Assembly (NCBI RefSeq): GCF_000967865.1 | Contig: NZ_JXRU01000028.1 | Coordinates: 1 to 64,000 of the forward strand | Length of the DNA: 64,000 nt | From: Microbacterium sp. SA39 | GTDB taxonomy: Bacteria > Actinomycetota > Actinomycetes > Actinomycetales > Microbacteriaceae | Reading direction: 5' to 3' | Part shown: one piece after another, positions 1 through 64,000 of the stretch | Numbering within the stretch: position 1 is the first letter of the stretch | Layout of the letters: the number at the start of each line of letters is the position of its first letter | Position numbers and translations under genes: made by a program | Notes under the pieces: generated by a model | Told to the model about the DNA's origin: nothing | The model's database searches: none | What the model saw: only the letters and a program-made list of their open reading frames with translations

Positions 1-343
1 GGGCGGCGGGGAGGGCGGCGGGAGGCCACGGTTCTCCCCCGGCGACGCGAGGCAGACCACGTCGGATTGCGGATGCCGCGCCCACCGGTGCCGGGACGGT
101 CACGCCCTGCGCGCGCCCAGCGTCGGCGACAACGCCGTGGGCCACGGCATCCGCTCCCCGCACGGCATCCGCTTCCGCCGCGGCATCCGCCACGGCCTCC
201 GGAACACCCTTCGGTTCCACATCGGGAGCCGCGTCCTCGACCACACCCCCGGCATCCGCGGGCGGCCAGGCCTCGCCCCCGGGCACACGCGGGAGACCGC
301 GTCGCAGCTTGTTGGGTCCCTGAGCCTGCCGAAGGGCCGCCAT
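1..343 (-). CDS. Unrecognised Ala/Pro-rich protein, N-terminal part (runs off left edge)
   Basis: An open frame starts with ATG at 343, two bases after the etfA stop, and continues off the window after 114 codons. It is probably the third gene of an etfBA transcript. The visible part is rich in Ala, Pro, Gly, Val and Asp and looks disordered. It holds two copies of one motif, [15 protein letters not shown] at residues 14-28 and [15 protein letters not shown] at 94-108, separated by a low-complexity linker. I do not recognise the family from this part; an N-terminal extension of a membrane or redox protein is possible because the neighbours are electron-transfer genes. Repeated GCGGATGCC codon strings make the linker look like an expanded repeat. 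Confidence 0.6.
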
Positions 344-345
344 GG

Positions 346-1317
346 CTACTTCTTCCGCGCCTCGAGGGCGGCGATCACCTGGGGCACGACCGTGAACAGG
401 TCGCCGACGATGCCGAAGTCCGCGACGTCGAAGATCGGCGCGTCGCCGTCCTTGTTGATCGCGACGATGTTCTTCGCCGTCTGCATGCCGGCGCGGTGCT
501 GGATCGCGCCGGATATGCCGAGAGCGACATACAGCTGTGGCGAAACCGATACACCGGTCTGCCCGACCTGATACGACTGCGGGATGTAGCCGGCATCCAC
601 CGCCGCCCGCGAGGCTCCGACGGCCGCCCCGAGGGCGTCGGCGAGCTCTTCGACAAGAACGAACTTCTCCTTCGAGGCCAGGCCACGGCCGCCCGAGACG
701 ACCTTGGTCGCCCCACGGAGATCGGGTCGGGACGACGCCACCTCGGCGGCCTCGACAGGACCGGCCGTCGCCGCGACCGCACCGGATGCCGTCACGGCGA
801 GCGCCTCGACCGACGGCTGCGCCACTGCCTCGGCCCGCGCGTCGACCGCACCCTGGCGGAGGGTCACCACGAGCGCACCGAAGGTGGCCGCCGCGTCGAC
901 GAGGTACGAACCGCCGTAGACGGAGTGATGCGCGATGATGCCCTCGTCGTCGCGGGAGACTCCCACCGCGTCGACCGCGAGGGCGCTCTTCGTGCGCACA
1001 GCGAAACGACCGGCGACGTCGCGGCCCGAGATCGAGTTCGAGATGAGCACGGCATCCGGCTGCACCTGGGCGAACGCCGTCTGCAGCGCGTCGACGATCG
1101 GCACCGAGAGCGCGCCGGCATCCCCGTCGGCTGTCAGCACGACGGAGGCGCCCGCCGCAGCCGCAGTATCGACCGCCGCCTGCGAGCCGCCGACCACCAG
1201 CGTGACGGGTGAACCGATCGTCGAGGCCGCGCCGATCAGCGCCGCCGTGCTGGTCGCGGCATCGCCCGACGGGGTGACATCGACGAGGACGAGAATGGGG
1301 TTCTCGGGATACGACAT
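346..1317 (-). CDS. etfA: Electron transfer flavoprotein alpha subunit
   Basis: This is the FAD-binding subunit of the EtfAB heterodimer, which carries electrons from acyl-CoA dehydrogenases to the respiratory chain. The protein is 323 residues, normal for the family. The N-terminal half is the ETF alpha/beta domain. The C-terminal half has the typical FAD-domain stretch KVVSGGRGL, then [20 protein letters not shown] and GISGAIQH. The start chosen is [10 protein letters not shown], because an upstream in-frame extension would run into etfB. It follows the etfB stop by one base, so the two are translationally coupled. It probably serves the acyl-CoA dehydrogenase encoded at 5628-6833. Confidence 0.95.
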
Positions 1318-1318
1318 C

Positions 1319-2095
1319 TCACACCAGCCTGTTCTGCACGAGGAATTCGACGAGCTTCTCGGCGGCATCACCCTCGTCGGTGATCTTCACGCCCGCAGCC
1401 CGCGCGGGCTTCTCCGACACCGCGGTCATGATCGTGCGCGGAGCCGTCGCCGGGTCAGCCGACACATCGAGGTCGGCGAGGGAGAGCACCTCGAGCGGCT
1501 TCTTCTTCGCCGCCATGATGCCCTTGAAGTTCGGGAACCGGGCATCCGGGAGTGCCTCGGTGATCGAGATCACGGCGGGGAGAGGCGCGGACACCTGCTG
1601 CCCGCCGGCATCCGCTGCTCGCGTGCCCGAGACGCCGTCGGCCGTGATCTCGACGCTGCTGAGCGCGGTCGCCTGTGCGAATCCGAGGTGCTCGGCGAGC
1701 ATCGCGGGGATCACGCCGCCGGAGCCGTCGGTCGACAGGTTTCCGGTGATCACCAGGTCGGGGGCACCGCGACGGATCGCGGCGGCGAGCACCTCGGCCG
1801 TGAGACCGAGATCCGCACCGGCCAGCTCCTCGTCCGCGATGTGCACGGCGGAGCCGGCCCCGATCGCGAGCGCCCGCCGAACGGATGCCGTCGACCCTGC
1901 CGGAGCCATGGAGAGGGCGACCACCTCGGTGCCCTCGTTCTTGTCGGCGAAGCTCAGCGCGACCTCGAGAGCACGCTCGGTGATCTCGTCGAGCACGACG
2001 TCTCCCGCCGCACGATCGGCGAGCCCCGTCTCGAGATTCAGCTTGCGATCGCCATAGGTGTCTGGCACCTCTTTGACCAGGACGAAGATCTTCAT
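1319..2095 (-). CDS. etfB: Electron transfer flavoprotein beta subunit
   Basis: This is the AMP-binding partner of EtfA. The protein is 258 residues and starts [15 protein letters not shown], a textbook EtfB N-terminus. It contains the [12 protein letters not shown] stretch and the signature-like [15 protein letters not shown] near residue 200. The AMP/FAD-contact segment [21 protein letters not shown] lies near residue 120. It is the first gene of the etfBA pair, and the 140 bp to the divergent marR-like gene should hold its promoter. No pathway genes are directly fused to the pair, so it is probably a general ETF for fatty-acid and branched-chain acyl-CoA oxidation. Confidence 0.95.
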
Positions 2096-2235
2096 CGATT
2101 GCTCCTCACGACTGCTGCAATTCTAGACCGCGATACTGAGTCCCAGTTGTTCTGCGACTCCGACTCAGCGACTCCCGCGGCGTCTGCATCGCGCGCCGCG
2201 ACGACGCCCCGGCATCCCGCCGGTACCGTAGGGAC

Positions 2236-2772
2236 GTGGCTCAACCCCGACCGCTCCCCGTTGATCCGCTCGCCGAGGCGAAGCGGCAGTGGCTCGCGCA
2301 CGGATGGACGGATGCCGCCGACGGCATGACCGTCGTCACCTCGGTCATGCGGGCACAGCAGCTGCTGCTCGCGCGGGTCGACGCCACCCTCAAGCCCTTC
2401 GCCCTGACCTTCGCCCGCTACGAGATGCTGCGGCTTCTGGCATTCAGCCGGACCGGCCGTCTGCCCCTGTCGAGCGTGGTCGCGCGACTGCAGGTGCATG
2501 CGACGACCGTGACGAGCACCGCCGAACGTCTCGTGCGCGACGGCCTGATCCTGCGCGAGCCGCACCCCTACGACGGACGTGCCGCGCTCCTCGCCCTGAC
2601 GGATGCCGGGCGCGACCTCGTCGAGAGGGCGACCGAAGCCTTGAACGCCGATGTCTTCGCGCAGCCGGGACTCAGCCGCGGCGACGCCGCCGAACTCGTC
2701 GCGATCGTGGCGCGCATGCGCAAGGATGCCGGCGACTTCACGGACCCTCGTCCGCAACCTGAAGCGCTCTGA
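2236..2772 (+). CDS. MarR-family transcriptional regulator
   Basis: A 178-residue winged-helix regulator with a GTG start. The helix-turn-helix lies about residues 70-120: RLLAFSRTGRLPLSSVVARLQ, then ATTVTSTAERLVRDGLI and the wing EPHPYDGRAALLALTDAG, the usual MarR wing with D-x-R-A. An N-terminal extension of about 30 residues precedes the domain. The gene is divergent from etfB (140 bp between starts) and is followed after one base by a SRPBCC gene. It may therefore control etfBA or its own downstream genes. I see no obvious palindrome in the divergent region. Confidence 0.85.
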   Translation: MAQPRPLPVDPLAEAKRQWLAHGWTDAADGMTVVTSVMRAQQLLLARVDATLKPFALTFARYEMLRLLAFSRTGRLPLSSVVARLQVHATTVTSTAERLVRDGLILREPHPYDGRAALLALTDAGRDLVERATEALNADVFAQPGLSRGDAAELVAIVARMRKDAGDFTDPRPQPEAL

Positions 2773-2773
2773 C

Positions 2774-3244
2774 ATGGCGAGGTTCGTGATCGAGACGATC
2801 GCCGCCGCTCCCCCGACCGTGGTGTTCGACGTCTCGCTCGATCCGACGCTCCACCTGCGGTCGATGGCACGATACGGCGAGACGATGGTCGAGGCGCCGG
2901 CGGGCGGCGTGTTCACGGAAGGCTCGACCGTGACGTGGAGGGCGCGCCACTTCGGCATCCGCTTCCGCCTGAGGTCCGTCGTGTTCGACATCGACCCGCC
3001 CCACGGCTTCTCGGATCGGCAGCTGGCCGGTCCGTTCGCCGCCTTCCTGCACGAGCACCGGTTCGAGGAGCATGCGGTCGCCACTCTCATGCACGACACC
3101 GTGACGTTCCGGTCTCCGTTCGGGCCGCTCGGGCGGTTCGTCGACGCGGTGTTCCTGCGGGCGTACATGCGTCGGCTCATCGCAGACCGCAACCGGATCG
3201 TCGCCGCCGAAGCGGAAGCCCGCGGGCGTACCCTGTCGGCATGA
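2774..3244 (+). CDS. SRPBCC-superfamily (polyketide cyclase/START-like) protein
   Basis: A 156-residue protein starting MARFVIETIAAAPPTVVFDVSLD, the classic first strand and helix of SRPBCC ligand-binding folds. Later segments WRARHFGIRFRLRSVV, FSDRQLAGPFAAFLHEHRFE and DTVTFRSPFGPLGRFVDAVF match the SRPBCC cyclase/dehydrase pattern with a C-terminal helix. Its start follows the marR-like stop by one base and its end overlaps the next gene by four bases (ATGA), so the three genes form one transcript. The ligand is unknown. Confidence 0.8.
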   Translation: MARFVIETIAAAPPTVVFDVSLDPTLHLRSMARYGETMVEAPAGGVFTEGSTVTWRARHFGIRFRLRSVVFDIDPPHGFSDRQLAGPFAAFLHEHRFEEHAVATLMHDTVTFRSPFGPLGRFVDAVFLRAYMRRLIADRNRIVAAEAEARGRTLSA

Positions 3245-3684
3245 GCGAACTGAGACTGCACACCGTTCTCGCCGGCCGCGGCCCCGCCGGGGCGATCCAG
3301 CTCACCGACGAGCAGGTCGCCTCCTTCGGCGCGGGCAAGTCGTTCCCCGTGCTGGTCACGATCGACGGGCGCACTGCGCGCCTCCGGGTGGCACGGATGG
3401 GCGGCCAGAACCTGATCGGCTTCAGCAAGGCCGTCCGCACCGAGATGGGTCTCGACCTCGACCAGGAGGTCGATGCGGTCATCCGGGTGGATGCCGCCGA
3501 GCGCACGGTCGACGTGCCAGACGAGCTCGCCGCCGCACTGGATGCCGATCCGGCCGTGCGCGCGGCCTTCGACGCTCTCAGCTACTCCACTCGCAAGGAG
3601 CATGCCCGGACCGTCGCCGAGGCGAAGCAGGACGCGACCCGCGAACGTCGGATCGCGAAGATCGTCGACGGGCTTCGCGGGTAA
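3241..3684 (+). CDS. YdeI/DUF1905-type small protein
   Basis: A 147-residue protein. The N-terminal two thirds match the DUF1905 barrel (LHTVLAGRGPAGAIQLTDEQVASFG, then FPVLVTIDGRTARLRVARMGGQNLIGFSKAVR). The C-terminal third carries the YdeI-type tail, with FDALSYSTRKEHARTVAEAK followed by ATRERRIAKIVDGLR. Family members are described as bacteriocin-protection or OmpD-associated proteins, but the biochemical role is not established. It is coupled to the SRPBCC gene by an ATGA overlap and is the last gene of the marR group. An inverted repeat of family C follows 5 bases after its stop. Confidence 0.8.
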   Translation: MSELRLHTVLAGRGPAGAIQLTDEQVASFGAGKSFPVLVTIDGRTARLRVARMGGQNLIGFSKAVRTEMGLDLDQEVDAVIRVDAAERTVDVPDELAAALDADPAVRAAFDALSYSTRKEHARTVAEAKQDATRERRIAKIVDGLRG

Positions 3685-3688
3685 CCGT

Positions 3689-3771
3689 CCACAATTCAGC
3701 AAGATCATCGCGTTGCCGGCGTATCGGGGTCTCCTGACGCCCCCCGGCGAAATTCTTGCTGAATTGTGAAC
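3689..3771. repeat. Intergenic palindrome, family C copy 1
   Basis: Perfect 15-base inverted arms CACAATTCAGCAAGA (3690-3704) and TCTTGCTGAATTGTG (3754-3768) enclose about 50 bases of GC-rich DNA. It lies between convergent genes (DUF1905 + and enoyl-CoA hydratase -), so it may act as a bidirectional terminator. Related copies lie at 19515-19607 and 52413-52495. Confidence 0.8.
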
Positions 3772-3793
3772 CATGTTCGGCCCGGACCGCCGA

Positions 3794-4570
3794 CTAGCGA
3801 TTCTCGAATCGCGGGGCGCGCTTCTCCCGGAAGGCCGACATGCCCTCGGTCTGGTCGGCCGTGTCGAACAGCGCCGCGAACGCCTGCTTCTCGTGCGCGA
3901 GGCCGTCGGTGAGAGACGTCTCCATCGCAGCATCCAGGGCGGCTTTGGCGGCATAGACCGACGGCAGCGACTTCGCGGCGATCGTCTCGGCCAGCTTCTC
4001 GGTCTCGGCCAGGAGATCGGATGCCGGCACGACGCGCGACACGAGACCCGAGCGCTCGGCCTCCTCAGCGCCCATAAAGCGGCCGGACAGCACGAGCTCC
4101 GCTGCCTTGTAGTAGCCGACCGCACGGATCAGGCGCTGCGTGCCACCCATGCCGGGGATGACCCCGAGGTTGATCTCGGGCTGGCCGAACTTCGCCGTGT
4201 CGGCGGCGAGGATGATGTCGCACATCATCGCCAACTCGCATCCGCCGCCGAGGGCGAAGCCGGAGACCGCCGCGATGACCGGGGTGCGCACCGCCGCGAA
4301 CTCGTGCCAGACACCGAAGTGATCGGTCTCGAGCATCTCCGCCGCCGACATGCCCTCCATCTCCTTGATGTCGGCCCCGGCGGCGAACGCCTTCTCCGAG
4401 CCGGTCACGACGATCGCCCCGACTCCCTCGTCCTGGTCGAAGGCGACGGCGGCAGCGGTGACCTCTTCGGCGAGACGGCTGTTGAGCGCGTTGAGCGCCT
4501 CCGGGCGGTTCAGGGTGATCCATCCGACCCGACCGCGCTGCTCCACCAGGATCGTCTCGTACTCGGTCAT
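3794..4570 (-). CDS. Enoyl-CoA hydratase
   Basis: A 258-residue crotonase-fold enzyme that hydrates trans-2-enoyl-CoA, here probably methacrylyl-CoA in valine breakdown. The oxyanion-hole motif [11 protein letters not shown] is at about residues 61-71. Both catalytic glutamates are present (E112 in [11 protein letters not shown] and E132 in FGQPEINLG), followed by [10 protein letters not shown]. The start is ATG 4570 ([20 protein letters not shown]); a longer in-frame extension upstream is only the translated family A repeat array. It is the last gene of the mmsA-acad-mmsB-ech operon. The end [12 protein letters not shown]-like tail ([14 protein letters not shown]) is typical of the family. 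Confidence 0.92.
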
Positions 4571-4617
4571 GTCGCCCTCTCCGTCGTGGTGCTTCTCAGT
4601 ATGTCGCGGCGTGGAGG

Positions 4618-4731
4618 CGTTTCGTCTCGGTCGCTGCGCTCCCTCGCTCAACGACCGGGGTGTCGGTCGCTGCGCTCCCTCGCTCAACGACCGGGGTGTC
4701 GGTCGCTGCGCTCCCTCGCTCAACGACGGGA
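4618..4731. repeat. Family A repeat array with three tandem 36-bp units
   Basis: A CGTTTCGTCTC arm at 4618 is followed by three head-to-tail copies of a unit beginning GGTCGCTGCGCTCCCTCGCT at 4629, 4665 and 4701. The period is 36 bp and the third copy is cut short. It separates mmsB from the enoyl-CoA hydratase gene, and the mmsB stop codon lies inside the third copy. This is an expanded version of the family A element. Confidence 0.9.
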
Positions 4732-5631
4732 GTCGGAGTCGCGGATGTCGGTGATGATGCCGGAGAAGTCGCGATGCGCGCCTTCGCCCGCAGCGAACGA
4801 CGCGTAGATCTGCTGCGCCAGCCGGCCCATCTGCGCGTCGGTCGACGTCTGCTCGATCGCCTGCAGCGCGAGACCGAGGTCCTTCGCCATGAGCGCTCCC
4901 GCGAAACCGGGCTGGTAGTCGCGGTTGGCCGGGCTCGTCGGCACGGGACCGGGAACCGGGCAGTTCGTCGTGATCGACCAGCACTGCCCGGAGGCCCGCG
5001 ACACCACGTCGAACAGCGTCTGATGCTCGAGTCCCAGCCGCTCCCCCAGCACGAACGCCTCGGCCACGGCGATCTGCGACACCGCGAGGACCATGTTGTT
5101 GCAGACCTTCGCCGCCTGGCCGAGGCCCGGGCCACCGCAGTGCACGATCCGCTTGCCCATGACCTCGAGCAGCGGCAGCGCGGAGGTGAAATCCTCATCG
5201 GACCCGCCGACCATGAAGGCCAGCGTGCCGTTCTCGGCTCCGACGACGCCGCCCGATACCGGGGCGTCGACGTTGCGGTGCCCCGCGGCGAGCGCGAGCG
5301 CGTGGGCGGCTCGCGCCTCGTCGACGGCGATCGTGGACGACTCGATGAACAGGGTGCCCGGGCGGGCGGCGGCGAGCAACTCGGTGCGGTACGCGTCGAT
5401 CACGTGCTTCCCGGCGGGGAACATCGTGATGACGACATCCGCGTCGGCGACGGCATCCGCCCCGCTCTCGGCGACGGCGATGCCGGCGGCGCGCGCCGCC
5501 TCGATCGCTGCAGGCACCAGATCGAAGCCGTGCACCTCGTGCCCGGCGGCGGCGAGGTTCTTCGCCATCGGCAGGCCCATGTGACCCAGGCCGAGGAAGG
5601 CGACGACCGCGGAGGAAGTTGACGTGCTCAT
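4720..5631 (-). CDS. mmsB: 3-hydroxyisobutyrate dehydrogenase
   Basis: A 303-residue NAD-dependent beta-hydroxyacid dehydrogenase converting 3-hydroxyisobutyrate to methylmalonate semialdehyde in valine catabolism. The Rossmann motif [16 protein letters not shown] covers about residues 11-26, the substrate loop [11 protein letters not shown] about 122-132, and the catalytic lysine is K175 in [10 protein letters not shown]. The start [10 protein letters not shown] overlaps the preceding acyl-CoA dehydrogenase stop by four bases (ATGA). The final residues SDSRR and the TGA stop fall inside the family A repeat, so the repeat sets the C-terminus. Confidence 0.93.
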
Positions 5632-6833
5632 GATGCGCTCCGTGCCTGGTCTCCGCCGCTGCGCTGGAGGGTCGCCGACCCCGCGGGCCTCAGCATCTCC
5701 CGCCCGACGATCAGGCGCATGATCTCGTTCGTCCCTTCCAGGATCTGGTGCACGCGCAGGTCGCGGACGACCCGCTCGATCCCGTAGTCCTGCAGGTAGC
5801 CGTAGCCGCCGTGCAGCTGCAGCGCGCGGTTCGCGACGTCGAAGCCGGCATCCGTCGCGAAGCGCTTGGCCATCGCGCAGCGCATGGTCGCGTCGGGGGC
5901 CCGCTCGTCGACCGCCTGCGCACCGTCGCGCACCATCAGGCGAGCGGCCTGCAGATCGGTGCGCATGTCGGCGATCGCGAACATGATCGACTGCTTCTCG
6001 GCCAGCGGCTCGCCGAAGGCCACCCGCTCGTGCACGTACTGCACCGCGCGGTCGAGCGCCCACTGCGCCCCGCCGAGCGAGCAGGCGGCGATGTTCAACC
6101 GACCGCCATTCAGGGCCGACATCGCGATTCCGAAGCCCTTGCCATCGTCACCCAGACGAGCGGATGCCGGAACGCGCAGTCCATCGAAGATGACCTGACG
6201 CGTGGGCTGGGCGTGCCAGCCCATCTTCTTCTCCGGCGCTCCGAAGCTCAGTCCCTCGGCGTCGCCGGGCACGAGGAAGGCGCTGATGCCGCGGGCCCCC
6301 GGCTCTCCCGTGCGCGCCATCACGACGTAGACAGCGGCCTCTCCGGCACCGGAGATGAACTGCTTCACGCCCGTGAGCACGTACTCGTCGCCGTCGCGCG
6401 CAGCACTCGCGGCGATGTTCGCGGCATCCGATCCTGCACCCGGCTCGGTGAGGCAGTAGCCGCCGAACTCCTGCATGGCGGTCAGCTGCGGCAGCCATCT
6501 TCCCCGCTGCGTGTCGTCGCCGTAGGTGTCGATCATCCAGACGACCATGTTGTGGATCGAGATGTACGCGGCGACCGCCGGGTCGCCCTTGGCGAGTTCC
6601 TCGAAGATCGCGACAGTGTCGGCGCGGCTCAGCCCCGAGCCGCCGAACTCCTCGCTCACGTAGATGCCGCCGAGGCCGAGCTCGCCCGCCTTGTTCAGCG
6701 ATTCGCGCGGGAAGATGTGCTTCTCGTCGCGCTCGGCGGCGAAGGGCGCGAGCTCGGTGTCGGAGAACTCGCGGACCGCGTCGAGGATGGCCTCGCGCTC
6801 TTCGGCGGTGGTGGTGACGGTGGTCATTGTCAT
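5628..6833 (-). CDS. Acyl-CoA dehydrogenase (isobutyryl-CoA dehydrogenase-like)
   Basis: A 401-residue FAD-dependent acyl-CoA dehydrogenase. Visible landmarks are the FAD/substrate segments YCLTEPGAGSDA and TGVKQFISGAGEA, the C-terminal arginine region, and HGGYGYLQDYGIERVVRD followed by LEGTNEIMR, whose Glu is the family's catalytic base. The start at 6833 (MTMTTVTT) is preceded by AGAGGAA; a second ATG two codons on is an alternative. The position between mmsA and mmsB suggests isobutyryl-CoA as substrate, passing electrons to EtfAB encoded nearby. The substrate assignment is inferred from context. Confidence 0.92.
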   Translation of the reverse strand: MTMTTVTTTAEEREAILDAVREFSDTELAPFAAERDEKHIFPRESLNKAGELGLGGIYVSEEFGGSGLSRADTVAIFEELAKGDPAVAAYISIHNMVVWMIDTYGDDTQRGRWLPQLTAMQEFGGYCLTEPGAGSDAANIAASAARDGDEYVLTGVKQFISGAGEAAVYVVMARTGEPGARGISAFLVPGDAEGLSFGAPEKKMGWHAQPTRQVIFDGLRVPASARLGDDGKGFGIAMSALNGGRLNIAACSLGGAQWALDRAVQYVHERVAFGEPLAEKQSIMFAIADMRTDLQAARLMVRDGAQAVDERAPDATMRCAMAKRFATDAGFDVANRALQLHGGYGYLQDYGIERVVRDLRVHQILEGTNEIMRLIVGREMLRPAGSATLQRSGGDQARSAS

Positions 6834-6847
6834 CGTGGTTCCTCTGG

Positions 6848-6913
6848 TGCGTTTCGTCTCGCGGAGACCGGTGCTGAGCGAGCGAAGGAAGTCGAAGTGT
6901 CGCTCAACGACCG
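6848..6913. repeat. Family A palindromic repeat
   Basis: The sequence opens with GCGTTTCGTCTCGCGGAGAC and ends with GTCGCTCAACGACCGG. It lies between mmsA and the acyl-CoA dehydrogenase gene and does not overlap either. It could act as a processing or attenuation hairpin within the valine operon. Confidence 0.75.
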
Positions 6914-6925
6914 GAGAAGGGTGGA

Positions 6926-8425
6926 TCAGTGCATGGTGGGGATGACGAAGCTGGCGCCGTCCTTGATCCCCGACGGCCAACGGCTCGTCACCGTCTTGGT
7001 CTTCGTGTAGAAGCGGAACGCGTCGGTGCCGTGCTGGTTCAGGTCGCCGAAGCCGCTGCGCTTCCAGCCGCCGAACGTGTAGTACGCGATCGGCACCGGG
7101 ATCGGCACGTTCACGCCGACCATCCCGACCTCGACGCGGGCGGCGAAGTCGCGCGCGGCATCCCCGTCACGGGTGAAGATCGCGACGCCGTTGCCGTACT
7201 CGTGCTCGGATGCCATCCGCAGGGCTTCCTCGTAGTCAGCCGCGCGGGCGATGACGAGCACCGGGCCGAAGATCTCTTCCCGGTAGATCGCCATGTCGGT
7301 CGTGACGTGATCGAAGAGGGTCGGCCCGAGGTAGAAGCCCTCCTCGAACCCTTCCACGGAGAAGCCGCGGCCGTCGGCGAGGAGCGTGGCTCCCTCGTCG
7401 ACTCCCTGCTGGATGTAGCCCTCCACGCGCTCGACGGCGGCACGCGTGACGAGCGGTCCGTAGTCGACGTCCGCCGAGAGCGACGGCCCGATCCGCAGTC
7501 GCGCGATGCGCTCGAGGAGCTTCGCGGCCAGGGCGTCGGCGGTCTCCTGGCCGACCGGAACGGCGACCGAGATCGCCATGCAGCGCTCCCCCGCCGAACC
7601 GTAGCCCGCGCCGATCAGGGCGTCGACGGCCTGGTCGAGGTCGGCATCCGGCATCACGATCATGTGGTTCTTGGCACCGCCGAAGCACTGCGCGCGCTTG
7701 CCGTGGGCGGCAGCCGTCGCGTAGATGTACTCCGCGATCGGGGTTGATCCCACGAAGCCGACGGCGCGGATGCGGTCGTCGGTCAATAGCGTGTCAACCG
7801 CCTCCTTGTCGCCGTGCACGACGTTCAGCACGCCGGCGGGGAGCCCCGCCTCGAGGAACAGCTCGGCGATGCGCACCGGCACCGAGGGGTCGCGCTCACT
7901 GGGCTTGAGCACCACGGCGTTGCCGGCGGCGAGCGCGGGGCCCGCCTTCCAGAGCGGGATCATGGCGGGGAAGTTGAACGGCGTGATCGCGGCGACGACC
8001 CCGAGCGGCTGGCGCATCGAGTACACGTCGATGCCGGTGCCGGCACCCGTGGAGTACTCGCCCTTGAGCAGATGCGGGGCACCGGCCGCGAACTCGATGA
8101 CTTCGAGGCCGCGCTGGATGTCGCCCTTCGCATCGTCGACGGTCTTGCCGTGCTCGCTGGCGAGGAGCTCGGCGAGCGACTGCATCTCCCGCTGCGCGAG
8201 GTCGAGGAAGCGCAGCAGCACGCGGGCCCGCTTCTGCGGGTTCGTGGCGCCCCAGGCCACCTGTGCAGCCTCGGCATTCGCGATCACGGTGCGCACCTCC
8301 TCGGCGGATGCGAGCGGCACCCGGGCCTGCACGGCGCCGGAACTCGGATCGAACACGTCGGCGAAGCGGCCCGAGTCGGGAGTGAGAAGCGATCCGCCCA
8401 CGAAGTGCGGGATAGTGCGAGTCAT
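6926..8425 (-). CDS. mmsA: Methylmalonate-semialdehyde dehydrogenase (CoA-acylating)
   Basis: A 499-residue aldehyde dehydrogenase that converts methylmalonate semialdehyde plus CoA to propionyl-CoA. The NAD site ITPFNFPAMIPLWK has N151, and K174 is in VVLKPSE. The catalytic cysteine is C282 in GSAGERCMAISVAVPVG, the CMAIS form typical of MmsA rather than other ALDHs. EEIFGPVL and the C-terminal GGWKRSGFGDLNQHG are intact. It is first in the operon and lies 60 bp downstream of an operator-like palindrome. Its product propionyl-CoA could feed the methylcitrate genes at 29-33 kb. Confidence 0.95.
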   Translation of the reverse strand: MTRTIPHFVGGSLLTPDSGRFADVFDPSSGAVQARVPLASAEEVRTVIANAEAAQVAWGATNPQKRARVLLRFLDLAQREMQSLAELLASEHGKTVDDAKGDIQRGLEVIEFAAGAPHLLKGEYSTGAGTGIDVYSMRQPLGVVAAITPFNFPAMIPLWKAGPALAAGNAVVLKPSERDPSVPVRIAELFLEAGLPAGVLNVVHGDKEAVDTLLTDDRIRAVGFVGSTPIAEYIYATAAAHGKRAQCFGGAKNHMIVMPDADLDQAVDALIGAGYGSAGERCMAISVAVPVGQETADALAAKLLERIARLRIGPSLSADVDYGPLVTRAAVERVEGYIQQGVDEGATLLADGRGFSVEGFEEGFYLGPTLFDHVTTDMAIYREEIFGPVLVIARAADYEEALRMASEHEYGNGVAIFTRDGDAARDFAARVEVGMVGVNVPIPVPIAYYTFGGWKRSGFGDLNQHGTDAFRFYTKTKTVTSRWPSGIKDGASFVIPTMH

Positions 8426-8485
8426 TGTGTGACGTCCCTCCGTGCCGTCGTTGGCACATTGAGAGTTTACTCCGGCATCCGAAGA

Positions 8486-8507
8486 TTTACTAGGACGTCC
8501 TTGTAAA
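8486..8507. promoter_or_regulatory. Operator-like palindrome upstream of mmsA
   Basis: TTACTAGGACGTCCTTGTAA with one further T and A on its ends forms a 22-base palindrome broken only by one T/T pair. It lies about 60 bp upstream of the mmsA start, where a TetR- or MarR-type repressor of the valine operon would bind. No regulator gene is adjacent. Confidence 0.7.
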
Positions 8508-8648
8508 GAAGGTTCTCACCGCGTTCACCGGCCGGACACCTGCGTCGATTACAACTGCAGATGCGCGGGCACAGGGACTCAGACCGGATCGGGTAGTCAC
8601 GACATCGCGCACGGTGAGCACTCTCGCTCCCGGCGCGGCGCCCACGCC

Positions 8649-8681
8649 GCGAGACCCCCGCCGAATCGGGTCGGCGGGGGT
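8649..8681. terminator. Possible hairpin terminator
   Basis: The arms GACCCCCGCCGA and TCGGCGGGGGTC enclose a short loop (ATCGGG) and are followed on the plus strand by CTCTCTTTT, which gives a weak T-tract. No plus-strand gene ends just before it, so the transcript it would stop is not evident. Confidence 0.4.
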
Positions 8682-8713
8682 CCTCTCTTTTCGCGGGGCG
8701 GCAACGCCCCAGC

Positions 8714-8774
8714 TTTCGAATCGCGCAAATGGTCGATGTTCGGCGCCATCTTCGGCCACTTGCGCGATTCGAAA
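8714..8774. repeat. Intergenic palindrome, family B copy 1
   Basis: Perfect 15-base inverted arms TTTCGAATCGCGCAA (8714-8728) and TTGCGCGATTCGAAA (8760-8774). The spacer also has partial symmetry (ATGGTCG / CGGCCA). It lies 58 bp upstream of the DUF559-like gene, with a sister copy just after that gene. Confidence 0.85.
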
Positions 8775-8832
8775 ACCGGATGGCTGTGGAGAACTCGATC
8801 CGTCGTCCCGCGCGGCGTGGCACCGTGTCTGG

Positions 8833-9822
8833 ATGAAGCGATCAGACCTCCCCGATGGCTTGGAACCCACATTCTCGACCGGTATCGCTCGGCTGCACGG
8901 CGTCAGCCGCACACGTCTGCGAGCTGGCGACCTGACCGCGCCGTTCCACGGTGTCCGCACGCGGGTGGACGTCGACGCGCCCGACGCCGCCGCACCGCCT
9001 GACGCGGAGACGGACCCGTACGAGCGGCAACGCGCGGCTCGCGTCGCGCATGCCCGCATCTACAACGCTCGTCTCCACACCGGCCACTTCTTCAGCCACC
9101 AGACCGCTGCCTCGATCTGGGGAGGGCCCCTCCCCCTCGAGTTCGATGAGCGCGGGAAGGTCGCCGCTGATCACGACCTCGACCTCCACGTGAGCGCGCT
9201 CGGCGGCATCCCCTTCCCGCGCGCGGCAGGGATCATCGGCCACCGCACTCTCGCCAGTCTCACGTCGTTGCGCGTCGCGGGTGATCTGCGTGTCTCCTCA
9301 CCTGCCACGACGTGGGTTTCGCTGGGCACTCTTCCGCTGTTCGACCTGATCGCACTCGGCGACTACTTCTGCCGGTGCTGGCGGGTCGGCCATGGACGGC
9401 CGGACGCCGGCCGCCCACCGTTGGCAACGATCGAGCACCTTCGGCAGGCGCTCGAAGCAGGACGTCGACGCGGCGCGAAGCGACTCCGCACGGCGCTCGA
9501 GGCGGTCCGAGAGGATTCGTGGTCGCCTCGAGAGACGCGGGTGCGTTGCCTGCTCGTCGGAGCGGGTCTTCCGGAGCCTGCGCTCAACGTCGATGTCTAC
9601 GCACCCTCAGGACGGTTCATCGGATGCGTCGACATGGCGTATGCGGACCAGAAGGTGGCGATCGAGTACCTCGGGATGCTGCATAGCCACCGGTGGGCTC
9701 AAGACGTCGAGCGTCTGGCCGCTCTGCGCGCTGCGGGGTGGACGGTGATCGAGGTGAGTGCGCCTCTACTTCAGCGCCCGGCGGAGCTGGTCAGCCGTGT
9801 GCGTCGCGCTCTGGCTGCCTAG
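8833..9822 (+). CDS. AbiEi-like/DUF559-type protein
   Basis: A 329-residue protein of the common actinobacterial type with an AbiEi-antitoxin-like N-terminus and a DUF559/Vsr-like nuclease-fold C-terminus. The N-terminal segment RLHGVSRTRLRAGDLTAPFHGVRT matches the first part. At the C-terminus, IGCVDMAYADQKVAIEYLG carries the Asp and Glu expected of the nuclease-fold core, followed by AAGWTVIEVSAPLL. The start is ATG 8833 (MKRSDLPDGL). The function of this family is not settled; a toxin-antitoxin or DNA-related role is inferred. The gene is bracketed by two copies of the family B palindrome, suggesting it moved as a unit. Confidence 0.7.
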   Translation: MKRSDLPDGLEPTFSTGIARLHGVSRTRLRAGDLTAPFHGVRTRVDVDAPDAAAPPDAETDPYERQRAARVAHARIYNARLHTGHFFSHQTAASIWGGPLPLEFDERGKVAADHDLDLHVSALGGIPFPRAAGIIGHRTLASLTSLRVAGDLRVSSPATTWVSLGTLPLFDLIALGDYFCRCWRVGHGRPDAGRPPLATIEHLRQALEAGRRRGAKRLRTALEAVREDSWSPRETRVRCLLVGAGLPEPALNVDVYAPSGRFIGCVDMAYADQKVAIEYLGMLHSHRWAQDVERLAALRAAGWTVIEVSAPLLQRPAELVSRVRRALAA

Positions 9823-9830
9823 TCCCCAGC

Positions 9831-9891
9831 TTTCGAATCGCGCAAGTGGTCGGTCGCGGCGGCTGAGATCGGCCAGTTGCGCGATTCGAAA
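9831..9891. repeat. Intergenic palindrome, family B copy 2
   Basis: Arms TTTCGAATCGCGCAA (9831-9845) and TTGCGCGATTCGAAA (9877-9891) are identical to copy 1, with a different spacer. It begins 8 bases after the stop of the DUF559-like gene. Confidence 0.85.
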
Positions 9892-9988
9892 GCCCGCAAC
9901 CCGAAATAGAATCGTCGATGCGCCCGGACCCCGGCGCGACCGCTTCGGCAGCCCGCGATCCGGGCTCCCCGTCTTCGAGGACCGCACC

Positions 9989-10573
9989 ATGTCCGAACCC
10001 ATCACCGTGTCCATCCGCCGCGAGGTCGATCCCGAGCGCATCACCGAGGCCACCGTCTGGGTGCAGACCGGGGTGAACCTCGCCACGAAGTACCCCGGCT
10101 TCCTCGGCTCCGGGTGGGTGCGCGCCGGCGAGGAGTCGCAGGTCTGGCACATGCTCTACCGCTTCGCGAACGAGGACTCCCTGGTCTCGTGGGAGAAGTC
10201 ACCGGAACGCGAGTGGTGGCTCTCGATGGGCGAGGGCTTCATCCGCAGCGAGCGCTCGAAGCGCCGCTCCGGGATCGAGGGCTGGTTTGACGAGCCGACC
10301 ACCGGCACCATCACCCTGCCCACCGCCGAGGGCGGCACCACGACCGTCGCCGTCGTCGCCGCGCCTCCGCGCTGGAAGCAGGCGGTCTCGATCTGGCTCG
10401 GCTTCTTCCCGGTGAACGTGGCGTTCGCCTATGCGGCGAGCCCGTTCCCGGGCTGGGACGCCCTGCCGATCTGGCTGCGCGTGCTCGCCACGACCGTCGT
10501 ACTCACCCCGATCATGACGTACTGGGTGCTGCCGTTCGTGACGCGCTCGCTGCGCACCTGGCTCGCGCGCTGA
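9989..10573 (+). CDS. ABM-domain membrane protein
   Basis: A 194-residue protein. Residues about 1-95 resemble the antibiotic-biosynthesis-monooxygenase dimeric barrel (ITVSIRREVDPERITEATVWVQTG, then VWHMLYRFANEDSLVSWEKSPER). Residues about 125-190 form two membrane spans (AVSIWLGFFPVNVAFAYAAS and VLATTVVLTPIMTYWVLPFV). This barrel-plus-two-spans layout is a recognised but uncharacterised group. The start is ATG 9989. It converges on the ROK repressor gene with 18 bp between stops. Confidence 0.75.
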   Translation: MSEPITVSIRREVDPERITEATVWVQTGVNLATKYPGFLGSGWVRAGEESQVWHMLYRFANEDSLVSWEKSPEREWWLSMGEGFIRSERSKRRSGIEGWFDEPTTGTITLPTAEGGTTTVAVVAAPPRWKQAVSIWLGFFPVNVAFAYAASPFPGWDALPIWLRVLATTVVLTPIMTYWVLPFVTRSLRTWLAR

Positions 10574-10591
10574 GAATCTCGCGGGTGACGC

Positions 10592-11758
10592 TCAGATCAC
10601 GCCGACGGACGTGAACGCGAGCTCGGCCGCGCCGAGCAGCAGGCGGTCGGCGGCGAGGGATGCCGGCAGGATGCGGAGTCCTTCCGCGTTCTCGGCCATC
10701 GCCGCGGCCGCCACGGCCTCGGCGAAGCCCTCGGCATCCAGCTCCTCGAGCTGCGCGAGGAACCCGCCGAGCACCACGACCGAGGGGTTGAGGATGTTGA
10801 CGGCATCCGCGATGGCCTGGGCGAGCAGCATCCGCTGGCGCACGCACTCCTCGCGGACCGGACCGGCGTCGGATGCCGCGGCGAGAGCCTCCGCGAGCAT
10901 CTCGTCGTCGGCGGTCGTGAGCCCGAGCACGGCCAGAAGCCTGGTCCGACTGACCTCGTCCTCGAGCACGGCGGCGCCGTCGACATCCACCCGATTCTGA
11001 CCGAACTCCCCCGCGTAGCCGCCGACTCCGCCGACCGGCCGGCCATGCACGATGATCCCGCCGCCGATGCCGGAGGGTCCGCCGTTGAGGTAGACGACGT
11101 CGTCGGCACCCCGGGCTGCGCCGAACAGGTGCTCGGCGAGCGCGCCGAGACTCGCGTCGTTGCCGACGGCGACAGGGAGGCCCGTCGCCTCGGCGATCAG
11201 GGCGCTCACGGGCGCGTCGGTCCAGCCGAGGTGCGGCGCATTGCGCACGAGCCCATCGGCCGCCCGCACGAGACCGGGCACCGCGACACCCGCAGCGACG
11301 AGCCGGGATCCGTCGAGCGGGCCGAGCCGCCAGCGGTCCACGACCTCGGCGACGAGAGCGGCGACAGCCTCCGCCGTGAGGAGCGATGCGGATTCGATGC
11401 GCTCGCGGACCGCGATCGTCCGTGCCAGGTCGATCGCGGCGATCTCGACCGCATCCACCTCGGGGTTCACGGCGATCACGACGGTCGTCGGCGACGCCGC
11501 CACGACCGGAGACGGACGCCCGACGCGACCGACCGGGTCGGGCTCGCGCTCGACGACCCAGCCCTCGCCCACCAGTTCGGCGACCAGGTCCGCGATGGTC
11601 GAACGGTTCAGTCCGGTCGCGGTGGTCAGTTGCGCGCGGGACTGCGCTCCCCCCAGATGGACGAGCCTCAGGACGCGAGCGAGGTTGCGCGCGCGCACGC
11701 CGTCGGCGGATTCCTTGGGCGCAGCGGTTCCGCTGAGCACCGTCGAAGTGTCCGTCAC
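10592..11758 (-). CDS. xylR: ROK-family repressor of the xylose genes
   Basis: A 388-residue protein with an N-terminal winged helix (RVLRLVHLGGAQSRAQLTTATGLNRSTIADLVAELVGEGWV, about residues 28-68) followed by the ROK kinase-like domain. The ROK part has AAGVAVPGLVR, AVGNDASLGALAEHLFGAARG and VVYLNGGPSGIGGGII. The zinc-binding cysteine cluster of sugar-kinase ROKs is not evident, as expected for a repressor. It is divergent from xylA, with a 7+7 palindrome in the 137-bp intergenic region, so XylR-type control is likely. The symbol is inferred from context. Confidence 0.85.
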   Translation of the reverse strand: MTDTSTVLSGTAAPKESADGVRARNLARVLRLVHLGGAQSRAQLTTATGLNRSTIADLVAELVGEGWVVEREPDPVGRVGRPSPVVAASPTTVVIAVNPEVDAVEIAAIDLARTIAVRERIESASLLTAEAVAALVAEVVDRWRLGPLDGSRLVAAGVAVPGLVRAADGLVRNAPHLGWTDAPVSALIAEATGLPVAVGNDASLGALAEHLFGAARGADDVVYLNGGPSGIGGGIIVHGRPVGGVGGYAGEFGQNRVDVDGAAVLEDEVSRTRLLAVLGLTTADDEMLAEALAAASDAGPVREECVRQRMLLAQAIADAVNILNPSVVVLGGFLAQLEELDAEGFAEAVAAAAMAENAEGLRILPASLAADRLLLGAAELAFTSVGVI

Positions 11759-11822
11759 ATCGTCCTCGCATTCGGTTCGGCGTCTCAGTCTAGGAGGCTG
11801 GACTTCCGCTCCTCCAGGTTAT

Positions 11823-11841
11823 ATGTTGTTGCTCACAACAT
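11823..11841. promoter_or_regulatory. Operator between xylR and xylA
   Basis: ATGTTGT (11823-11829) and ACAACAT (11835-11841) are perfect inverted 7-mers with a 5-base spacer, centred in the divergent region 54 bp before xylA. A ROK-type XylR released by xylose is the natural binder; this is inferred from position. Confidence 0.75.
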
Positions 11842-11895
11842 TTCTGTACCTCTACTTTCTGCCGCATCGCTGTCGGCACCATGCGAAGGAGCATC

Positions 11896-13086
11896 ATGAG
11901 CCTCACCCCGACCCGCGACGACAAGTTCTCGTTCGGCCTCTGGACCATCGGCTACAACGGCACCGACCCGTTCGGCGGCCCCACCCGCCCGGCGCTCGAC
12001 GTCGTGCACGCCGTCGAGAAGCTCGCCGAGCTCGGCGCCTACGGCCTCACCTTCCACGACGACGATCTGTTCGCGTTCGGATCGACGGATGCCGAGCGCC
12101 AGACGCAGATCGACCGCCTGAAGGGCGCGCTCGCCGACACCGGCCTCATCGTGCCGATGGTCACCACCAACCTGTTCAGCGCCCCTGTGTTCAAGGACGG
12201 CGGCTTCACCTCGAACGACCGTGACGTGCGCCGCTTCGCGCTGCGCAAGGTCTTCCGCCAGCTCGACCTCGGCGCCGAGCTCGGCGCCAAGACCTTCGTG
12301 ATGTGGGGCGGACGCGAGGGCGCCGAGTACGACTCCGCGAAGGACGTCCGCGCGGCCCTCGAGCGCTACCGCGAGGCCGTCAACCTGCTCGGCGACTACG
12401 TGACGGACAAGGGCTACGACATCCGCTTCGCGATCGAACCGAAGCCGAACGAGCCCCGCGGCGACATCCTGCTGCCGACGCTCGGCCACGCGATCGCGTT
12501 CATCGACTCGCTCGAGCGCCCCGAACTCGTCGGCGTGAACCCCGAGGTCGGCCACGAGCAGATGGCGGGTCTCAACTTCACGGCCGGCATCGCCCAGGCG
12601 CTGTTCCACCGCAAGCTCTTCCACATCGACCTCAACGGCCAGCGCGGCATCAAGTACGACCAGGATCTCGTCTTCGGTCACGGCGACCTGCACAATGCCT
12701 TCTCGCTGGTCGACCTGCTCGAGAACGGCGGCCCGAACGGCGTTCCGGCCTACGAGGGTCCGCGCCACTTCGACTACAAGCCGAGCCGCACCGAAGACGA
12801 GAAGGGTGTCTGGGACTCCGCTGCCGCCAACATGCGCACCTACCTGCTGCTGAAGGAGCGGGCCGCGGCCTTCCGCGCCGACCCCGAGGTGCAGGAGGCG
12901 CTGGCCGCCGCCAAGGTCGCCGACCTCTCGACCCCCACGCTCAACCCGGGCGAGAGCTACGACGACTTCCTCGCCGACCGCAGCGCCTACGAGGACTTCG
13001 ACGCCGACGCCTACTTGGGCGGCCACGGCTTCGGCTTCGTGCGGCTGCAGCAGCTCGCCACCGAGCACCTGCTCGGCGCCCGCTGA
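11896..13086 (+). CDS. xylA: Xylose isomerase
   Basis: A 396-residue metal-dependent isomerase converting D-xylose to D-xylulose, of the short actinobacterial class. Catalytic features include [14 protein letters not shown], with the His-Asp pair, at about residues 51-64. The metal-binding stretches are [13 protein letters not shown] and [16 protein letters not shown], and the C-terminal part has [19 protein letters not shown] 11896 is preferred over an in-frame ATG five codons earlier because AAGGAG lies directly before it. xylB follows 7 bases downstream. Confidence 0.97.
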
Positions 13087-13093
13087 TCCGCTG

Positions 13094-14398
13094 ATGGCCC
13101 TGGTTCTCGGCGTCGACTCGTCGACGCAGTCGTGCAAGGTCATCGTGGCGGATGCCACGACCGGCGCGGTCGTCCGGACCGGTCGCGCCTCCCATCCCGA
13201 CGGCACCGCGGTCGCCCCCGACGCCTGGTGGAGTGCGCTGCAGACGGCCATCGCTGACGCGGGCGGACTCGACGACATCGAGGCCTGGGCCATCGGCGGC
13301 CAGCAGCACGGCATGGTCGCGCTCGACTCGTCGGGCGCGGTCATCCGCGATGCGCTGCTGTGGAACGACACGCGATCGGCGGATGCCGCGGCAGACCTCG
13401 TCGCCGAGTTCGGAGCGCAGGAGCTCGCCGATCGCACCGGCGTCGTGCCCGTGGCATCCTTCACGATCTCGAAGGTGCGCTGGCTGCGCGACGCCGAACC
13501 CGAGAACGCGGCGCGGGTGGCGGCGATCGCCCTGCCGCACGACTGGCTGACCTGGCGTCTGCGAGGGTACGGCCCCGAAGGTGCGTCACCGCTCGGGCCG
13601 GTGCTCGAGGAACTCGTCACGGACCGCTCGGACGCCTCGGGCACGGGGTACTGGAATCCCGCGAGCGGCGAGTACGACCGCGAACTGTTCGTCGCCGCTC
13701 TCGGGCACGACGCGGTGCTGCCGCGGGTGCTCGGCGCCGCCGAGTCGGTGACGGATGCCGCGGGCCGGCTGGTGGCGCCCGGCGCCGGTGACAACGCCGC
13801 GGCAGCCCTCGGCCTCGGCGCAGGGCCCGGCGACGTCGTCGTGTCGATCGGCACCAGCGGCACGGTCTTCGCGGTGAGCGAGACTCCGTCGACCGACGCC
13901 TCGGGAATCATCGCGGGCTTCGCGTCGGCGGACGGCCACTTCCTCCCGCTGGTCTGCACGCTCAATGCGGCGCGGGTGCTCGACGTGACGGCATCCCTTC
14001 TCGGCGTCGATCACGAGGAGCTCAGCCGTCTGGCCCTCGCCGCGCCCTCGGGTGCCGCGGGGCTCGCGCTCGTCCCCTACTTCGAGGGTGAGCGCACGCC
14101 GAACCTGCCCGACGCGACCGCGACGCTCAGCGGCATGACGCTCGCCTCGACGACGCGCGAGAACCTCGCGCGGGCCGCGGTCGAGGGGATGCTGTCCGGC
14201 CTCGGCGCCGGCCTCGATGCCCTGCGCGAGGCGGGAGTGCCGCTGCGGCGCGCGCTGCTGATCGGCGGCGGCGCGCAGTCGGAGGCCGTGCGGGCCATCG
14301 CCCCCGAGGTGCTCGGCATCCCGGTCGAGGTGCCGGCATCCGAGGAGTACGTCGCGCTCGGCGCTGCCCGCCAGGCGGCATCCGTCCTCATCGGCTGA
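13094..14398 (+). CDS. xylB: Xylulokinase
   Basis: A 434-residue FGGY kinase that phosphorylates D-xylulose to feed the pentose phosphate pathway. The N-terminal ATP/phosphate motif is [14 protein letters not shown], and the substrate region is [11 protein letters not shown] plus WNDTRS. The hinge D-G-D-N motif appears as [11 protein letters not shown], followed by [10 protein letters not shown] and [21 protein letters not shown]. It is about 50 residues shorter than E. coli XylB, which is usual for the actinobacterial form. It is co-transcribed with xylA. A family D palindrome follows and may end the transcript. Confidence 0.95.
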
Positions 14399-14403
14399 CG
14401 GTT

Positions 14404-14488
14404 CCGGTCGCAGTTGCTGCCGTCTCTCCCGGTTCCGGTCGCAGTAGCTGCCGTCTCGCGACGCGCGGGACGGCAGCAACTGCGACCA
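14404..14488. repeat. Intergenic palindrome, family D copy 1
   Basis: Two direct copies of a left arm (CGGTCGCAGTTGCTGCCGTC at 14405 and CGGTCGCAGTAGCTGCCGTC at about 14436) face one right arm GACGGCAGCAACTGCGACC at about 14469-14487. It lies between convergent xylB and the aldose 1-epimerase gene, so it could terminate both. Confidence 0.8.
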
Positions 14489-14505
14489 GAGGGGCGCGCT
14501 GCCGG

Positions 14506-15492
14506 CTACACCGCCCGGATGCGCCAGCTCGCGACGTGCGACGCCCCGGGCTCGAGAGTCACGAGATCGACACCGGAGTTGAAGGCATCCGGCGGGCAGG
14601 TCATCGGCTCGACCGCCAAGCCGATCCGACTCGTCGACGGCTCGGCCGGGGTGTCGGCCGTGTGCACCTGCACCCAGGGGCACCGCTCGTCGAACGAGAT
14701 GGCCACCCCGGTGCCGTCGGCTGCCGTCACTCTCACCTCGGCGATGCCGTCGGTACGATCGAGACCCGTGAAGGCGTGGTCGATGAAGACGTCGTCGATG
14801 CGGCGAGCCGTGCGGAAATCCCACTCCGGATGCTGCGACACCGGCTCGACCGCGACCGGGCTGAGCCGATCGGGTGTGACGGTCAGGACCTCGGATGCCG
14901 GGAGCAGGAGAGTCCACGCGTTGACGCGTTTCGTCACTTCGACTCGCTGCGCTCGCTCAGTACGGCGCTCGTCGCTGCGTTCCTTGCTCAACGACCGGGC
15001 GCCCGCCACGAGATAGGGGTGCGGGCCGGTGCCCCAGGGCGCAGCATCCGCTCCGATGTTGTTCGCCGTGACGGTCTGCTGCAGGCCGTCGGCGTCGAGA
15101 CGGTACTCGACCTCGACCTCGACACGGAACGGGTAGCCGGTCTGCGGCTCGATCACGGCGGCGAGCACGATGCGGTCGTCGAGCACCAGGCGGTCGGCGA
15201 ACTCCGTCCAGGCGAGCAGGCCGTGCAGCGCCTGGCCGCGCTCCGGCTCGGTCAGCGGCAGCTGGTACTCGACGCCGGCGAAGCGGTAGGTCCCGTCGAC
15301 GATGCGGTTCGGCCAGGGCGCAAGCGTCGCGCCGCGGTACGCCGGACGCACCTCATCCGCCTCGAACGGCACGACCAGATCGCGGCCGTCGAAGGTCAGC
15401 GACCGCAGCGTGGCGCCGACGCTCGCGATCGCCGCCTCGTACCCGTGGGCGGCGATCCGCAGCTGGCGGCCGGAGCGGGCCTCGACGACCAC
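14506..15492 (-). CDS. Aldose 1-epimerase with an in-frame repeat insertion
   Basis: A 328-residue mutarotase-family protein. Family landmarks are GATLAPWPNRIVDGTYRF, with the Asn-Arg pair, at about 55-71, QALHGLLAW with the catalytic His at about 88-95, TGPHPYLVAG at 155-164 and the C-terminal FDERCPWVQVHTAD. The start is GTG 15492, 2 bases after the araA stop, making it the last gene of the araDBA operon. Residues about 166-189 (beginning RSLSKERSDERRTE) do not belong to the fold. They are the translation of a family A palindrome lying between the GPHPY strand and the following WTL strand. The frame stays open, so the enzyme may tolerate the loop. Confidence 0.88.
   Translation of the reverse strand: MVVEARSGRQLRIAAHGYEAAIASVGATLRSLTFDGRDLVVPFEADEVRPAYRGATLAPWPNRIVDGTYRFAGVEYQLPLTEPERGQALHGLLAWTEFADRLVLDDRIVLAAVIEPQTGYPFRVEVEVEYRLDADGLQQTVTANNIGADAAPWGTGPHPYLVAGARSLSKERSDERRTERAQRVEVTKRVNAWTLLLPASEVLTVTPDRLSPVAVEPVSQHPEWDFRTARRIDDVFIDHAFTGLDRTDGIAEVRVTAADGTGVAISFDERCPWVQVHTADTPAEPSTSRIGLAVEPMTCPPDAFNSGVDLVTLEPGASHVASWRIRAV
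14927..14999. repeat. Family A repeat inserted inside a coding sequence
   Basis: It runs from CGTTTCGTCACTTCGACTCG to GTTCCTTGCTCAACGACCGG, wholly within the aldose 1-epimerase gene. The insertion is a multiple of three and has no stop in the host frame. It encodes about 24 residues of Arg/Glu/Ser-rich sequence. Confidence 0.9.
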
Positions 15493-15494
15493 GC

Positions 15495-17009
15495 TCAGAG
15501 TCCCTGCGCGAGGCGGTGGTAGGCCTGGTTCCAGCGCACCCGCATCTGGAACTCCGGCAGCGTCGTGCTGTCGTCGATCACGAGCAGCTCGACCTCGGCC
15601 ATCTCGGCGAAGTCACGGAACGCCTCGATGCCGACCGCAGTCGACATGACGGTGTGGTGCGCGGCACCGGCGGTGAGCCAGGCAGCGGCGCTCGTGTTGA
15701 AGTCGGGCTGCGGCTTCCAGACCGCGCGGCCGACCGGGAGCTTCGGCAGCGACGCCCGCGGCGGCACGTTCTCGACGACGTTCGCGGTCAGGCGGAAACG
15801 GTCGCGCATGTCGCTCAGCGCGACGACGACAGCGGGTCCGGGGTCGGCCGTGAAGACCAGGCGCACGGGGTCGTCCTTGCCGCCGATGCCGAGCGGATGG
15901 ATCTCGAGCGTGGGCTTCGCGGTGGTGAGGGACGGCGAGACCTCGAGCATGTGCGCGCCGAGGATGAGCTCGTCGCCCGGGGTCATGTCGTACGTGTAGT
16001 CCTCCATGAGGCTCGCACCGCCGGGGAGGCCGGCGCCCATGACGTTCGCGATGCGCACGAGGATCGCCGTCTTCCAGTCGCCCTCGGCGCCGAAGCCGTA
16101 GCCCTCGGCCATCAGGCGCTGCACCGCGAGGCCCGGCAGCTGCTTCAGCGCGCCGAGGTCCTCGAACGACGTGGTGAAGGCGCCGAAGCCGCCCTCCTCG
16201 AGGAACGATCGCAGCCCGAGCTCGATCGCCGCGCCGTCGCGCAGGGACTGGTGGCGGTCGCCGCCCTTCCGGAGCTCCGGGACGACCTCGTACAGCTCCT
16301 CGTACTCGGCGACGAGCGCGTCGATGTCGGAATCGGATGCCGCAGCCACGGCATCCGCCAGATCGTTCACGCCCCAGGTGTTCACCTGCACGCCGAAGCG
16401 CAGCTCGGCCTCGGTCTTGTCGCCCTCGGTCACGGCGACGAAGCGCATGTTGTCGCCGAACCGGGCGAGCTTGAGGTCGCGCGATGCCGCGAGGCCCGCG
16501 GCCGCACGCTGCCAGATGCCGAGCTCGCGGCGCACCCGCGGGTCGGACGCGTGCCCGACGATGGTCTTGCGCGGCACGCCGAGACGCGTCTGGATGTACC
16601 CGAACTCGCGGTCGCCGTGCGCGGCCTGGTTGAGGTTCATGAAGTCGAAGTCGATGTCGGCCCAGGGCAGCTCGACGTTCGCCTGTGTGTGCAGGTGCGC
16701 GAGAGGCTTGCGCAGCGCGTCGAGGCCCGCGATCCACATCTTCGCCGGGCTGAACGTGTGCATCCAGGCGACGAGTCCGATCACGCGGTCGTCGGCGTTG
16801 GCCTCGAGGGCGGTGCGCTTGATGGCCGCGGCATCCGTCAGGACGGGCTTCCAGACGATCTTCACGGGCACGTCGGACGACTCGTCGAGCAGCCGGGCGA
16901 TCTCCTGCGACTGGTCGGCGACCTGCGCGAGGGTCTCGGGGCCGTACAGATGCTGGCTGCCGGTGAGGAACCAGACCTCGTAGCCGTCGAGCGAGGTGGT
17001 GAGGGCCAT
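15495..17009 (-). CDS. araA: L-arabinose isomerase
   Basis: A 504-residue isomerase converting L-arabinose to L-ribulose, close to the 500 residues of E. coli AraA. It opens [23 protein letters not shown]. It contains [14 protein letters not shown]-like [15 protein letters not shown], then [10 protein letters not shown] and [16 protein letters not shown]. Metal ligands lie in [16 protein letters not shown] and MEDYTYDM. The start is ATG 17009. It follows araB and precedes the epimerase by 2 bases. A family A palindrome fills the araB-araA gap. Confidence 0.96.
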
Positions 17010-17029
17010 GGGTGTGCCTTTCGAAGAGA

Positions 17030-17109
17030 TCGGTCGTTGAGCGAGGAGCGAAGCGACGAGACGAAACGTGGTGCGGCGTTTCGTCTCGCTACGCTCGCTC
17101 AACGAACGG
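17030..17109. repeat. Family A palindrome between araB and araA
   Basis: A forward arm (GGTCGTTGAGCGAGGAGCGA, ending GACGAAACG) faces its reverse arm (CGTTTCGTCTCGCTACGCTC, ending AACGAACGG), a near-perfect long hairpin. The right half provides the last five codons and TAG stop of araB. Confidence 0.85.
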
Positions 17110-18699
17110 GAGGATGGGGAGAGATGCGACGGCGGCGGCCTCGACGGCCAGCCCCGCCCGGTAGCGGTCGAGGTAGGAGGCGAAGCCGGCGACATCGGCC
17201 GCGTCCGGTTCGACGAGCGAGACGGATGCCGTGGCGAACACCTGCTCGTCAAGATACGTGCCGAGATCGGACGAGTCGGCGTGCGCGAGGTACGAGGCGA
17301 GCACCGCGATGCCCCACGCTCCGCCCTCCGACGCCAGTTCGCCGACCGCGACGGGCGCCGCGAGCGCCCCGGCGAGGAACCGCTGCGCGACCCCGGCCGT
17401 GCGGAACATGCCACCATGCGCGAACATCCGGTCGAGTTCGACGCCCTCGGTCGCGAGCACCTGCATGCCGAGCGCGAGCGTGCCGAACACGCCGTAGAGC
17501 TGGGAGCGCAGGAAGTTCGCAAGCGTGAAGGCGCTGTCCGGCGTGCGGACGAACAGCGGACGCCCGGCATCGAGTCCGGCGATCGGCTCGCCGGCCAGGT
17601 GGTTGTACGCCAGGAGGCCACCGGCATCCGGCTCTCCGTCGAGCGCCTCGCGGAACAGCACCTCGAACACGGTGTCGTCGTCGAGAGGCTGCCCGGCTGC
17701 CGCCGAGAACCGCGTGAAGAGGCCGGCCCAGGCGGCGAGCTCACTCGCGCCGTTGTTGCAGTGCACCATCGCGACGGCATCACCCGCAGGAGTCGTCACG
17801 AGGTCGAGCTCGTGGTGCGCCTCGGTCAGCGGTCGCTCGAGCACGACCATCGCGAAGATGCTGGTGCCCGCACTCACGTTTCCGGTGCGCGGGGCGACCG
17901 AGTTCGTCGCGACCATGCCGGTCCCGGCATCCCCCTCGGGCGGGCAGAGCGGGATGCCGGGCTGCAGGGTTCCGCTCGGGTCGAGGAGTGCAGCACCGCT
18001 GTGGGTCAGCGCGCCGGCTGCTGCCCCGGCCGACAGCACGGTCGGGAAGAGGTCTTCGACCGGAGCGGGCAGGCGGTCGCCGACGAGGTCGCGGTAGGCG
18101 TGCAGCATCCGCTCGTCGTATCCGCCGGTCGCCGAGTCGATCGGGAACATGCCGGAGGCGTCGCCCACCCCGAGCACCCGCTCGCCTGTGAGCCGCTCGT
18201 GCACGTAGCCTGCGAGGGTGTTGACGCTCGCGAGCCGCGCGACGTGCGGCTCATCGTCGAGCACGGCCTGGTGCAGGTGTGCGATCGACCAGCGCAGCGG
18301 GATGTTCACGCCGAATGTCTCGCTGAGCTCTGCGGATGCCGCGCCGGTGTTGGTGTTGCGCCAGGTGCGGAAGGGGACGAGCAGTTCGCCCTCGGCGTCG
18401 AGCGCGAGGTACCCGTGCATCATGGCCGAGACGCCGATCGCGCCGAAGGCGGTGGGGCGGATGCCGTGGCGGCGCTCGGCATCCGCGACGAGGTCGGCGT
18501 AGGCCGCCTGGAGTCCTGCCCAGACCTCGTCGAGCGCGTAGGTCCAGAGGCCGTCTTCGAGGCGGTTCTCCCAGGCGAAGGATCCGGTCGCGAGCACGTG
18601 AGAGGCGTCGGGGCCGATCAGGCACGCCTTGATGCGCGTCGAGCCCAGCTCGATGCCGAGGCTGGTGCGGCCGTCGCGGATGTCATCGGTGGCGGTCAT
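17089..18699 (-). CDS. araB: L-ribulokinase (FGGY family)
   Basis: A 536-residue FGGY kinase that phosphorylates L-ribulose. The N-terminal motif is [15 protein letters not shown], then [11 protein letters not shown] and FRTWRNTNT at the substrate site. The C-terminal part has [28 protein letters not shown], and [21 protein letters not shown], with [15 protein letters not shown]. It is the actinobacterial ribulokinase type, placed exactly between araD (ATGA overlap) and araA. The C-terminus [10 protein letters not shown] ends inside a family A repeat, which supplies the FVERA codons and the stop. Confidence 0.93.
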
Positions 18700-19415
18700 C
18701 GGCGGGTGTCCTGACTCTGGCCGTACACGTTCTGATAGCGGTCGAAGAGACTGTCGATCGCCTGCTGCGGGATCGGGATGAGGGGGCCGGCCTCGCGGGC
18801 GAGGTGCACGGTGCGGGCGACGTCTTCGACCATGACGGCGGCCTTCACGGCATCCTTCGCGTCCGTGCCGATCGTGAACGGTCCGTGGTTCTGCATCAGG
18901 ACCGCCCGGGAGCGGTGACCGCTCAGCGTCTCGACGATGCCGCGGCCGATCGAGTCGTCGCCGATGATCGCGAAGGGCCCGACCGGGATCGGGCCGCCGA
19001 ACTCATCGGCCATGGCCGTGATCACGCAGGGGATCTCCTCGCCGCGCGCGGCCCAGGCGACGGCATAGGTCGAGTGGGTGTGCACGACGCCGCCGACCTC
19101 GGGCATGTTCCGGTAGACGTAGGCGTGCGCGGCGGTGTCGCTCGACGGGGAGCGGTCGCTGCCGGGTGTGCCGGGGATCACGGTGCCGTCGAGGTCGCAG
19201 AGGATCATGTTCTCGGGAGCGAGATCGTCGTAGCTCACGCCGCTGGGCTTGATCACGAACAGGTCGGCGCCGGGGACGCGACCGGAGACGTTGCCGCCGG
19301 TCCAGACGACGAGGCCGTAGCGCACCAGTTCGCCGTGGAGGCGGGCGACGTCGGCGCGGACGGAGGCGATGGCGGCGTCGACCTCGGGGCCGAACGTGGG
19401 GGCTTCGTTGCTCAC
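18696..19415 (-). CDS. araD: L-ribulose-5-phosphate 4-epimerase
   Basis: A 239-residue class II aldolase-fold epimerase converting L-ribulose-5-phosphate to D-xylulose-5-phosphate. Key parts are GLVVWTGGNVSGRVPG and FVIKPSGVSYDDL. The zinc-binding HTHSTYAVAWAARG has two His ligands, and QNHGPFTIG carries a third. It is first in the araDBA-epimerase operon. An 18-base perfect palindrome lies 26 bp upstream of its start and is likely its operator. Confidence 0.95.
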   Translation of the reverse strand: MSNEAPTFGPEVDAAIASVRADVARLHGELVRYGLVVWTGGNVSGRVPGADLFVIKPSGVSYDDLAPENMILCDLDGTVIPGTPGSDRSPSSDTAAHAYVYRNMPEVGGVVHTHSTYAVAWAARGEEIPCVITAMADEFGGPIPVGPFAIIGDDSIGRGIVETLSGHRSRAVLMQNHGPFTIGTDAKDAVKAAVMVEDVARTVHLAREAGPLIPIPQQAIDSLFDRYQNVYGQSQDTRR

Positions 19416-19440
19416 AGGTACCTCAGGGTCGCATCCGGCC

Positions 19441-19458
19441 GCTGTGACCGGTCACAGC
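19441..19458. promoter_or_regulatory. Operator palindrome upstream of araD
   Basis: GCTGTGACCGGTCACAGC is a perfect 18-base palindrome, 26 bp upstream of the araD start. The CG-centred form suits a LacI-family repressor, and the LacI gene at 19653-20663 is the nearest candidate. I found no second perfect copy in the region. Confidence 0.8.
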
Positions 19459-19514
19459 AGTGTGTCATGGGGGCGGCTGAGGCGTCAAGAGGGCAAGGCG
19501 CGGCAGTCGGCCGT

Positions 19515-19607
19515 TCACAATTCAGCAAAAGTTTCGCGGCGGCCGACGGGGTTCGCGGAATCACGCGAGCGAACATGCGGCCCGCCCGAGTTCTGGCTGA
19601 ATTGTGA
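19515..19607. repeat. Intergenic palindrome, family C copy 2
   Basis: Arms TCACAATTCAGC (19515-19526) and GCTGAATTGTGA (19596-19607) flank about 69 bases. It lies between the LacI gene stop and the araD operator on the same strand, so it may insulate the two transcripts. Confidence 0.8.
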
Positions 19608-19652
19608 GCGAGCTGTCGGCCGGACCGGAGGGTGATGCGCCGCAGCCGAGGG

Positions 19653-20663
19653 TCAGCGCGGCGGCGCGACCGAATCCCGGGCGACCAGTACCGGAGCGAC
19701 CGGGGCGAGCTCGGCAGCCTTGACCTCGGCCCCTCCGACCGCTGCGGCGACCGCGCGGCGCGCGAGCTCGTCGAAGTCCTGCCGCACGGTCGTGAGCTTC
19801 GGCCAGTAGAACGCGGCATCCGGGATGTCGTCGAAGCCGACCACGCTGAGGTCGCCGGGAACCGAGAGACCCGCTTCGTGCAGGCCGCCGAGCAGCCCGA
19901 GCGCCATCTGGTCGTTCGCCGCGAAGACCGCGGTGACGCCCGAGCGGCGCACCGCGTCGGCGGCGGCGTATCCCGATCCCGCCGTCCAGTCACCCGCGAT
20001 CACTGGCCCGGGCTCCAGCCCTCGCGCGGCGAGCTCCGCGGCGAAACCCTCGGCGCGCGACTCCGCCTCGAGCCAATCCGACGGGCCGGCGAGGTGAGCG
20101 ATGCGCGTGTGTCCCGCGTCGGCGAGCGCCGCGACGGCCAGCCGAGCACCGGCGGCCTGGTCGACCGAGAGACCCCGCGCGCCGCGACCCGCGGAGTGCA
20201 GCGTGACCACCGGCACCCCGATGCGCAGGTCGTCGAGCACGGCGAGGGTGCGGGCATGCGGAGCGACCACGACGATCCCCTCGACGCCCTGCGCCACCAG
20301 GTGATCCACGGCCGACACGACCGCGTCGGCATCGCCGGCATCCGCGAAGGCCGCGCTCACCCAGTACCCGGCGCCGCGCGCCGAGGCCTCGAGCGCGGCG
20401 ATGCTGCGCGACGGCCCGTACTGCAGGGCGTCGGAGGCGAGCACCCCGAGCGTGCGCGAGCGCCGAGTCCCCAGCGCGCGGGCGGCATTGTTCATGCGGT
20501 AGCCGAGCTCGCCCATCGCTGCGCGCACCCGCTCGAGGGTCTCCGGCGCGACGTCGGGGTGATCGTTCAGCACGCGCGACACCGTCTGACGAGACACCCC
20601 CGCGAGGGCGGCGACATCCCGCACGCCGACCGTGCGTCCTGGGGTGCTGCTCGACTCACTCAC
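19653..20663 (-). CDS. LacI-family regulator, probable arabinose repressor
   Basis: A 336-residue LacI protein. The N-terminal helix-turn-helix VRDVAALAGVSRQTVSRVLNDHPDVAPETLERV is standard. The effector domain ends with FAANDQMALGLL, SVVGFDDIPDAAFYWPKLTTVRQ and the usual DFDELARRAV. GTG 20663 (VSESSSTPGRTVGVRDVA) is the preferred start, because a longer ATG version would leave almost no room for the divergent gene's promoter. It lies directly upstream of araD on the same strand, with a perfect operator in between. It therefore probably controls the ara operon, but an action on the divergent epimerase gene is also possible. Confidence 0.88.
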   Translation of the reverse strand: MSESSSTPGRTVGVRDVAALAGVSRQTVSRVLNDHPDVAPETLERVRAAMGELGYRMNNAARALGTRRSRTLGVLASDALQYGPSRSIAALEASARGAGYWVSAAFADAGDADAVVSAVDHLVAQGVEGIVVVAPHARTLAVLDDLRIGVPVVTLHSAGRGARGLSVDQAAGARLAVAALADAGHTRIAHLAGPSDWLEAESRAEGFAAELAARGLEPGPVIAGDWTAGSGYAAADAVRRSGVTAVFAANDQMALGLLGGLHEAGLSVPGDLSVVGFDDIPDAAFYWPKLTTVRQDFDELARRAVAAAVGGAEVKAAELAPVAPVLVARDSVAPPR

Positions 20664-20720
20664 GCCGATGAGTGTACGACGCCCGGCCCGACCGGCCGGC
20701 AGGCGTGGCACTCTGGAGTC

Positions 20721-21566
20721 ATGCGCATCGCTCTCACGGGATCATCGGGCAAGCTCGGCCGCGTCGTCGCACGCGAACTGCGCGCCCACGGGTACGACGT
20801 CATCGGCATGGACGTCACGGGCGCCCGCGGCCCGGACTTCGTGCAGGTCGACCTCACCGACTACGGCCAGGTCGTCGATGCGTTCACGGCGGTCGGCGAC
20901 ACGCATGAGGGCATCGACGCGGTCGTGCATCTCGGCGCGATCCCGGCCCCCGGCATCCGTCCCGACGTCGCGACCTTCCACAACAACATGCCGGCGACCT
21001 TCAACGTGTTCTGGGCGGCCGTGCGGCTCGGCATCCGGCGGATCGTCTACGCGTCGAGCGAGACCGTGCTCGGGTTGCCGTTCGACGTGCCGCCGCCCTA
21101 CGTGCCGGTCGACGAGGACTACCCCGCGCGGCCCGAGTCGGTGTACTCGCTCGTGAAGACGCTCGAGGAGCACATGGCGACCGAGCTCGTGCGCTGGCAT
21201 CCGGAGGTGTCGATCGCGGCGCTCCGGTTCTCGAACGTGATGGACCCCGAGGACTACGCCGCCTTCCCGTCGTTCGACGCCGACGCGCTGCTGCGCAAGT
21301 GGAACCTCTGGGGCTACATCGACGCCCGCGACGGCGCCCAGGCGATCGAGCGGGCACTCGAGAATGCGGCTCCGGGGTTCGATCGGTTCATCATCGCGGC
21401 GGCCGACACCGTGATGTCGCGGCCGAACGCCGAGCTGCTCGCCGAGGTCTTCCCGGATGTGCCGGTCAAGGGCGAGTTCGGCCCGAACGAGACCCTGCTG
21501 TCGATCGACAAGGCTCGCCGGGTGCTGGGGTTCGACCCGCAGCACTCCTGGCGCGAACACGTGTGA
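20721..21566 (+). CDS. NAD-dependent epimerase/dehydratase
   Basis: A 281-residue extended SDR enzyme. The Rossmann motif MRIALTGSSGKLGRVVAREL is TGxxGxxG. VVHLGAIPAPG follows, then an active-site Ser pair in RIVYASSETVLG and the catalytic Tyr and Lys in YSLVKTLEEHM. It resembles actinobacterial sugar or uronate dehydrogenases and epimerases, but the substrate cannot be read from sequence. It is divergent from the LacI gene (57 bp), so pentose- or uronate-related work is a reasonable inference. A family D palindrome follows. Confidence 0.8.
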   Translation: MRIALTGSSGKLGRVVARELRAHGYDVIGMDVTGARGPDFVQVDLTDYGQVVDAFTAVGDTHEGIDAVVHLGAIPAPGIRPDVATFHNNMPATFNVFWAAVRLGIRRIVYASSETVLGLPFDVPPPYVPVDEDYPARPESVYSLVKTLEEHMATELVRWHPEVSIAALRFSNVMDPEDYAAFPSFDADALLRKWNLWGYIDARDGAQAIERALENAAPGFDRFIIAAADTVMSRPNAELLAEVFPDVPVKGEFGPNETLLSIDKARRVLGFDPQHSWREHV

Positions 21567-21581
21567 GGCCGAGGCCGACGC

Positions 21582-21641
21582 CTTCCGGTCGCAGTTCGTG
21601 CCGCCCCGGACCGACGCGGACGGCAGGAAGTGCGACCGGAG
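21582..21641. repeat. Intergenic palindrome, family D copy 2
   Basis: Arms TTCCGGTCGCAGTTCGTGCCG and CGGCAGGAAGTGCGACCGGA are imperfectly complementary around a short GC loop. It lies between convergent genes (epimerase + and FAD oxidase -). Confidence 0.75.
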
Positions 21642-21650
21642 CGAATGGGG

Positions 21651-22919
21651 CTACAGCCCCAGCCGCTCCAGATACGGATTCACCAGACGCCGGTCGGGGT
21701 CGAAGCGCGCGGCCAGGGCCGCGAAGTCGTCGAAGCGCGGATACCTCGAGCGCACCTCGGCGGCGTCCAGCTCGAAAACCTTGCCCCAGTGCGGGCGGGC
21801 GGTCGTCGGCAACGCGGCCTCGATGATCGGCAGCAGCGCCCTCACGGCCGCCTCCTCGGGTTTCCAGGTGAAGTGGATGCCGACGGCATCCGTCCCGGAC
21901 GACGAACTCAGCCACAGATCGTCAGCCTTGACCGTGCGGATCTCGTTCACCAGCAGCAGCGGCGCGATCTGCCCGGCGAGCTGCCGCACCGCCTGGATGG
22001 CCGCTACCGCGTCGGCGCGGGGCACGAGGTACTCGGTTTGGATCTCGGCGCCGGCAGAGGGGGTGAACTCGAGCTTGAAGTGCGGCAGCCGCTCGAACCA
22101 GGGTCCGCCGACTCCGCCCTGTTCGGTGCAGGCGACCGGGTCGACGCCGAGGATCGGATGCCGCTTGCTCACGGCCGCCTCGGCACCGAGCTTCTCGAAC
22201 AGCGACTCGCGCGCCGACTCGTGCGCCTCGGGGAGCCGCTGCTTCACCCAGATCTGGTCGGCGATGTCGGTGCGCTGCCAGGTCGAGAAGATGCTGACAC
22301 TCGTGCCTGCGGCGGTCACCTCCTCGAAGTCGCGGAGGATCGCCTCCCAGTCGGGATGCTCGAACACGAACTGCGCGACCTCATACGTCGGCTCGACGTC
22401 GAGCGTGACGTCGATCACGGCGCCGAGCGCGCCGAGACTGACGACCGCGCCGTCGAAGTCGTCGTCTCCCCGACGCAGGGAGTGCATCCCGCCCATCGGG
22501 GTCATGATCGTGAGGGCGCGCACCGCGCTCGCGAGCGAGCCGATCGCGTCACCGGAACCGTGAGTGCCGGTGGCGACGGCACCCGCGACCGAGATGTGCG
22601 GCAGCGAGGCGAGGTTCGCGAGCGCGAGCCCCTCCGCCTCGAGCAGCGGGGCGATGTCGCCGTAGCGCAGGCCTCCGGACACCCGCACGGCATCCCGCTC
22701 GGGCGCGATCTCGAAGACCCGCGGCATGCCGTCGAGCGCGACCAGGATGCCGCCGGTGTCGGCGACGTCGTTGAAGCAGTGCCGCGATCCCAGCATCCGC
22801 ACCGGACCGCCCTGGCCGAGCACGTCGCGCAGCTCATCGAGCGATGCGGGGTGCGCGATCTCCGATGCCCGATAGGTGAGGTTGCCTGCCCAGTTGCGCT
22901 CGATGACCATAGGCGCCAT
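21651..22919 (-). CDS. FAD-linked sugar-lactone oxidase (ALO/GULO family)
   Basis: A 422-residue flavoenzyme. The N-terminal FAD-binding PCMH domain has VRMLGSRHCFNDVADTGG, the SRHS-type region near the usual flavin-His, then ASLPHISVAGAVATGTHGSG. The C-terminal D-arabinono-1,4-lactone oxidase domain ends ARPHWGKVFELDAAEVRSRYP and FDPDRRLVNPYLERL. Family members oxidise aldonolactones or alditols. ATG 22919 is used; ATG 22910 (MVIERNW) is an alternative, and neither has a clear Shine-Dalgarno sequence. Only 81 bp separate it from the LacI gene, with a TACATCGATGTA site in between, so it belongs to that regulon. Confidence 0.85.
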   Translation of the reverse strand: MAPMVIERNWAGNLTYRASEIAHPASLDELRDVLGQGGPVRMLGSRHCFNDVADTGGILVALDGMPRVFEIAPERDAVRVSGGLRYGDIAPLLEAEGLALANLASLPHISVAGAVATGTHGSGDAIGSLASAVRALTIMTPMGGMHSLRRGDDDFDGAVVSLGALGAVIDVTLDVEPTYEVAQFVFEHPDWEAILRDFEEVTAAGTSVSIFSTWQRTDIADQIWVKQRLPEAHESARESLFEKLGAEAAVSKRHPILGVDPVACTEQGGVGGPWFERLPHFKLEFTPSAGAEIQTEYLVPRADAVAAIQAVRQLAGQIAPLLLVNEIRTVKADDLWLSSSSGTDAVGIHFTWKPEEAAVRALLPIIEAALPTTARPHWGKVFELDAAEVRSRYPRFDDFAALAARFDPDRRLVNPYLERLGL

Positions 22920-22952
22920 ATAACCACGGATCACGTCCATCGAACGATCGGC

Positions 22953-22964
22953 TACATCGATGTA
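22953..22964. promoter_or_regulatory. LacI operator, copy 1
   Basis: TACATCGATGTA is a perfect 12-base palindrome in the divergent region between the lactone-oxidase gene and the LacI gene. The longer ATTACATCGATGTAAT at 24155-24170 shares the core, which ties both promoters to one regulator. Confidence 0.85.
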
Positions 22965-23000
22965 CTGCGCGCGCCGAGACGCGCTCGCTAGGCTGACCGG

Positions 23001-24047
23001 ATGACAGTCACGCCCCCGCCACGCGCGACGATGAAAGACGTCGCCGCTCTCGCGGGAGTCTCGACGAAGACCGTCTCCAACGTCGTGACCGGCACCGTCG
23101 CCGTGCGCGAGGAGACGCGCCGCAAGGTCGAAGCCGCGATGATGCAGCTCGACTTCGTGCCCAACCTCAGCGCCCGGGGCCTGCGCAACGGCCGCTCCGG
23201 GATCATCGCCGTCGCACTCCCCGATCTCGCCACCGCCTTCTCGGCCGAGCTGCTGCACCGCATCGTCGAAGCAGCGCACGAACGCGGCCTCGCCGTGCAG
23301 ATCGAGGAGACCGCGACCGAGCCGGAACGCGAGAAGGAGCTGGTGTCCCGCGCCAGGGCCCACCTCGTCGACGGCCTGATCCTCAACCCGATCCGCCTCG
23401 AGGACAGTGTCGTGCGCTACGCCGATCGCCTTCCTCCCGTGGTCGTGATCGGCGAGGTCGAGCAGAATCGCGCGGATCACGTGCGCATCGACAGCCGTCT
23501 CGCCGCGGCCGATGCCACCCGGCACGTGCTGTCCCGCGGCGCCCGGCGGATCGCGGTCATCGGCGCGGACGACGACCCGTCGATCGCGACGGCCACCAGC
23601 AGGCTTCGGCTCGAAGGCGTGCACGATGCACTCCGCGATGCCGGCATCCCTCGGGATCCGGCCCTCGAGGTGAACCGACTGCCCTGGTCGATGTCGGGAG
23701 GAGCGGATGCCGCGCGCACCCTGCTCGGCCGCGGAGTCGCCTTCGACGCGATCGTGGCCCTCACCGACTCGCTCGCGCTCGGCGCCCTGCACACCCTGCA
23801 CGAGCACGGCATCCGCGTTCCCGACGACGTGATCGTGACGGGATTCGACGACGTGGAGTTCTCGAAGTACACCTCGCCGTCGCTCACCTCGGTGGCCTTC
23901 GACCGGCAGGCTTTCGCGGTCGCCGCACTCGGACTGCTCGAGACCCGCATGAACGATCGCAGCGCCCCTCCCCGCGCGCTCACGCTGTCGCATCACCTGC
24001 TGCAGCGGTCCAGCACGGATGGGCGGCCCGCCGGCTACCGGCCCTGA
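23001..24047 (+). CDS. LacI-family regulator of the arabinoside uptake operon
   Basis: A 348-residue LacI protein. The N-terminus MKDVAALAGVSTKTVSNVVTGTVAVREETRRKVEAAMMQL is the HTH plus hinge, followed by the LPDLATAFSAELLHRIVEAAHERGL effector domain and GFDDVEFSKYTSPSLTSVAFDRQAF. The same 12-base palindrome stands before this gene and before the ABC importer operon that follows. Autoregulation and control of the importer and arabinofuranosidase genes are therefore likely. The inducer is presumably arabinose or an arabino-oligosaccharide. Confidence 0.9.
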   Translation: MTVTPPPRATMKDVAALAGVSTKTVSNVVTGTVAVREETRRKVEAAMMQLDFVPNLSARGLRNGRSGIIAVALPDLATAFSAELLHRIVEAAHERGLAVQIEETATEPEREKELVSRARAHLVDGLILNPIRLEDSVVRYADRLPPVVVIGEVEQNRADHVRIDSRLAAADATRHVLSRGARRIAVIGADDDPSIATATSRLRLEGVHDALRDAGIPRDPALEVNRLPWSMSGGADAARTLLGRGVAFDAIVALTDSLALGALHTLHEHGIRVPDDVIVTGFDDVEFSKYTSPSLTSVAFDRQAFAVAALGLLETRMNDRSAPPRALTLSHHLLQRSSTDGRPAGYRP

Positions 24048-24068
24048 CGCGCAGCATCCGTTCTCCGT

Positions 24069-24129
24069 TTTCGAATCGCGCAAATGGTCGATGTCGTGGC
24101 CACCAACCGACCATTTGCGCGATTCGAAA
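24069..24129. repeat. Intergenic palindrome, family B copy 3
   Basis: Arms TTTCGAATCGCGCAA (24069-24083) and TTGCGCGATTCGAAA (24115-24129) are identical to the other family B copies. Here the inner ATGGTCG/CGACCAT pair extends the stem. It lies between the LacI gene stop and the importer operator. Confidence 0.85.
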
Positions 24130-24154
24130 GTGAAATCGCACTCTTGCGCACGCG

Positions 24155-24170
24155 ATTACATCGATGTAAT
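24155..24170. promoter_or_regulatory. LacI operator, copy 2
   Basis: ATTACATCGATGTAAT is a perfect 16-base palindrome, 40 bp upstream of the substrate-binding-protein gene. It contains the core seen at 22953-22964. Confidence 0.9.
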
Positions 24171-24209
24171 GATGAGGCGTCCCCACCACCCGGTCACGAA
24201 GGAGTGACG

Positions 24210-25547
24210 ATGACGCCCCCGCTCGATCTGTCGAGGCGGCAGTTCCTTACTGCCACCTCCCTGGCCGCCGGCGCAGCTCTGCTCGCCGGCTGCGCTCCGG
24301 GAACGGTCCCCGGCTCCGGACCCCAGACCCTGCAGTTCTGGCATCTCCTCTCCGGAGGCGACGGGGTCACCATGTCGCAGCTGCTCGACGAGGTGAACGG
24401 CGCGCAGAGCGCGTTCCGCATCCGCCCCACCGTCCTCGCCTGGGGCACGCCGTACTACACGAAGCTCGCCATGGCGGGTGCCGGCGGCCGCGCACCCGAC
24501 GTCGCGATCATGCACGCCACGCGCACCGTCGGCTGGGCCCCGGGCGGCCTGCTCGACCGCTGGGACCTCGACGAGCTGGCATCCCGCGGCATCGACGAGT
24601 CGACCTTCCCGAAGCCGATCTGGGAGAAGGGCTTCGTCGGCGAGGGCATGTACAGCGTCGCGCTCGACGCCCACCCGTTCGTGATGATGTTCAACACCGA
24701 CATCTGCGACGCGGCCGGCGTGCTCGACAGCGACGGCAAGCTCGCCGAGACCTCCTCCCCCGAGGAATTCCTCGAGCAGCTGCGCGCGGTCGGCGGCAAG
24801 GCGGAGGGCCATGCGCTGTCGTACGGCTACCTCGGCGACGGCGCGCAGATGTGGCGCCTCTTCTACACGTTCTACGCACAGCACGGCGGCGCCATCGAGC
24901 TGCCCCCTGGCGGCCCGGCCGTGATCGACAAGGATGTCGCGGTCGAGTCGCTGTCGCTCATGCGCACTCTCCTCGACGGCGAGATCGCCCTCGCGCAGGC
25001 CGACTACGGCAGCGCGGTCGCCGAATTCGCCACCGGCAAGAGCGGGATGCTGTTCACCGGCGTCTGGGAGCTGCGCACCATGCAGGCCGCCAAGCTCCCC
25101 CTCGACGCGACGATGATCCCGACCCTGTTCGGAACGCCGGCGGTCTACGCCGACTCGCACTCGTTCGTGCTCCCGAACCAGACGAACGCCGATCCTGTGC
25201 GTCGCGGCCTCACCTACGACTTCGTCGCCGACATGCTGAAGAACTCGTTCGGCTGGGCCGAGGCCGGGCATATCCCCGCGTTCCTCCCCGTGACGGAATC
25301 CCCCGAGTACGACGACCTGATCCCCCAGGCGAACTACGCCGAGGCCGCCCAGTACGTCGTCTACGACCCGACCGCATGGTTCACCGGATCGGGTTCGAAC
25401 TTCCAGGCCGAGTTCGGCGCCGCGGTGCAGGGCGTCCTGCTCTCGGGCGACGACCCCGCCCAGGCGATCGATCGCTTCGAGGCACGCGTCAACACCCTGC
25501 TCCGACAGCCCAACCCGGCTGACCCCGAAGGGACGTTCGGATCATGA
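24210..25547 (+). CDS. Sugar ABC transporter substrate-binding lipoprotein
   Basis: A 445-residue extracellular solute-binding protein (family 1 type). The N-terminus has a twin-arginine motif SRRQFLTATS (R9-R10) and a lipobox LLAGC with the modified cysteine at residue 28. Export and lipidation, probably through Tat, are therefore expected. The mature part has QFWHLLSGGDGVTMSQLLDEVN and RVNTLLRQPNPADPEGTFGS at the end. Start ATG 24210 is 6 bases after GAAGGAG. It is first in an operon with two permeases and a GH51 enzyme, so the ligand is probably an arabino-oligosaccharide. No ATPase is encoded here; a shared MsiK-type ATPase elsewhere is expected. Confidence 0.92.
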   Translation: MTPPLDLSRRQFLTATSLAAGAALLAGCAPGTVPGSGPQTLQFWHLLSGGDGVTMSQLLDEVNGAQSAFRIRPTVLAWGTPYYTKLAMAGAGGRAPDVAIMHATRTVGWAPGGLLDRWDLDELASRGIDESTFPKPIWEKGFVGEGMYSVALDAHPFVMMFNTDICDAAGVLDSDGKLAETSSPEEFLEQLRAVGGKAEGHALSYGYLGDGAQMWRLFYTFYAQHGGAIELPPGGPAVIDKDVAVESLSLMRTLLDGEIALAQADYGSAVAEFATGKSGMLFTGVWELRTMQAAKLPLDATMIPTLFGTPAVYADSHSFVLPNQTNADPVRRGLTYDFVADMLKNSFGWAEAGHIPAFLPVTESPEYDDLIPQANYAEAAQYVVYDPTAWFTGSGSNFQAEFGAAVQGVLLSGDDPAQAIDRFEARVNTLLRQPNPADPEGTFGS

Positions 25548-26512
25548 TGACCACCCCCACCTCCACCCGGAACGCCACCGACTCCACCCGCACGATCGTC
25601 ACCGGCTCGAAGGCCGCGACCCCGCTGCGGCGCCCCGGCTCCCGCAACCGCGAACAGCTCATCAGCTGGGCGTTCCTCGCCCCGTTCCTCGTGGCCTTCC
25701 TGCTGTTCCTGGTCTGGCCGATCATCCACGGCATCATCCTCAGCTTCACCGACCAGTCCCTCACCGGTGCGGGCGGCGCGTTCGTCGGCTTCGCCAACTA
25801 CGCCGAGGCGCTCAGCGATCCGAAGATGTGGCAGTCGATGGGGAACACGGTGTGGTTCACGCTGCTCTCCACCGTGCCGCTCGTCGTGATCGCCCTCGTG
25901 ATGGCGGCGCTCGTCGACCGCGGAATTCCAGGCCAGTGGCTGTGGCGGCTGTCGTTCTTCATGCCGTTCCTGCTCGCCTCGACCGTGATCTCGCAGATCT
26001 GGGTCTGGATCTTCAACCCGCAGGTCGGCGCGGCCAACAACATCCTCGAGTTCTTCGGACTCGAGCCACTCGCCTGGCTGCAGAACCCCGACACCAACAT
26101 GCTGTCGATCGTGATCGCCACCGTCTGGTGGACGGTCGGCTTCAACTTCCTGCTGTACCTCGCGGCGATGCAGAACATCCCCCCGCAGCAGTACGAGGCG
26201 GCATCCCTCGACGGCGCCGGCGCCTGGCGTCAGTTCTGGTCGATCACGCTCCCGCAGCTGGGACCGGCGACCGTCCTGATCCTGATCCTGCAGATTCTCG
26301 CCTCGCTGAAGCTGTTCGACCAGGCGTACCAGATGCTCGGCGGAGTCGCGAGCGACACCACCCGCTCGATCGTGCAGTACATCTACGAGGCCGGCTTCGT
26401 CAGCTACCGGTTCGGCTACTCGGCCGCCATCTCCTATGTCTTCTTCGCTCTCATCGTCATCCTCGGCGTCGTGCAGGCCCTGATCACGCGTCGCCGGAAG
26501 GAGCAGTTCTGA
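25544..26512 (+). CDS. Sugar ABC transporter permease (MalF-like)
   Basis: A 322-residue inner-membrane permease with about six spans, beginning with ISWAFLAPFLVAFLLFLVWPIIHGII. The cytoplasmic EAA loop EAASLDGAGAWRQFWSITLPQLGP lies near residue 220. It overlaps the binding-protein gene by four bases (ATGA) and its stop shares a base with the next start (TGATG), giving tight coupling. It partners the 26512-27432 permease. Confidence 0.92.
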   Translation: MMTTPTSTRNATDSTRTIVTGSKAATPLRRPGSRNREQLISWAFLAPFLVAFLLFLVWPIIHGIILSFTDQSLTGAGGAFVGFANYAEALSDPKMWQSMGNTVWFTLLSTVPLVVIALVMAALVDRGIPGQWLWRLSFFMPFLLASTVISQIWVWIFNPQVGAANNILEFFGLEPLAWLQNPDTNMLSIVIATVWWTVGFNFLLYLAAMQNIPPQQYEAASLDGAGAWRQFWSITLPQLGPATVLILILQILASLKLFDQAYQMLGGVASDTTRSIVQYIYEAGFVSYRFGYSAAISYVFFALIVILGVVQALITRRRKEQF

Positions 26513-27432
26513 TGTCCACCGCCACTGCCACCAGCCCCACCACCACCGAGACGATCACCACCGCGCAGCCGCGGCAGACGCGTCACTCGCACCTCCCCGG
26601 CCAGAAGCCCTTCGGGCCGCTGCGCATCACCGCGTTCGTCGTGCTGCTGCTGCTCGCGATCGGGTGGCTGCTGCCGTTCCTGTGGGCGGTCGCGACCGCC
26701 TTCAAGACCGAGACGGATGCCGCGTCCGGCGACCCGGGATGGATCGGCGCCGCCGGCCCCACCGTCGAGGCGTTCACCGCGATCCTCTCGCAGGGCAACG
26801 TCTACATCTGGGCGCTGAACAGCCTCTGGACCTCGGTCGCCATCACCGTGATCACCCTCGCGATCTCGGCGATGGCCGCCTACGCCTTCTCGCGACTGGA
26901 CTTCACCGGTCGCAAGTGGCTGTTCGTCGTCATCATCGCCTCGATCGTCGTGCCGCCGCAGGTGCTGATCATCCCGCTGTTCTACGAGATGCTCGCGTTC
27001 AACATGATCGACACCCACTGGGGTCTGATCCTGCCGCAGGTCGTCGCACCGGCGATGGTGTTCATCCTGAAGCGGTTCTTCGATGCGATCCCGATCGAGC
27101 TGGAAGACGCCGCACGCGTGGACGGCGCCGGTCGACTGCGGATCTTCTGGTCGGTCGTGCTGCCGCTGTCGCGTCCGATCATGGCCTCCGTCGGGATCTT
27201 CGTGTTCATCGCCGCGTGGAACAACTTCCTCTGGCCGTTCCTCGTGATCAACGACACCACGCTGATGACGCTGCCGGTGGGACTTCAGACCGTGATCAGC
27301 GCCTACGGGGTGCAGTACGCGCAGGTGATGGCCCAGGCCGTGCTCGCGGCGCTCCCGCTGATCGTCGTGTTCCTCATCTTCCAGAAGCAGATCGTCAAGG
27401 GAGTCGCGACGAGCGGCTTCGGCGGTCAGTAG
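26512..27432 (+). CDS. Sugar ABC transporter permease (MalG-like)
   Basis: A 306-residue permease with a Thr-rich N-terminal tail, then spans beginning ITAFVVLLLLAIGWLLPFLWAV. The EAA motif is EDAARVDGAGRLRIFWSVVLPLSRP near residue 200. The C-terminus QKQIVKGVATSGFGG is typical of CUT1 importers. Start ATG 26512 overlaps the upstream stop. Confidence 0.92.
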   Translation: MSTATATSPTTTETITTAQPRQTRHSHLPGQKPFGPLRITAFVVLLLLAIGWLLPFLWAVATAFKTETDAASGDPGWIGAAGPTVEAFTAILSQGNVYIWALNSLWTSVAITVITLAISAMAAYAFSRLDFTGRKWLFVVIIASIVVPPQVLIIPLFYEMLAFNMIDTHWGLILPQVVAPAMVFILKRFFDAIPIELEDAARVDGAGRLRIFWSVVLPLSRPIMASVGIFVFIAAWNNFLWPFLVINDTTLMTLPVGLQTVISAYGVQYAQVMAQAVLAALPLIVVFLIFQKQIVKGVATSGFGGQ

Positions 27433-27484
27433 ACCCGCCCTAGCGGCATCCAGACCCTTCCACGGCCCACTCACTAGGAGAGCA

Positions 27485-29020
27485 ATGTCTCAGGCCCGCA
27501 TCACCATCGACCGCGACTTCACGATCGCCGACGTCCCCCGGAGGCTCTTCGGCTCGTTCGTCGAGCACATGGGCCGCTGCGTCTACACCGGCATCTACGA
27601 GCCCGGCCACCCGCAGGCCGACGAGCGCGGATTCCGTCAGGACGTGCTGGCCCTCGTGAAGGAGATGGGACCGACGGTCATCCGCTACCCCGGCGGCAAC
27701 TTCGTCTCCGGATACCGGTGGGAAGACGGCGTGGGGCCGGTCGAGGACCGCCCCGTGCGCATCGACGGCGCATGGCACACGATCGAGACGAACGCCTTCG
27801 GCCTGCACGAGTTCATGGACTGGGCGAAGGATGCCGACGTCGAGGTCATGGAAGCGATCAACCTCGGCACCCGCGGTGTCGAGGAGGCACGCGCCATCGT
27901 CGAGTACGCCAACCACCCGGGCGGCACGTACTGGTCGGACCTCCGGCGCAAGAACGGAGCGGAGCAGCCGTTCGACATCAAGCTGTGGTGCCTCGGCAAC
28001 GAGCTCGACGGTCCGTGGCAGATCGGCGGCAAGACCGCCGGCGAGTACGGGCGTCTCGCGCAGGAGGCAGGCAAGGCCATGCGCCTGGTCGATCCGTCGA
28101 TCGAGCTCGTCGCCGTCGGCTCCTCCGGTCGCTCGATGCCGACATTCGGCACCTGGGAGCACACCGTGCTCACGCACGCGTACGACGAGGTCGACTTCGT
28201 CTCGATGCACGCGTACTACCAGGAGCACGACGGCGACGCCGAGTCGTTCCTCGCCGAGTCCGTCGACATGGACGCCTTCATCGAGGGCGTCATCGCCACG
28301 GTCGACGCCGTCAAGGCCGCGGGCAAGCACACCAAGCAGGTCGACATCTCGTTCGACGAGTGGAACGTGTGGGACCAGGTCAAGTACAACGACGTGGAGG
28401 CCAAGGAGATCGAGAAGGCCGGTTGGCGAGAGCATCCGCGGCTCATCGAAGACACCTACTCGGTGACGGATGCCGTCGTCGTCGGCACTCTGCTGAACAG
28501 CCTGCTGCGGCACGGCGACCGGGTGAAGATCGCCAACCAGGCGCAGCTCGTGAATGTGATCGCGCCGATCCGTTCGGAGGAGGGTGGAGCCGCGTGGCGG
28601 CAGACCAGCTTCTGGCCGTTCGAGCGGATGGCGCGCCTCGCGAAAGGCCGCATCCTGCGCCTCGCCGTCTCGGCACCGCAGATCGAGACGAAGCGCTACG
28701 GCGGGGTCGATTCGGTGGATGCCGCGGCGACCTGGGACGAGGCCACCGGCCGCGTCGTGGTCTTCGTCGCGAACCGCTCGCTGTCCGAGTCGAGCGACCT
28801 CACGATCGACCTGCACGGGCTCGGCGACCTGCGCGTCGTGAACGCCGAGACGCTGACCATCCCCGTGGGTGGCGACCGCCACACCTCGAACCTCGAGACC
28901 GCGCCCGACTCGGTGCGCATGGTGCCGCTCGGTGCGGCCGAGGTCGTCGAGGGAGCGGTGCGTGCGACGCTGCCTCCGCTGTCGTGGTCGGTCATCGAGC
29001 TCGACGTGACACGGGCGTAG
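27485..29020 (+). CDS. abfA: Alpha-L-arabinofuranosidase, GH51
   Basis: A 511-residue glycoside hydrolase releasing L-arabinose from arabino-oligosaccharides. Acid/base E173 is in LWCLGNELDGPW, and nucleophile E292 is in ISFDEWNVW. The N-terminal barrel has LFGSFVEHMGRCVYTGIYEPGH and VIRYPGGNFVSGYRWEDG, and a C-terminal beta domain closes the protein. There is no signal peptide, so it acts in the cytoplasm on sugars brought in by the preceding importer. GGAG precedes ATG 27485. A strong hairpin terminator follows. Confidence 0.96.
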   Translation: MSQARITIDRDFTIADVPRRLFGSFVEHMGRCVYTGIYEPGHPQADERGFRQDVLALVKEMGPTVIRYPGGNFVSGYRWEDGVGPVEDRPVRIDGAWHTIETNAFGLHEFMDWAKDADVEVMEAINLGTRGVEEARAIVEYANHPGGTYWSDLRRKNGAEQPFDIKLWCLGNELDGPWQIGGKTAGEYGRLAQEAGKAMRLVDPSIELVAVGSSGRSMPTFGTWEHTVLTHAYDEVDFVSMHAYYQEHDGDAESFLAESVDMDAFIEGVIATVDAVKAAGKHTKQVDISFDEWNVWDQVKYNDVEAKEIEKAGWREHPRLIEDTYSVTDAVVVGTLLNSLLRHGDRVKIANQAQLVNVIAPIRSEEGGAAWRQTSFWPFERMARLAKGRILRLAVSAPQIETKRYGGVDSVDAAATWDEATGRVVVFVANRSLSESSDLTIDLHGLGDLRVVNAETLTIPVGGDRHTSNLETAPDSVRMVPLGAAEVVEGAVRATLPPLSWSVIELDVTRA

Positions 29021-29032
29021 GTTCCGGTCGCG

Positions 29033-29069
29033 AAAAGGCCCCGATACCTTCGCGGTATCGGGGCCTTTT
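29033..29069. terminator. Strong hairpin terminator after abfA
   Basis: AAAAGGCCCCGATACC and GGTATCGGGGCCTTTT form a perfect 16-base stem with a 5-base loop, ending in TTTT on the plus strand and AAAA-flanked for the minus strand. It lies between convergent abfA and prpC and probably works in both directions. Confidence 0.95.
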
Positions 29070-29087
29070 GGCGACCCGAGCGGGTGC

Positions 29088-30278
29088 TCAGCCGGCGGCT
29101 TCCTCCGGGCGCTCGAGCACGTCGATCGCGGCGGTGTCGGGCTCGTACTCCTCGATGTGCCGCTCCTCCGGACCGTTGTAGGCCGACAGCGGTCGGATCA
29201 GCGCGTTCGACGACTGCTGCTCGATGATGTGCGCGGTCCACCCCGTGATGCGGGCGGCGACGAAGAGCGGCGTGAACGTCAGGGTGTCGAAGCCGATGAG
29301 GTTGTACGCCGGGCCGGAGGGGTAGTCGAGGTTCGGGTAGATGCCCTTGCGCGAGACGAACTCGCTCTCCAGCTTCTCGTACAGCTCGCCGACCTCCGGC
29401 TTGTCGAAGTGCGCGACGAGAGAGTCGAGCGCCACTTTCATGGTCGGCACGCGCGAGTCGCCGCGCTTGTAGACGCGGTGGCCGAAGCCCATGATCTTGC
29501 GCTTCTCGGCGAGGGCTTTGTCGAGCCAGGCCTCGACCTGGTCGGCCGATCCGATCTCGTCGAAGATGTGCATGACGGCCTCGTTCGCCCCGCCGTGCAG
29601 CGGCCCCTTGAGCGCGCCGATGGCACCGACGACCGCGGAGTACAGGTCGCTGAGGGTCGACGTGATCACCCGGGCCGTGAAGGTGGAGGCGTTGAAGGAG
29701 TGCTCGGCGTACAGAATCATCGAGCGGTTGAACGCGTCGACGACGGGGGCATCCGGCTCCTCGCCGAAAGTGAGCCAGAGGAAGTTCGCGGCGTAATCGA
29801 GGTCGTCGCGCGGCTCGATCAGCTCCAGCCCGCGACGCCGACGCTGCCCGTAGGCCACGATCGCCGGAAGCGCGGCGAACAGGGTGAGGCTGCGCTCGAG
29901 GTTCTCGTCGGGCGTGCCGACGGCATCCAGCACGTTCGCGATGCCGGCGGTCTCGATCGCGCCGATCACGCTGACGGCCGTGCGCACCTCGTCCATCGGG
30001 TGCGAGTCCAGCGGCAGCCGATCGATCGCGTCCTTGACGACGGCCGAGAGTGCACGATGCTTCCGCTCGGTGAGGCGGAACGCCGCCAGCTCGTCTGCCG
30101 TAGGGAGCTCGCCGTTCCAGAGCAGGTACGCCACGGCCTCGAACGGCTGCGTGGCGGCCAGCTCCTGCACGGGGTATCCGCGATAGAGCAGGCTGTTCGT
30201 CTCGGGGTTGACCTTCGAGACCGCGGTCGTGTCGACGACGACGCCCGCGAGGCCCTTCTTGATGTCCGGCTCGGCCAT
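29088..30278 (-). CDS. prpC: 2-methylcitrate synthase
   Basis: A 396-residue citrate-synthase-fold enzyme, the short form typical of PrpC. It joins propionyl-CoA and oxaloacetate. Catalytic parts are ALKGPLHGGANEAVM, GFGHRVYKRGDSRVP and the Arg/Asp region near PLFVAARITGWTAHIIEQ. ATG 30278 is preferred because GAAGGAG lies 5 bases before it; a GTG two codons upstream is the alternative. The assignment as methylcitrate rather than citrate synthase rests on the prpB and prpD neighbours. Confidence 0.93.
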   Translation of the reverse strand: MAEPDIKKGLAGVVVDTTAVSKVNPETNSLLYRGYPVQELAATQPFEAVAYLLWNGELPTADELAAFRLTERKHRALSAVVKDAIDRLPLDSHPMDEVRTAVSVIGAIETAGIANVLDAVGTPDENLERSLTLFAALPAIVAYGQRRRRGLELIEPRDDLDYAANFLWLTFGEEPDAPVVDAFNRSMILYAEHSFNASTFTARVITSTLSDLYSAVVGAIGALKGPLHGGANEAVMHIFDEIGSADQVEAWLDKALAEKRKIMGFGHRVYKRGDSRVPTMKVALDSLVAHFDKPEVGELYEKLESEFVSRKGIYPNLDYPSGPAYNLIGFDTLTFTPLFVAARITGWTAHIIEQQSSNALIRPLSAYNGPEERHIEEYEPDTAAIDVLERPEEAAG

Positions 30279-30298
30279 GGTCACTCCTTCGTGTGATT

Positions 30299-30371
30299 AC
30301 GGTCGTTGAGCGAGGAGCGAAGCGACGAGACGAAACGCGCGTTTCGTCTCGCTCCGCTCGCTCAACGACCG
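30299..30371. repeat. Family A palindrome between prpB and prpC
   Basis: GGTCGTTGAGCGAGGAGCGA (ending GACGAAACG) and its near-perfect reverse complement stand back to back around GCG. The right end overlaps the last codons and TGA stop of prpB. Confidence 0.9.
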
Positions 30372-31267
30372 GTGTCGAGTGTGAAGTTGAAGACTCCCGA
30401 GTCGAAGTGGTTGTACGACTCGTAGTCGATGAGGTCATAGAGATCGGCGCGGTGCTGCATCTCGCCGAGCTTCGAGGTCAGGTGCCCCTCTTCGTTCAGA
30501 GTATCGAGCGCACGGCCGGATGCCCCCATCGAGATGCGCAACAGCGACACAGGCCAGATGACGAGGTTCACCCCGGCATCGCGCAGCTGGTCGACCGAGA
30601 AGAGCTCGCTCTTGCCGAACTCGGTCATGTTCGCGAGGACCGGCACGTCGAGCGCGTTGGCCATCGCCTCGAACTCTTCCAGGGTGCGCATGGCCTCGGG
30701 GAAGACGGCATCCGCTCCGGCATCCACCAGCGCCTTGGCGCGATCGATCGCGACGTCGAGCCCCTCGATCGCGCGGATGTCGGTGCGCGCCATGATCTGG
30801 AAGTTCGGGTCGCGGCGGGCGTCGGCGGCGGCACGGATGCGCTTGATCGCGGTGTTCTCGTCGACGACGCTCTTGCCGTCGAGGTGCCCGCAGCGCTTGG
30901 GGTTGATCTGGTCCTCGATGTGGGTGCCGGCGAGACCGGCATCCTCGAGCTCCTGGATCGTGCGGGCCACGTTCATCGGCTCGCCGAAGCCGGTGTCGGC
31001 GTCGACGATCGCGGGGAGGTCGGTCATCCGCGCGATCTGCTTCGCGCGGCCGGCGACTTCGGTGAGCGTGGTGAGGCCGATGTCGGGCAACCCGAGGTCG
31101 GCGGCGAGGACGGCGCCCGAGATGTAGACCCCGTCGAAGCCCTTCTGCTCGATGAGGCGGGCGCTCAGCGGATTGAACGCCCCGGGGAACCGCAGCAGCT
31201 CGCCGCTCGCCAGCCGTTCGCGGAACAGCCGCCGCTTCTCTGCCGGGGTGGTGGTGGAGTACAGCAT
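30362..31267 (-). CDS. prpB: 2-methylisocitrate lyase
   Basis: A 301-residue isocitrate-lyase-superfamily enzyme cleaving 2-methylisocitrate to pyruvate and succinate. Catalytic KRCGH is present in EDQINPKRCGHLDGK at about residue 125. Mg-binding residues lie in VDADTGFGEPMNVART and in ARTDIRAIEGL. The C-terminus FTLDTGR ends in the family A repeat: GGTCGTTGA provides Gly-Arg-stop. It is the third gene of the gntR-prpD-prpB-prpC transcript. Confidence 0.95.
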   Translation of the reverse strand: MLYSTTTPAEKRRLFRERLASGELLRFPGAFNPLSARLIEQKGFDGVYISGAVLAADLGLPDIGLTTLTEVAGRAKQIARMTDLPAIVDADTGFGEPMNVARTIQELEDAGLAGTHIEDQINPKRCGHLDGKSVVDENTAIKRIRAAADARRDPNFQIMARTDIRAIEGLDVAIDRAKALVDAGADAVFPEAMRTLEEFEAMANALDVPVLANMTEFGKSELFSVDQLRDAGVNLVIWPVSLLRISMGASGRALDTLNEEGHLTSKLGEMQHRADLYDLIDYESYNHFDSGVFNFTLDTGR

Positions 31268-31286
31268 CAGCGGGTCTCCCTCGTGT

Positions 31287-31370
31287 CAGGGCGTTTCGTC
31301 TCGCTTCGCTCGCTCAACGAGCGAAGCCTCCGGTCGTTGAGCGAGGAGCGAAGCGACGAGACGAAACGCC
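31287..31370. repeat. Family A palindrome between prpD and prpB
   Basis: Here the arms are in the opposite order from the prpB/prpC copy: CGTTTCGTCTCGCTTCGCTC (ending AACGAGCG) first, then GGTCGTTGAGCGAGGAGCGA (ending GACGAAACG). It does not overlap either gene. Confidence 0.85.
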
Positions 31371-31373
31371 GCA

Positions 31374-32900
31374 TCAGAACAGGCCCTTCGGGGCATCGGC
31401 CGACTCGAGCAGCCCGGGCTTCGCCACGATCGACAGCTCGGCGACCTCGGCGGCCGTCAGCTCGGGGAGGCGCTGGACGAGTTCCAGGAACCGCTCGATC
31501 TCAGCCGGTTCGAGCACGGGCTCGGCCAGCAGACGGAACTTCGCGATGTAGTTGTCCCGCGCGAACGGACGGGCACCGAGCGGATGCGCGTCGGCCACGG
31601 CGATCTCGTCGATCACGGTCGTGCCGTCGGTCAGGCGGAACTCGACGCGACCGCCGAATGCCTTCACGTCGGGGTCCTCGGAGTGGTAGCGGCGCGTCCA
31701 CTCGGCATCCTCGGCCGTGGTGATCTTGTGCCACAGTGCGACGGTGTCGGCGCGGCCGGCACGCGACGGCGCGTAGGAGTCGACGTGGTGCCAGCCGCCG
31801 TCCTGCAGCGCGACCGCGAAGATGTACGGGATCGAGTGGTCGAGGGTCTCGCGCGATGCCGTCGGATCGTACTTCTGCGGGTCGTTCGCGCCCGAGCCGA
31901 TCACATAGTGGGTGTGGTGGCTCGTGTGGAGCACGATGGCCTCGATGTTCGCGGGATCGCGGAGCGACGGGTTTTCGGTTCCGAGCTTGCGCGCGAGGTC
32001 GATCCACGCCTGGGCCTGGTACTCGGCCGAGTGCTCCTTCGTGTAAGAGTCGAGGATCGCGCGCTTCGGCTCGCCCGCGGCAGGCAGCGGCACCTCGTAC
32101 GCGGCATCCTTCCCGTCGAGCATCCAGGCGATCACGCCGTCTTCGCCCTCGTAGATCGGGGCGGGGCTGGTCTGCCCGCGCATCGCCCGGTCGACCGCTT
32201 CGACGGCCATCTTGCCGGCGAAGGCCGGGGCGTGCGCCTTCCAGGTCGAGATCTCGCCCTTGCGGCTCTGCCGGGTGGCGGTCGTGGTGTGCAGCCCCTG
32301 GCCGACCGCTTGGTAGATGGTCTCGACGTCGAGCCCGAGCAGGGTGCCGATGCCGGCTGCGGCCGACGGGCCGAGGTGCGCGACGTGGTCGATCTTGTGC
32401 TTGTGCAGGCAGATCGCGCGCACGAGGTCCATCTGGATCTCGTAGCCGGTCGCGATGCCGCGGACGAGCGCCCGACCGTCGGCACCGACGTGCTGCGCCA
32501 CCGCGAGGATCGGCGGGATGTTGTCGCCCGGGTGCGAGTACTCCGCGGCGAGGAAGGTGTCGTGGTAGTCGAGCTCGCGCACGGCCACGCCGTTCGCCCA
32601 CGCCGCCCACTCGGGGCTCGTGCGGTGGTCGAGGGCCGCGCCGAAGAGGTTCGCGCCCGCGCCTCCGGTGGAGACGGGGTGGCTGAACGCCTGCGCGCGG
32701 GCCGCGTTGATGGGCGCACGCGTGAGGGATGCCGCGGCGACGGACGCGTTGTCGATGATGCGGTTGATGATCATGTCGACGACGGGCTGCTCGACCTCGA
32801 CGGGATCGGCGGCGACCTCGGCGATCTTCCAGGCGAGCTGGTCTTCACGGGCGAGGTTCTCGTCGCTGCGGTGCACGCGGACGTGGTGTGTGACGGTCAT
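31374..32900 (-). CDS. prpD: 2-methylcitrate dehydratase
   Basis: A 508-residue MmgE/PrpD family enzyme. Visible parts are [42 protein letters not shown] with [23 protein letters not shown], and [26 protein letters not shown]. The C-terminal half has [19 protein letters not shown] and [16 protein letters not shown]. It dehydrates 2-methylcitrate to 2-methyl-cis-aconitate. Its ATG overlaps the gntR stop by four bases, which couples it to the regulator. Confidence 0.95.
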
Positions 32901-33625
32901 GAGACTCTTTCGGTCGTTGAGCGAGGGGGGTTCGTTGAGCGAGCCGCAGGCGAGACGAAACGCAGAGACGAAACGTGTTCAGGGAGCGAATCGAGGATGC
33001 CGGTGAGCGCATTGTGCAGGTGCACGTGCGTGGCGTGGGCGGCGAGGTCACCGTCGCGAGCGGCGACTGCTTCGGCGATCGTGCGGTGCTCCGCGGCGGA
33101 TGCCGCGAGTCGCGCGGGCTTGTCCCGGGCCATCCGCCGCACCCGCACGAGATGGGTGCGCACGGTGCGGAGCGCCGAGGCGATGTAGTCGTTGGCGACG
33201 GCCGCATCGAGGGCGGCGTCGAAGCGGGCGATGAGAGCGTAGTAGGCGTCGCGCCCCTCGACGGCGTCGAGGTTCACGTGCGCGAACTCCTCGGCGAGGG
33301 CGGCGAAGAGCTGGGCGTCGCCGCGCGCGGCGGCGAGGCGGGCGGACGTCTCCTCGAGCGCGCGGCGGATCTCGAACAGCGAGCGGATGTCGTCGGCATC
33401 GAGATCCGCGACGACGGTGATCCGCGGCGACTGCTGCACGACGAGGCCGTCGGCGATGAGGCGGCGCAGGGCCTCGCGCAGCGGAGTGCGGCTCACGCCG
33501 AGGCGGGCGGCCTGCTCGACCTCGCCGAGCACCGTGCCGGCCTCGAGCGATCCGGACTGGATGCCGTCGAGCAGAGCAGCGTAGGCGCGATCACTCGCGG
33601 ACGTGCGCTCGACGGAGAGGGTCAT
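32897..33625 (-). CDS. GntR/FCD regulator of the methylcitrate operon
   Basis: A 242-residue GntR protein. The winged helix runs from [21 protein letters not shown] through [27 protein letters not shown], and the all-helical FCD effector domain has [16 protein letters not shown] and the metal-binding His pattern near [11 protein letters not shown]. The domain should end near [10 protein letters not shown]. The last about 25 residues (beginning [14 protein letters not shown]) are encoded by a family A repeat. It is first in the prp operon, with two GTATAC sites upstream of it, so autoregulation is likely. The inducer is probably a methylcitrate-cycle intermediate. Confidence 0.9.
32911..32976. 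repeat. Family A repeat forming the gntR 3' end
   Basis: It contains two TTCGTTGAGCGAG-type arms and two GAGACGAAACG arms. It lies inside the regulator gene and replaces its natural C-terminus, with the stop coming just after the repeat. Confidence 0.8.
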
Positions 33626-33633
33626 GTCATTAG

Positions 33634-33641
33634 TGTATACA
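33634..33641. promoter_or_regulatory. GntR operator, proximal
   Basis: TGTATACA lies 9 bases upstream of the gntR start, within the AT-rich run TTAGTGTATACATAAATTGA. GTATAC cores are usual for FCD-type GntR operators. Confidence 0.65.
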
Positions 33642-33686
33642 TAAATTGATTGAAACGGAGCCGAAGTCGACCTGAGCAACACCCTC

Positions 33687-33694
33687 GTATACAT
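33687..33694. promoter_or_regulatory. GntR operator, distal
   Basis: A second GTATACAT, in CTCGTATACATTGCC, lies 53 bp further upstream than the first. The spacing is close to five helical turns, which would allow cooperative binding. Confidence 0.6.
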
Positions 33695-33759
33695 TGCCGA
33701 CGTGACCCGCCCTGGCGGGTGCCCCAATCACGGGCAACACGGTCAGACGATCTTGCGGG

Positions 33760-34065
33760 GAGCCGCGGCTGCGCCAGGCATGCCCTCGCACGTGATTCAC
33801 TCAGACGCGCGATCGCCGTGGTTGCCAGCACACCGATGCTGATCCCGTTGACGAGGCGGTCGGGCTGAGCCCGTCGGGCATCGCCTACGCGCGGAAAAGC
33901 ATCACGGAGACCACGGAGTGGAGGATCGCGATCAGCAGCATGCGCCGCCGACCCGCGCAGTGGCTACACGCACGAGGAAGAGCAGGCCGATGATGGCCCC
34001 GACGGCATCGGCGAGGATGACCGGGACCATCCAGACCGGGGCATCCGTCGCGCTGCCTTAAGGGG
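33760..34065 (-). pseudogene. Degraded membrane-protein remnant
   Basis: On the minus strand, successive fragments in different frames look like pieces of one transporter: APVWMVPVILADAVGAIIG then LLFLVRVATARVGG, next MLLIAILHSVVSVMLFRA, then MPDGLSPTRLVNGIS. Stops and frameshifts separate them. This could be the scar of a gene damaged when the neighbouring island arrived. The call rests only on the hydrophobic look of the fragments. Confidence 0.3.
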
Positions 34066-34253
34066 CCCGCATCGACAAACGATACCAATGGCCAAGGCCA
34101 CTGGCCGAAAGCCAGTCCACCGATAGGGGGACAAATCGAGATATGCCAATATACCGTCGCATTTGGTCTTGACCGTGCCGAACCTACCTCACATAATTCA
34201 AGAGTTGCGCCGACTCATCGGGCAACGCTTATCACATCGAATCGGGGAATCTT
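34066..34253. other. AT-richer left flank of the bacteriocin island
   Basis: The GC content falls visibly from here (TACCAATGGCCAAGG, ATATGCCAATATACCG and similar runs). I see no gene in it. GGGGAA at about 34242-34247 could be the ribosome-binding site for the next gene. Confidence 0.4.
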
Positions 34254-34652
34254 GTGAAGACTGGCGATGCATCCGAGAACGCGATGACGAACTCCACTGC
34301 CTCAGATGCGCCGGGCTGGATATCGGTGGCAATGGGACTTTTAGCCGGAGTCGCGGTGTGGTCTCCGTTGGCCGGTTCGGCGCTGGGCATGTCTTTGGTC
34401 GCCGCCTGTTGCGCAGCCGGGATGCTTTTTCTCTCCGCTAAGACTGCGACGTTCACTCCCCGCCGAGGCGCGACAGCTCGACTCATTTTAATGATTGCGA
34501 CACTCGTCGGCCTCTTTGCGACCTCAATCTGGGGTTCCACTCTGGGATTGATCTGGCTTGTTTGGCTTGCCGCCCTCGTGGCTGCCGTCATCGTGGCTGC
34601 CAGCCTATTCGTCGCGGGTCTTCGGCGCGACGAAACGGCAACAGCTGCCTGA
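34254..34652 (+). CDS. Small four-span membrane protein, candidate immunity protein
   Basis: A 132-residue protein with about four membrane spans: WISVAMGLLAGVAVWSPLAG and LGMSLVAACCAAGMLFLSA in the first half, LILMIATLVGLFATSIWG and LIWLVWLAALVAAVIVAASL in the second. It ends FVAGLRRDETATAA. I do not recognise the family. Its place just upstream of a bacteriocin-like precursor and its small hydrophobic form suggest a self-immunity protein; this is inference. The start used is GTG 34254 with GGGGAA upstream; ATG 34284 is an alternative. Confidence 0.65.
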   Translation: MKTGDASENAMTNSTASDAPGWISVAMGLLAGVAVWSPLAGSALGMSLVAACCAAGMLFLSAKTATFTPRRGATARLILMIATLVGLFATSIWGSTLGLIWLVWLAALVAAVIVAASLFVAGLRRDETATAA

Positions 34653-34781
34653 GTATTCAAGACGCATTCACGCGATTCGTTCGTACGGGCCCGCGCTGCG
34701 GGCGCCCAATGGCACTCTCGCGTGTCAATGAGTGCCGCGGATGTGCGCTGCAAAGCATGGCGACGAAACCAAGGCCAACTG

Positions 34782-34787
34782 TAAAAT
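34782..34787 (+). promoter_or_regulatory. Possible -10 element before the bacteriocin gene
   Basis: TAAAAT in AACTGTAAAATACTGG stands out in an otherwise GC-rich genome, 78 bp upstream of the precursor gene. The matching -35 region (TGGCGA) is weak. A strong promoter here would let the peptide be made in excess over its exporter. Confidence 0.3.
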
Positions 34788-34864
34788 ACTGGACATCTTC
34801 TCATAGATGCGATTACCGTCATCGGTGGCGGAATGGTTTCGCTAAATTAAAGACCGGAGATGAA

Positions 34865-35188
34865 ATGACTGCAGTTCTGGAACGCCCCGCAGGATACCTC
34901 GATTTGCTCGACGAGGAATTCGATGACATCGACGGAGGTATCACCTGGGGCGCCGTCGCCGCTATTGTTACCACCGCTGTTGCGGCAGGCGGAGCAACAT
35001 ACGCTGTCGGCCAAGCCGCTGGCGAGCGCGCGTACCATGCGGGCCTTCGCAACTCGTACTACCAGCAAGTTAAGTGGCAGGTGCGCGGGACCGTCGTCGG
35101 CTTCGCCAGTTCAATCGGTCTCGTCGGCACCATTGCCGGGGCCCTTGTGATGACCGGATTTGAGAACAAGTTCTACTCGATGGGCTGA
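34865..35188 (+). CDS. Bacteriocin-like precursor with double-glycine leader
   Basis: A 107-residue peptide. Residues 1-25 form an acidic leader ending EEFDDIDGG, the double-glycine signal cut by C39 peptidases. The predicted 82-residue product has no cysteine. It has two hydrophobic, Gly/Ala-rich segments (about 28-50, GAVAAIVTTAVAAGGATYAVG; about 75-97, GTVVGFASSIGLVGTIAGALV), joined by the cationic link LRNSYYQQVKWQVR. GxxxG-like spacings fit membrane-inserting helices. GGAG is 5 bases before ATG 34865. An HlyD protein and a C39 ABC exporter follow. The sequence matches no named bacteriocin I know, so class II-like is the safest label. Confidence 0.8.
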   Translation: MTAVLERPAGYLDLLDEEFDDIDGGITWGAVAAIVTTAVAAGGATYAVGQAAGERAYHAGLRNSYYQQVKWQVRGTVVGFASSIGLVGTIAGALVMTGFENKFYSMG

Positions 35189-35198
35189 CGAAAGGACT

Positions 35199-35238
35199 CG
35201 GCGGTAGCTGCTCCGTGGTACACGGGCAGCTACCGCCG
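35199..35238. terminator. Hairpin directly after the bacteriocin gene
   Basis: CGGCGGTAGCTGC (35199-35211) and GCAGCTACCGCCG (35226-35238) form a perfect 13-base stem with a 14-base loop, 11 bases after the stop. There is no T-tract, so it may be an attenuator or an mRNA-stabilising structure. Either would uncouple peptide synthesis from exporter synthesis. Confidence 0.8.
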
Positions 35239-35560
35239 TCATGCGAATGAAGACACCAGTAGCTCTCCAGTACCCCCGCGAGCTCGCTCGCGACAACAGT
35301 CCGCGCTGAGATCTCCATAGGAGCGCTCGGCGAGATCGCAACCATCGGTGCGACGCTGACAAGAGCGATGCGACGCGCTGGCCTCCCTCCCGCAGGGCCC
35401 CTCATGCAGTGCAGCGGGATCACTGCCGATGGCCCCCGGAATTTCATTCTCCGTCAGACCAAGGAGGAGCCTAAGAGCGTCCCCGGCTTCGCTACCTGCG
35501 TGGCGCAATCGCTACCGCAGTGCGTGCTCGCTCGCTCGCTTCGAAGGTGAGGCATCCGAT
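35239..35560 (+). pseudogene. Possible remnant of a GyrI-like effector-binding domain protein
   Basis: One frame reads TTVRAEISIGALGEIATIGA, then TLTRAMRRAGLPPAGPLMQC. This resembles the strand-helix and AGxxPAGPP region of GyrI/Rob-like small-molecule-binding domains. A start-bearing stretch (MRMKTPVALQYPRELAR) is in another frame, and the tail RNFILRQTKEEP leads nowhere. It therefore looks like a frameshifted fragment rather than a working gene. There is no other gene in this stretch. Confidence 0.3.
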
Positions 35561-35602
35561 CTCGGAATCGTCTATAGCGCCATCGAGGTCTATGCATATG
35601 AG

Positions 35603-35707
35603 ATGGAACTCGACCTGACGGGCGAGTTCCACCTCATCTTCATCGAACAGGTGGATCTCCATGTGACAGTCGACGTATTCGCATCCACTCTGGCGTCGCG
35701 GCCGTGA
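35603..35707 (+). CDS. Small ORF overlapping the HlyD gene start
   Basis: 34 codons (starting MELDLTGEFHLIFIEQVDLH), with coding-like third-position GC, whose TGA overlaps the GTG of the next gene (GTGA). The open frame continues upstream without a good start, so this could be the end of a longer damaged gene. No family is recognised and no Shine-Dalgarno sequence is visible. Confidence 0.25.
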   Translation: MELDLTGEFHLIFIEQVDLHVTVDVFASTLASRP

Positions 35708-36828
35708 GGGTCGTCTCTCTCGGCCAGCTCACAGACAGTCGGCTCCTGTACGAGAAGCGGCCGCCGCTCTTCGGGTTCATCGTCATCGCGCTCGTCCTCC
35801 TCATCCTCGTCACAACCATCGTGTGGGCATCTAACACGACACGTCCGAGCGTAATCACCGCGGTAGGGACCGTTCAGGGTGCAGAGCGCTCCACGATTGT
35901 GAGCACCGAGTCGGGCCGAGTGTCCGAGGTGCAAGCACCGAACGGAACGGTCGTGGAAGCGGGCGTCGCCATCTTGAAACTCGAGAGCACTGAGCTTGCC
36001 GTAGAGGCGCAAACTCTCCAGGCGCAGCGCGACGCTCTAGTGGCCCAGGCCGACCTACAGGCACGGTTCACGGCGGCGGTGGCGAACAGCACGAACACTT
36101 TCAACATGAGCGATCCTGCCGAGGCACACTTCGGCTACCAGTTCGAGACGCTGCAGAACAAGAAGTCTCAGTTGCGGATCGACCGCCCAAGTTTGGAAGC
36201 GCAAGGGTACTCGGCCGTCGAGATCGACAACGCTGTCAAGGGGAACACACTAGAGATGACCGAGCTCGACAAGAGCGCGCTGGCCGACTCCACCAAGATC
36301 GAGACCGACCTGCGCATCCAGATCCAAGAGGTCGACATCCGGCTCGGCGGACTCGAAACGGGGAAATCGGCCTACACGGTGACGGCGAGCCAGTCCGGCG
36401 AGGTGTACCTGGACGCCCGGGTGACACCTGGGAGCGTCATCTCGGCGGGGACGCCCATCGGTACGATCTCCTCCACCGAAATGGGCATCACGCTGGACGC
36501 CTTTCTGGCCGTGACCGACCGCCAGTTCGTCGAAGAGGGTGACACGGCCCGGATCACCGTTTCGGGACTCCCCACTTCGGACTTCGGCAGCGTCGACGGC
36601 ATCGTCGCTGCAATCGATTCCGACACCACTACCGTGAGCGACGGCAATGCAGAGTCAACGGCCGGGACGAGTTTCTTCGTCGCGGAAATCGAGCTCGAGC
36701 ATTCCTATATCTCCAGTAAAGGCAACGGTAAACACCGGCTCGTCAACGGCACGGCCGTAGACATTTCGCTCACGTATAACGAGACGACCTACTTCGACCA
36801 TTTCCTCCACCTGATCGGGATGAAGTGA
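35704..36828 (+). CDS. HlyD-family bacteriocin secretion accessory protein
   Basis: A 374-residue membrane-fusion protein. It has a short cytoplasmic N-terminus (LGQLTDSRLLYEKRPPLFG), one membrane span at about residues 22-43 and then a periplasmic-type adaptor. The split lipoyl/barrel halves read VGTVQGAERSTIVSTESGRVSEV and, later, YTVTASQSGEVYLDARVTPGS. An alpha-helical hairpin lies between them (ELAVEAQTLQAQRDALVAQAD onward). The DSRLLYEKRPP form is that of accessory proteins paired with peptidase-containing exporters. The start is GTG 35704. Confidence 0.88.
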   Translation: MRVVSLGQLTDSRLLYEKRPPLFGFIVIALVLLILVTTIVWASNTTRPSVITAVGTVQGAERSTIVSTESGRVSEVQAPNGTVVEAGVAILKLESTELAVEAQTLQAQRDALVAQADLQARFTAAVANSTNTFNMSDPAEAHFGYQFETLQNKKSQLRIDRPSLEAQGYSAVEIDNAVKGNTLEMTELDKSALADSTKIETDLRIQIQEVDIRLGGLETGKSAYTVTASQSGEVYLDARVTPGSVISAGTPIGTISSTEMGITLDAFLAVTDRQFVEEGDTARITVSGLPTSDFGSVDGIVAAIDSDTTTVSDGNAESTAGTSFFVAEIELEHSYISSKGNGKHRLVNGTAVDISLTYNETTYFDHFLHLIGMK

Positions 36829-36870
36829 GCGCTCCGACGCCCGCTCCGACACGAATCGACGGGACCCGAG

Positions 36871-39117
36871 ATGCCTAGAACTTCACACGTCCGGCAACTG
36901 GATCAGTCTGACTGCGCCGCGGCATGCTTGGCCTCCGTCGCATCGTCCTACCGTCGTGAGACGTCGATCACACAACTCCGCGACGCGCTAGGCACGGGCG
37001 TAAAGGGAACCACGATCCGCGGCCTGGTCAACGGCGCAGAGGCGCTGGGGTTCGAGACGTCCGCCGTACGCGTTGACAAGGAAGCGCTATCGTCGAGGTT
37101 CACGCTGCCGGCGATCGCGCACATGAGCTTTCCCGGCGGAGTCCACCATTTCGTCGTAATACACCGCGTGCGACGCACGCGGGTCAAGGTCGGCGACCCG
37201 GCCGCGGAACGGGTGCGGTGGGTCTCGTACGACGAGTTCATTCGAAACTTCTCCGGTGTGCTCGTCCTCCTTGCTTCCGGCTCTGAGTTCGTCCAGAAAA
37301 GCGGAACGCGGCGGAGCAACCTGGCGCGCTTCATCGGCCTGCTCACGCCACAGGTGGGGCTGTTCGTCTGGGCAGTGCTCGCATCCCTCATCCTCACCGT
37401 TCTCGGCATTTCAGGGTCGATGGTGACAAAGGTGCTCTTCGACGAAGTCGTGCCCTATAGCCTGGAGAGTCTTCTTGTTCCAGTCTTCGTCCTGTTCGCC
37501 GCCGTGTACATCGTGCAGAGCCTGCTGCAGTTCGTGCGGCAGTGGATCGTGCTGCACCTGTCCCAACGGATAGACCTTCCCCTGATCCTGGGCTTCTTCC
37601 AGCACATCTACGGCCTGCCATTGCGTTTCTTCGCGAGTCGACCTGTGGGCGACATCCTGACGCGTTTCGGCGACGCGATGACGATCAAGAACGTACTAAC
37701 GGGTGCCGCACTGACCGTGGTCATGGACGTGGTGATGGCCGTCATCGCAGGCGTCGTGTTGTTCACACTCGACCAGACACTCTTCTTCGTCGTCGCCGTC
37801 TTCGTGATCGTAGCCCTCGCCCTCATAATGTCGTTCCGAATACCCTTCCGGAACGTGAACCAAAAGCAGATGGCGCAGGCCTCGGTCCTCAACTCGCGCA
37901 TCATCGACGGCCTAAAGGGCGTAGAGGGCGTGAAGCTCGAAGCGAACGAGAAGCGCGAGATGGAGGGCCTCGAACGCGAGTACGTGCGAAGCCTGCGCAT
38001 TTCGTTCAAGGAGGGGATGCTGGACAACGCCCAGTCGTCCATCATGGGTCTGGCGCAGGCGTTCGTCGGTCTGGTGCTGCTCGTGCTCGGTACGTCACGA
38101 ATCCTCCAGGGCGACATGACCATCGGCACGTTGATGGCGTTCATCGCGCTGGCGAACTTTTTCGTCGACCCCGTGACGCGGCTGATCGGACTCCAGCTGA
38201 GCTGGCAAGAGGCGGCGCTCGCGCTCACGCGAGTGGGGGAGATCCTCGACTACGACCCGGAACCAGACTCCTCCGACGAGCTTCGCGGAAGCGGCGCCAC
38301 GACCGGCGACGTCACCTTCGACGAGGTGTCGTTCGGGTACTCGCTGCGCGAACCCACGCTCCGCGACCTGTCGTTCCACATCGCGCCCGGCTCCAAGGTG
38401 GCGTTCGTCGGGGCGAGCGGCAGCGGTAAGTCCACCATCGCTCGGATGCTCCTCAAGGTGCACCATCCGGACCAGGGGGTGATCAGCTTCGGACGGATCA
38501 GCGTCGCTGACCTTGACGCGAAGGACATCCGCCGCGGGATCGGCTACTGTCCACAGAACGTCCAGCTTTATGCCCGCAGCGTGCTGGAGAACGTCAAGAT
38601 GTCGAGCCCCGACGCCAGCGACGCCGAGGCCTACGCGGCCCTTCGCAAGTGCGGTATGGCCGACGTCGTAGCCCGTCTCCCTCAAAGCGCGGCAACCGTC
38701 CTCGATGAAGGAGGGATGGGGCTCTCCGGCGGAGAACGTCGTCGAATCGCTCTCGCGCGAGTGCTGATGAAGCGCGTTGACCTATACATCTTCGACGAAG
38801 TCACCAGCGACCTCGACCCGGCGAGCGAGGTCGAGGTCATGCAGGCGATCTACGACCATGTCGGAGAGTCCACGGCGATATTCGTCGCGCACCGGCTCGC
38901 GACGATCTCCGGGTGCGACGCCATCTTCGTCCTCGACGGGGGCCGAATCGTCGAGTCCGGCACCCACGACGAGTTGCTCAGGCTCGGGAGTGTCTACGCG
39001 GAGATGTGGCAGCTTCAGAACGAAAGGGTTCCGGACTTCAGGAAGCGTCGGCACTCGATGAGCCGGAGGCGCGGACCCGAGGTCGTCACCGCACCGTCCA
39101 TGCAGTACCTCGACTGA
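36871..39117 (+). CDS. C39 peptidase-containing bacteriocin ABC exporter
   Basis: A 748-residue peptidase-ABC transporter that should cut the double-glycine leader and export the peptide. The N-terminal C39 domain (about 1-140) has Q9, catalytic C15 in QLDQSDCAAACLA, H93 in GGVHHFVVIHRV and D109 in VGDP. Six membrane spans occupy about 155-435. The ATPase has Walker A GASGSGKST (514-522), signature LSGGE (618-622), Walker B LYIFDE (638-643) and H-loop H674. All catalytic residues are intact. The C-terminus is an Arg-rich tail. It is the only exporter for the peptide gene 1.7 kb upstream. Confidence 0.95.
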   Translation: MPRTSHVRQLDQSDCAAACLASVASSYRRETSITQLRDALGTGVKGTTIRGLVNGAEALGFETSAVRVDKEALSSRFTLPAIAHMSFPGGVHHFVVIHRVRRTRVKVGDPAAERVRWVSYDEFIRNFSGVLVLLASGSEFVQKSGTRRSNLARFIGLLTPQVGLFVWAVLASLILTVLGISGSMVTKVLFDEVVPYSLESLLVPVFVLFAAVYIVQSLLQFVRQWIVLHLSQRIDLPLILGFFQHIYGLPLRFFASRPVGDILTRFGDAMTIKNVLTGAALTVVMDVVMAVIAGVVLFTLDQTLFFVVAVFVIVALALIMSFRIPFRNVNQKQMAQASVLNSRIIDGLKGVEGVKLEANEKREMEGLEREYVRSLRISFKEGMLDNAQSSIMGLAQAFVGLVLLVLGTSRILQGDMTIGTLMAFIALANFFVDPVTRLIGLQLSWQEAALALTRVGEILDYDPEPDSSDELRGSGATTGDVTFDEVSFGYSLREPTLRDLSFHIAPGSKVAFVGASGSGKSTIARMLLKVHHPDQGVISFGRISVADLDAKDIRRGIGYCPQNVQLYARSVLENVKMSSPDASDAEAYAALRKCGMADVVARLPQSAATVLDEGGMGLSGGERRRIALARVLMKRVDLYIFDEVTSDLDPASEVEVMQAIYDHVGESTAIFVAHRLATISGCDAIFVLDGGRIVESGTHDELLRLGSVYAEMWQLQNERVPDFRKRRHSMSRRRGPEVVTAPSMQYLD

Positions 39118-39237
39118 AAGCCTTGGGACGCGGTCGCGCCGTGTGCCCGCGCGGCGTCGCGCTGGTCGCGAAGGCGGCCTCGTGGACACAGATTCGCCGC
39201 CCCGCCGACGGTGATCGCTGCGGTTGGCGCTGCGGCT

Positions 39238-40221
39238 TCACATTCGACCGGGCTCAGGAAGGGGCTCGACGAACTCGACCTCGATCGACGGCGCGGGCAC
39301 CGGTTCGCCGAGCTTCACGACGACGACGCCGGCGAGCACGAGCGCGCCGCCGAGCATCTGCATCGGACCGGGAACCTGGCCGAGCAGCAGCCATCCGAAG
39401 AGCAGTGCGGCCACGACCTCGGCGAGCGCGACGAACGATGCGAGCCGCGATCCCAGCATCCGCGTCGAGGCGATGCCGAGGAAGTACGCGACCGCGGTCG
39501 CGAGCACGCCGATCGCGAGCACCGGCACGAACCACGGAACGGTCCCGAAGCGATAGGTGATGTCGTCGGTCGTCCAGGCGATCGGTACGATCCCGACCGC
39601 CCCGGCCACCGTCAGCCCGAGGGCTCCCAGCAGCAGGCCGCTTCCGGCGAGCGCGAGCGGTGGCAGCCCGGTGTCGGCCTTGGCCGACAGCACGAAGTAC
39701 GTCGCCGCCCCGACCATGGCGCCGAGCGCCCAGAGGATGCCGGCGCCGTTCACCGACGCGCCGGTGAGGATGTCGAGCATGAGCACGAGCCCTGCGAACG
39801 CGATCACCGCTCCCACGATGCTGCGCCGGCTCGGGCGCTCCCCTCGACGGATCCAGAGCCAGAGGACGACCGCGACCGGGGCCGTGTACTCGATGAGCAG
39901 CGCGATCCCGACGTCCATCACGGCGACGGCCTGAAAGTAGAACAGCTGCGTGGCCGTCACGGCGAGCAGCCCGTAGGCGGCGATCAACCCGGCGTTCTTC
40001 CGCAGCAGACCCCACTTTCCGCGCAGGGAGAGGATCGTCGGGATGAGCAGCACGAGCGCGGCGACCCAGATGCGGGCGGTCACTGCGGCCCCGGGAGTCC
40101 ACCCCGCGTCGATGAGGCCGCGCGCCCAGCCGCCGGACATGCCGAAGGCGAAGGCGGCGCCGATCGCGAGCGGCAATCCCACGCGGACATCGCGTGCGGC
40201 GTCATCGGTCATAGCACTCAT
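39238..40221 (-). CDS. EamA-family (DMT) transporter
   Basis: A 327-residue protein with about ten membrane spans in two EamA repeats. The first repeat starts LPLAIGAAFAFGMSGGWARGLIDAG and includes VAVMDVGIALLIEYTAPVAVVLW. The second includes SRLASFVALAEVVAALLFGWLLLGQ, the usual end of the repeat. It is probably a metabolite or amino-acid exporter. ATG 40221 (MSAMTDDAA) is used; the ATG three codons on is equally possible. It is divergent from the CGNR regulator with only 39 bp between starts. Confidence 0.9.
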   Translation of the reverse strand: MSAMTDDAARDVRVGLPLAIGAAFAFGMSGGWARGLIDAGWTPGAAVTARIWVAALVLLIPTILSLRGKWGLLRKNAGLIAAYGLLAVTATQLFYFQAVAVMDVGIALLIEYTAPVAVVLWLWIRRGERPSRRSIVGAVIAFAGLVLMLDILTGASVNGAGILWALGAMVGAATYFVLSAKADTGLPPLALAGSGLLLGALGLTVAGAVGIVPIAWTTDDITYRFGTVPWFVPVLAIGVLATAVAYFLGIASTRMLGSRLASFVALAEVVAALLFGWLLLGQVPGPMQMLGGALVLAGVVVVKLGEPVPAPSIEVEFVEPLPEPGRM

Positions 40222-40260
40222 GGGAAGTGACGCTACTCGTCGCGGATGTAAGATGTCAAC

Positions 40261-40797
40261 ATGATCTTCACCAATGACACGGAGGAAGCTCTGCGGTCGG
40301 CCGTGTGGCTCGTGAACTCTGCGGAGGATCCGGAGACCCTGGCAGATCTCGACGACTACGCCGCCTTCCTCACCGAGTTCCCCTACACGGGGCGCATCGA
40401 CCGCGACGCGGCCGAGCTGGCGTCGCTTCAGGAGCTGCGTCCGCGACTGCGCGCGATGCTGCTCGCGCCCCGCGACGACATGGTCACCCGCGTCAACGAG
40501 GCGCTCGACGAGAGCACGCTCACCCCGCACCTCGTGCGCCACGATGACACCGACTGGCACCTGCACGCGGTCGCCGACGACAACCCGCTCGCCGAGCGCG
40601 TGCTGATCGAGACCGCGATGGCCCTGATCGACGTCATCCGCGCAGACGAGGGCTCGCGCATCACCGTCTGCGATGACGACACCTGTGAGGCGCTCGCCCT
40701 CGACCTTTCCCGCAACCGCTCGAAGCGGTACTGCTCGGCGACCTGCGCGAACCGCAACGCGGTCGCCGCGTACCGCGCCCGCCGCGCGGAGGTCTGA
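40261..40797 (+). CDS. CGNR zinc-finger (ABATE) regulator
   Basis: A 178-residue protein with an N-terminal ABATE helical domain (FTNDTEEALRSAVWLVNSAED) and a C-terminal zinc finger ITVCDDDTCEALALDLSRNRSKRYCSATCANRNAVAAYRARR-type region. The four zinc cysteines are present and the family hallmark CGNR appears as CANR. It is a probable DNA-binding regulator of the divergent EamA gene, a common pairing. Confidence 0.88.
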   Translation: MIFTNDTEEALRSAVWLVNSAEDPETLADLDDYAAFLTEFPYTGRIDRDAAELASLQELRPRLRAMLLAPRDDMVTRVNEALDESTLTPHLVRHDDTDWHLHAVADDNPLAERVLIETAMALIDVIRADEGSRITVCDDDTCEALALDLSRNRSKRYCSATCANRNAVAAYRARRAEV

Positions 40798-40817
40798 GCC
40801 CCCGGCATCCGGTCTGC

Positions 40818-40875
40818 TCCGGTCGCGACATGTCAGCCATCCCGCCCGCGGATGCATGACATATCGCGACCGGAA
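40818..40875. repeat. Family D-like palindrome (copy 3)
   Basis: TCCGGTCGCGACATGTCA (40817-40834) and TGACATATCGCGACCGGAA (40857-40875) are inverted arms with one mismatch. It follows the CGNR gene and shares the CGGTCGC ends of family D, with different inner sequence. Confidence 0.7.
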
Positions 40876-40941
40876 CCTGATGAGGGTGCCGCACGCGAGC
40901 AGCGACAGATGCGCGAATGCGCAGCGCACCCTGGACGCCTC

Positions 40942-40976
40942 CTGTCATCACAGGTACACTCAACTTGTCATTACAG
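40942..40976. promoter_or_regulatory. Paired operator sites before the cupin isomerase operon
   Basis: CTGTCATCACAG (40942-40953) and TTGTCATTACAG (40965-40976) are two near-identical 12-mers, 23 bases apart. Matching 12-mers occur at 59566-59577 and 59593-59604 beside the UTRA GntR gene cluster, which suggests one regulator for both loci. Confidence 0.75.
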
Positions 40977-41014
40977 GTTGCGCAGCGCCGCAGCATCCGT
41001 ATCGAGGAGCACCG

Positions 41015-41599
41015 ATGCCCGAGTTCCACACAACGCCGATCTCTCCGATGGCGATCGCCTTCGATGCGGACAACCTCACGCTGACGCCGGCGGGGCCGAC
41101 CCTCACCCGGCGGATGTCGGACCTCGAAGGCCTCTTTCTCGACCACGACGCCTGGGCCGCAGCCGCCGAAGCAGACAACCCGGTCGTCTACACGGTCGTG
41201 AGCTCGCCGGTTCCCGAGGTCGACCGCGAGCTCCCGCAGTCGATCACCACGATCATGCCGGGCGACACCGCGGGCGAGCTCTGGATGACGAAGGGGCACC
41301 AGCATCCGAACCACCAGGGCGAGATCTACCTCGCGCTGAAGGGCCGCGGCGGCCTGCTCATGTTCGACGGCGAGCGCACCGAGTGGCTCGACATGCTGCC
41401 CGGCACGATCGGCTACATCCCGCCGGGCTGGGCGCACCGCTCGATCAACACCGGCGACGAGCCGTACGCGTTCCTCGCCGTCTACCCGGGCGGCGCGGGG
41501 CACGACTACGGCTGGGTGCTCGAGCACGGGATGGGATCGCGGGCATATCGGGCAGCCGCGAACAACGGCTCCGTCGACCTGCGCCCGTACGCGGGATAG
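41015..41599 (+). CDS. Cupin-type glucose-6-phosphate isomerase family protein
   Basis: A 194-residue cupin isomerase of the archaeal-type PGI family. Metal ligands are H95, H97 and E103 in TKGHQHPNHQGEIYLALKG, and H141 in PPGWAHRSINTG. GAGGAGC precedes ATG 41015. Cupin PGIs act on fructose-6-phosphate, but the flanking FGGY kinase and dehydrogenases suggest a related sugar or sugar phosphate. It is first in a six-gene run with overlaps or very short gaps. Confidence 0.88.
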   Translation: MPEFHTTPISPMAIAFDADNLTLTPAGPTLTRRMSDLEGLFLDHDAWAAAAEADNPVVYTVVSSPVPEVDRELPQSITTIMPGDTAGELWMTKGHQHPNHQGEIYLALKGRGGLLMFDGERTEWLDMLPGTIGYIPPGWAHRSINTGDEPYAFLAVYPGGAGHDYGWVLEHGMGSRAYRAAANNGSVDLRPYAG

Positions 41600-41605
41600 C
41601 CGCTC

Positions 41606-43120
41606 ATGCTCATCGCGCACGATCTCGGCACGACCGGGAACAAGGCCTCGCTGCACCACGACGACGGCCGCCTGATCGCGTCGGTCACGGTCCCGTATCC
41701 GGCCCGCTTCGCCGCGGGCGGCGTCGCCGAGCAGGATCCGGCGGACTGGTGGGATGCCGTCGTCATGGCGACCCGCGATCTGATCGCCCGCACCGAGACG
41801 GCTCCAGCCGACGTCGCCGGGCTCGTCGTGAGCGGGCAGATGATGGGCGCGGTGCTGCTGGATGCCGACGGGGAGCCCGCGCGCCCTGCGATCATCTGGG
41901 CTGACACGCGAGCGGGTGCGCAGCAGCGGGAGCTGGAGGCAGCCCTCGGCGCGGAGCACGCCTACGCGATCCTCGGCCACCGCCTCAACCCGACCTACTC
42001 GCTCGAGAAGGTCATGTGGGTGCGCGACAACGAGCCCGACATCTGGTCGCGCGTGCGCCGAGTGTGCGTCGCGAAGGACTTCATCGTGCTGCGTCTCACC
42101 GGCCGGCTCGCGACCGACCGCTCCGACGCGTCGGGCACCAACGCCTACGACCAGCGCGCCGGAACCTGGTCGGATGAGGTGCTGCGAGCCGCGCGTCTCG
42201 ACCCCGCCCTGTTCCCCGAGATCCTGGAATCGACCTCGATCGCCGGGACGCTGACGGATGCCGCCGCGCACGCTCTCGGCCTGCCGTCGAGCGTCCGCGT
42301 GGTGATGGGCGGCGGCGACGGACCGCTCGCGGCCGTCGGCTCGGGCATCGTCGCGCCCGAGGACGGTGCCTACGTCTGCCTCGGCACCTCCTCCTGGATC
42401 TCGTTCGCCGCCGACCAACCGCTGCACGACCCCGCGATGCGCACCTTCACGTTCGACAACGTCGTGCCGGGATCATTCGTGCCCACCGCAACCATGCAGG
42501 CCGGCGGGGCATCCGTGCAGTGGATCGCCGAGGCGCTCTCCCCCGACCCCGCCCATCCCGATACCGGCCGCCTCGTCGCCGAAGCATCCGCCGATGTCGA
42601 CACCGACGACCTCTACTTCCTGCCGTACCTCCTCGGCGAGCGCTCTCCGATCTGGGACCCCGACGCGCGCGGCGCCTTCCTCGGCCTCGCGCGACACCAC
42701 CGGCGCGAGCACCTCGTGCGGTCCGTGCTCGAGGGCACCGCCTTCAACCTGCTCACCTGCATCCAGGCGTTCCGCGCCTCGGGCGCCGTGATCGACCGCA
42801 TCGACGCGGTCGGCGGCGGCGCGCAGAGCGATGTCTACCTGGCGGTCCTCGCCGACGTGTGGGGTGTGCCGGTGCGCCGGCGCACGATCGTCGAGGAGGC
42901 GAACAGCCTGGGCGCCGCGGTCACGGGCGCGGTCGGCCTCGGCCTCGCCGAATTCTCGGCGGCCCGCTCGCTCAGCGAGGTGACGGCCGAGTTCACTCCG
43001 GATGCCGCGCGCCACGCCGTCTACGCCGAGCGGCACGCCCGCTTCACCGAGGCGTACACCGCGCTCGCACCCTGGTTCGCCGGACGGCCGAGTGGACCGC
43101 CGAGTGGACGGCCGAGCTGA
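41606..43120 (+). CDS. FGGY-family carbohydrate kinase, substrate unknown
   Basis: A 504-residue kinase. The N-terminus is AHDLGTTGNKASLHHDDGR, then SGQMMGAVLLD and IIWADTRAGAQQRELE. The C-terminal half has LGTSSWISFAADQPLHDP, LPYLLGERSPIWDPDARGAFLG and GGGAQSDVYLAVLADVWGVPV. It resembles xylulokinase-like or LsrK-like kinases, but specificity cannot be read. The C-terminus is a short repeat (GRPSGPPSGRPS) formed by AGTGGACGG repeats. The stop overlaps the next start (TGATG). Confidence 0.88.
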   Translation: MLIAHDLGTTGNKASLHHDDGRLIASVTVPYPARFAAGGVAEQDPADWWDAVVMATRDLIARTETAPADVAGLVVSGQMMGAVLLDADGEPARPAIIWADTRAGAQQRELEAALGAEHAYAILGHRLNPTYSLEKVMWVRDNEPDIWSRVRRVCVAKDFIVLRLTGRLATDRSDASGTNAYDQRAGTWSDEVLRAARLDPALFPEILESTSIAGTLTDAAAHALGLPSSVRVVMGGGDGPLAAVGSGIVAPEDGAYVCLGTSSWISFAADQPLHDPAMRTFTFDNVVPGSFVPTATMQAGGASVQWIAEALSPDPAHPDTGRLVAEASADVDTDDLYFLPYLLGERSPIWDPDARGAFLGLARHHRREHLVRSVLEGTAFNLLTCIQAFRASGAVIDRIDAVGGGAQSDVYLAVLADVWGVPVRRRTIVEEANSLGAAVTGAVGLGLAEFSAARSLSEVTAEFTPDAARHAVYAERHARFTEAYTALAPWFAGRPSGPPSGRPS

Positions 43121-44100
43121 TGGCCGTCATCCTCGTCACGAGCCGCTCGTTCTCGGACGGCGACCTCGATCTGGTCGGACGCGCGGCGCAGGCCGGGCAC
43201 CGCATCCTCCGCGGGCCCGCCCACCACGACCTCGACGAGCTGCGCATCCTCCTGCACGGTGCCGACGCCTGGATCGCGGGTACGGGACAGATCACCGAAG
43301 AGCACCTCGCCGCCGCGCCGAAGCTGAAGGTCATCGCCCGCTACGGCGTGGGCACGGAGTCCGTGGATCTGGAGGCGGCCCGTCGGCGCGGCATCCCGGT
43401 CACGAACACGCCAGGCGCCAATGCGGATGCCGTCGCCGATCACGCTGTCGGCTTGATGCTCGCGGCGCTCCGCTTCACCCCCGACGGAGATCGCCGGGTG
43501 CGCGAAAGCGACTGGGGCGTGCGCCGCGGCCGCGAACTCGGAGCTGCGACCGTCGGGATCGTCGGGTTCGGCCGGATCGGTCAGGGCGTCGCGAGGCGCC
43601 TGACCGGATTCGGCCCGCGCGTCGTCGCCGCCGACCCCTTCCTCTCTGCCGACGTCATCAGCACGAACGGCGCCGAGCCGGTCGAGCTCGATGAGCTGTT
43701 CCGCGTCGCCGATGTGATCACGCTGCACGCGCCCGGCGGACAGCTGCTCGTCGACGCCGCACGCCTGGCGCGCATGCGCCGCGGCACGGTGCTCGTCAAC
43801 ACCGCCCGGGGCGACCTCGTCGACGAATCCGCGATCGCCGATGCCCTGCACGACGGCATCCTCGCGGCGTACGCCGCCGACACGCTCGACGGCGACACCG
43901 CTGCGCAGAGCAGTCCGCTGCTCGCACCCGCTCTCGCCGACCGCGTGATCATCACCCCGCACCTCGGCGCGCAGACGACGCAGGCCGTCGACAACATGGG
44001 CTCGCTGTCGCTCGACGACGTGATCGCCGTGCTCAAAGGCGCCGAGCCCGTGCATCCCATCCCCGCCAACCCGGCATCCGTCCCTCAGGAGATCCGATGA
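43120..44100 (+). CDS. D-isomer-specific 2-hydroxyacid dehydrogenase
   Basis: A 326-residue NAD-dependent dehydrogenase. The NAD motif GIVGFGRIGQGVARRL is at about 147-162. The catalytic Arg (NTARGDLVDESAI) and the Asp/Glu plus His pair (ADTLDGD, ITPHLGAQTTQA) are present. The family reduces 2-keto acids to D-2-hydroxy acids or oxidises phosphorylated sugar acids (PdxB/SerA type). ATG 43120 overlaps the kinase stop by one base, and the end overlaps the next gene by four bases. Confidence 0.88.
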   Translation: MAVILVTSRSFSDGDLDLVGRAAQAGHRILRGPAHHDLDELRILLHGADAWIAGTGQITEEHLAAAPKLKVIARYGVGTESVDLEAARRRGIPVTNTPGANADAVADHAVGLMLAALRFTPDGDRRVRESDWGVRRGRELGAATVGIVGFGRIGQGVARRLTGFGPRVVAADPFLSADVISTNGAEPVELDELFRVADVITLHAPGGQLLVDAARLARMRRGTVLVNTARGDLVDESAIADALHDGILAAYAADTLDGDTAAQSSPLLAPALADRVIITPHLGAQTTQAVDNMGSLSLDDVIAVLKGAEPVHPIPANPASVPQEIR

Positions 44101-45053
44101 CCGCCTCCCCCGCCGCATCGATCGCACCGGGCACCGACCAGGCCGACTACATGGGCTTCGTCGGAGTGACGACCGCATCCTCTTCGATCATGAAGGTGTT
44201 CCCGCTGTGGGCCGACATCCTGGGGCTGCCGACGCGCACCCTGATCGGACATGACCTGCCGATGGATGCCGACCCGGCGCAGTACCGCGGGATGGTCGAG
44301 CAGATCCGCGACGACCCGCGTCACCGCGGCGCCCTCGTGACCACGCACAAGATGAACGTGTACGCCGCGGCATCCGATCTCTTCGACGAGCTCGATCCGT
44401 TCGCGATCTCGTGCGCCGAGATCTCGAGCATCTCCAAACGCGGTGCGCTGCTGTCAGGGCGCGCGAAGGACCCGATCACCGTCGACCTCGCGCTGAACGA
44501 CTTCCTGCCGATGGATCACTTCGCGCGCACCGGAGCCGGGGTCGTCATCCTCGGAGCGGGCGGTTCGGGCACGGCGCTCAGCTGGGCCCTCGCGGAGCGC
44601 GGCGACGCTCCCACCCGCGTGACGGTGACCGCCCGCACCCAGGACAAGCTCGATCACCTGCGCGAGGTCCATCGCCAGCACGGCACGCGGGACGGGCTCC
44701 TGGAGTACGTGGTCACCGAGACCCCGGAGGAGGCGGATGCCGTGGTCGCGGCGGCCCCGGCAGGATCGGTCATCGCGAACGCGACCGGGCTCGGCAAGGA
44801 TCGCCCGGGCTCTCCGTTGACCGCTGCGGTCGAGTTCCCCGAGGGCGCGTTCGCGTGGGAGTTCAACTACCGCGGGTCGCTCGAGTTCCTCCACCAGGCG
44901 CGTGCACAGGAGCAGGCGCGCGGGCTGCGGGTCCTCGACGGATGGCGCTACTTCATCCACGGCTGGTCCCAAGTGGTCGCCGACGTGTTCGAGCTCGATC
45001 TCACTCCGGAGATCGTCCAGCGGCTCGCCGCTGCCGCGGAGTCGGTGCGCTGA
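44097..45053 (+). CDS. Shikimate dehydrogenase-like oxidoreductase
   Basis: A 318-residue protein with a shikimate-dehydrogenase fold. The substrate-domain Lys is kept in GALVTTHKMNVYAA, and the NAD(P) motif is VVILGAGGSGTALSWALAERG. The usual HSxSP motif is replaced by TTASSSIMKVFP, and the conserved Asn-Thr-Asp region by SCAEISSISKRGALL. It is therefore unlikely to act on shikimate in the aromatic pathway. The context suggests a sugar acid or keto-sugar substrate. Confidence 0.82.
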   Translation: MTASPAASIAPGTDQADYMGFVGVTTASSSIMKVFPLWADILGLPTRTLIGHDLPMDADPAQYRGMVEQIRDDPRHRGALVTTHKMNVYAAASDLFDELDPFAISCAEISSISKRGALLSGRAKDPITVDLALNDFLPMDHFARTGAGVVILGAGGSGTALSWALAERGDAPTRVTVTARTQDKLDHLREVHRQHGTRDGLLEYVVTETPEEADAVVAAAPAGSVIANATGLGKDRPGSPLTAAVEFPEGAFAWEFNYRGSLEFLHQARAQEQARGLRVLDGWRYFIHGWSQVVADVFELDLTPEIVQRLAAAAESVR

Positions 45054-46030
45054 TGCCTGTCGTCCGCACGGTGCTCGGCGACATCGAGCCGAGGGCGCTC
45101 GGACGAGTGGACTACCACGAGCACCTGTTCCAGGTCTCGCCGCTGCTCGCCGGCGACGAGCTCGACGATGAGGACGCGTCGCGTGCGGAGGCCGGACTCC
45201 TTCAGGCCAGCGGCTTCGAGGCGATGATCGACGCGACACCGTTCGGACTCGCCCGCGACCCCGCGGCCCTCGCCCGGATCAGCAGTGCCACCGGCCTGCA
45301 CATCGTGGCGAGCACCGGACGGCATCGCGAGGCGCACTACGGCGCCGACCACCCCATGCAGGCGTGGGATGCCGATCGCCTGGCCGCCCTGTTCGTCACC
45401 GACATCGCGCAGGGGATGCCGTCAGCCGACGCCGCGGTACTCGAGACGGCGAGCCCGCCCGCCGCCACGACGTCGGAGGGCACGCCCGTGCGGGCCGGAC
45501 TGCTGAAGGCCGGCATCGACTACTGGCGCATCAGCTCCTTCGAACGCACCACGCTCCTCGCCGTCGCCACCGCCCACCGCGCGACCGGCGCCCCCGTCAT
45601 GGTGCACCTCGAGTTCTGCACCGCCGCGCACGAGGTGCTCGACCTGCTCGCGGCCGAGGGCGTGGCATCCGATCACGTGGTGCTCGCGCACGCGGATCGC
45701 GATCCGGATGCCGGGCTGCACGTCTCGCTCGCCGAACGCGGTGCCTTCCTGGGCTATGACGGCTTCGCCAGGCCGCGCACCCGCTCCGACGCGGAGCTGC
45801 TCGCCCTGACGGAAGCGGTCGTCGAACGCGGCGCGGGCGATCGGGTGGTGCTGGGCGGCGACGTCGCCCGGCGCACGCGATACATCTCCTACGGAGGGAT
45901 GCCGGGCCTTGCCTATCTGGGCGAGCGCTACCTCCCCCGGCTCCGCTCGTTCATCGGGGATGAAGCTGTGGAGCGTATGCTCGTCGCCAACCCTGCGCGG
46001 CTTCTCACGCTGTCGGCTCCCGGTCGTTGA
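45053..46030 (+). CDS. Phosphotriesterase-family metal-dependent hydrolase
   Basis: A 325-residue TIM-barrel hydrolase. Metal ligands are the HxH in GRVDYHEHLFQ, the carbamylated Lys position in RAGLLKAGIDYW, two His (VHLEF and LAHADRD) and the Asp in VLGGDVARRTRY. Family members hydrolyse lactones or phosphoesters, so a (phospho)sugar lactonase in this pathway is plausible. ATG 45053 overlaps the previous stop. The C-terminus LSAPGR and stop come from a family A repeat. Confidence 0.87.
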   Translation: MPVVRTVLGDIEPRALGRVDYHEHLFQVSPLLAGDELDDEDASRAEAGLLQASGFEAMIDATPFGLARDPAALARISSATGLHIVASTGRHREAHYGADHPMQAWDADRLAALFVTDIAQGMPSADAAVLETASPPAATTSEGTPVRAGLLKAGIDYWRISSFERTTLLAVATAHRATGAPVMVHLEFCTAAHEVLDLLAAEGVASDHVVLAHADRDPDAGLHVSLAERGAFLGYDGFARPRTRSDAELLALTEAVVERGAGDRVVLGGDVARRTRYISYGGMPGLAYLGERYLPRLRSFIGDEAVERMLVANPARLLTLSAPGR

Positions 46031-46086
46031 GCGACACTTCGACTCGCTTCGCTCGCTCAGTGCGGGTCTTCGCGAGACGAAACGCC
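46022..46086. repeat. Family A repeat after the hydrolase gene
   Basis: CGGTCGTTGAGCGACACTTC, then GACTCGCTTCGCTCGCTCAG and GAGACGAAACG. It supplies the last codons (Gly-Arg) and the TGA of the preceding gene. Confidence 0.85.
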
Positions 46087-46118
46087 CGCCCCCGCACCCG
46101 AACCCGGAGGAACCCCCG

Positions 46119-46415
46119 ATGACCGAGCCGACCATCCTGCATGCCACGTTCACCGCGCAGCCGGGTCAGGCCGATCGCATAGCCGCGCTGCTCCGCGACT
46201 TCGCCGAGGTAGTGCGCGCCGAGGAGGGCAACCTCGTCTTCGACGCGAGCCGCCTCGCCGACGACCCCGACCGGTTCTTCGTGTACGAGGTCTACCGCGA
46301 CGACGAAGCTTTCCAGGCGCACCTCGCGTCTCCCGCTGGCGTGCCGTTCAACGCCGAGCTGCAGAGCCTGATCGTCGAACCGGCGTCGCAGCTCACGTTC
46401 CTGCAGCGCCTCTGA
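46119..46415 (+). CDS. ABM-domain (quinol monooxygenase-like) small protein
   Basis: A 98-residue dimeric alpha/beta-barrel protein. HATFTAQPGQADRIAALLRDF and the VRAEEGNLVFDASRLADDPDRFFVYEVYRDDEAF-type stretch are characteristic of YgiN/LsrG-like proteins. LsrG handles phospho-AI-2, so a role with an unstable phosphosugar is possible. CGGAGGAA precedes ATG 46119. It is the last gene of the cupin-isomerase operon. Confidence 0.87.
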   Translation: MTEPTILHATFTAQPGQADRIAALLRDFAEVVRAEEGNLVFDASRLADDPDRFFVYEVYRDDEAFQAHLASPAGVPFNAELQSLIVEPASQLTFLQRL

Positions 46416-46452
46416 CACGCCGCGCACCGACGACTGCCGCACCTGACACGAA

Positions 46453-46482
46453 GAAGCCCCCCACCCGAAGGTGAGGGGCTTC
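46453..46482. terminator. Bidirectional hairpin terminator
   Basis: GAAGCCCC (46453-46460) pairs with GGGGCTTC (46475-46482), and inner CACC/GGTG extends the stem. It lies between convergent operons. Confidence 0.9.
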
Positions 46483-46498
46483 CGTCGATCTCCGCGTG

Positions 46499-47500
46499 TC
46501 ACTCGTAGAGGACGGCGGCGATCTCCTCGTCCTCGATGTTGTCCTTGTCGTACCAGTAGGAACCGGTGTCGTAGAACTCGTCGACCTCGTCGCCGTTGGC
46601 TGCGTCGTACGCCGCCTGGACGACCTGCTCGCCGATGCCGATCGGGTCCTGCGTGATGGCGCCGGCCATGGTGCCGTCCTTGATCGCGTTGATCTGCGCA
46701 GCTCCCGAGTCGAAGCCGACGATCGTGAGCTTGCCCTTCTCGAGGCCCAGCTCGTTCACCGCGTTGACCACGCCGATGGCGGAGCCCTCGTTGGTGCCGT
46801 AGATGCCCTTGAGGTCGGGGTACGCGGCGATCAGCGTCTTCGCGATGTCGGCCGACTTCAGGTGGTCACCGTCACCGTACTGGATGTCGACGATCTCGAT
46901 GTCGGGGAAGTCGGCTTCCATCTTCTCGACGAAGCCGTCACGACGCTCGACACCGGTCGAGTTGATCTGGGAGTGGCCGACGATCGCGACCTCGCCCTCT
47001 CCGCCGATCAGCTCTGCCATGTGCTCTGCAGCGAGCGCGCCCGCGACCTTGCTGTCCGTCGCCGACAGGCTCAGTCCGACATCGCCGTTGCAGGGAGCGT
47101 CGAAGTAGACGACCGGGATGTCCTTCGACTTCGCCTGCTCGAGCGGGGCGACGCACGCCTCGGGGTCGAGGGCGGCGTAGGCGATGGCATCCGGGTTCTT
47201 GTCGATGGCGGCGGTCAGCATCTCGAGCTGACCGGCGATCTCGGTCTCTGCGGCCGGGCCCTCGAAGGTGATCCGCACGCCGAGCTCTTCCGCCTTCTGC
47301 TCGGCACCCTTCTTCACTGCCTGCCAGAACTGGTGCTGGAAGCCCTTCGAGACGAGGGCGATGTACATCTCGCCGTCGCCGCCGCCGGCGTCGCCGCCGC
47401 TGCCTTCCTCGATCACGTCGCCGCCGCCGGCACAGCCGGCGAATACCAGCGCGGATGCCGCCACGAGTGCCGCGAATGCGGTCTTCTTTCCGAATTTCAT
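46499..47500 (-). CDS. RbsB-type sugar-binding lipoprotein
   Basis: A 333-residue periplasmic-binding-protein-like I lipoprotein. It has a signal peptide with lipobox VFAGC (C23), a Gly-rich linker, and then YIALVSKGFQHQFWQAVKKGA. The ligand pocket parts include YFDAPCNGDVGLSLSATDS and GTNEGSAIGVVNAVNELGL. It is the third gene of the ABC operon (rbsA, rbsC, rbsB order), and an operator shared with the fucose genes suggests an L-fucose-like ligand. The final gene position with a 97-bp gap may favour higher expression. Confidence 0.92.
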   Translation of the reverse strand: MKFGKKTAFAALVAASALVFAGCAGGGDVIEEGSGGDAGGGDGEMYIALVSKGFQHQFWQAVKKGAEQKAEELGVRITFEGPAAETEIAGQLEMLTAAIDKNPDAIAYAALDPEACVAPLEQAKSKDIPVVYFDAPCNGDVGLSLSATDSKVAGALAAEHMAELIGGEGEVAIVGHSQINSTGVERRDGFVEKMEADFPDIEIVDIQYGDGDHLKSADIAKTLIAAYPDLKGIYGTNEGSAIGVVNAVNELGLEKGKLTIVGFDSGAAQINAIKDGTMAGAITQDPIGIGEQVVQAAYDAANGDEVDEFYDTGSYWYDKDNIEDEEIAAVLYE

Positions 47501-47597
47501 GGAAACTCCATTGTTCTCTGTGATGGTTCTCTGTGACTGCCGGCCAGGGCCGACGGTGGACTGCGTGGTGCTATTCAGTTGAGTCGGGTGAAGCGGA

Positions 47598-48631
47598 TCA
47601 GGTCCGCTGGCGGTTGCGCAGCGAGTCGAGGAAGACGGCCAGCAGCACGACGACGCCGACCACGATGTTCTGCCACTCGGGCTGGATCGACAGGATGCGC
47701 AGACCGTTGACCAGCACGCTCATGATCAGCGCGCCGATGACGGTGCCGAGGATGGATCCGCGTCCGCCGAGCAGCGAGGTGCCGCCGATGATGACCGCGG
47801 CGATCGCCTGCAGTTCGTACCCCATGCCGATCTGCGGCTGGGCCGAGTCGAGGCGGGCGGCGATCACGATGCCCGCGATGCCGGTGAAGGCTCCGGCGAA
47901 CATGTAGATCAGGATCGTCCAGCGCCGCGTGTTGACGCCCGAGAGGCGCGTGGCCTCTTCGTTCGAGCCGATCGCGAACGTGTAGCGGCCGAGGAGGGTC
48001 TTCGACAGCACGAGCCAGGCGATGATCGCGACCACCGCGGTGATCAGCACGGCGTTCGGGATGCCGGGAATGATCACGCCGAGCGCGATCTTCTTGAAGT
48101 CGGGCGCCGAGGTCGAGAAGTAGATCGGCGAGACGTTCGAGATGACCAGAGCGAGGCCGCCGGCGATCATCATCATCGCGAGGGTGGCGATGAACGGCGG
48201 GAGCCGCAGGAACGTGATGTTGACGCCGTTCACGAGACCCATCAGCACACCGGTCAGCACGCCGCCGATGACGCCGACCCAGACCGGCAGGCCCATGTTC
48301 GTCACGAACACACCCGTCATCACGGCGCAGAGCGCCATGCCGGTGCCGATCGACAGGTCGATGCCGCCCGTGATGATGACGAACGTCGTGCCGAGGGCGA
48401 GGATGCCGATGACCGCGGTCGAGAGCAGCACCGTGGCGATGTTGCTGAAGGTGAAGAAGTTCGGGCTGGCGATCGTGAAGAAGATCACCAGGACGATGAG
48501 AGTGCCGAAGGCCAGCGACTGCTGGAGCTGGCGCTTCACGAACGCTCCGACGTCGCGCTTGTCCGTGTTCTCGTCGACCGCTGTCTGGATGATCGTCGTC
48601 GTCGACGATCCGGGCTGCGTGGGGGTGCTCA

Positions 48632-48632
<1 letters not shown>
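47598..48632 (-). CDS. RbsC-type sugar ABC permease
   Basis: A 344-residue permease with about eight to ten spans. Typical parts are GILALGTTFVIITGGIDLSIGT, the family signature region, and LGGRGSILGTVIGALIMSVLVNGLRIL. It starts with a hydrophilic Thr-rich tail. Its start shares one base with the rbsA-like stop. It is the membrane component for the carbohydrate-uptake (CUT2) importer. Confidence 0.93.
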
Positions 48633-50134
<1,502 letters not shown>

Positions 50135-50190
50135 GTGCTCACCTGCTTCCTTGAAGGTCGTGTTGCGATCCGGATGCTGCGGGCCGCAGT

Positions 50191-50206
50191 AAACATCGGA
50201 TCAATT
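50191..50206. promoter_or_regulatory. FucR-type operator before the importer operon
   Basis: AAACATCGGATCAATT lies 57 bp upstream of the rbsA-like start. Related 14-16-mers lie at 55249-55264 (AAACATCGGATGTCTA) and 58029-58044 (GACATCCGATCAATGT) in the fucose cluster. Confidence 0.6.
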
Positions 50207-50321
50207 CTGCGGCCTGCGACACTTTCTCGCAAGTTGTATCTGAATGTATCTAAGGGATCCCGGATTGGGAAGACCCTGTAATAACATCTTGATCTTCGAT
50301 ATTCCCGCGCCGCGGCGGGGC

Positions 50322-51191
50322 TCAGTGCAGGCGGATCGACTCCACAGCGACGAGCTTGTCGCGGATGTAGGCGTTGGCGTGTGCGCCGAGCTCGTCGTTG
50401 TCGGTCCAGAGATTGCGCCAGATGCCGAGCATCCGACTGAGATCCGGAGCGACCACGGCCGATGAGAACGACTCGAACACGATCGGGCCGTCGTACCCGA
50501 TGCGCCCCAGAGCCTTGAAGAAGTCGTCGAAATCGACGGTGCCGGTTCCAAGATAGCCGCGGTGGCTCTCGCCGATGTGCACATAGCGCAGGGCGGGCTC
50601 GGCGTCGAGCACCGGCGCGAACATATCCGACTCCTCGATGTTCATGTGGTACGTGTCGAGATGGATGCCGAGATTCGGCCGGTCGACCTCCGCGAGGTAT
50701 GCGAGGGCCTGCCTGGCCGTGTTCAGCACGTTCGTCTCGTAGCGGTTCACGACCTCGAGCGAGACCGAGATCCCGCGCTCGGCGGCGTGATCGGCCACAC
50801 GGCCGATGGCGGCGCGACTGCTCGCGAGCCCCTCCGGCGTCACAGGCTCCATGTACTTCTTCATCGCGCTGTAGATCACGCCGCAGAAGTGCTGTCCGCC
50901 GAGTTCGGCGAGCACGTCGACCGCGCGGATCAGCAGTGCCTCGCCGGCCGCGACGATCGCCGGGTCGGAGCTGGTCACGTCGGTCGCCTCCGACAGTCCG
51001 AGCGAGGCGCTCACGGCGAGGTCGTGCTCCGCCAGAGCATCCTTCGCCGCCGCGACGTCGAACGAGAAGGGATCCATCAGCGGGAACTCGATGAGGTCGA
51101 ATCCTGTGTTCTTGGTCTTCTCCACAGCGAGGCGGATGCCGTCGGCATCGAAGTTCCCGGTCCAGACGAGCCCGTGGCAGCCGATGTTCAT
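50322..51191 (-). CDS. Sugar 3-epimerase-like (xylose isomerase-like TIM barrel)
   Basis: A 289-residue TIM-barrel protein. It starts MNIGCHGLVWTGNFDADGIR. Metal ligands are the Glu in SLEVVNRYETNVLN, the Asp-His in LGIHLDTYHMNIEE, the His in YVHIGESHRGYLGTG and the Glu in IVFESFSS. These match D-tagatose/D-allulose 3-epimerases. Start ATG 51191 lies 44 bp downstream of a perfect TTGGCACGTGCCAA operator. It is divergent from a LacI gene. Confidence 0.9.
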   Translation of the reverse strand: MNIGCHGLVWTGNFDADGIRLAVEKTKNTGFDLIEFPLMDPFSFDVAAAKDALAEHDLAVSASLGLSEATDVTSSDPAIVAAGEALLIRAVDVLAELGGQHFCGVIYSAMKKYMEPVTPEGLASSRAAIGRVADHAAERGISVSLEVVNRYETNVLNTARQALAYLAEVDRPNLGIHLDTYHMNIEESDMFAPVLDAEPALRYVHIGESHRGYLGTGTVDFDDFFKALGRIGYDGPIVFESFSSAVVAPDLSRMLGIWRNLWTDNDELGAHANAYIRDKLVAVESIRLH

Positions 51192-51234
51192 GAGGCCTCT
51201 CGCAGGCGGGTGTCCGGCACCGTCGCCTCGCCTT

Positions 51235-51248
51235 TTGGCACGTGCCAA
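51235..51248. promoter_or_regulatory. LacI operator before the epimerase gene
   Basis: TTGGCACGTGCCAA is a perfect 14-base palindrome, 44 bp upstream of the epimerase start. Confidence 0.9.
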
Positions 51249-51301
51249 GTCAGCGTTCGAGTCACGTTACGGGGGTAGGTTCCGCCCTGTCAAGAACTTT
51301 C

Positions 51302-51315
51302 TTGGCACGTGCCAA
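51302..51315. promoter_or_regulatory. LacI operator before the LacI gene
   Basis: A second perfect TTGGCACGTGCCAA, 70 bp upstream of the LacI start and 67 bp from the first site. The pair allows looping and autoregulation. Confidence 0.9.
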
Positions 51316-51384
51316 TTCGTCCGCTATCCTGAGGCTCGCCGCCCCGCCCGTCGCAGTGATCGGGGTATAACGACGAGGAGTTCC

Positions 51385-52386
51385 ATGCCCGCGAGCGTCA
51401 AGGACGTCGCCGCCCTGGCCGGCGTCTCCTCCTCGACCGTCTCGAACTATCTCAACCATCCGCACGTACTGGGCGCATCCAGCCGGGAACGTGTGCGGGC
51501 AGCGATCGAGCAGCTCGGCTTCGTGCCCAACGAGTCGGCGCGGCAGCTGCGCGCGGGGTCGAGCAAGGCGCTCGCACTGATTCTGCTCGACGCGTGGCTG
51601 CCGTACTTCAATGAGCTGTCCCGCGGCGTGGAAGACGTGACGCGCGAAGGCGGCTGGTCCCTCTTCTTCAGCAACAGCAACCGCGACGCCGCGCAGGAGC
51701 GCCGCAACATCGACATGTTCGAGGCGCACCGGGTGCAGGGCATCGTGATCTACCCGCTCGGCGACGTGGTGCCGCGTCTCGAACGACTGGCCGAGCGCGG
51801 CATCCGGTCGGTCGTCGTCGGGCCGATCCGCGAATCGCCGTCCGTCGCGTCGATCCTGTTCGACGATCGCGGCGGAGGCCGACTCGCCGGCGAGCACCTG
51901 CTGTCGCTCGGCCGCAGGCGGATCCTGTTCCTCGGCAGCCCGACGGTGAGCCAGTCGAACGATCGACTTGCGGGGCTGCAGGATGCTCTCGCCGGAAGTC
52001 CTGCGACGCTCACGGTGATCGACGTGCCGCACCTTGCGACCGAAGAGGGCTTGCGCGTCGCCGCGCAGATCCTCGCCCAGCCCGTCGCCGAGCGCCCGGA
52101 CGCGGTGTTCGCGGCGAACGACATGGTCGCGCTCGGCGTGCTCACGCAGCTCATGCGCCACGGCATCCGCGTGCCGGACGAGATCGCCCTCGTCGGATTC
52201 GACGACGTCGCCCAGGCCCACCAGAGCGTCGTGCCGTTGACGAGCGTGCGCCAGCCCGGCTACGAGATCGGTCGCGCGGCCGGCGCCGCACTGCTGCAGC
52301 AGCTGGCCGATCCCACAGCTCCGCCACCCGCGACGACCCCGTTCCGCGCCGAGCTCATCGTGCGGGAGTCGACGATCGGGCGCTGA
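51385..52386 (+). CDS. LacI-family regulator
   Basis: A 333-residue LacI protein. The HTH is VKDVAALAGVSSSTVSNYLNHPHVLGASSRERV. The effector domain has NSNRDAAQERRNIDMFEAHRVQGIVIYP, FAANDMVALGVL, and GFDDVAQAHQSVVPLTSVRQPGY. GAGGAG precedes ATG 51385. It is divergent from the epimerase gene, and two identical palindromes between the genes are its likely operators. A wider regulon is not visible here. Confidence 0.92.
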   Translation: MPASVKDVAALAGVSSSTVSNYLNHPHVLGASSRERVRAAIEQLGFVPNESARQLRAGSSKALALILLDAWLPYFNELSRGVEDVTREGGWSLFFSNSNRDAAQERRNIDMFEAHRVQGIVIYPLGDVVPRLERLAERGIRSVVVGPIRESPSVASILFDDRGGGRLAGEHLLSLGRRRILFLGSPTVSQSNDRLAGLQDALAGSPATLTVIDVPHLATEEGLRVAAQILAQPVAERPDAVFAANDMVALGVLTQLMRHGIRVPDEIALVGFDDVAQAHQSVVPLTSVRQPGYEIGRAAGAALLQQLADPTAPPPATTPFRAELIVRESTIGR

Positions 52387-52412
52387 GGTCGTGGCGTCTC
52401 GGCGCGACGGTG

Positions 52413-52495
52413 TTCACAATTCAGTCAGATTTCCGCGGATCGGCCCATTCGAGCCGGATCCGACGCCTCCGCGAAAATTCTGGCTGAATTATGAA
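52413..52495. repeat. Intergenic palindrome, family C copy 3
   Basis: TTCACAATTCAG (52413-52424) and CTGAATTATGAA (52484-52495) are arms with one mismatch. It lies between the convergent LacI and mutarotase genes, overlapping the mutarotase stop. Confidence 0.8.
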
Positions 52496-52911
52496 CGCGA
52501 CGCGTGCCCGACCACGCCCTTCCGCAGCAGCGCGTTGCCGTATTTCCGCGTCTCGCCCGTGCGCACCATCAGGTACGCGTCCTTCGCGACCTCGTAGTAC
52601 GCGAATCGCTCGACGAACCGCGTGGTGTCGATGCTCGTGCCGGCGGCATCCATCAACTCCTGCTGCACGTCGAGCACCTCGCCGTCCGCCGAGGTCATGA
52701 GGTCGATGCCCGGCGCGTCGTCGAGCGGCAGCACCGTGCGGATCGCGGCGACGACCTCCGGAGTGGTCGTGCCGGGCAGGTCGATCACGCGCGCGCCCAG
52801 CCCCCACGCCGGAAAGTGCGCGTCGGCGATCACGACCGCGTCGGAGTGCCCCATCCGATCGAGGTGCAGCAGCAGCTCGCCGGTCAGCAGCGGGTGGATT
52901 CCTTCGAGCAT
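52489..52911 (-). CDS. fucU: L-fucose mutarotase (RbsD/FucU family)
   Basis: A 140-residue protein starting MLEGIHPLLTGELLLHLDRMGHSDAVVIADAHFPA, the FucU N-terminus with the catalytic His. It ends with an RTGETRKYGNALLRKGVV segment containing the Tyr-x-Asn motif of the family. It interconverts fucopyranose anomers before oxidation. GAAGGAG precedes ATG 52911. It is last in the fucD-AKR-fucU run. Confidence 0.92.
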   Translation of the reverse strand: MLEGIHPLLTGELLLHLDRMGHSDAVVIADAHFPAWGLGARVIDLPGTTTPEVVAAIRTVLPLDDAPGIDLMTSADGEVLDVQQELMDAAGTSIDTTRFVERFAYYEVAKDAYLMVRTGETRKYGNALLRKGVVGHASRS

Positions 52912-52946
52912 GAACGCTCCTTCGGGTCTTCGGGCAGGACGAACGC

Positions 52947-53912
52947 TCAGGCGGGGATGAGGCCTTCCGCGGCCAGATTCTCCCAGAGCTCCTCGGGGAT
53001 GGCCAGCGCCGCGTACTCGGCGTTCTGCCGCAGCTGCTCCGGCCGGCTCCCACCGACGACGACCGAGCGCACGCCCGAGGCCTGCAGGGGGAACTGGATC
53101 GCTGCGGCCGGCAGCGGCACCCCGTGGTCGGCGCAGACCGCGGCGATCCGCAGCAGTCGCTCCCACAGCTCGTCGGGCAGTTGGCCGTATTCGTACCGGC
53201 CGTCGCGGCGGGGCTCGTTCGACGCGAGCAGCCCGGAGTTGAAGACGGATGCCGCGACGATCCCGGTTCCGCGTTCCCGGCAGGCCGGGAGCACGTCGAC
53301 CGCGGCGGGCTGTTCGAGCAGCGTGTAGCGACCGGCGACCATGATCAGGTCGAGGTCGGCGCCGCGGACGGCAGCGGTGAGAGCATCCGACACCATCGAG
53401 CCGATGCCGATCGCGGCGACCTCGCCGTCGGCGCGCAGCTGCTCCATGGCTGGGAAGGCCTCGGCGAGCGCGAGCTCGAGGTCGTGCCGCTCGGGGTCGT
53501 GCAGGTACAGCAGGTCGATGCGCTCGATGCCGAGGCGCTCGCGCGACTCGTCGAGGCTCCGCCGGATGCCGTCGGCGGAGAAGTCCCACACCCGCTGGAG
53601 GTCGTCCGGCACGTGGAAGTCATGCGCCGTGTCGAGGCCGCCGTCGAAAGCAGGGTTCGGGCGCAGCAGCCGCCCCGCCTTGGTGGACAGTACGTAGTCG
53701 TCGCGGGGCTTCGTCTGCAGGAAGGCTCCGAGCCGGCGCTCGGAGAGTCCGAGTCCGTAGTGCGGGGCGGTGTCGTAGTAGCGGATGCCGCTCTCCCACG
53801 CCGCATCGAGCACGGCCCACGCCTCGTCGTCGCTCAGCGGCCGGAACAGGTTGCCGACGTTCGCAGCACCGTAGCCGAGGGGCGGGACGGCCAGACGGTC
53901 AGACGGCGACAT
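52947..53912 (-). CDS. Aldo/keto reductase, probable L-fucose dehydrogenase
   Basis: A 321-residue AKR-fold enzyme. It starts [20 protein letters not shown]. The catalytic Asp and Tyr lie in [20 protein letters not shown], the Lys in [12 protein letters not shown] and the His in [12 protein letters not shown]. The family includes D-threo-aldose (L-fucose) 1-dehydrogenase, and its place beside FucU and fuconate dehydratase supports that. ATG 53912 overlaps the fucD end by 14 bases. Confidence 0.88.
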
Positions 53913-55194
53913 GCGCACCCGTCCAGGTGTAGGTGGCGATGCTGTCGGCCTTCATCTCCATGCCGGCCCCGGGGTCCGTGGGCGCCATGTACGAGCCGCC
54001 TCGGATGTCGGTCGGCACGACGAAGTGCTCGTGCAGGTGGTCGACGAACTCGATCATTCGCCCCTCGCGGGTGCCGGTGACCGCGACGAAGTCGAACATC
54101 GAGAGGTGCTGCACGGCCTCGCACAGCCCGACACCGCCGGCGTGCGGGCAGACCGGTACGCCGAACTTGGCGGCCAGCAGCAGGTTCGCGATGTTCTCGT
54201 TCACGCCCGCGACGCGCACGGCGTCGATCTGCATGACCGAGATGGCCTCGGCCTGCAGCAGCTGCTTGAAGATCACGCGGTTCTGCGCGTGCTCGCCGGT
54301 CGCGACGCGGATGGGCGCGACCCCGCGGGCGATCTCGGCGTGGCCGAGCACGTCGTCGGGGCTGGTCGGCTCCTCGATCCAGGCCGGGTGGAACTCGGCG
54401 AGCGCGTTCACCCACTCGATCGCCTCGGAGACCTCCCACCGCTGGTTCGCGTCGATCGCGATCGGGAAGTCGGGTCCGCACACCTCGCGCGCCTTGCGGA
54501 AGCGGCGGATGTCGTCGTCGAGGTCGGCGCCCACCTTGAGCTTGATCTGGGTGAAACCGTCGGCCATGGCCTCGCGGGCCAGGCGCTCGAGCTTCTCGTC
54601 GGAGTAGCCGAGCCAGCCGGGGCTCGTCGTGTAGCCGGGGTAACCGGTGGCGAGCAGCTCCTGCTCGCGCTCGGCCCGACCGGGCTCGGCGGTGCGCAGG
54701 ATCTCGAGCGCGTCGTCACGGGTGAGGGCGTTGGTCAAGTAGCGGAAGTCGACCAGGTCGACGAGCTCCTCCGGTGACATCCGCGCGAGCAGCTGCCAGA
54801 GCGGGAGGCCCGCGCGCTTGGCCTTGATGTCCCACAGCGCGTTGATGACGGCGCCGATCGCCATGTGCATGACGCCCTTCTCCGGGCCGAGCCAGCGCAG
54901 CTGCGAGTCGCCGATGATCGCGCGGAAGGTGCCGCCCATGTCGTCGAGCAGCGGCTCGAGCTCTCGTCCGACGAGATGGCCTGCGAGCGCGTCGATGCCG
55001 GCGACCTGCACGTCGTTGCCGCGTCCGATCGTGAAGACGAAGGCGTGCCCCTCGATGGCATCGTCGGCATCCGTCCGCACGATGACGTACGCCGCGGAGT
55101 AGTCGGGATCGGGATTCATCGCGTCCGAGCCGTCGAGGCTCAGCGATGTCGGAAAGCGGATGTCGGTGGTGTCGAGGGCGACGATGCGGCTCAC
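53899..55194 (-). CDS. L-fuconate dehydratase
   Basis: A 431-residue enolase-superfamily enzyme. The Lys motif [10 protein letters not shown] is at the end of the second strand. Metal ligands lie in [20 protein letters not shown] and [10 protein letters not shown]. The C-terminal [21 protein letters not shown] is characteristic of fuconate dehydratases. It makes 2-keto-3-deoxy-L-fuconate. The start is GTG 55194, with GGAGAGGAA a few bases before it. It is divergent from the FAH-family gene, with an operator in between. Confidence 0.93.
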
Positions 55195-55247
55195 GGAAGT
55201 TCCTCTCCATGCGCGAGAGCTTTTCTTCGCGCGGATCTCTTGGAGTG

Positions 55248-55265
55248 TAAACATCGGATGTCTAT
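55248..55265. promoter_or_regulatory. FucR-type operator in the divergent fucose promoter region
   Basis: TAAACATCGGATGTCTAT contains ACATC-G-GATGT, a near-perfect palindrome, between the fuconate dehydratase and FAH-family genes. Confidence 0.7.
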
Positions 55266-55319
55266 ACTGTCAACGAGACCTACCGCGATGTCGCGGCCCC
55301 ACGACCGATCAGGAGAATC

Positions 55320-56180
55320 ATGAAGTTCGCGCGGCTTGGCGCCCCAGGGACCGAGATCCCCGTCCTCGTGGAGGGCGACCGCTATCTCGACCTCCGCCCC
55401 CTGACATCCGATGTGAACGGCGATTTCCTGGCCGGCGACTTCCGCGCCCGCGTCGCCGCGGCCCGCGACGCCGGTGAGCTTCCCGAGGTGACGGATGCCG
55501 CCGCTCTGCGCATCGCCGCCCCGATCGCCCGACCGAGTGCGGTGATCTGCGTCGGCATGAACTACGCCGCCCACGCCGCAGAGTCGGGCTCGGAGCCGCC
55601 GACCATCCCGATCATCTTCCTCAAGACCCCGAACACGGTCGTGGGGCCGAATGATGCGGTCACGATCCCCCGCGGCAGCGAGAAGACCGACTGGGAGGTC
55701 GAGCTCGGCATCGTGATCGGCGCCCGCGCCTCGTACCTCGACTCTCAGGAGGAGTCGATGGCGCACGTCGCGGGCTTCGTCGTCGCCAATGACGTGTCGG
55801 AGCGGGCGTTCCAGATCGAGGTGTCGGGCGGCCAGTGGTCGAAGGGCAAGATCGCTCCGGGCTTCAACCCGACCGGACCCTGGCTGGTCACCCCCGACGA
55901 GGTCGACCACCACGCCCTCGGTCTGCGCAGCTTCGTCAACGGCGAGCCCCGGCAGGACTCGAACACCAGCGACATGATCTTCTCGGTCGAGCACATCGTG
56001 CACCATCTGTCGCAATACGTGGCCCTCGAGCCCGGCGACCTGATCCTCACCGGAACCCCGCAGGGCGTCGCTCTGTCGGGCAACTTCCCGTACCTCGCGG
56101 CCGGCGATGTCGTCGAGGTCGAGATCGACGGCCTCGGCCGCCAGCGTCAGGAGTTCGTGGCATGGGAGGCCCAGAAGTGA
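55320..56180 (+). CDS. FAH-family hydrolase, probable 2,4-diketo-3-deoxy-L-fuconate hydrolase
   Basis: A 286-residue fumarylacetoacetate-hydrolase-fold enzyme. It has VGMNYAAHAAESG, FLKTPNTVVGPNDAV, and metal-binding Glu residues in DWEVELGIVIG and the ANDVSERAFQ loop, with GTPQGVALS near the end. In the fucose pathway an FAH-family enzyme splits the 2,4-diketo acid into pyruvate and L-lactate. GGAG precedes ATG 55320. It overlaps the SDR gene by four bases. Confidence 0.9.
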   Translation: MKFARLGAPGTEIPVLVEGDRYLDLRPLTSDVNGDFLAGDFRARVAAARDAGELPEVTDAAALRIAAPIARPSAVICVGMNYAAHAAESGSEPPTIPIIFLKTPNTVVGPNDAVTIPRGSEKTDWEVELGIVIGARASYLDSQEESMAHVAGFVVANDVSERAFQIEVSGGQWSKGKIAPGFNPTGPWLVTPDEVDHHALGLRSFVNGEPRQDSNTSDMIFSVEHIVHHLSQYVALEPGDLILTGTPQGVALSGNFPYLAAGDVVEVEIDGLGRQRQEFVAWEAQK

Positions 56181-56929
56181 CCGGCGCGCTCGACGGACTC
56201 GTCGCGATCGTGACCGGCGGAGCATCCGGGATCGGCGCCGCGATCGCGCAGCGCCTGCATGCCGACGGCGTCCGGATCGCCGTACTCGACCGCGACACCG
56301 CCGCGGCCGATCCGGCATTCGCGGCCTTCACCGCCGATGTATCGGACCGCGCCAGCGTCGACGCTGCGGTCGCCGCCGTGGCCGAGAGGTTCGGGCGCAT
56401 CGACATCGTCGTGAACAACGCCGGGATCGGCGCGACCGGCGACATCTCCGCGAACGACGACGACGAGTGGGCGCGGGTGCTGTCGATCAACGTCACCGGC
56501 ATCGCCCGCGTGACGTCGGCGGCGCTGCCCTGGCTGCGGAAGTCGCCGTCGGCGGCGGTCTGCAACACGGCATCCATCGCCTCCACGACGGGCCTTCAGC
56601 AGCGCGCGCTGTACACCGCGTCCAAGGGCGCGGTCTCGGCACTCACCCGGGCCATGGCTGCCGACCACCTCAGCGAGGGCATCCGCGTGAACGCCGTCAA
56701 CCCCGGCACCGCCGACACCCCGTGGGTCGGACGACTGCTCGACTCGGCATCCGATCCAGCCGCGGAACGCGCCGCCCTCGAAGCCCGCCAGCCGCACGGC
56801 CGGCTTGTGAGCCCCGACGAGGTCGCCGCGGCCGTCGCCTATCTCGTCGGCCCGTCGGCGGGTTCCACGACCGGCACGTCCATCGAGGTCGACGGAGGTA
56901 TGGCGCAGCTGCGCCTCCGCGCGGAGTAG
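56177..56929 (+). CDS. SDR dehydrogenase, probable 2-keto-3-deoxy-L-fuconate dehydrogenase
   Basis: A 250-residue short-chain dehydrogenase. The NAD motif is TGGASGIGAAIAQRL, with DIVVNNAGIG, the catalytic Ser in NTASIASTTG and YxxxK in ALYTASKGAVSAL. Its likely job is oxidation of 2-keto-3-deoxy-L-fuconate to the 2,4-diketo acid. The start is GTG 56177, within the FAH stop region (GTGA). Confidence 0.9.
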   Translation: MTGALDGLVAIVTGGASGIGAAIAQRLHADGVRIAVLDRDTAAADPAFAAFTADVSDRASVDAAVAAVAERFGRIDIVVNNAGIGATGDISANDDDEWARVLSINVTGIARVTSAALPWLRKSPSAAVCNTASIASTTGLQQRALYTASKGAVSALTRAMAADHLSEGIRVNAVNPGTADTPWVGRLLDSASDPAAERAALEARQPHGRLVSPDEVAAAVAYLVGPSAGSTTGTSIEVDGGMAQLRLRAE

Positions 56930-56967
56930 GTCGGCGACTCAGTCCCCGGGGCGGCAGGCGTCCGCTG

Positions 56968-57024
56968 AGGCGACAGCAATTGCGCCCGGAATGAGCGAAG
57001 GCGGCAGCAACTGCGCCCGGAAGC
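56968..57024. repeat. Family D-like direct repeat (copy 4)
   Basis: GGCGACAGCAATTGCGCCCGGA and GGCGGCAGCAACTGCGCCCGGA are head-to-tail copies of one family D arm, with no inverted partner. It lies between the convergent SDR and lactonase genes. Confidence 0.7.
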
Positions 57025-57049
57025 CAGACGATCCCGGAAGCCTCGCGCA

Positions 57050-58012
57050 TCACTCCCCGCGCAGCCACCTCAGGATGCCGCGGCGCGGCGCCACCTCCTC
57101 GACGCGCGGTCCGTCGGTGCCGTAGAACCGCTCGGCGTTCGCCCAGAGGATCGCGTCGACGTCGTGCCCGCGCGCCTCGGCCCAGGTCACCACGAGGTCG
57201 AGCCAGCGGGTGCGCGCGGTCGGCTGGTACGTCGCGGATCCGTCCTCCGGCGCGTACGGATCGCCGGGCTCCGCCGGGCCGATCACCGAGACGGGCCAGT
57301 CGCTGCCCCACATCAGCCGCTCGACGCCGAACGTGTCGGCGGCGACGTCGAGGAAGGGCTCCAACTGCGCACGTGTCCAGTTCCCCGCGGATTCGGCGGG
57401 GAGGCCGGACAGCTTGCAGAAGACGTTCGGATGCCGGGACAGCTCGTCGAGATCGCGCACCCACTCGACGGACGGCGTTCGCACAGCATCCGCCGTTCCG
57501 ACCGCGGGCTTGCCGAGATGATCGAGCACCATCCGCAGGTCGGGGATCGCCCCCGCGAGCCGGGCGATGTCGGGCAGCTGGCTCGCTCGGATGCACGCGT
57601 CGAAGGTCCACCCGCGGGCGGCGACCTCGCGCGTGCCCGTCACGAAGGCCGTCGACATGGCGAGGCCGTCGTCATCGTCCTGCAGGTTGTGCCGCACCCC
57701 GACCACGAGCGGTTCGGCGGCGAGCTCGTCCAGGTGCGTCGTCGTGTCGACTCCGCGGTCGAGACGCATGCCGGCGACGATGCCGACGACCCCGACCTGC
57801 TCGGCCATGCCCGCCACCCAGCGCACCTCGTCGAGGAAGCGGTCCTCCGCGGTCTCCGCCTGCACGAACACGGCCTTCTCCTCGGCGACACCGGTGAGGC
57901 GGGCGTGCTCGAGCTCGGTCTCTGCGAACCGGAAATCGTAGGGCCCCTCGAGCCAGGTGTACTCGAGAACCTGCGGATCCCAGAGGTGCAGGTGTGAATC
58001 GATGACGCGCAT
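57050..58012 (-). CDS. Amidohydrolase, probable L-fucono-1,5-lactonase
   Basis: A 320-residue amidohydrolase-2 family enzyme. It starts MRVIDSHLHLWDPQVLEYTWL, with the HxH motif. The other metal or active-site residues lie in VGVRHNLQD, LDHLGKPAVG and MWGSDWPVSV. These are the features of fuconolactonase-type proteins. The start is ATG 58012; an ATG at 58033 would overlap the operator. It is divergent from the FCD GntR gene (46 bp). Confidence 0.9.
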   Translation of the reverse strand: MRVIDSHLHLWDPQVLEYTWLEGPYDFRFAETELEHARLTGVAEEKAVFVQAETAEDRFLDEVRWVAGMAEQVGVVGIVAGMRLDRGVDTTTHLDELAAEPLVVGVRHNLQDDDDGLAMSTAFVTGTREVAARGWTFDACIRASQLPDIARLAGAIPDLRMVLDHLGKPAVGTADAVRTPSVEWVRDLDELSRHPNVFCKLSGLPAESAGNWTRAQLEPFLDVAADTFGVERLMWGSDWPVSVIGPAEPGDPYAPEDGSATYQPTARTRWLDLVVTWAEARGHDVDAILWANAERFYGTDGPRVEEVAPRRGILRWLRGE

Positions 58013-58028
58013 GCGTCCATCCTGCTCA

Positions 58029-58044
58029 GACATCCGATCAATGT
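58029..58044. promoter_or_regulatory. FucR-type operator at the gntR/lactonase promoter
   Basis: GACATCCGATCAATGT (ACAT...ATGT ends) lies in the 46-bp divergent region. It resembles the sites at 50191 and 55248. Confidence 0.65.
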
Positions 58045-58058
58045 GCAAGGATGACGCC

Positions 58059-58736
58059 ATGGCTGTCACGGACGAGGCGATCGAGAAGATCAAGGCGATG
58101 ATCGTGTCGGGCGAACTCTCCCCCGGCGACCGGCTTCCGCCGGAGAAGGAACTGTCCGAGCGACTCGGCCTCTCCCGCAACTCGATGCGCGAGGCGGTCA
58201 AGGCGCTCGAGGTCATCCGGGTGCTCGACGTGCGTCGCGGCGACGGCACCTATGTGACGAGCCTGGAGCCGCATCTGCTGCTCGAGGCGATCTCGTTCGT
58301 CGTCGACATGCACGACGACGATTCCATGCTGGAGATCTTCGCGGTGCGTCGGATGCTGGAATCCCAGGCCACCGGGCTCGCCGCGACCCTGGGCACCGAC
58401 GACCAGATCGCCGCGCTCATGGACGAGATCGACGGGATCGACGCCTCGGTCTCGATCGAGGAGCTCGTGGAGCACGACATCCGCTTCCACCGCGACATCG
58501 TGCGCATGGCGGGCAATGCCTACCTCGCGAGTTTGATCGAACACCTCAGCAGCCAGACCGTGCGAGCCCGTGTCTGGCGCGGACTCACCCAGGGTGGCGC
58601 GGCAGAGCGCACCCTGTCCGAGCATCGCGCGATCGCTGAGGCCGTCGAGCAGCACGATGCAGCCCTCGCGACGTCGCTGACCACGGCGCACATCGCCGGT
58701 GTCGAGCGGTGGCTGCGCCAGGCGGCATCCGCCTAG
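58059..58736 (+). CDS. GntR/FCD regulator of the fucose genes
   Basis: A 225-residue FadR-type regulator. The winged helix runs from IKAMIVSGELSPGDRLPPEKE to LSRNSMREAVKALEVIRVLDVRRGDGTYV. The FCD domain has FAVRRMLESQATGLAA, HDIRFHRDIVRMAGN and SEHRAIAEAV, with the His residues expected for a metal site. It probably controls the lactonase, fuconate dehydratase, FAH/SDR and importer operons through ACATCNGATNA-type sites. Confidence 0.9.
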   Translation: MAVTDEAIEKIKAMIVSGELSPGDRLPPEKELSERLGLSRNSMREAVKALEVIRVLDVRRGDGTYVTSLEPHLLLEAISFVVDMHDDDSMLEIFAVRRMLESQATGLAATLGTDDQIAALMDEIDGIDASVSIEELVEHDIRFHRDIVRMAGNAYLASLIEHLSSQTVRARVWRGLTQGGAAERTLSEHRAIAEAVEQHDAALATSLTTAHIAGVERWLRQAASA

Positions 58737-58764
58737 GCACGGATCTCGCAGCTCGCGGTGCCGC

Positions 58765-58843
58765 AACTTCTGCGGCCATCTCGAACTTCTGCGGCCACAG
58801 CGCCCCGGATTGGCCGCAGAACTTCTGATCGGCCGCAGAACCT
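58765..58843. repeat. Intergenic quadruple repeat, family E
   Basis: AACTTCTGCGGCC occurs at 58765 and 58784, and its reverse GGCCGCAGAACTT / GGCCGCAGAACCT at 58812 and 58831. This gives two direct plus two inverted copies, able to form alternative hairpins between convergent genes. Confidence 0.85.
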
Positions 58844-58860
58844 GCCCGCCGCCGCCGCGC

Positions 58861-59544
58861 CTAGGCCCCGAGGCGCCCCATCGCGGCGTCGAACTCCGCG
58901 GCCGAGCTGTCGCTCACGTCGTGCTGCAGCATCCGCTCGAGCACGTCGGGCGCCGCCGTGAAGTAGGGGATGCCGAGCATCCGCAGGCCGATGATGTCCT
59001 CCGGCGAGCGCAGCGAGGCGGCGAGGACGTCGGTGCTGCTGCCGGTGCACATGTCCTGCATCCGCGCGATAACCTCTTCCGCACCGGGGCCGGAGAAGCC
59101 CGTGAGGGCGGCGGCATCCCGCATGCGCCCGAGGTACGGGGCGATGTAGGTCACGCCGATGCTGGCGCTCGCGAGCGCCTGGGCGACCGAGTACACGGCC
59201 GTCACGAGCACGGTGGCTCCGTCGCGCACGAGGGCGGATGCCGCGGCGAAGCCGTCTGTCGTCGCCGGAACCTTCACCACGACCCGGTCGCCGAGCGCGC
59301 GGATGCCCTCGGCGTTGCGCAGGAAGGATGCCGTGTCGCCACCCCACGTCTGGAAGAAGATCTCGCGGGCGCCCTCGGATTCCCAGCGTGCGTAGAGGTC
59401 GGGGATCTCGGCGGCCGTGCGTCCGCCCCGCTCGAGGATCGTCGGGTTCGTCGTGACGCCGTGCACGCCGCCTGCCTCCAGAAGGCGGGAGACGCGGTCG
59501 AGGTCGGCGCTGTCGACGAACAGACGAGGGGCGATCGCAGTCAT
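58861..59544 (-). CDS. Transaldolase / fructose-6-phosphate aldolase family protein
   Basis: A 227-residue short transaldolase of the FSA/MipB type. It starts RLFVDSADLDRVSRLLEAGGVHGVTTNPTILERGG. The Schiff-base Lys lies in VVVKVPATTDG, then TAVYSVAQALASASIGVTYIAPYLGR. It splits or joins a C3 or C2 unit on an aldose phosphate. It is divergent from the PfkB kinase gene with two 12-base operator sites in between. Confidence 0.92.
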   Translation of the reverse strand: MTAIAPRLFVDSADLDRVSRLLEAGGVHGVTTNPTILERGGRTAAEIPDLYARWESEGAREIFFQTWGGDTASFLRNAEGIRALGDRVVVKVPATTDGFAAASALVRDGATVLVTAVYSVAQALASASIGVTYIAPYLGRMRDAAALTGFSGPGAEEVIARMQDMCTGSSTDVLAASLRSPEDIIGLRMLGIPYFTAAPDVLERMLQHDVSDSSAAEFDAAMGRLGA

Positions 59545-59565
59545 CGGATCTCCAAGGTGAGCAGC

Positions 59566-59604
59566 CTGTCGTTACAGGTTCGGGTTCGGCTAATGTAATG
59601 ACAG
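59566..59604. promoter_or_regulatory. Paired operator sites between transaldolase and PfkB genes
   Basis: CTGTCGTTACAG (59566-59577) and ATGTAATGACAG (59593-59604, the reverse of CTGTCATTACAT) match the two sites at 40942-40976. They are probably bound by the UTRA regulator encoded at 61089-61910. Confidence 0.75.
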
Positions 59605-59666
59605 CCGCTGACGAGTCTAAGACGTCGAGGCGGCCGAGCATGCTGTCGACGACGATCAGGAGCACC

Positions 59667-60629
59667 ATGGCCCCCGCACTTCCTGGAGACCGCTCCGGCG
59701 TCGTCATCGTCGGCAGCGTCACCGCCGACGTGACCACCTTCTCGCAGCGCCTGCCGGCCCGCGGCGAGACGATCCTCGGGGACGAGTTCACGCTCATGCT
59801 CGGCGGCAAGGGCGCCAATCAGGCGGTCGCCGCCGGACGCTCCGGGGCCCGCACCAGTTTCGTCGGCTGCGTCGGCGACGACCTCTTCCACGATCTCGTG
59901 GTCGACGGGCTGAGCGAGGCGGGCGTCGACCTCGCGCACCTCCGCACGGTCCCCGGCCCCACCGGGATCGCGCACATCCGCGTCGACTCGTCCGCACAGA
60001 ACGACATCGTCATGGTCCCGCTCGCCAACGCCGCGCTGAGCACCGCGCAGATCGACGCCGCGCTGGCGGCGCTCGCGCCGACGACATCCGTCCTCCTCAC
60101 GCAGCTCGAGACCCCGTCGGCCCTCACCGCGCACATCACGGCCCGTGGCCGCGAGCACGGCATGACGGTGATCCTCGACCCCGCCCCCGCGGCCGAGCTC
60201 CCGGGCGAGATCTGGCGGAGCGTCGACATCGTCACCCCCAATGAGACCGAGGCCTCTCTCATCAGCGGTATCGAGGTGACGGATGCCGCGTCGGCAGAAC
60301 TCGCCGGACGCTGGTTCCTCCAGCAGGGCGTCGGCGCCGCGGTGATCACGCTCGCCGGCCAGGGGTCCTGCGTGGTGACCGGCGAGGGAGCGACCGTCAT
60401 CCCGCCGTTCCCAGTGGTCGCCGTCGACACAACGGCCGCGGGCGATGCGTACGCCGGCTACCTCGGCGCCGCCCTCGCGAACGGCAGCACTCTCACCGAG
60501 GCCGTGCGTCTGGCCACCGCGGCCGGCGCGCTCACAGTCACGAAGCAGGGCGCGTCGCCGAGCCTGCCGCACCGCGCCGACGTCGACGCGTTCCTGTCCG
60601 AGCGGGAATCCGCTCCCGCCGTCAACTGA
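59667..60629 (+). CDS. PfkB-family sugar kinase (ribokinase-like)
   Basis: A 320-residue kinase. The first signature is GGKGANQAVAAGRSG and the second DTTAAGDAYAGYLGAAL, with the catalytic Asp. VVIVGSVTADVTTFSQRLPARGETI is the ribokinase-type N-terminus. CAGGAG precedes ATG 59667. With the RbsD gene next door, ribose or a related sugar is possible, but there is no ribose importer in this operon. Confidence 0.9.
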   Translation: MAPALPGDRSGVVIVGSVTADVTTFSQRLPARGETILGDEFTLMLGGKGANQAVAAGRSGARTSFVGCVGDDLFHDLVVDGLSEAGVDLAHLRTVPGPTGIAHIRVDSSAQNDIVMVPLANAALSTAQIDAALAALAPTTSVLLTQLETPSALTAHITARGREHGMTVILDPAPAAELPGEIWRSVDIVTPNETEASLISGIEVTDAASAELAGRWFLQQGVGAAVITLAGQGSCVVTGEGATVIPPFPVVAVDTTAAGDAYAGYLGAALANGSTLTEAVRLATAAGALTVTKQGASPSLPHRADVDAFLSERESAPAVN

Positions 60630-60676
60630 GCCATCCCACTGCGCCGCCCGTCCACTGAGCCGCCCGTCAACTGAGG
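60617..60676. repeat. Tandem duplication of the kinase 3' end
   Basis: GCCGTCAACTGAGCC (the kinase end with its stop) is followed by two further copies, GCCCGTCCACTGAGCC and GCCCGTCAACTGAGG. The last brings the Shine-Dalgarno of the RbsD gene. Confidence 0.75.
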
Positions 60677-60682
60677 AGAATC

Positions 60683-61087
60683 ATGCGCAAGTCAGCGACC
60701 ACGATCAATCCCGCGCTGTCCCGGGTGATCAGCGAGACCGGGCATACCGATCTACTCGTCGTCACCGATGCGGGCCTGCCGATCCCGGTGGGCGCGGAGC
60801 GCATCGATCTCGCCTACCGCCCTGGCGCGCCCGCTTTCCTCGACGTGCTCGACACGGTGCTGGCCGAACTCGTCGTGGAAGGCGCCACGGTCTCGGCAGA
60901 GGTCGCCGAGAAGAGCCCCGAGGTGCTCGACGCGCTGCGCGAACGCTTCGCCGGCATGGGATTCGAGATCGCGCTCGTGCCGCACGTGCAGTTCAAGACG
61001 CTCACCCACGGGGCGCGGGCGTTCGTGCGCTCCGGCGAGTTCACGCCCTACGCGAATGTCATCCTGCACGCGGGAGTCGCGTACTGA
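60683..61087 (+). CDS. RbsD-type sugar pyranase/mutarotase
   Basis: A 134-residue RbsD family protein. The N-terminus reads NPALSRVISETGHTDLLVVTDAGLPIP, with the catalytic His at residue 21, and the C-terminal TPYANVILHAGVAY has the Tyr-x-Asn motif. It speeds conversion between pyranose and furanose forms for the preceding kinase. GAGGAG precedes ATG 60683, and the gntR gene starts one base after its stop. Confidence 0.92.
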   Translation: MRKSATTINPALSRVISETGHTDLLVVTDAGLPIPVGAERIDLAYRPGAPAFLDVLDTVLAELVVEGATVSAEVAEKSPEVLDALRERFAGMGFEIALVPHVQFKTLTHGARAFVRSGEFTPYANVILHAGVAY

Positions 61088-61088
61088 G

Positions 61089-61910
61089 ATGACCACCATC
61101 GACAGCATCTCCGACGCGATCGACCGGCACTCCGCCGCCCCGATGTACGACCAGCTGCGCCAGCTGATCGTCGACGGGATCGAACGGGACGGCCTGCAGC
61201 CCGGCGATCCGCTCCCCGGCGAGCATCGCCTGTGCGAGCGGTACGGCATCTCGCGCACGGTCGTGCGCCAGGCGCTCGCCCAGCTGGAGCACGAGGGGCT
61301 CGTCGAGCGCGTCAAGGGCAAGGGCACGTTCGTCTCGCGGCCGCGCACCAGCGAGAGCCTCGTGCACACGCTCGTCGGTCTGTATGACGACGTCGAGCGC
61401 CGCGGGGGTCACGTGCACAGCGACGTGCTCCGGCACGAGCGGACGACCGCCGATGAGGAGGTCGCGCTCGCGCTCGAGCTGCCCGTCGGCTCGCCGGTCG
61501 TCGCGCTGGAGCGCCTGCGTCACGTCGACGGTGAACCCTGGTCGTTGTCGACGACCTGGATGCCGGATGCCGTCGGCACCCCGACCCTCGGCGCCGACCT
61601 GACCGAGGCATCGCTGTACCGCCTGCTCGCCGACAACGGCGTGGTCGCGACGCACGGTGTCCGCTCGGCCGAGGCCACGGTCGCGACGCACGAGCAGGCG
61701 CAGCTCCTCGGAGTGAGCGCGGGTTCGGCGCTCCTGCGCCTGCGCAGCGTGAGCCGGGGCGCGGACGGCGCTCCGATGGAGTACTTCATCGCGTATCACC
61801 GCGGCGATCGGTCGCGTTTCGAGTTCCAGCTGCAGCAGGAGCAGTCGCAGGCCTCTCTTCTTCACGTGGACGGCGACGGCGGCGCCTCGCCCGCGGGAAC
61901 AGTCGGCTGA
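61089..61910 (+). CDS. GntR/UTRA (HutC-type) regulator
   Basis: A 273-residue regulator. The winged helix reads MYDQLRQLIVDGIERDGLQPGDPLPGEHRLCERYGISRTVVRQAL-type, then VERVKGKGTFVSRP. The UTRA effector domain has LELPVGSPVVALERLRHVDGEPWSLSTTW and LRLRSVSRGADGAPMEYFIAYHRGDRSRFEFQL. UTRA domains usually bind sugar phosphates. Operators like CTGTCATTACAG before this operon and before the 41-kb operon would be its targets. Confidence 0.92.
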   Translation: MTTIDSISDAIDRHSAAPMYDQLRQLIVDGIERDGLQPGDPLPGEHRLCERYGISRTVVRQALAQLEHEGLVERVKGKGTFVSRPRTSESLVHTLVGLYDDVERRGGHVHSDVLRHERTTADEEVALALELPVGSPVVALERLRHVDGEPWSLSTTWMPDAVGTPTLGADLTEASLYRLLADNGVVATHGVRSAEATVATHEQAQLLGVSAGSALLRLRSVSRGADGAPMEYFIAYHRGDRSRFEFQLQQEQSQASLLHVDGDGGASPAGTVG

Positions 61911-61953
61911 AGAGGGTCTGCCGGCGGCATCCCGCCGGGTGTACCGTCGCCGC

Positions 61954-62310
61954 ATGATCACCGACGATCCGACCCTCACGAACCCCGATCACTACCGCAC
62001 GCTGTGGGAGAACGATCACGTCCGCGTGCTCGAATACACCGATGCGCCCGGCGACGTCACGACGCCGCACGACCATCCGAACAGCGTCATGGTCACCCTC
62101 AGCGACTTCTCCCGTCGCCTGAGTGCGGGCGACCGCACCTTCGACACGGCGCTGCCCGCCGGACAGGCCGTGTGGATACCGGCGCAACGCCACTCGGGCG
62201 AGAACACCGGGACGACTCCGACGCACACGATCCTCGTCGAGCTCAAAGGCGCCGCCGCCGGCGAGCAGTCGAGCGGGACGCTGGGGCCGGAACGTCCGAC
62301 CGACGACTGA
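61954..62310 (+). CDS. Small cupin-domain protein
   Basis: A 118-residue single cupin. The first motif is TTPHDHPNSVMVTLSDF and the second lies around AGQAVWIPAQRHSGENTG. The His residues for a metal are present (HDH and H of QRHS). The substrate is unknown. It stands alone after the gntR gene, 43 bp apart, and ends with a charged tail. Confidence 0.8.
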   Translation: MITDDPTLTNPDHYRTLWENDHVRVLEYTDAPGDVTTPHDHPNSVMVTLSDFSRRLSAGDRTFDTALPAGQAVWIPAQRHSGENTGTTPTHTILVELKGAAAGEQSSGTLGPERPTDD

Positions 62311-62455
62311 CCATTTCTCCTGCACAGCGAGGAGGAGGGCATCGATCCTCCCCGGGAGACGTTCGACAGCTCGGATCGTGTCGCGCCTGCTGTCCTCGAG
62401 CGGCTACCTTTCGGAGAGGGGCTCAGTCGAGCGCCGGTGACCAGGGGGCTGAGCG

Positions 62456-63256
62456 ATGGCGGACGAGCAGAACGGCGATGCAGCGTCGGAGTCGGTCATC
62501 CCGCCGCCTCCGATGGATTCGCCGGGGGTCACCTCGCCCTTCTCGCAGGTCGTCCCGCTGGCTCCCCCGCTGAGTGCCGCGGCTCCCCCTCCGTCGCCCG
62601 CTGCACCCCTGCCGCCGTACGCTTCCGCGATACCGTCAGGTCCGTACGACGGCGGGTATCCGGCATCCGCTGCTCCCGCGGGGTACCCGGCACCGGCACC
62701 GGCAACGACACCGGCGACGACCTCGAACGTGCTCGGCATCGTGCTGGCCGTGGTCGGCGGGATCGTGGTGCTCGCGGTCGTCGGCGTCGCCATGCTCATC
62801 GGACTGCTCGCCTCGTCACCCGACGAGGCGATCCCGGCGCCGGCACCGAGTCCGAGCGCGTTCGTCGAGGAACCGGATGCTCCCTCCGAAGAGTCTCCGT
62901 CCGACGAAGAACCGAGCGACGACGCCGCTGCCTCCGGCATCGCGGAGCGGCTCGAGGCGAAGATCGACGAGTACCGGAGGCTGCGCGACTCCGGCGCGCT
63001 CTGGCAGACGATCCCCGACAACGAGTACAACCGCACGGCCGTCACCGCCTTCCTGTATCTGATGACCGACATGAAGGTCGCCACGATCTGGGGCATCGAC
63101 GAGCAGCAGGCGCGGGAGTACGACGAGCGGATGACGATGCTCGAAGAGAAGCTTCTCGCACAGCAGCCGCTGGGCGACGACATCAAGATCACTCTCGAGG
63201 ATCGTGTCTTCACCTACGACGGCGAGACCGGCGAAGGCGGATACACCGACAAGTAG
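62456..63256 (+). CDS. Single-span membrane protein of unknown function
   Basis: A 266-residue protein. Residues 1-85 are Pro/Ala-rich and cytoplasmic; one strong span follows at about 88-118 (VLGIVLAVVGGIVVLAVVGVAML). An acidic Ser/Pro-rich linker leads to an outside domain (about 165-266) with no recognised fold. No Cys is seen. The layout resembles many actinobacterial stress or surface proteins. The start is ATG 62456. A 145-bp gap before it shows nothing notable. Confidence 0.7.
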   Translation: MADEQNGDAASESVIPPPPMDSPGVTSPFSQVVPLAPPLSAAAPPPSPAAPLPPYASAIPSGPYDGGYPASAAPAGYPAPAPATTPATTSNVLGIVLAVVGGIVVLAVVGVAMLIGLLASSPDEAIPAPAPSPSAFVEEPDAPSEESPSDEEPSDDAAASGIAERLEAKIDEYRRLRDSGALWQTIPDNEYNRTAVTAFLYLMTDMKVATIWGIDEQQAREYDERMTMLEEKLLAQQPLGDDIKITLEDRVFTYDGETGEGGYTDK

Positions 63257-63292
63257 GCGATTTCGAGGGACGGCGCGCGTTACGCTCGATCG

Positions 63293-64000
63293 GTGACCTC
63301 CTGGACCAGCACTGCGATCGCCCTGCTGGAAGCCGACGCCAATCGCAGCGCCGACACGCACCTGCACCTGTTCCCGCTGCCGCCCGAGTGGGGCATCGAT
63401 CTGTATCTGAAGGACGAGTCGGTGCATCCGACCGGCTCACTCAAGCACCGCCTGGGCCGCTCGTTGCTGCTCTACGGGCTGGTGAACGGACGCATCCACG
63501 AGGACACCACTCTGGTCGAGTCGTCGAGCGGGTCGACCGCGGTCTCCGAGGCGTATTTCGCGCGGATGCTGGGACTGCCGTTCGTGACCGTCGTGCCGCG
63601 CTCGACCAGCCAGGAGAAGATCGACCTCATCGAGTTCTACGGTGGCCGGTGCCACTTCGTCGACCGCGCCGAGGACATGTCGCCGGAGGCGCAGCGCCTC
63701 GCATCCGACTGCCACGGCCACTACCTCGATCAGTTCACGTTCGCCGAGCGCGCGACCGACTGGCGCGGCAACAACAACATCGCCGAGAGCGTGTTCAGCC
63801 AGCTCGCTCAGGAGCGGCATCCGATCCCCCGCTGGATCGTCGTGGGTGCGGGCACCGGTGGCACGAGCGCGACCTTCGGCCGGTACGTGAAGTACCGCCG
63901 CCATGAAACGCAGATCGCCGTGGTCGACCCGGAGGGTTCCGCCTTCTACGACGGCTGGGCCGGTACTCCCGACGCGCCGGCCGGGCGCCCCAGCCGGATC
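63293..64000 (+). CDS. PLP-dependent cysteine synthase-like enzyme (truncated by window end)
   Basis: A fold-type II PLP enzyme; 236 codons are visible. The PLP Lys is in [14 protein letters not shown], the phosphate or substrate loop in [18 protein letters not shown], and [18 protein letters not shown] is the PLP-phosphate-binding Gly-rich loop. A small insertion between the two parts, rich in His and Asp, recalls the group annotated as cysteine synthase-like proteins of unclear substrate. The start is GTG 63293. Confidence 0.85.

Follow-up and report, generated by a model that had tools for sequence, protein, structure and literature searches.

In-frame copies of a short interspersed repeat in an aldose 1-epimerase loop and in other conserved genes of Microbacterium

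The RPEs of Rickettsia are short multi-copy repeats, some of which lie in frame inside conserved genes (PMC10969869; PMC3733652). In-frame RPEs are reviewed in PMC10969869, and some RPE-bearing proteins are reported as expressed in the same two sources. PMC3733652 also describes REPs within ORFs of R. conorii, O. terrae, Thauera, Xanthomonas and others, REPs at about the same recB site in X. campestris and X. oryzae, and GTAG REPs that often supply stop codons. Coding MITEs are non-autonomous and can form in-frame fusions with genes of the host (PMC10969869). In-frame REPs are already known in Rickettsia and others; the point of interest of the repeat described here is its recurrence at the same loops.

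This repeat, which we call FAM1, lies in frame inside an aldose 1-epimerase gene of Microbacterium sp. SA39, in the 64,000-nucleotide stretch of contig NZ_JXRU01000028.1 that was analysed as a whole (the window). Like RPEs, it has in-frame copies in conserved genes, five in this case, with copy-free alleles in relatives. Unlike RPEs, it occurs in another phylum, measures about 33-75 bp, has a non-palindromic coding copy in the window and shares one loop with a second repeat family, FAM2. The original prediction had drawn the Rickettsia parallel, which is apt as a comparable in-frame insertion, the likeness being one of description. Like the GTAG/CGTC REPs of PMC3733652, FAM1 has units of 20-40 bp, intergenic inverted pairs, some copies inside ORFs and some that supply stop codons; unlike them, it recurs in five gene families, and its carriers, in all 16 genomes tested, are without a Y1 transposase gene. 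The search for this transposase (RAYT, PF01797) gave 0 of 16 FAM1-carrier genomes at E 1 and was positive in 10 of 14 controls. At the copies, the flanks have diverged too far for a target-site duplication to be recognised. In the literature searched, with most subscription journals outside its coverage, no report of the FAM1 or FAM2 letters or, by title and opening of the abstract, of such Microbacterium repeats was found, in line with the earlier statement for FAM1, and the repeat-coded peptide words did not occur in the papers checked; as a sign that no report exists, this is weak.

The epimerase (mutarotase) gene occupies 14506..15492 on the minus strand, starts with GTG and encodes 328 aa matching PF01263 (E 5.6e-39); the best fold match of its product is 3nre (TM 0.78 by query length). 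The original prediction of about 24 residues of repeat inserted in frame after GPHPYLVAG was borne out. By repeat comparison and translation, a FAM1 compound repeat at 14926..14999 (minus strand) is read in frame as RSLSKERSDERRTERAQRVEVTKR. It supplies 24 codons of repeat DNA, CGG..CGC in the sense direction (window 14926-14997, minus strand), plus two element bases at 14998-14999, and these codons correspond to residues 165-188 of the product, numbered without the first codon. Compared with the short loop of homologues, the net gain is about 22 residues. The insert-bearing frame is open and the protein is intact to either side. The insert begins eight residues past the His of GPHPYL; the HPY codons (15013..15021, minus strand; residues 157-159), placed by alignment to GTGWHPYF of 3nre, stand directly ahead of the loop. 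By this alignment, the His is probably a catalytic residue, as in galactose mutarotase. An AlphaFold2 model of the epimerase (49 sequences) had a mean pLDDT of 88.9 and a pTM of 0.89. The blocks covering residues 161-190, which contain the insert, had pLDDT values of 72, 50 and 61, and the adjoining blocks 95 and 98; the insert is predicted to be an uncertain excursion on a confident fold.

Gene calling by codon usage was dropped for the window, as its self-training drifted antisense and put the epimerase on the wrong strand. Between the epimerase and a plus-strand gene ending at 14398, the interval 14399-14505 contains CCGGTCGCAGTAGCTGCCGTC-like sequence opposite GACGGCAGCAACTGCGACC, a possible shared terminator.

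The insert had been described as palindromic, which did not hold. The inserted copy has a head-to-tail arrangement, with a folding z of 0.20 as RNA and -0.17 as DNA, and an inverted-repeat search over 14880-15040 (161 bases) found none; with no terminal inverted repeat found over this interval, the copy may also differ from MITEs. Three inverted pairs elsewhere in the window fold strongly (z -5.83, -7.10 and -7.23). Among the other coding copies discussed below, z was -0.50 for that of an ABC protein, -0.85 for that of a serine dehydratase and 0.79 for an epimerase insert of another genome (G022; part of the insert, with flank); it was lower in an FAA/RraA protein (-2.18) and in an FAD enzyme, where the copy is an inverted pair (-4.42). 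Two compound copies outside verified genes (L004 and L155) did not fold either (z 0.05 and 0.31), so absence of folding is a property of the head-to-tail arrangement and does not set coding copies apart. Three of the four 73-bp head-to-tail copies in the source genome are in frame within genes. We do not claim the 73-bp form as a coding-adapted variant: on the strand and at the lengths tested, 14 of 28 copies, the ABC copy of the source genome among them, had no spanning frame, and the remainder count as candidates at most.

The FAM1 unit is approximately CCGGTCGTTGAGCGAGGAGCGCAGCGACGAGACGAAACGC. Coding units start with CCGGTCGTT and end with GACGAAACGC, ends that were read in coding units and that bear on the question of a GTAG/CGTC tag. 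Many unit variants seem to carry an extra G and an extra C jointly, GAGGAGCG..GCGACGAG versus GAGGGAGCG..GCGACCGAG, which hints at a paired constraint.

A fuzzy motif match found, besides the inserted copy, seven further FAM1 copies in the window, the number given in the original prediction; that all seven are intergenic proved wrong for two of them. The FAM1-like copy at 32934..32962 codes part of the C-terminal tail (32897-32965) of the minus-strand ORF 32897-33727, which resembles a GntR-type regulator. The inverted pair at 30305..30365, a strong hairpin, includes the stop codon and the final residues of the minus-strand ORF 30362-31267, which resembles a methylisocitrate lyase. Two other inverted pairs with strong hairpins lie upstream of araA (17036..17102) and between two minus-strand ORFs (31292..31368). 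In two minus-strand frames, FAM1 precedes a domain: an array of three units (4618..4722, minus strand) stands ahead of an enoyl-CoA hydratase domain, and a half-unit (6874..6899, plus strand) stands about 25 codons ahead of an acyl-CoA dehydrogenase N-terminal domain. A second half-unit (46032..46065, minus strand) precedes the ABM domain encoded by a plus-strand frame.

A search of the source genome with the inserted copy gave at least 61 FAM1 matches at E <=10, 43 of these at E <=2.8e-4, and at least 40 clusters with one of the 43 in each; these counts are lower bounds, 40 of 110 candidates having been scored and two window copies missed. FAM1 is mainly intergenic, often as inverted pairs, as judged from open frames and Pfam and not from full gene models. 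The unit pattern was present in 46 of 149 genus genomes (reversed control, 0). FAM2 is a second, unrelated repeat (CCTTCGACAGGCTCAGGGACC; peptide PSTGSGT), and 83 places in the source genome lie within two mismatches of TTCGACARGCTCAGGG, versus 9 for the reversed control. Rfam at gathering thresholds gave no match in the window, and a plasmid collection gave one Microbacterium plasmid with a 46-base match.

The epimerase was then compared with its relatives. A match was found in 53 of 58 relatives and, at E <=1e-75, in 79 of 295 genus genomes. Loops were read in the best matches and in 20 of the next (n = 73, all Microbacterium, the window's epimerase included); because the query carries the insert, the ranking favours carriers, and the counts out of 73 are not rates. 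Contrary to what would be seen if every homologue carried these residues, most of the relatives read lack the insert: 51 of the 73 loops have three or four residues after GPHPYLVAG (41 and 10, respectively). FAM1 was present in four loops, those of the window and of genomes G022, G005 and G089, and the FAM1 unit pattern matches these four genomes 27, 6, 11 and 3 times. Six loops contain FAM2, another has a FAM2 copy interrupted by other DNA, and in 11 the 6-22 residues correspond to no recognised repeat. Among 80 named loci (L279 was unparsed), several of which are identical in sequence to members of the set of 73, the loop had at most three residues and no repeat in 50; FAM1 was found in the epimerase loop of Microbacterium sp. 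K24 and M. hydrocarbonoxydans SA35, and FAM2 in five loci, including Microbacterium sp. A20; SA35 and A20 are additions to the carriers among the 73. In M. bovistercoris NEAU-LLE (L070 / L247), FAM2 is split by about 60 bases, and a close relative (L077) has a plain copy.

We considered the possibility that the insert is an assembly error or lies in a chimeric contig, the genome being a 39-contig draft. Yet the frame is open with intact protein to either side, and other assemblies have inserts at the same site with different letters. In G022 and G005, the same codon holds related inserts on contigs of more than 3.6 Mb, which makes an error unlikely; overall, we regard this explanation as extremely improbable.

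For the gene tree, the loop columns were removed and 54 of the 73 rows were used, the 19 more distant ones being left out; L071, with a loop of four residues, was labelled 'other insert'. FAM1 (four rows) required 4 changes on the tree, versus a mean of 3.9 with shuffled labels, and FAM2 (seven rows, including the split one) 6 changes, versus 6.7. Neither group was clearly clustered, and with four rows the FAM1 scatter says little. A single clade was rejected for FAM1 (p 0.0075) and for FAM2 (p 4.4e-6), and more than one origin is supported for each on the epimerase gene tree. Three FAM1 pairs that were forced together were not rejected (p 0.06, 0.33 and 0.22), so four separate FAM1 gains do not follow. 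Tree neighbours can be unlike: L061 (FAM1) is next to L084 (short), L034 (FAM2) to L103 (short), and L033 (FAM1) to L062 (FAM2). Gene transfer between species could mimic this scatter, which would weaken the case for multiple origins, and the tree is compatible with gain or precise loss alike.

These alleles could also go back to a single insertion of a repeat in the ancestral loop, which later decayed, was exchanged for other repeats by recombination or was lost precisely in most species. The 11 loops with 6-22 unrecognised residues could be eroded copies, and the three unrejected pairs of FAM1 carriers are in keeping with sisterhood; yet FAM1 and FAM2 differ in sequence and have opposite orientation (shared words TGAGC and GTCGAA, by eye), and the 51 loops of three or four residues include close neighbours of carriers. 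We consider a single ancestral insertion unlikely. A preference of the insertion machinery for a sequence, e.g. CCCGG/ACGC-like words matching the FAM1 ends, might be suggested by the entry of both families at the same codon and by the short alleles L096 and L100, which read CCC GGA CGC, near the FAM1 ends joined. However, by eye, no common flanking word was seen in the other four genes that bear in-frame copies, and GC-rich DNA favours chance short matches; such targeting appears quite improbable.

In the source genome, 55 open frames span a FAM1 cluster, 29 of which were submitted to Pfam together with the window's epimerase. Including the latter, five in-frame copies had Pfam domains on either side. 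One is located between the halves of a double ABC ATPase; one between two SDH_alpha stretches of an L-serine dehydratase, the second stretch resuming at profile position 121 directly after it; one between the domains of an FAA-hydrolase/RraA protein; and one, with a Pfam match on each side, in a FAD_binding_2/Succ_DH_flav_C enzyme. The same loops are also occupied in relatives. In 30 matching serine dehydratase loci, we read FAM1 in L184, FAM2 plus FAM1 units in L191 and a reverse copy in L192. Fourteen genomes were searched for each of the other three families: the ABC loop has a copy in L299 and a worn copy in L298, the FAD enzyme loop has a longer array in L320, and the FAA/RraA loop has FAM1 in L328, L333, L335 and L337 and FAM2 in L334.

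In the five families (146 genes), repeat motifs were concentrated in the loops: they were found in the loop in 28 of 146 and elsewhere in 3, in a biased sample in which the families were chosen for their copies in the source genome, loci were ranked by an insert-bearing query, and motif thresholds were set after examples had been seen (the hits in L193 and L338 being weak). The loops make up 7,002 of 202,815 bases, and a reversed-motif control gave 0 hits in loops and 3 elsewhere. Two epimerases, L219 and L221, had been added for their inserts; the count is 26 of 144 without both and 21 of 139 when the five genes of the source genome are also removed. By family, the loop contained a motif in 12 of 75 epimerases, 5 of 30 serine dehydratases, 2 of 13 ABC proteins, 2 of 14 FAD enzymes and 7 of 14 FAA/RraA proteins. 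The hits beyond the loop were in L073, in L337 and, as a second hit, in L219.

FAM1 is read in the frame RS(L/S)... in five epimerases (SA35 included), three serine dehydratases, two ABC genes and three FAA/RraA genes, and in the PERAQRDE frame in two FAA/RraA genes; in the FAD enzyme it appears as RFVSLRSLN together with VVERGAQRRDET-like words. The PSTGSG(T/A) reading of FAM2 occurs in seven epimerases, L191 and L334. The main readings of both families are hydrophilic. The repeat peptides might have been selected because they serve as preformed linkers or as loops with a regulatory role, since FAM1 is mostly read in one hydrophilic form and FAM2 as the hydrophilic PSTGSG(T/A), although other repeat frames are open. 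Yet purifying selection against hydrophobic or stop-containing readings gives the same frame bias, and 118 of the 146 genes have no repeat motif in the loop; we find selection for function quite improbable. The hydrophilic readings fit a filter on what the protein can bear; that the peptide is useful does not follow.

A copy stands ahead of a domain in the frames L010, L137, L145, L021, L153, L014, L008 and L136, and L029 gave a weak DsbD match below the cut-off. In L010 (1501-1538), a FAM1 half-unit precedes the PALP domain by about 55-65 residues and, in another frame of the same strand, seemingly provides a stop codon for a possible upstream gene. In L021 (1501-1535), a half-unit is found directly ahead of a glycosyl hydrolase 65 domain; judged by eye, the last GTG of the half-unit might act as start codon. 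A FAM1 compound copy (L175, genome G308) is in frame near the N-terminus of an open frame of 563 residues, in a His-rich stretch.

The explanation that we favour, and consider probable, is that a FAM1 copy inserted into the epimerase gene and was kept as an in-frame hydrophilic peptide in a tolerant loop, which FAM1 and FAM2 have entered repeatedly. FAM1, a short interspersed REP-like repeat of Microbacterium, would have landed inside the gene, and the insert would have survived because its 24 codons are open in the frame of the gene and specify charged, hydrophilic residues at a site where changes in loop length are tolerated. FAM1 and the unrelated FAM2 would both have entered this loop, with multiple origins of each, and the same filter may account for the copies in the ABC-ATPase linker, the serine dehydratase, the FAA-hydrolase/RraA linker and the FAD-binding/succinate-dehydrogenase-type enzyme. 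We infer that gains outnumber losses and that the repeat-coded peptide is about neutral; translation and enzyme activity of the insert-bearing epimerase presumably continue.

More tentatively, and with more doubt than conviction, we suggest that the Microbacterium repeats, with no known transposase, could represent a constant reservoir of hydrophilic linkers. A few loops of conserved enzymes would then be entry hotspots in which different repeat families arrive, depart and accumulate, independently in many species, and this could be a main route by which the length of these loops changes. Related species have short, FAM1, FAM2 and stacked alleles of a single loop, and this allele series makes neutrality, RAYT-free arrival and repeat-driven evolution of loop length testable. 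Repeats may repeatedly supply new loops to working proteins, and Microbacterium would then be an actinobacterial genus where the conversion of spacer repeats into protein sequence is frequent enough for study.
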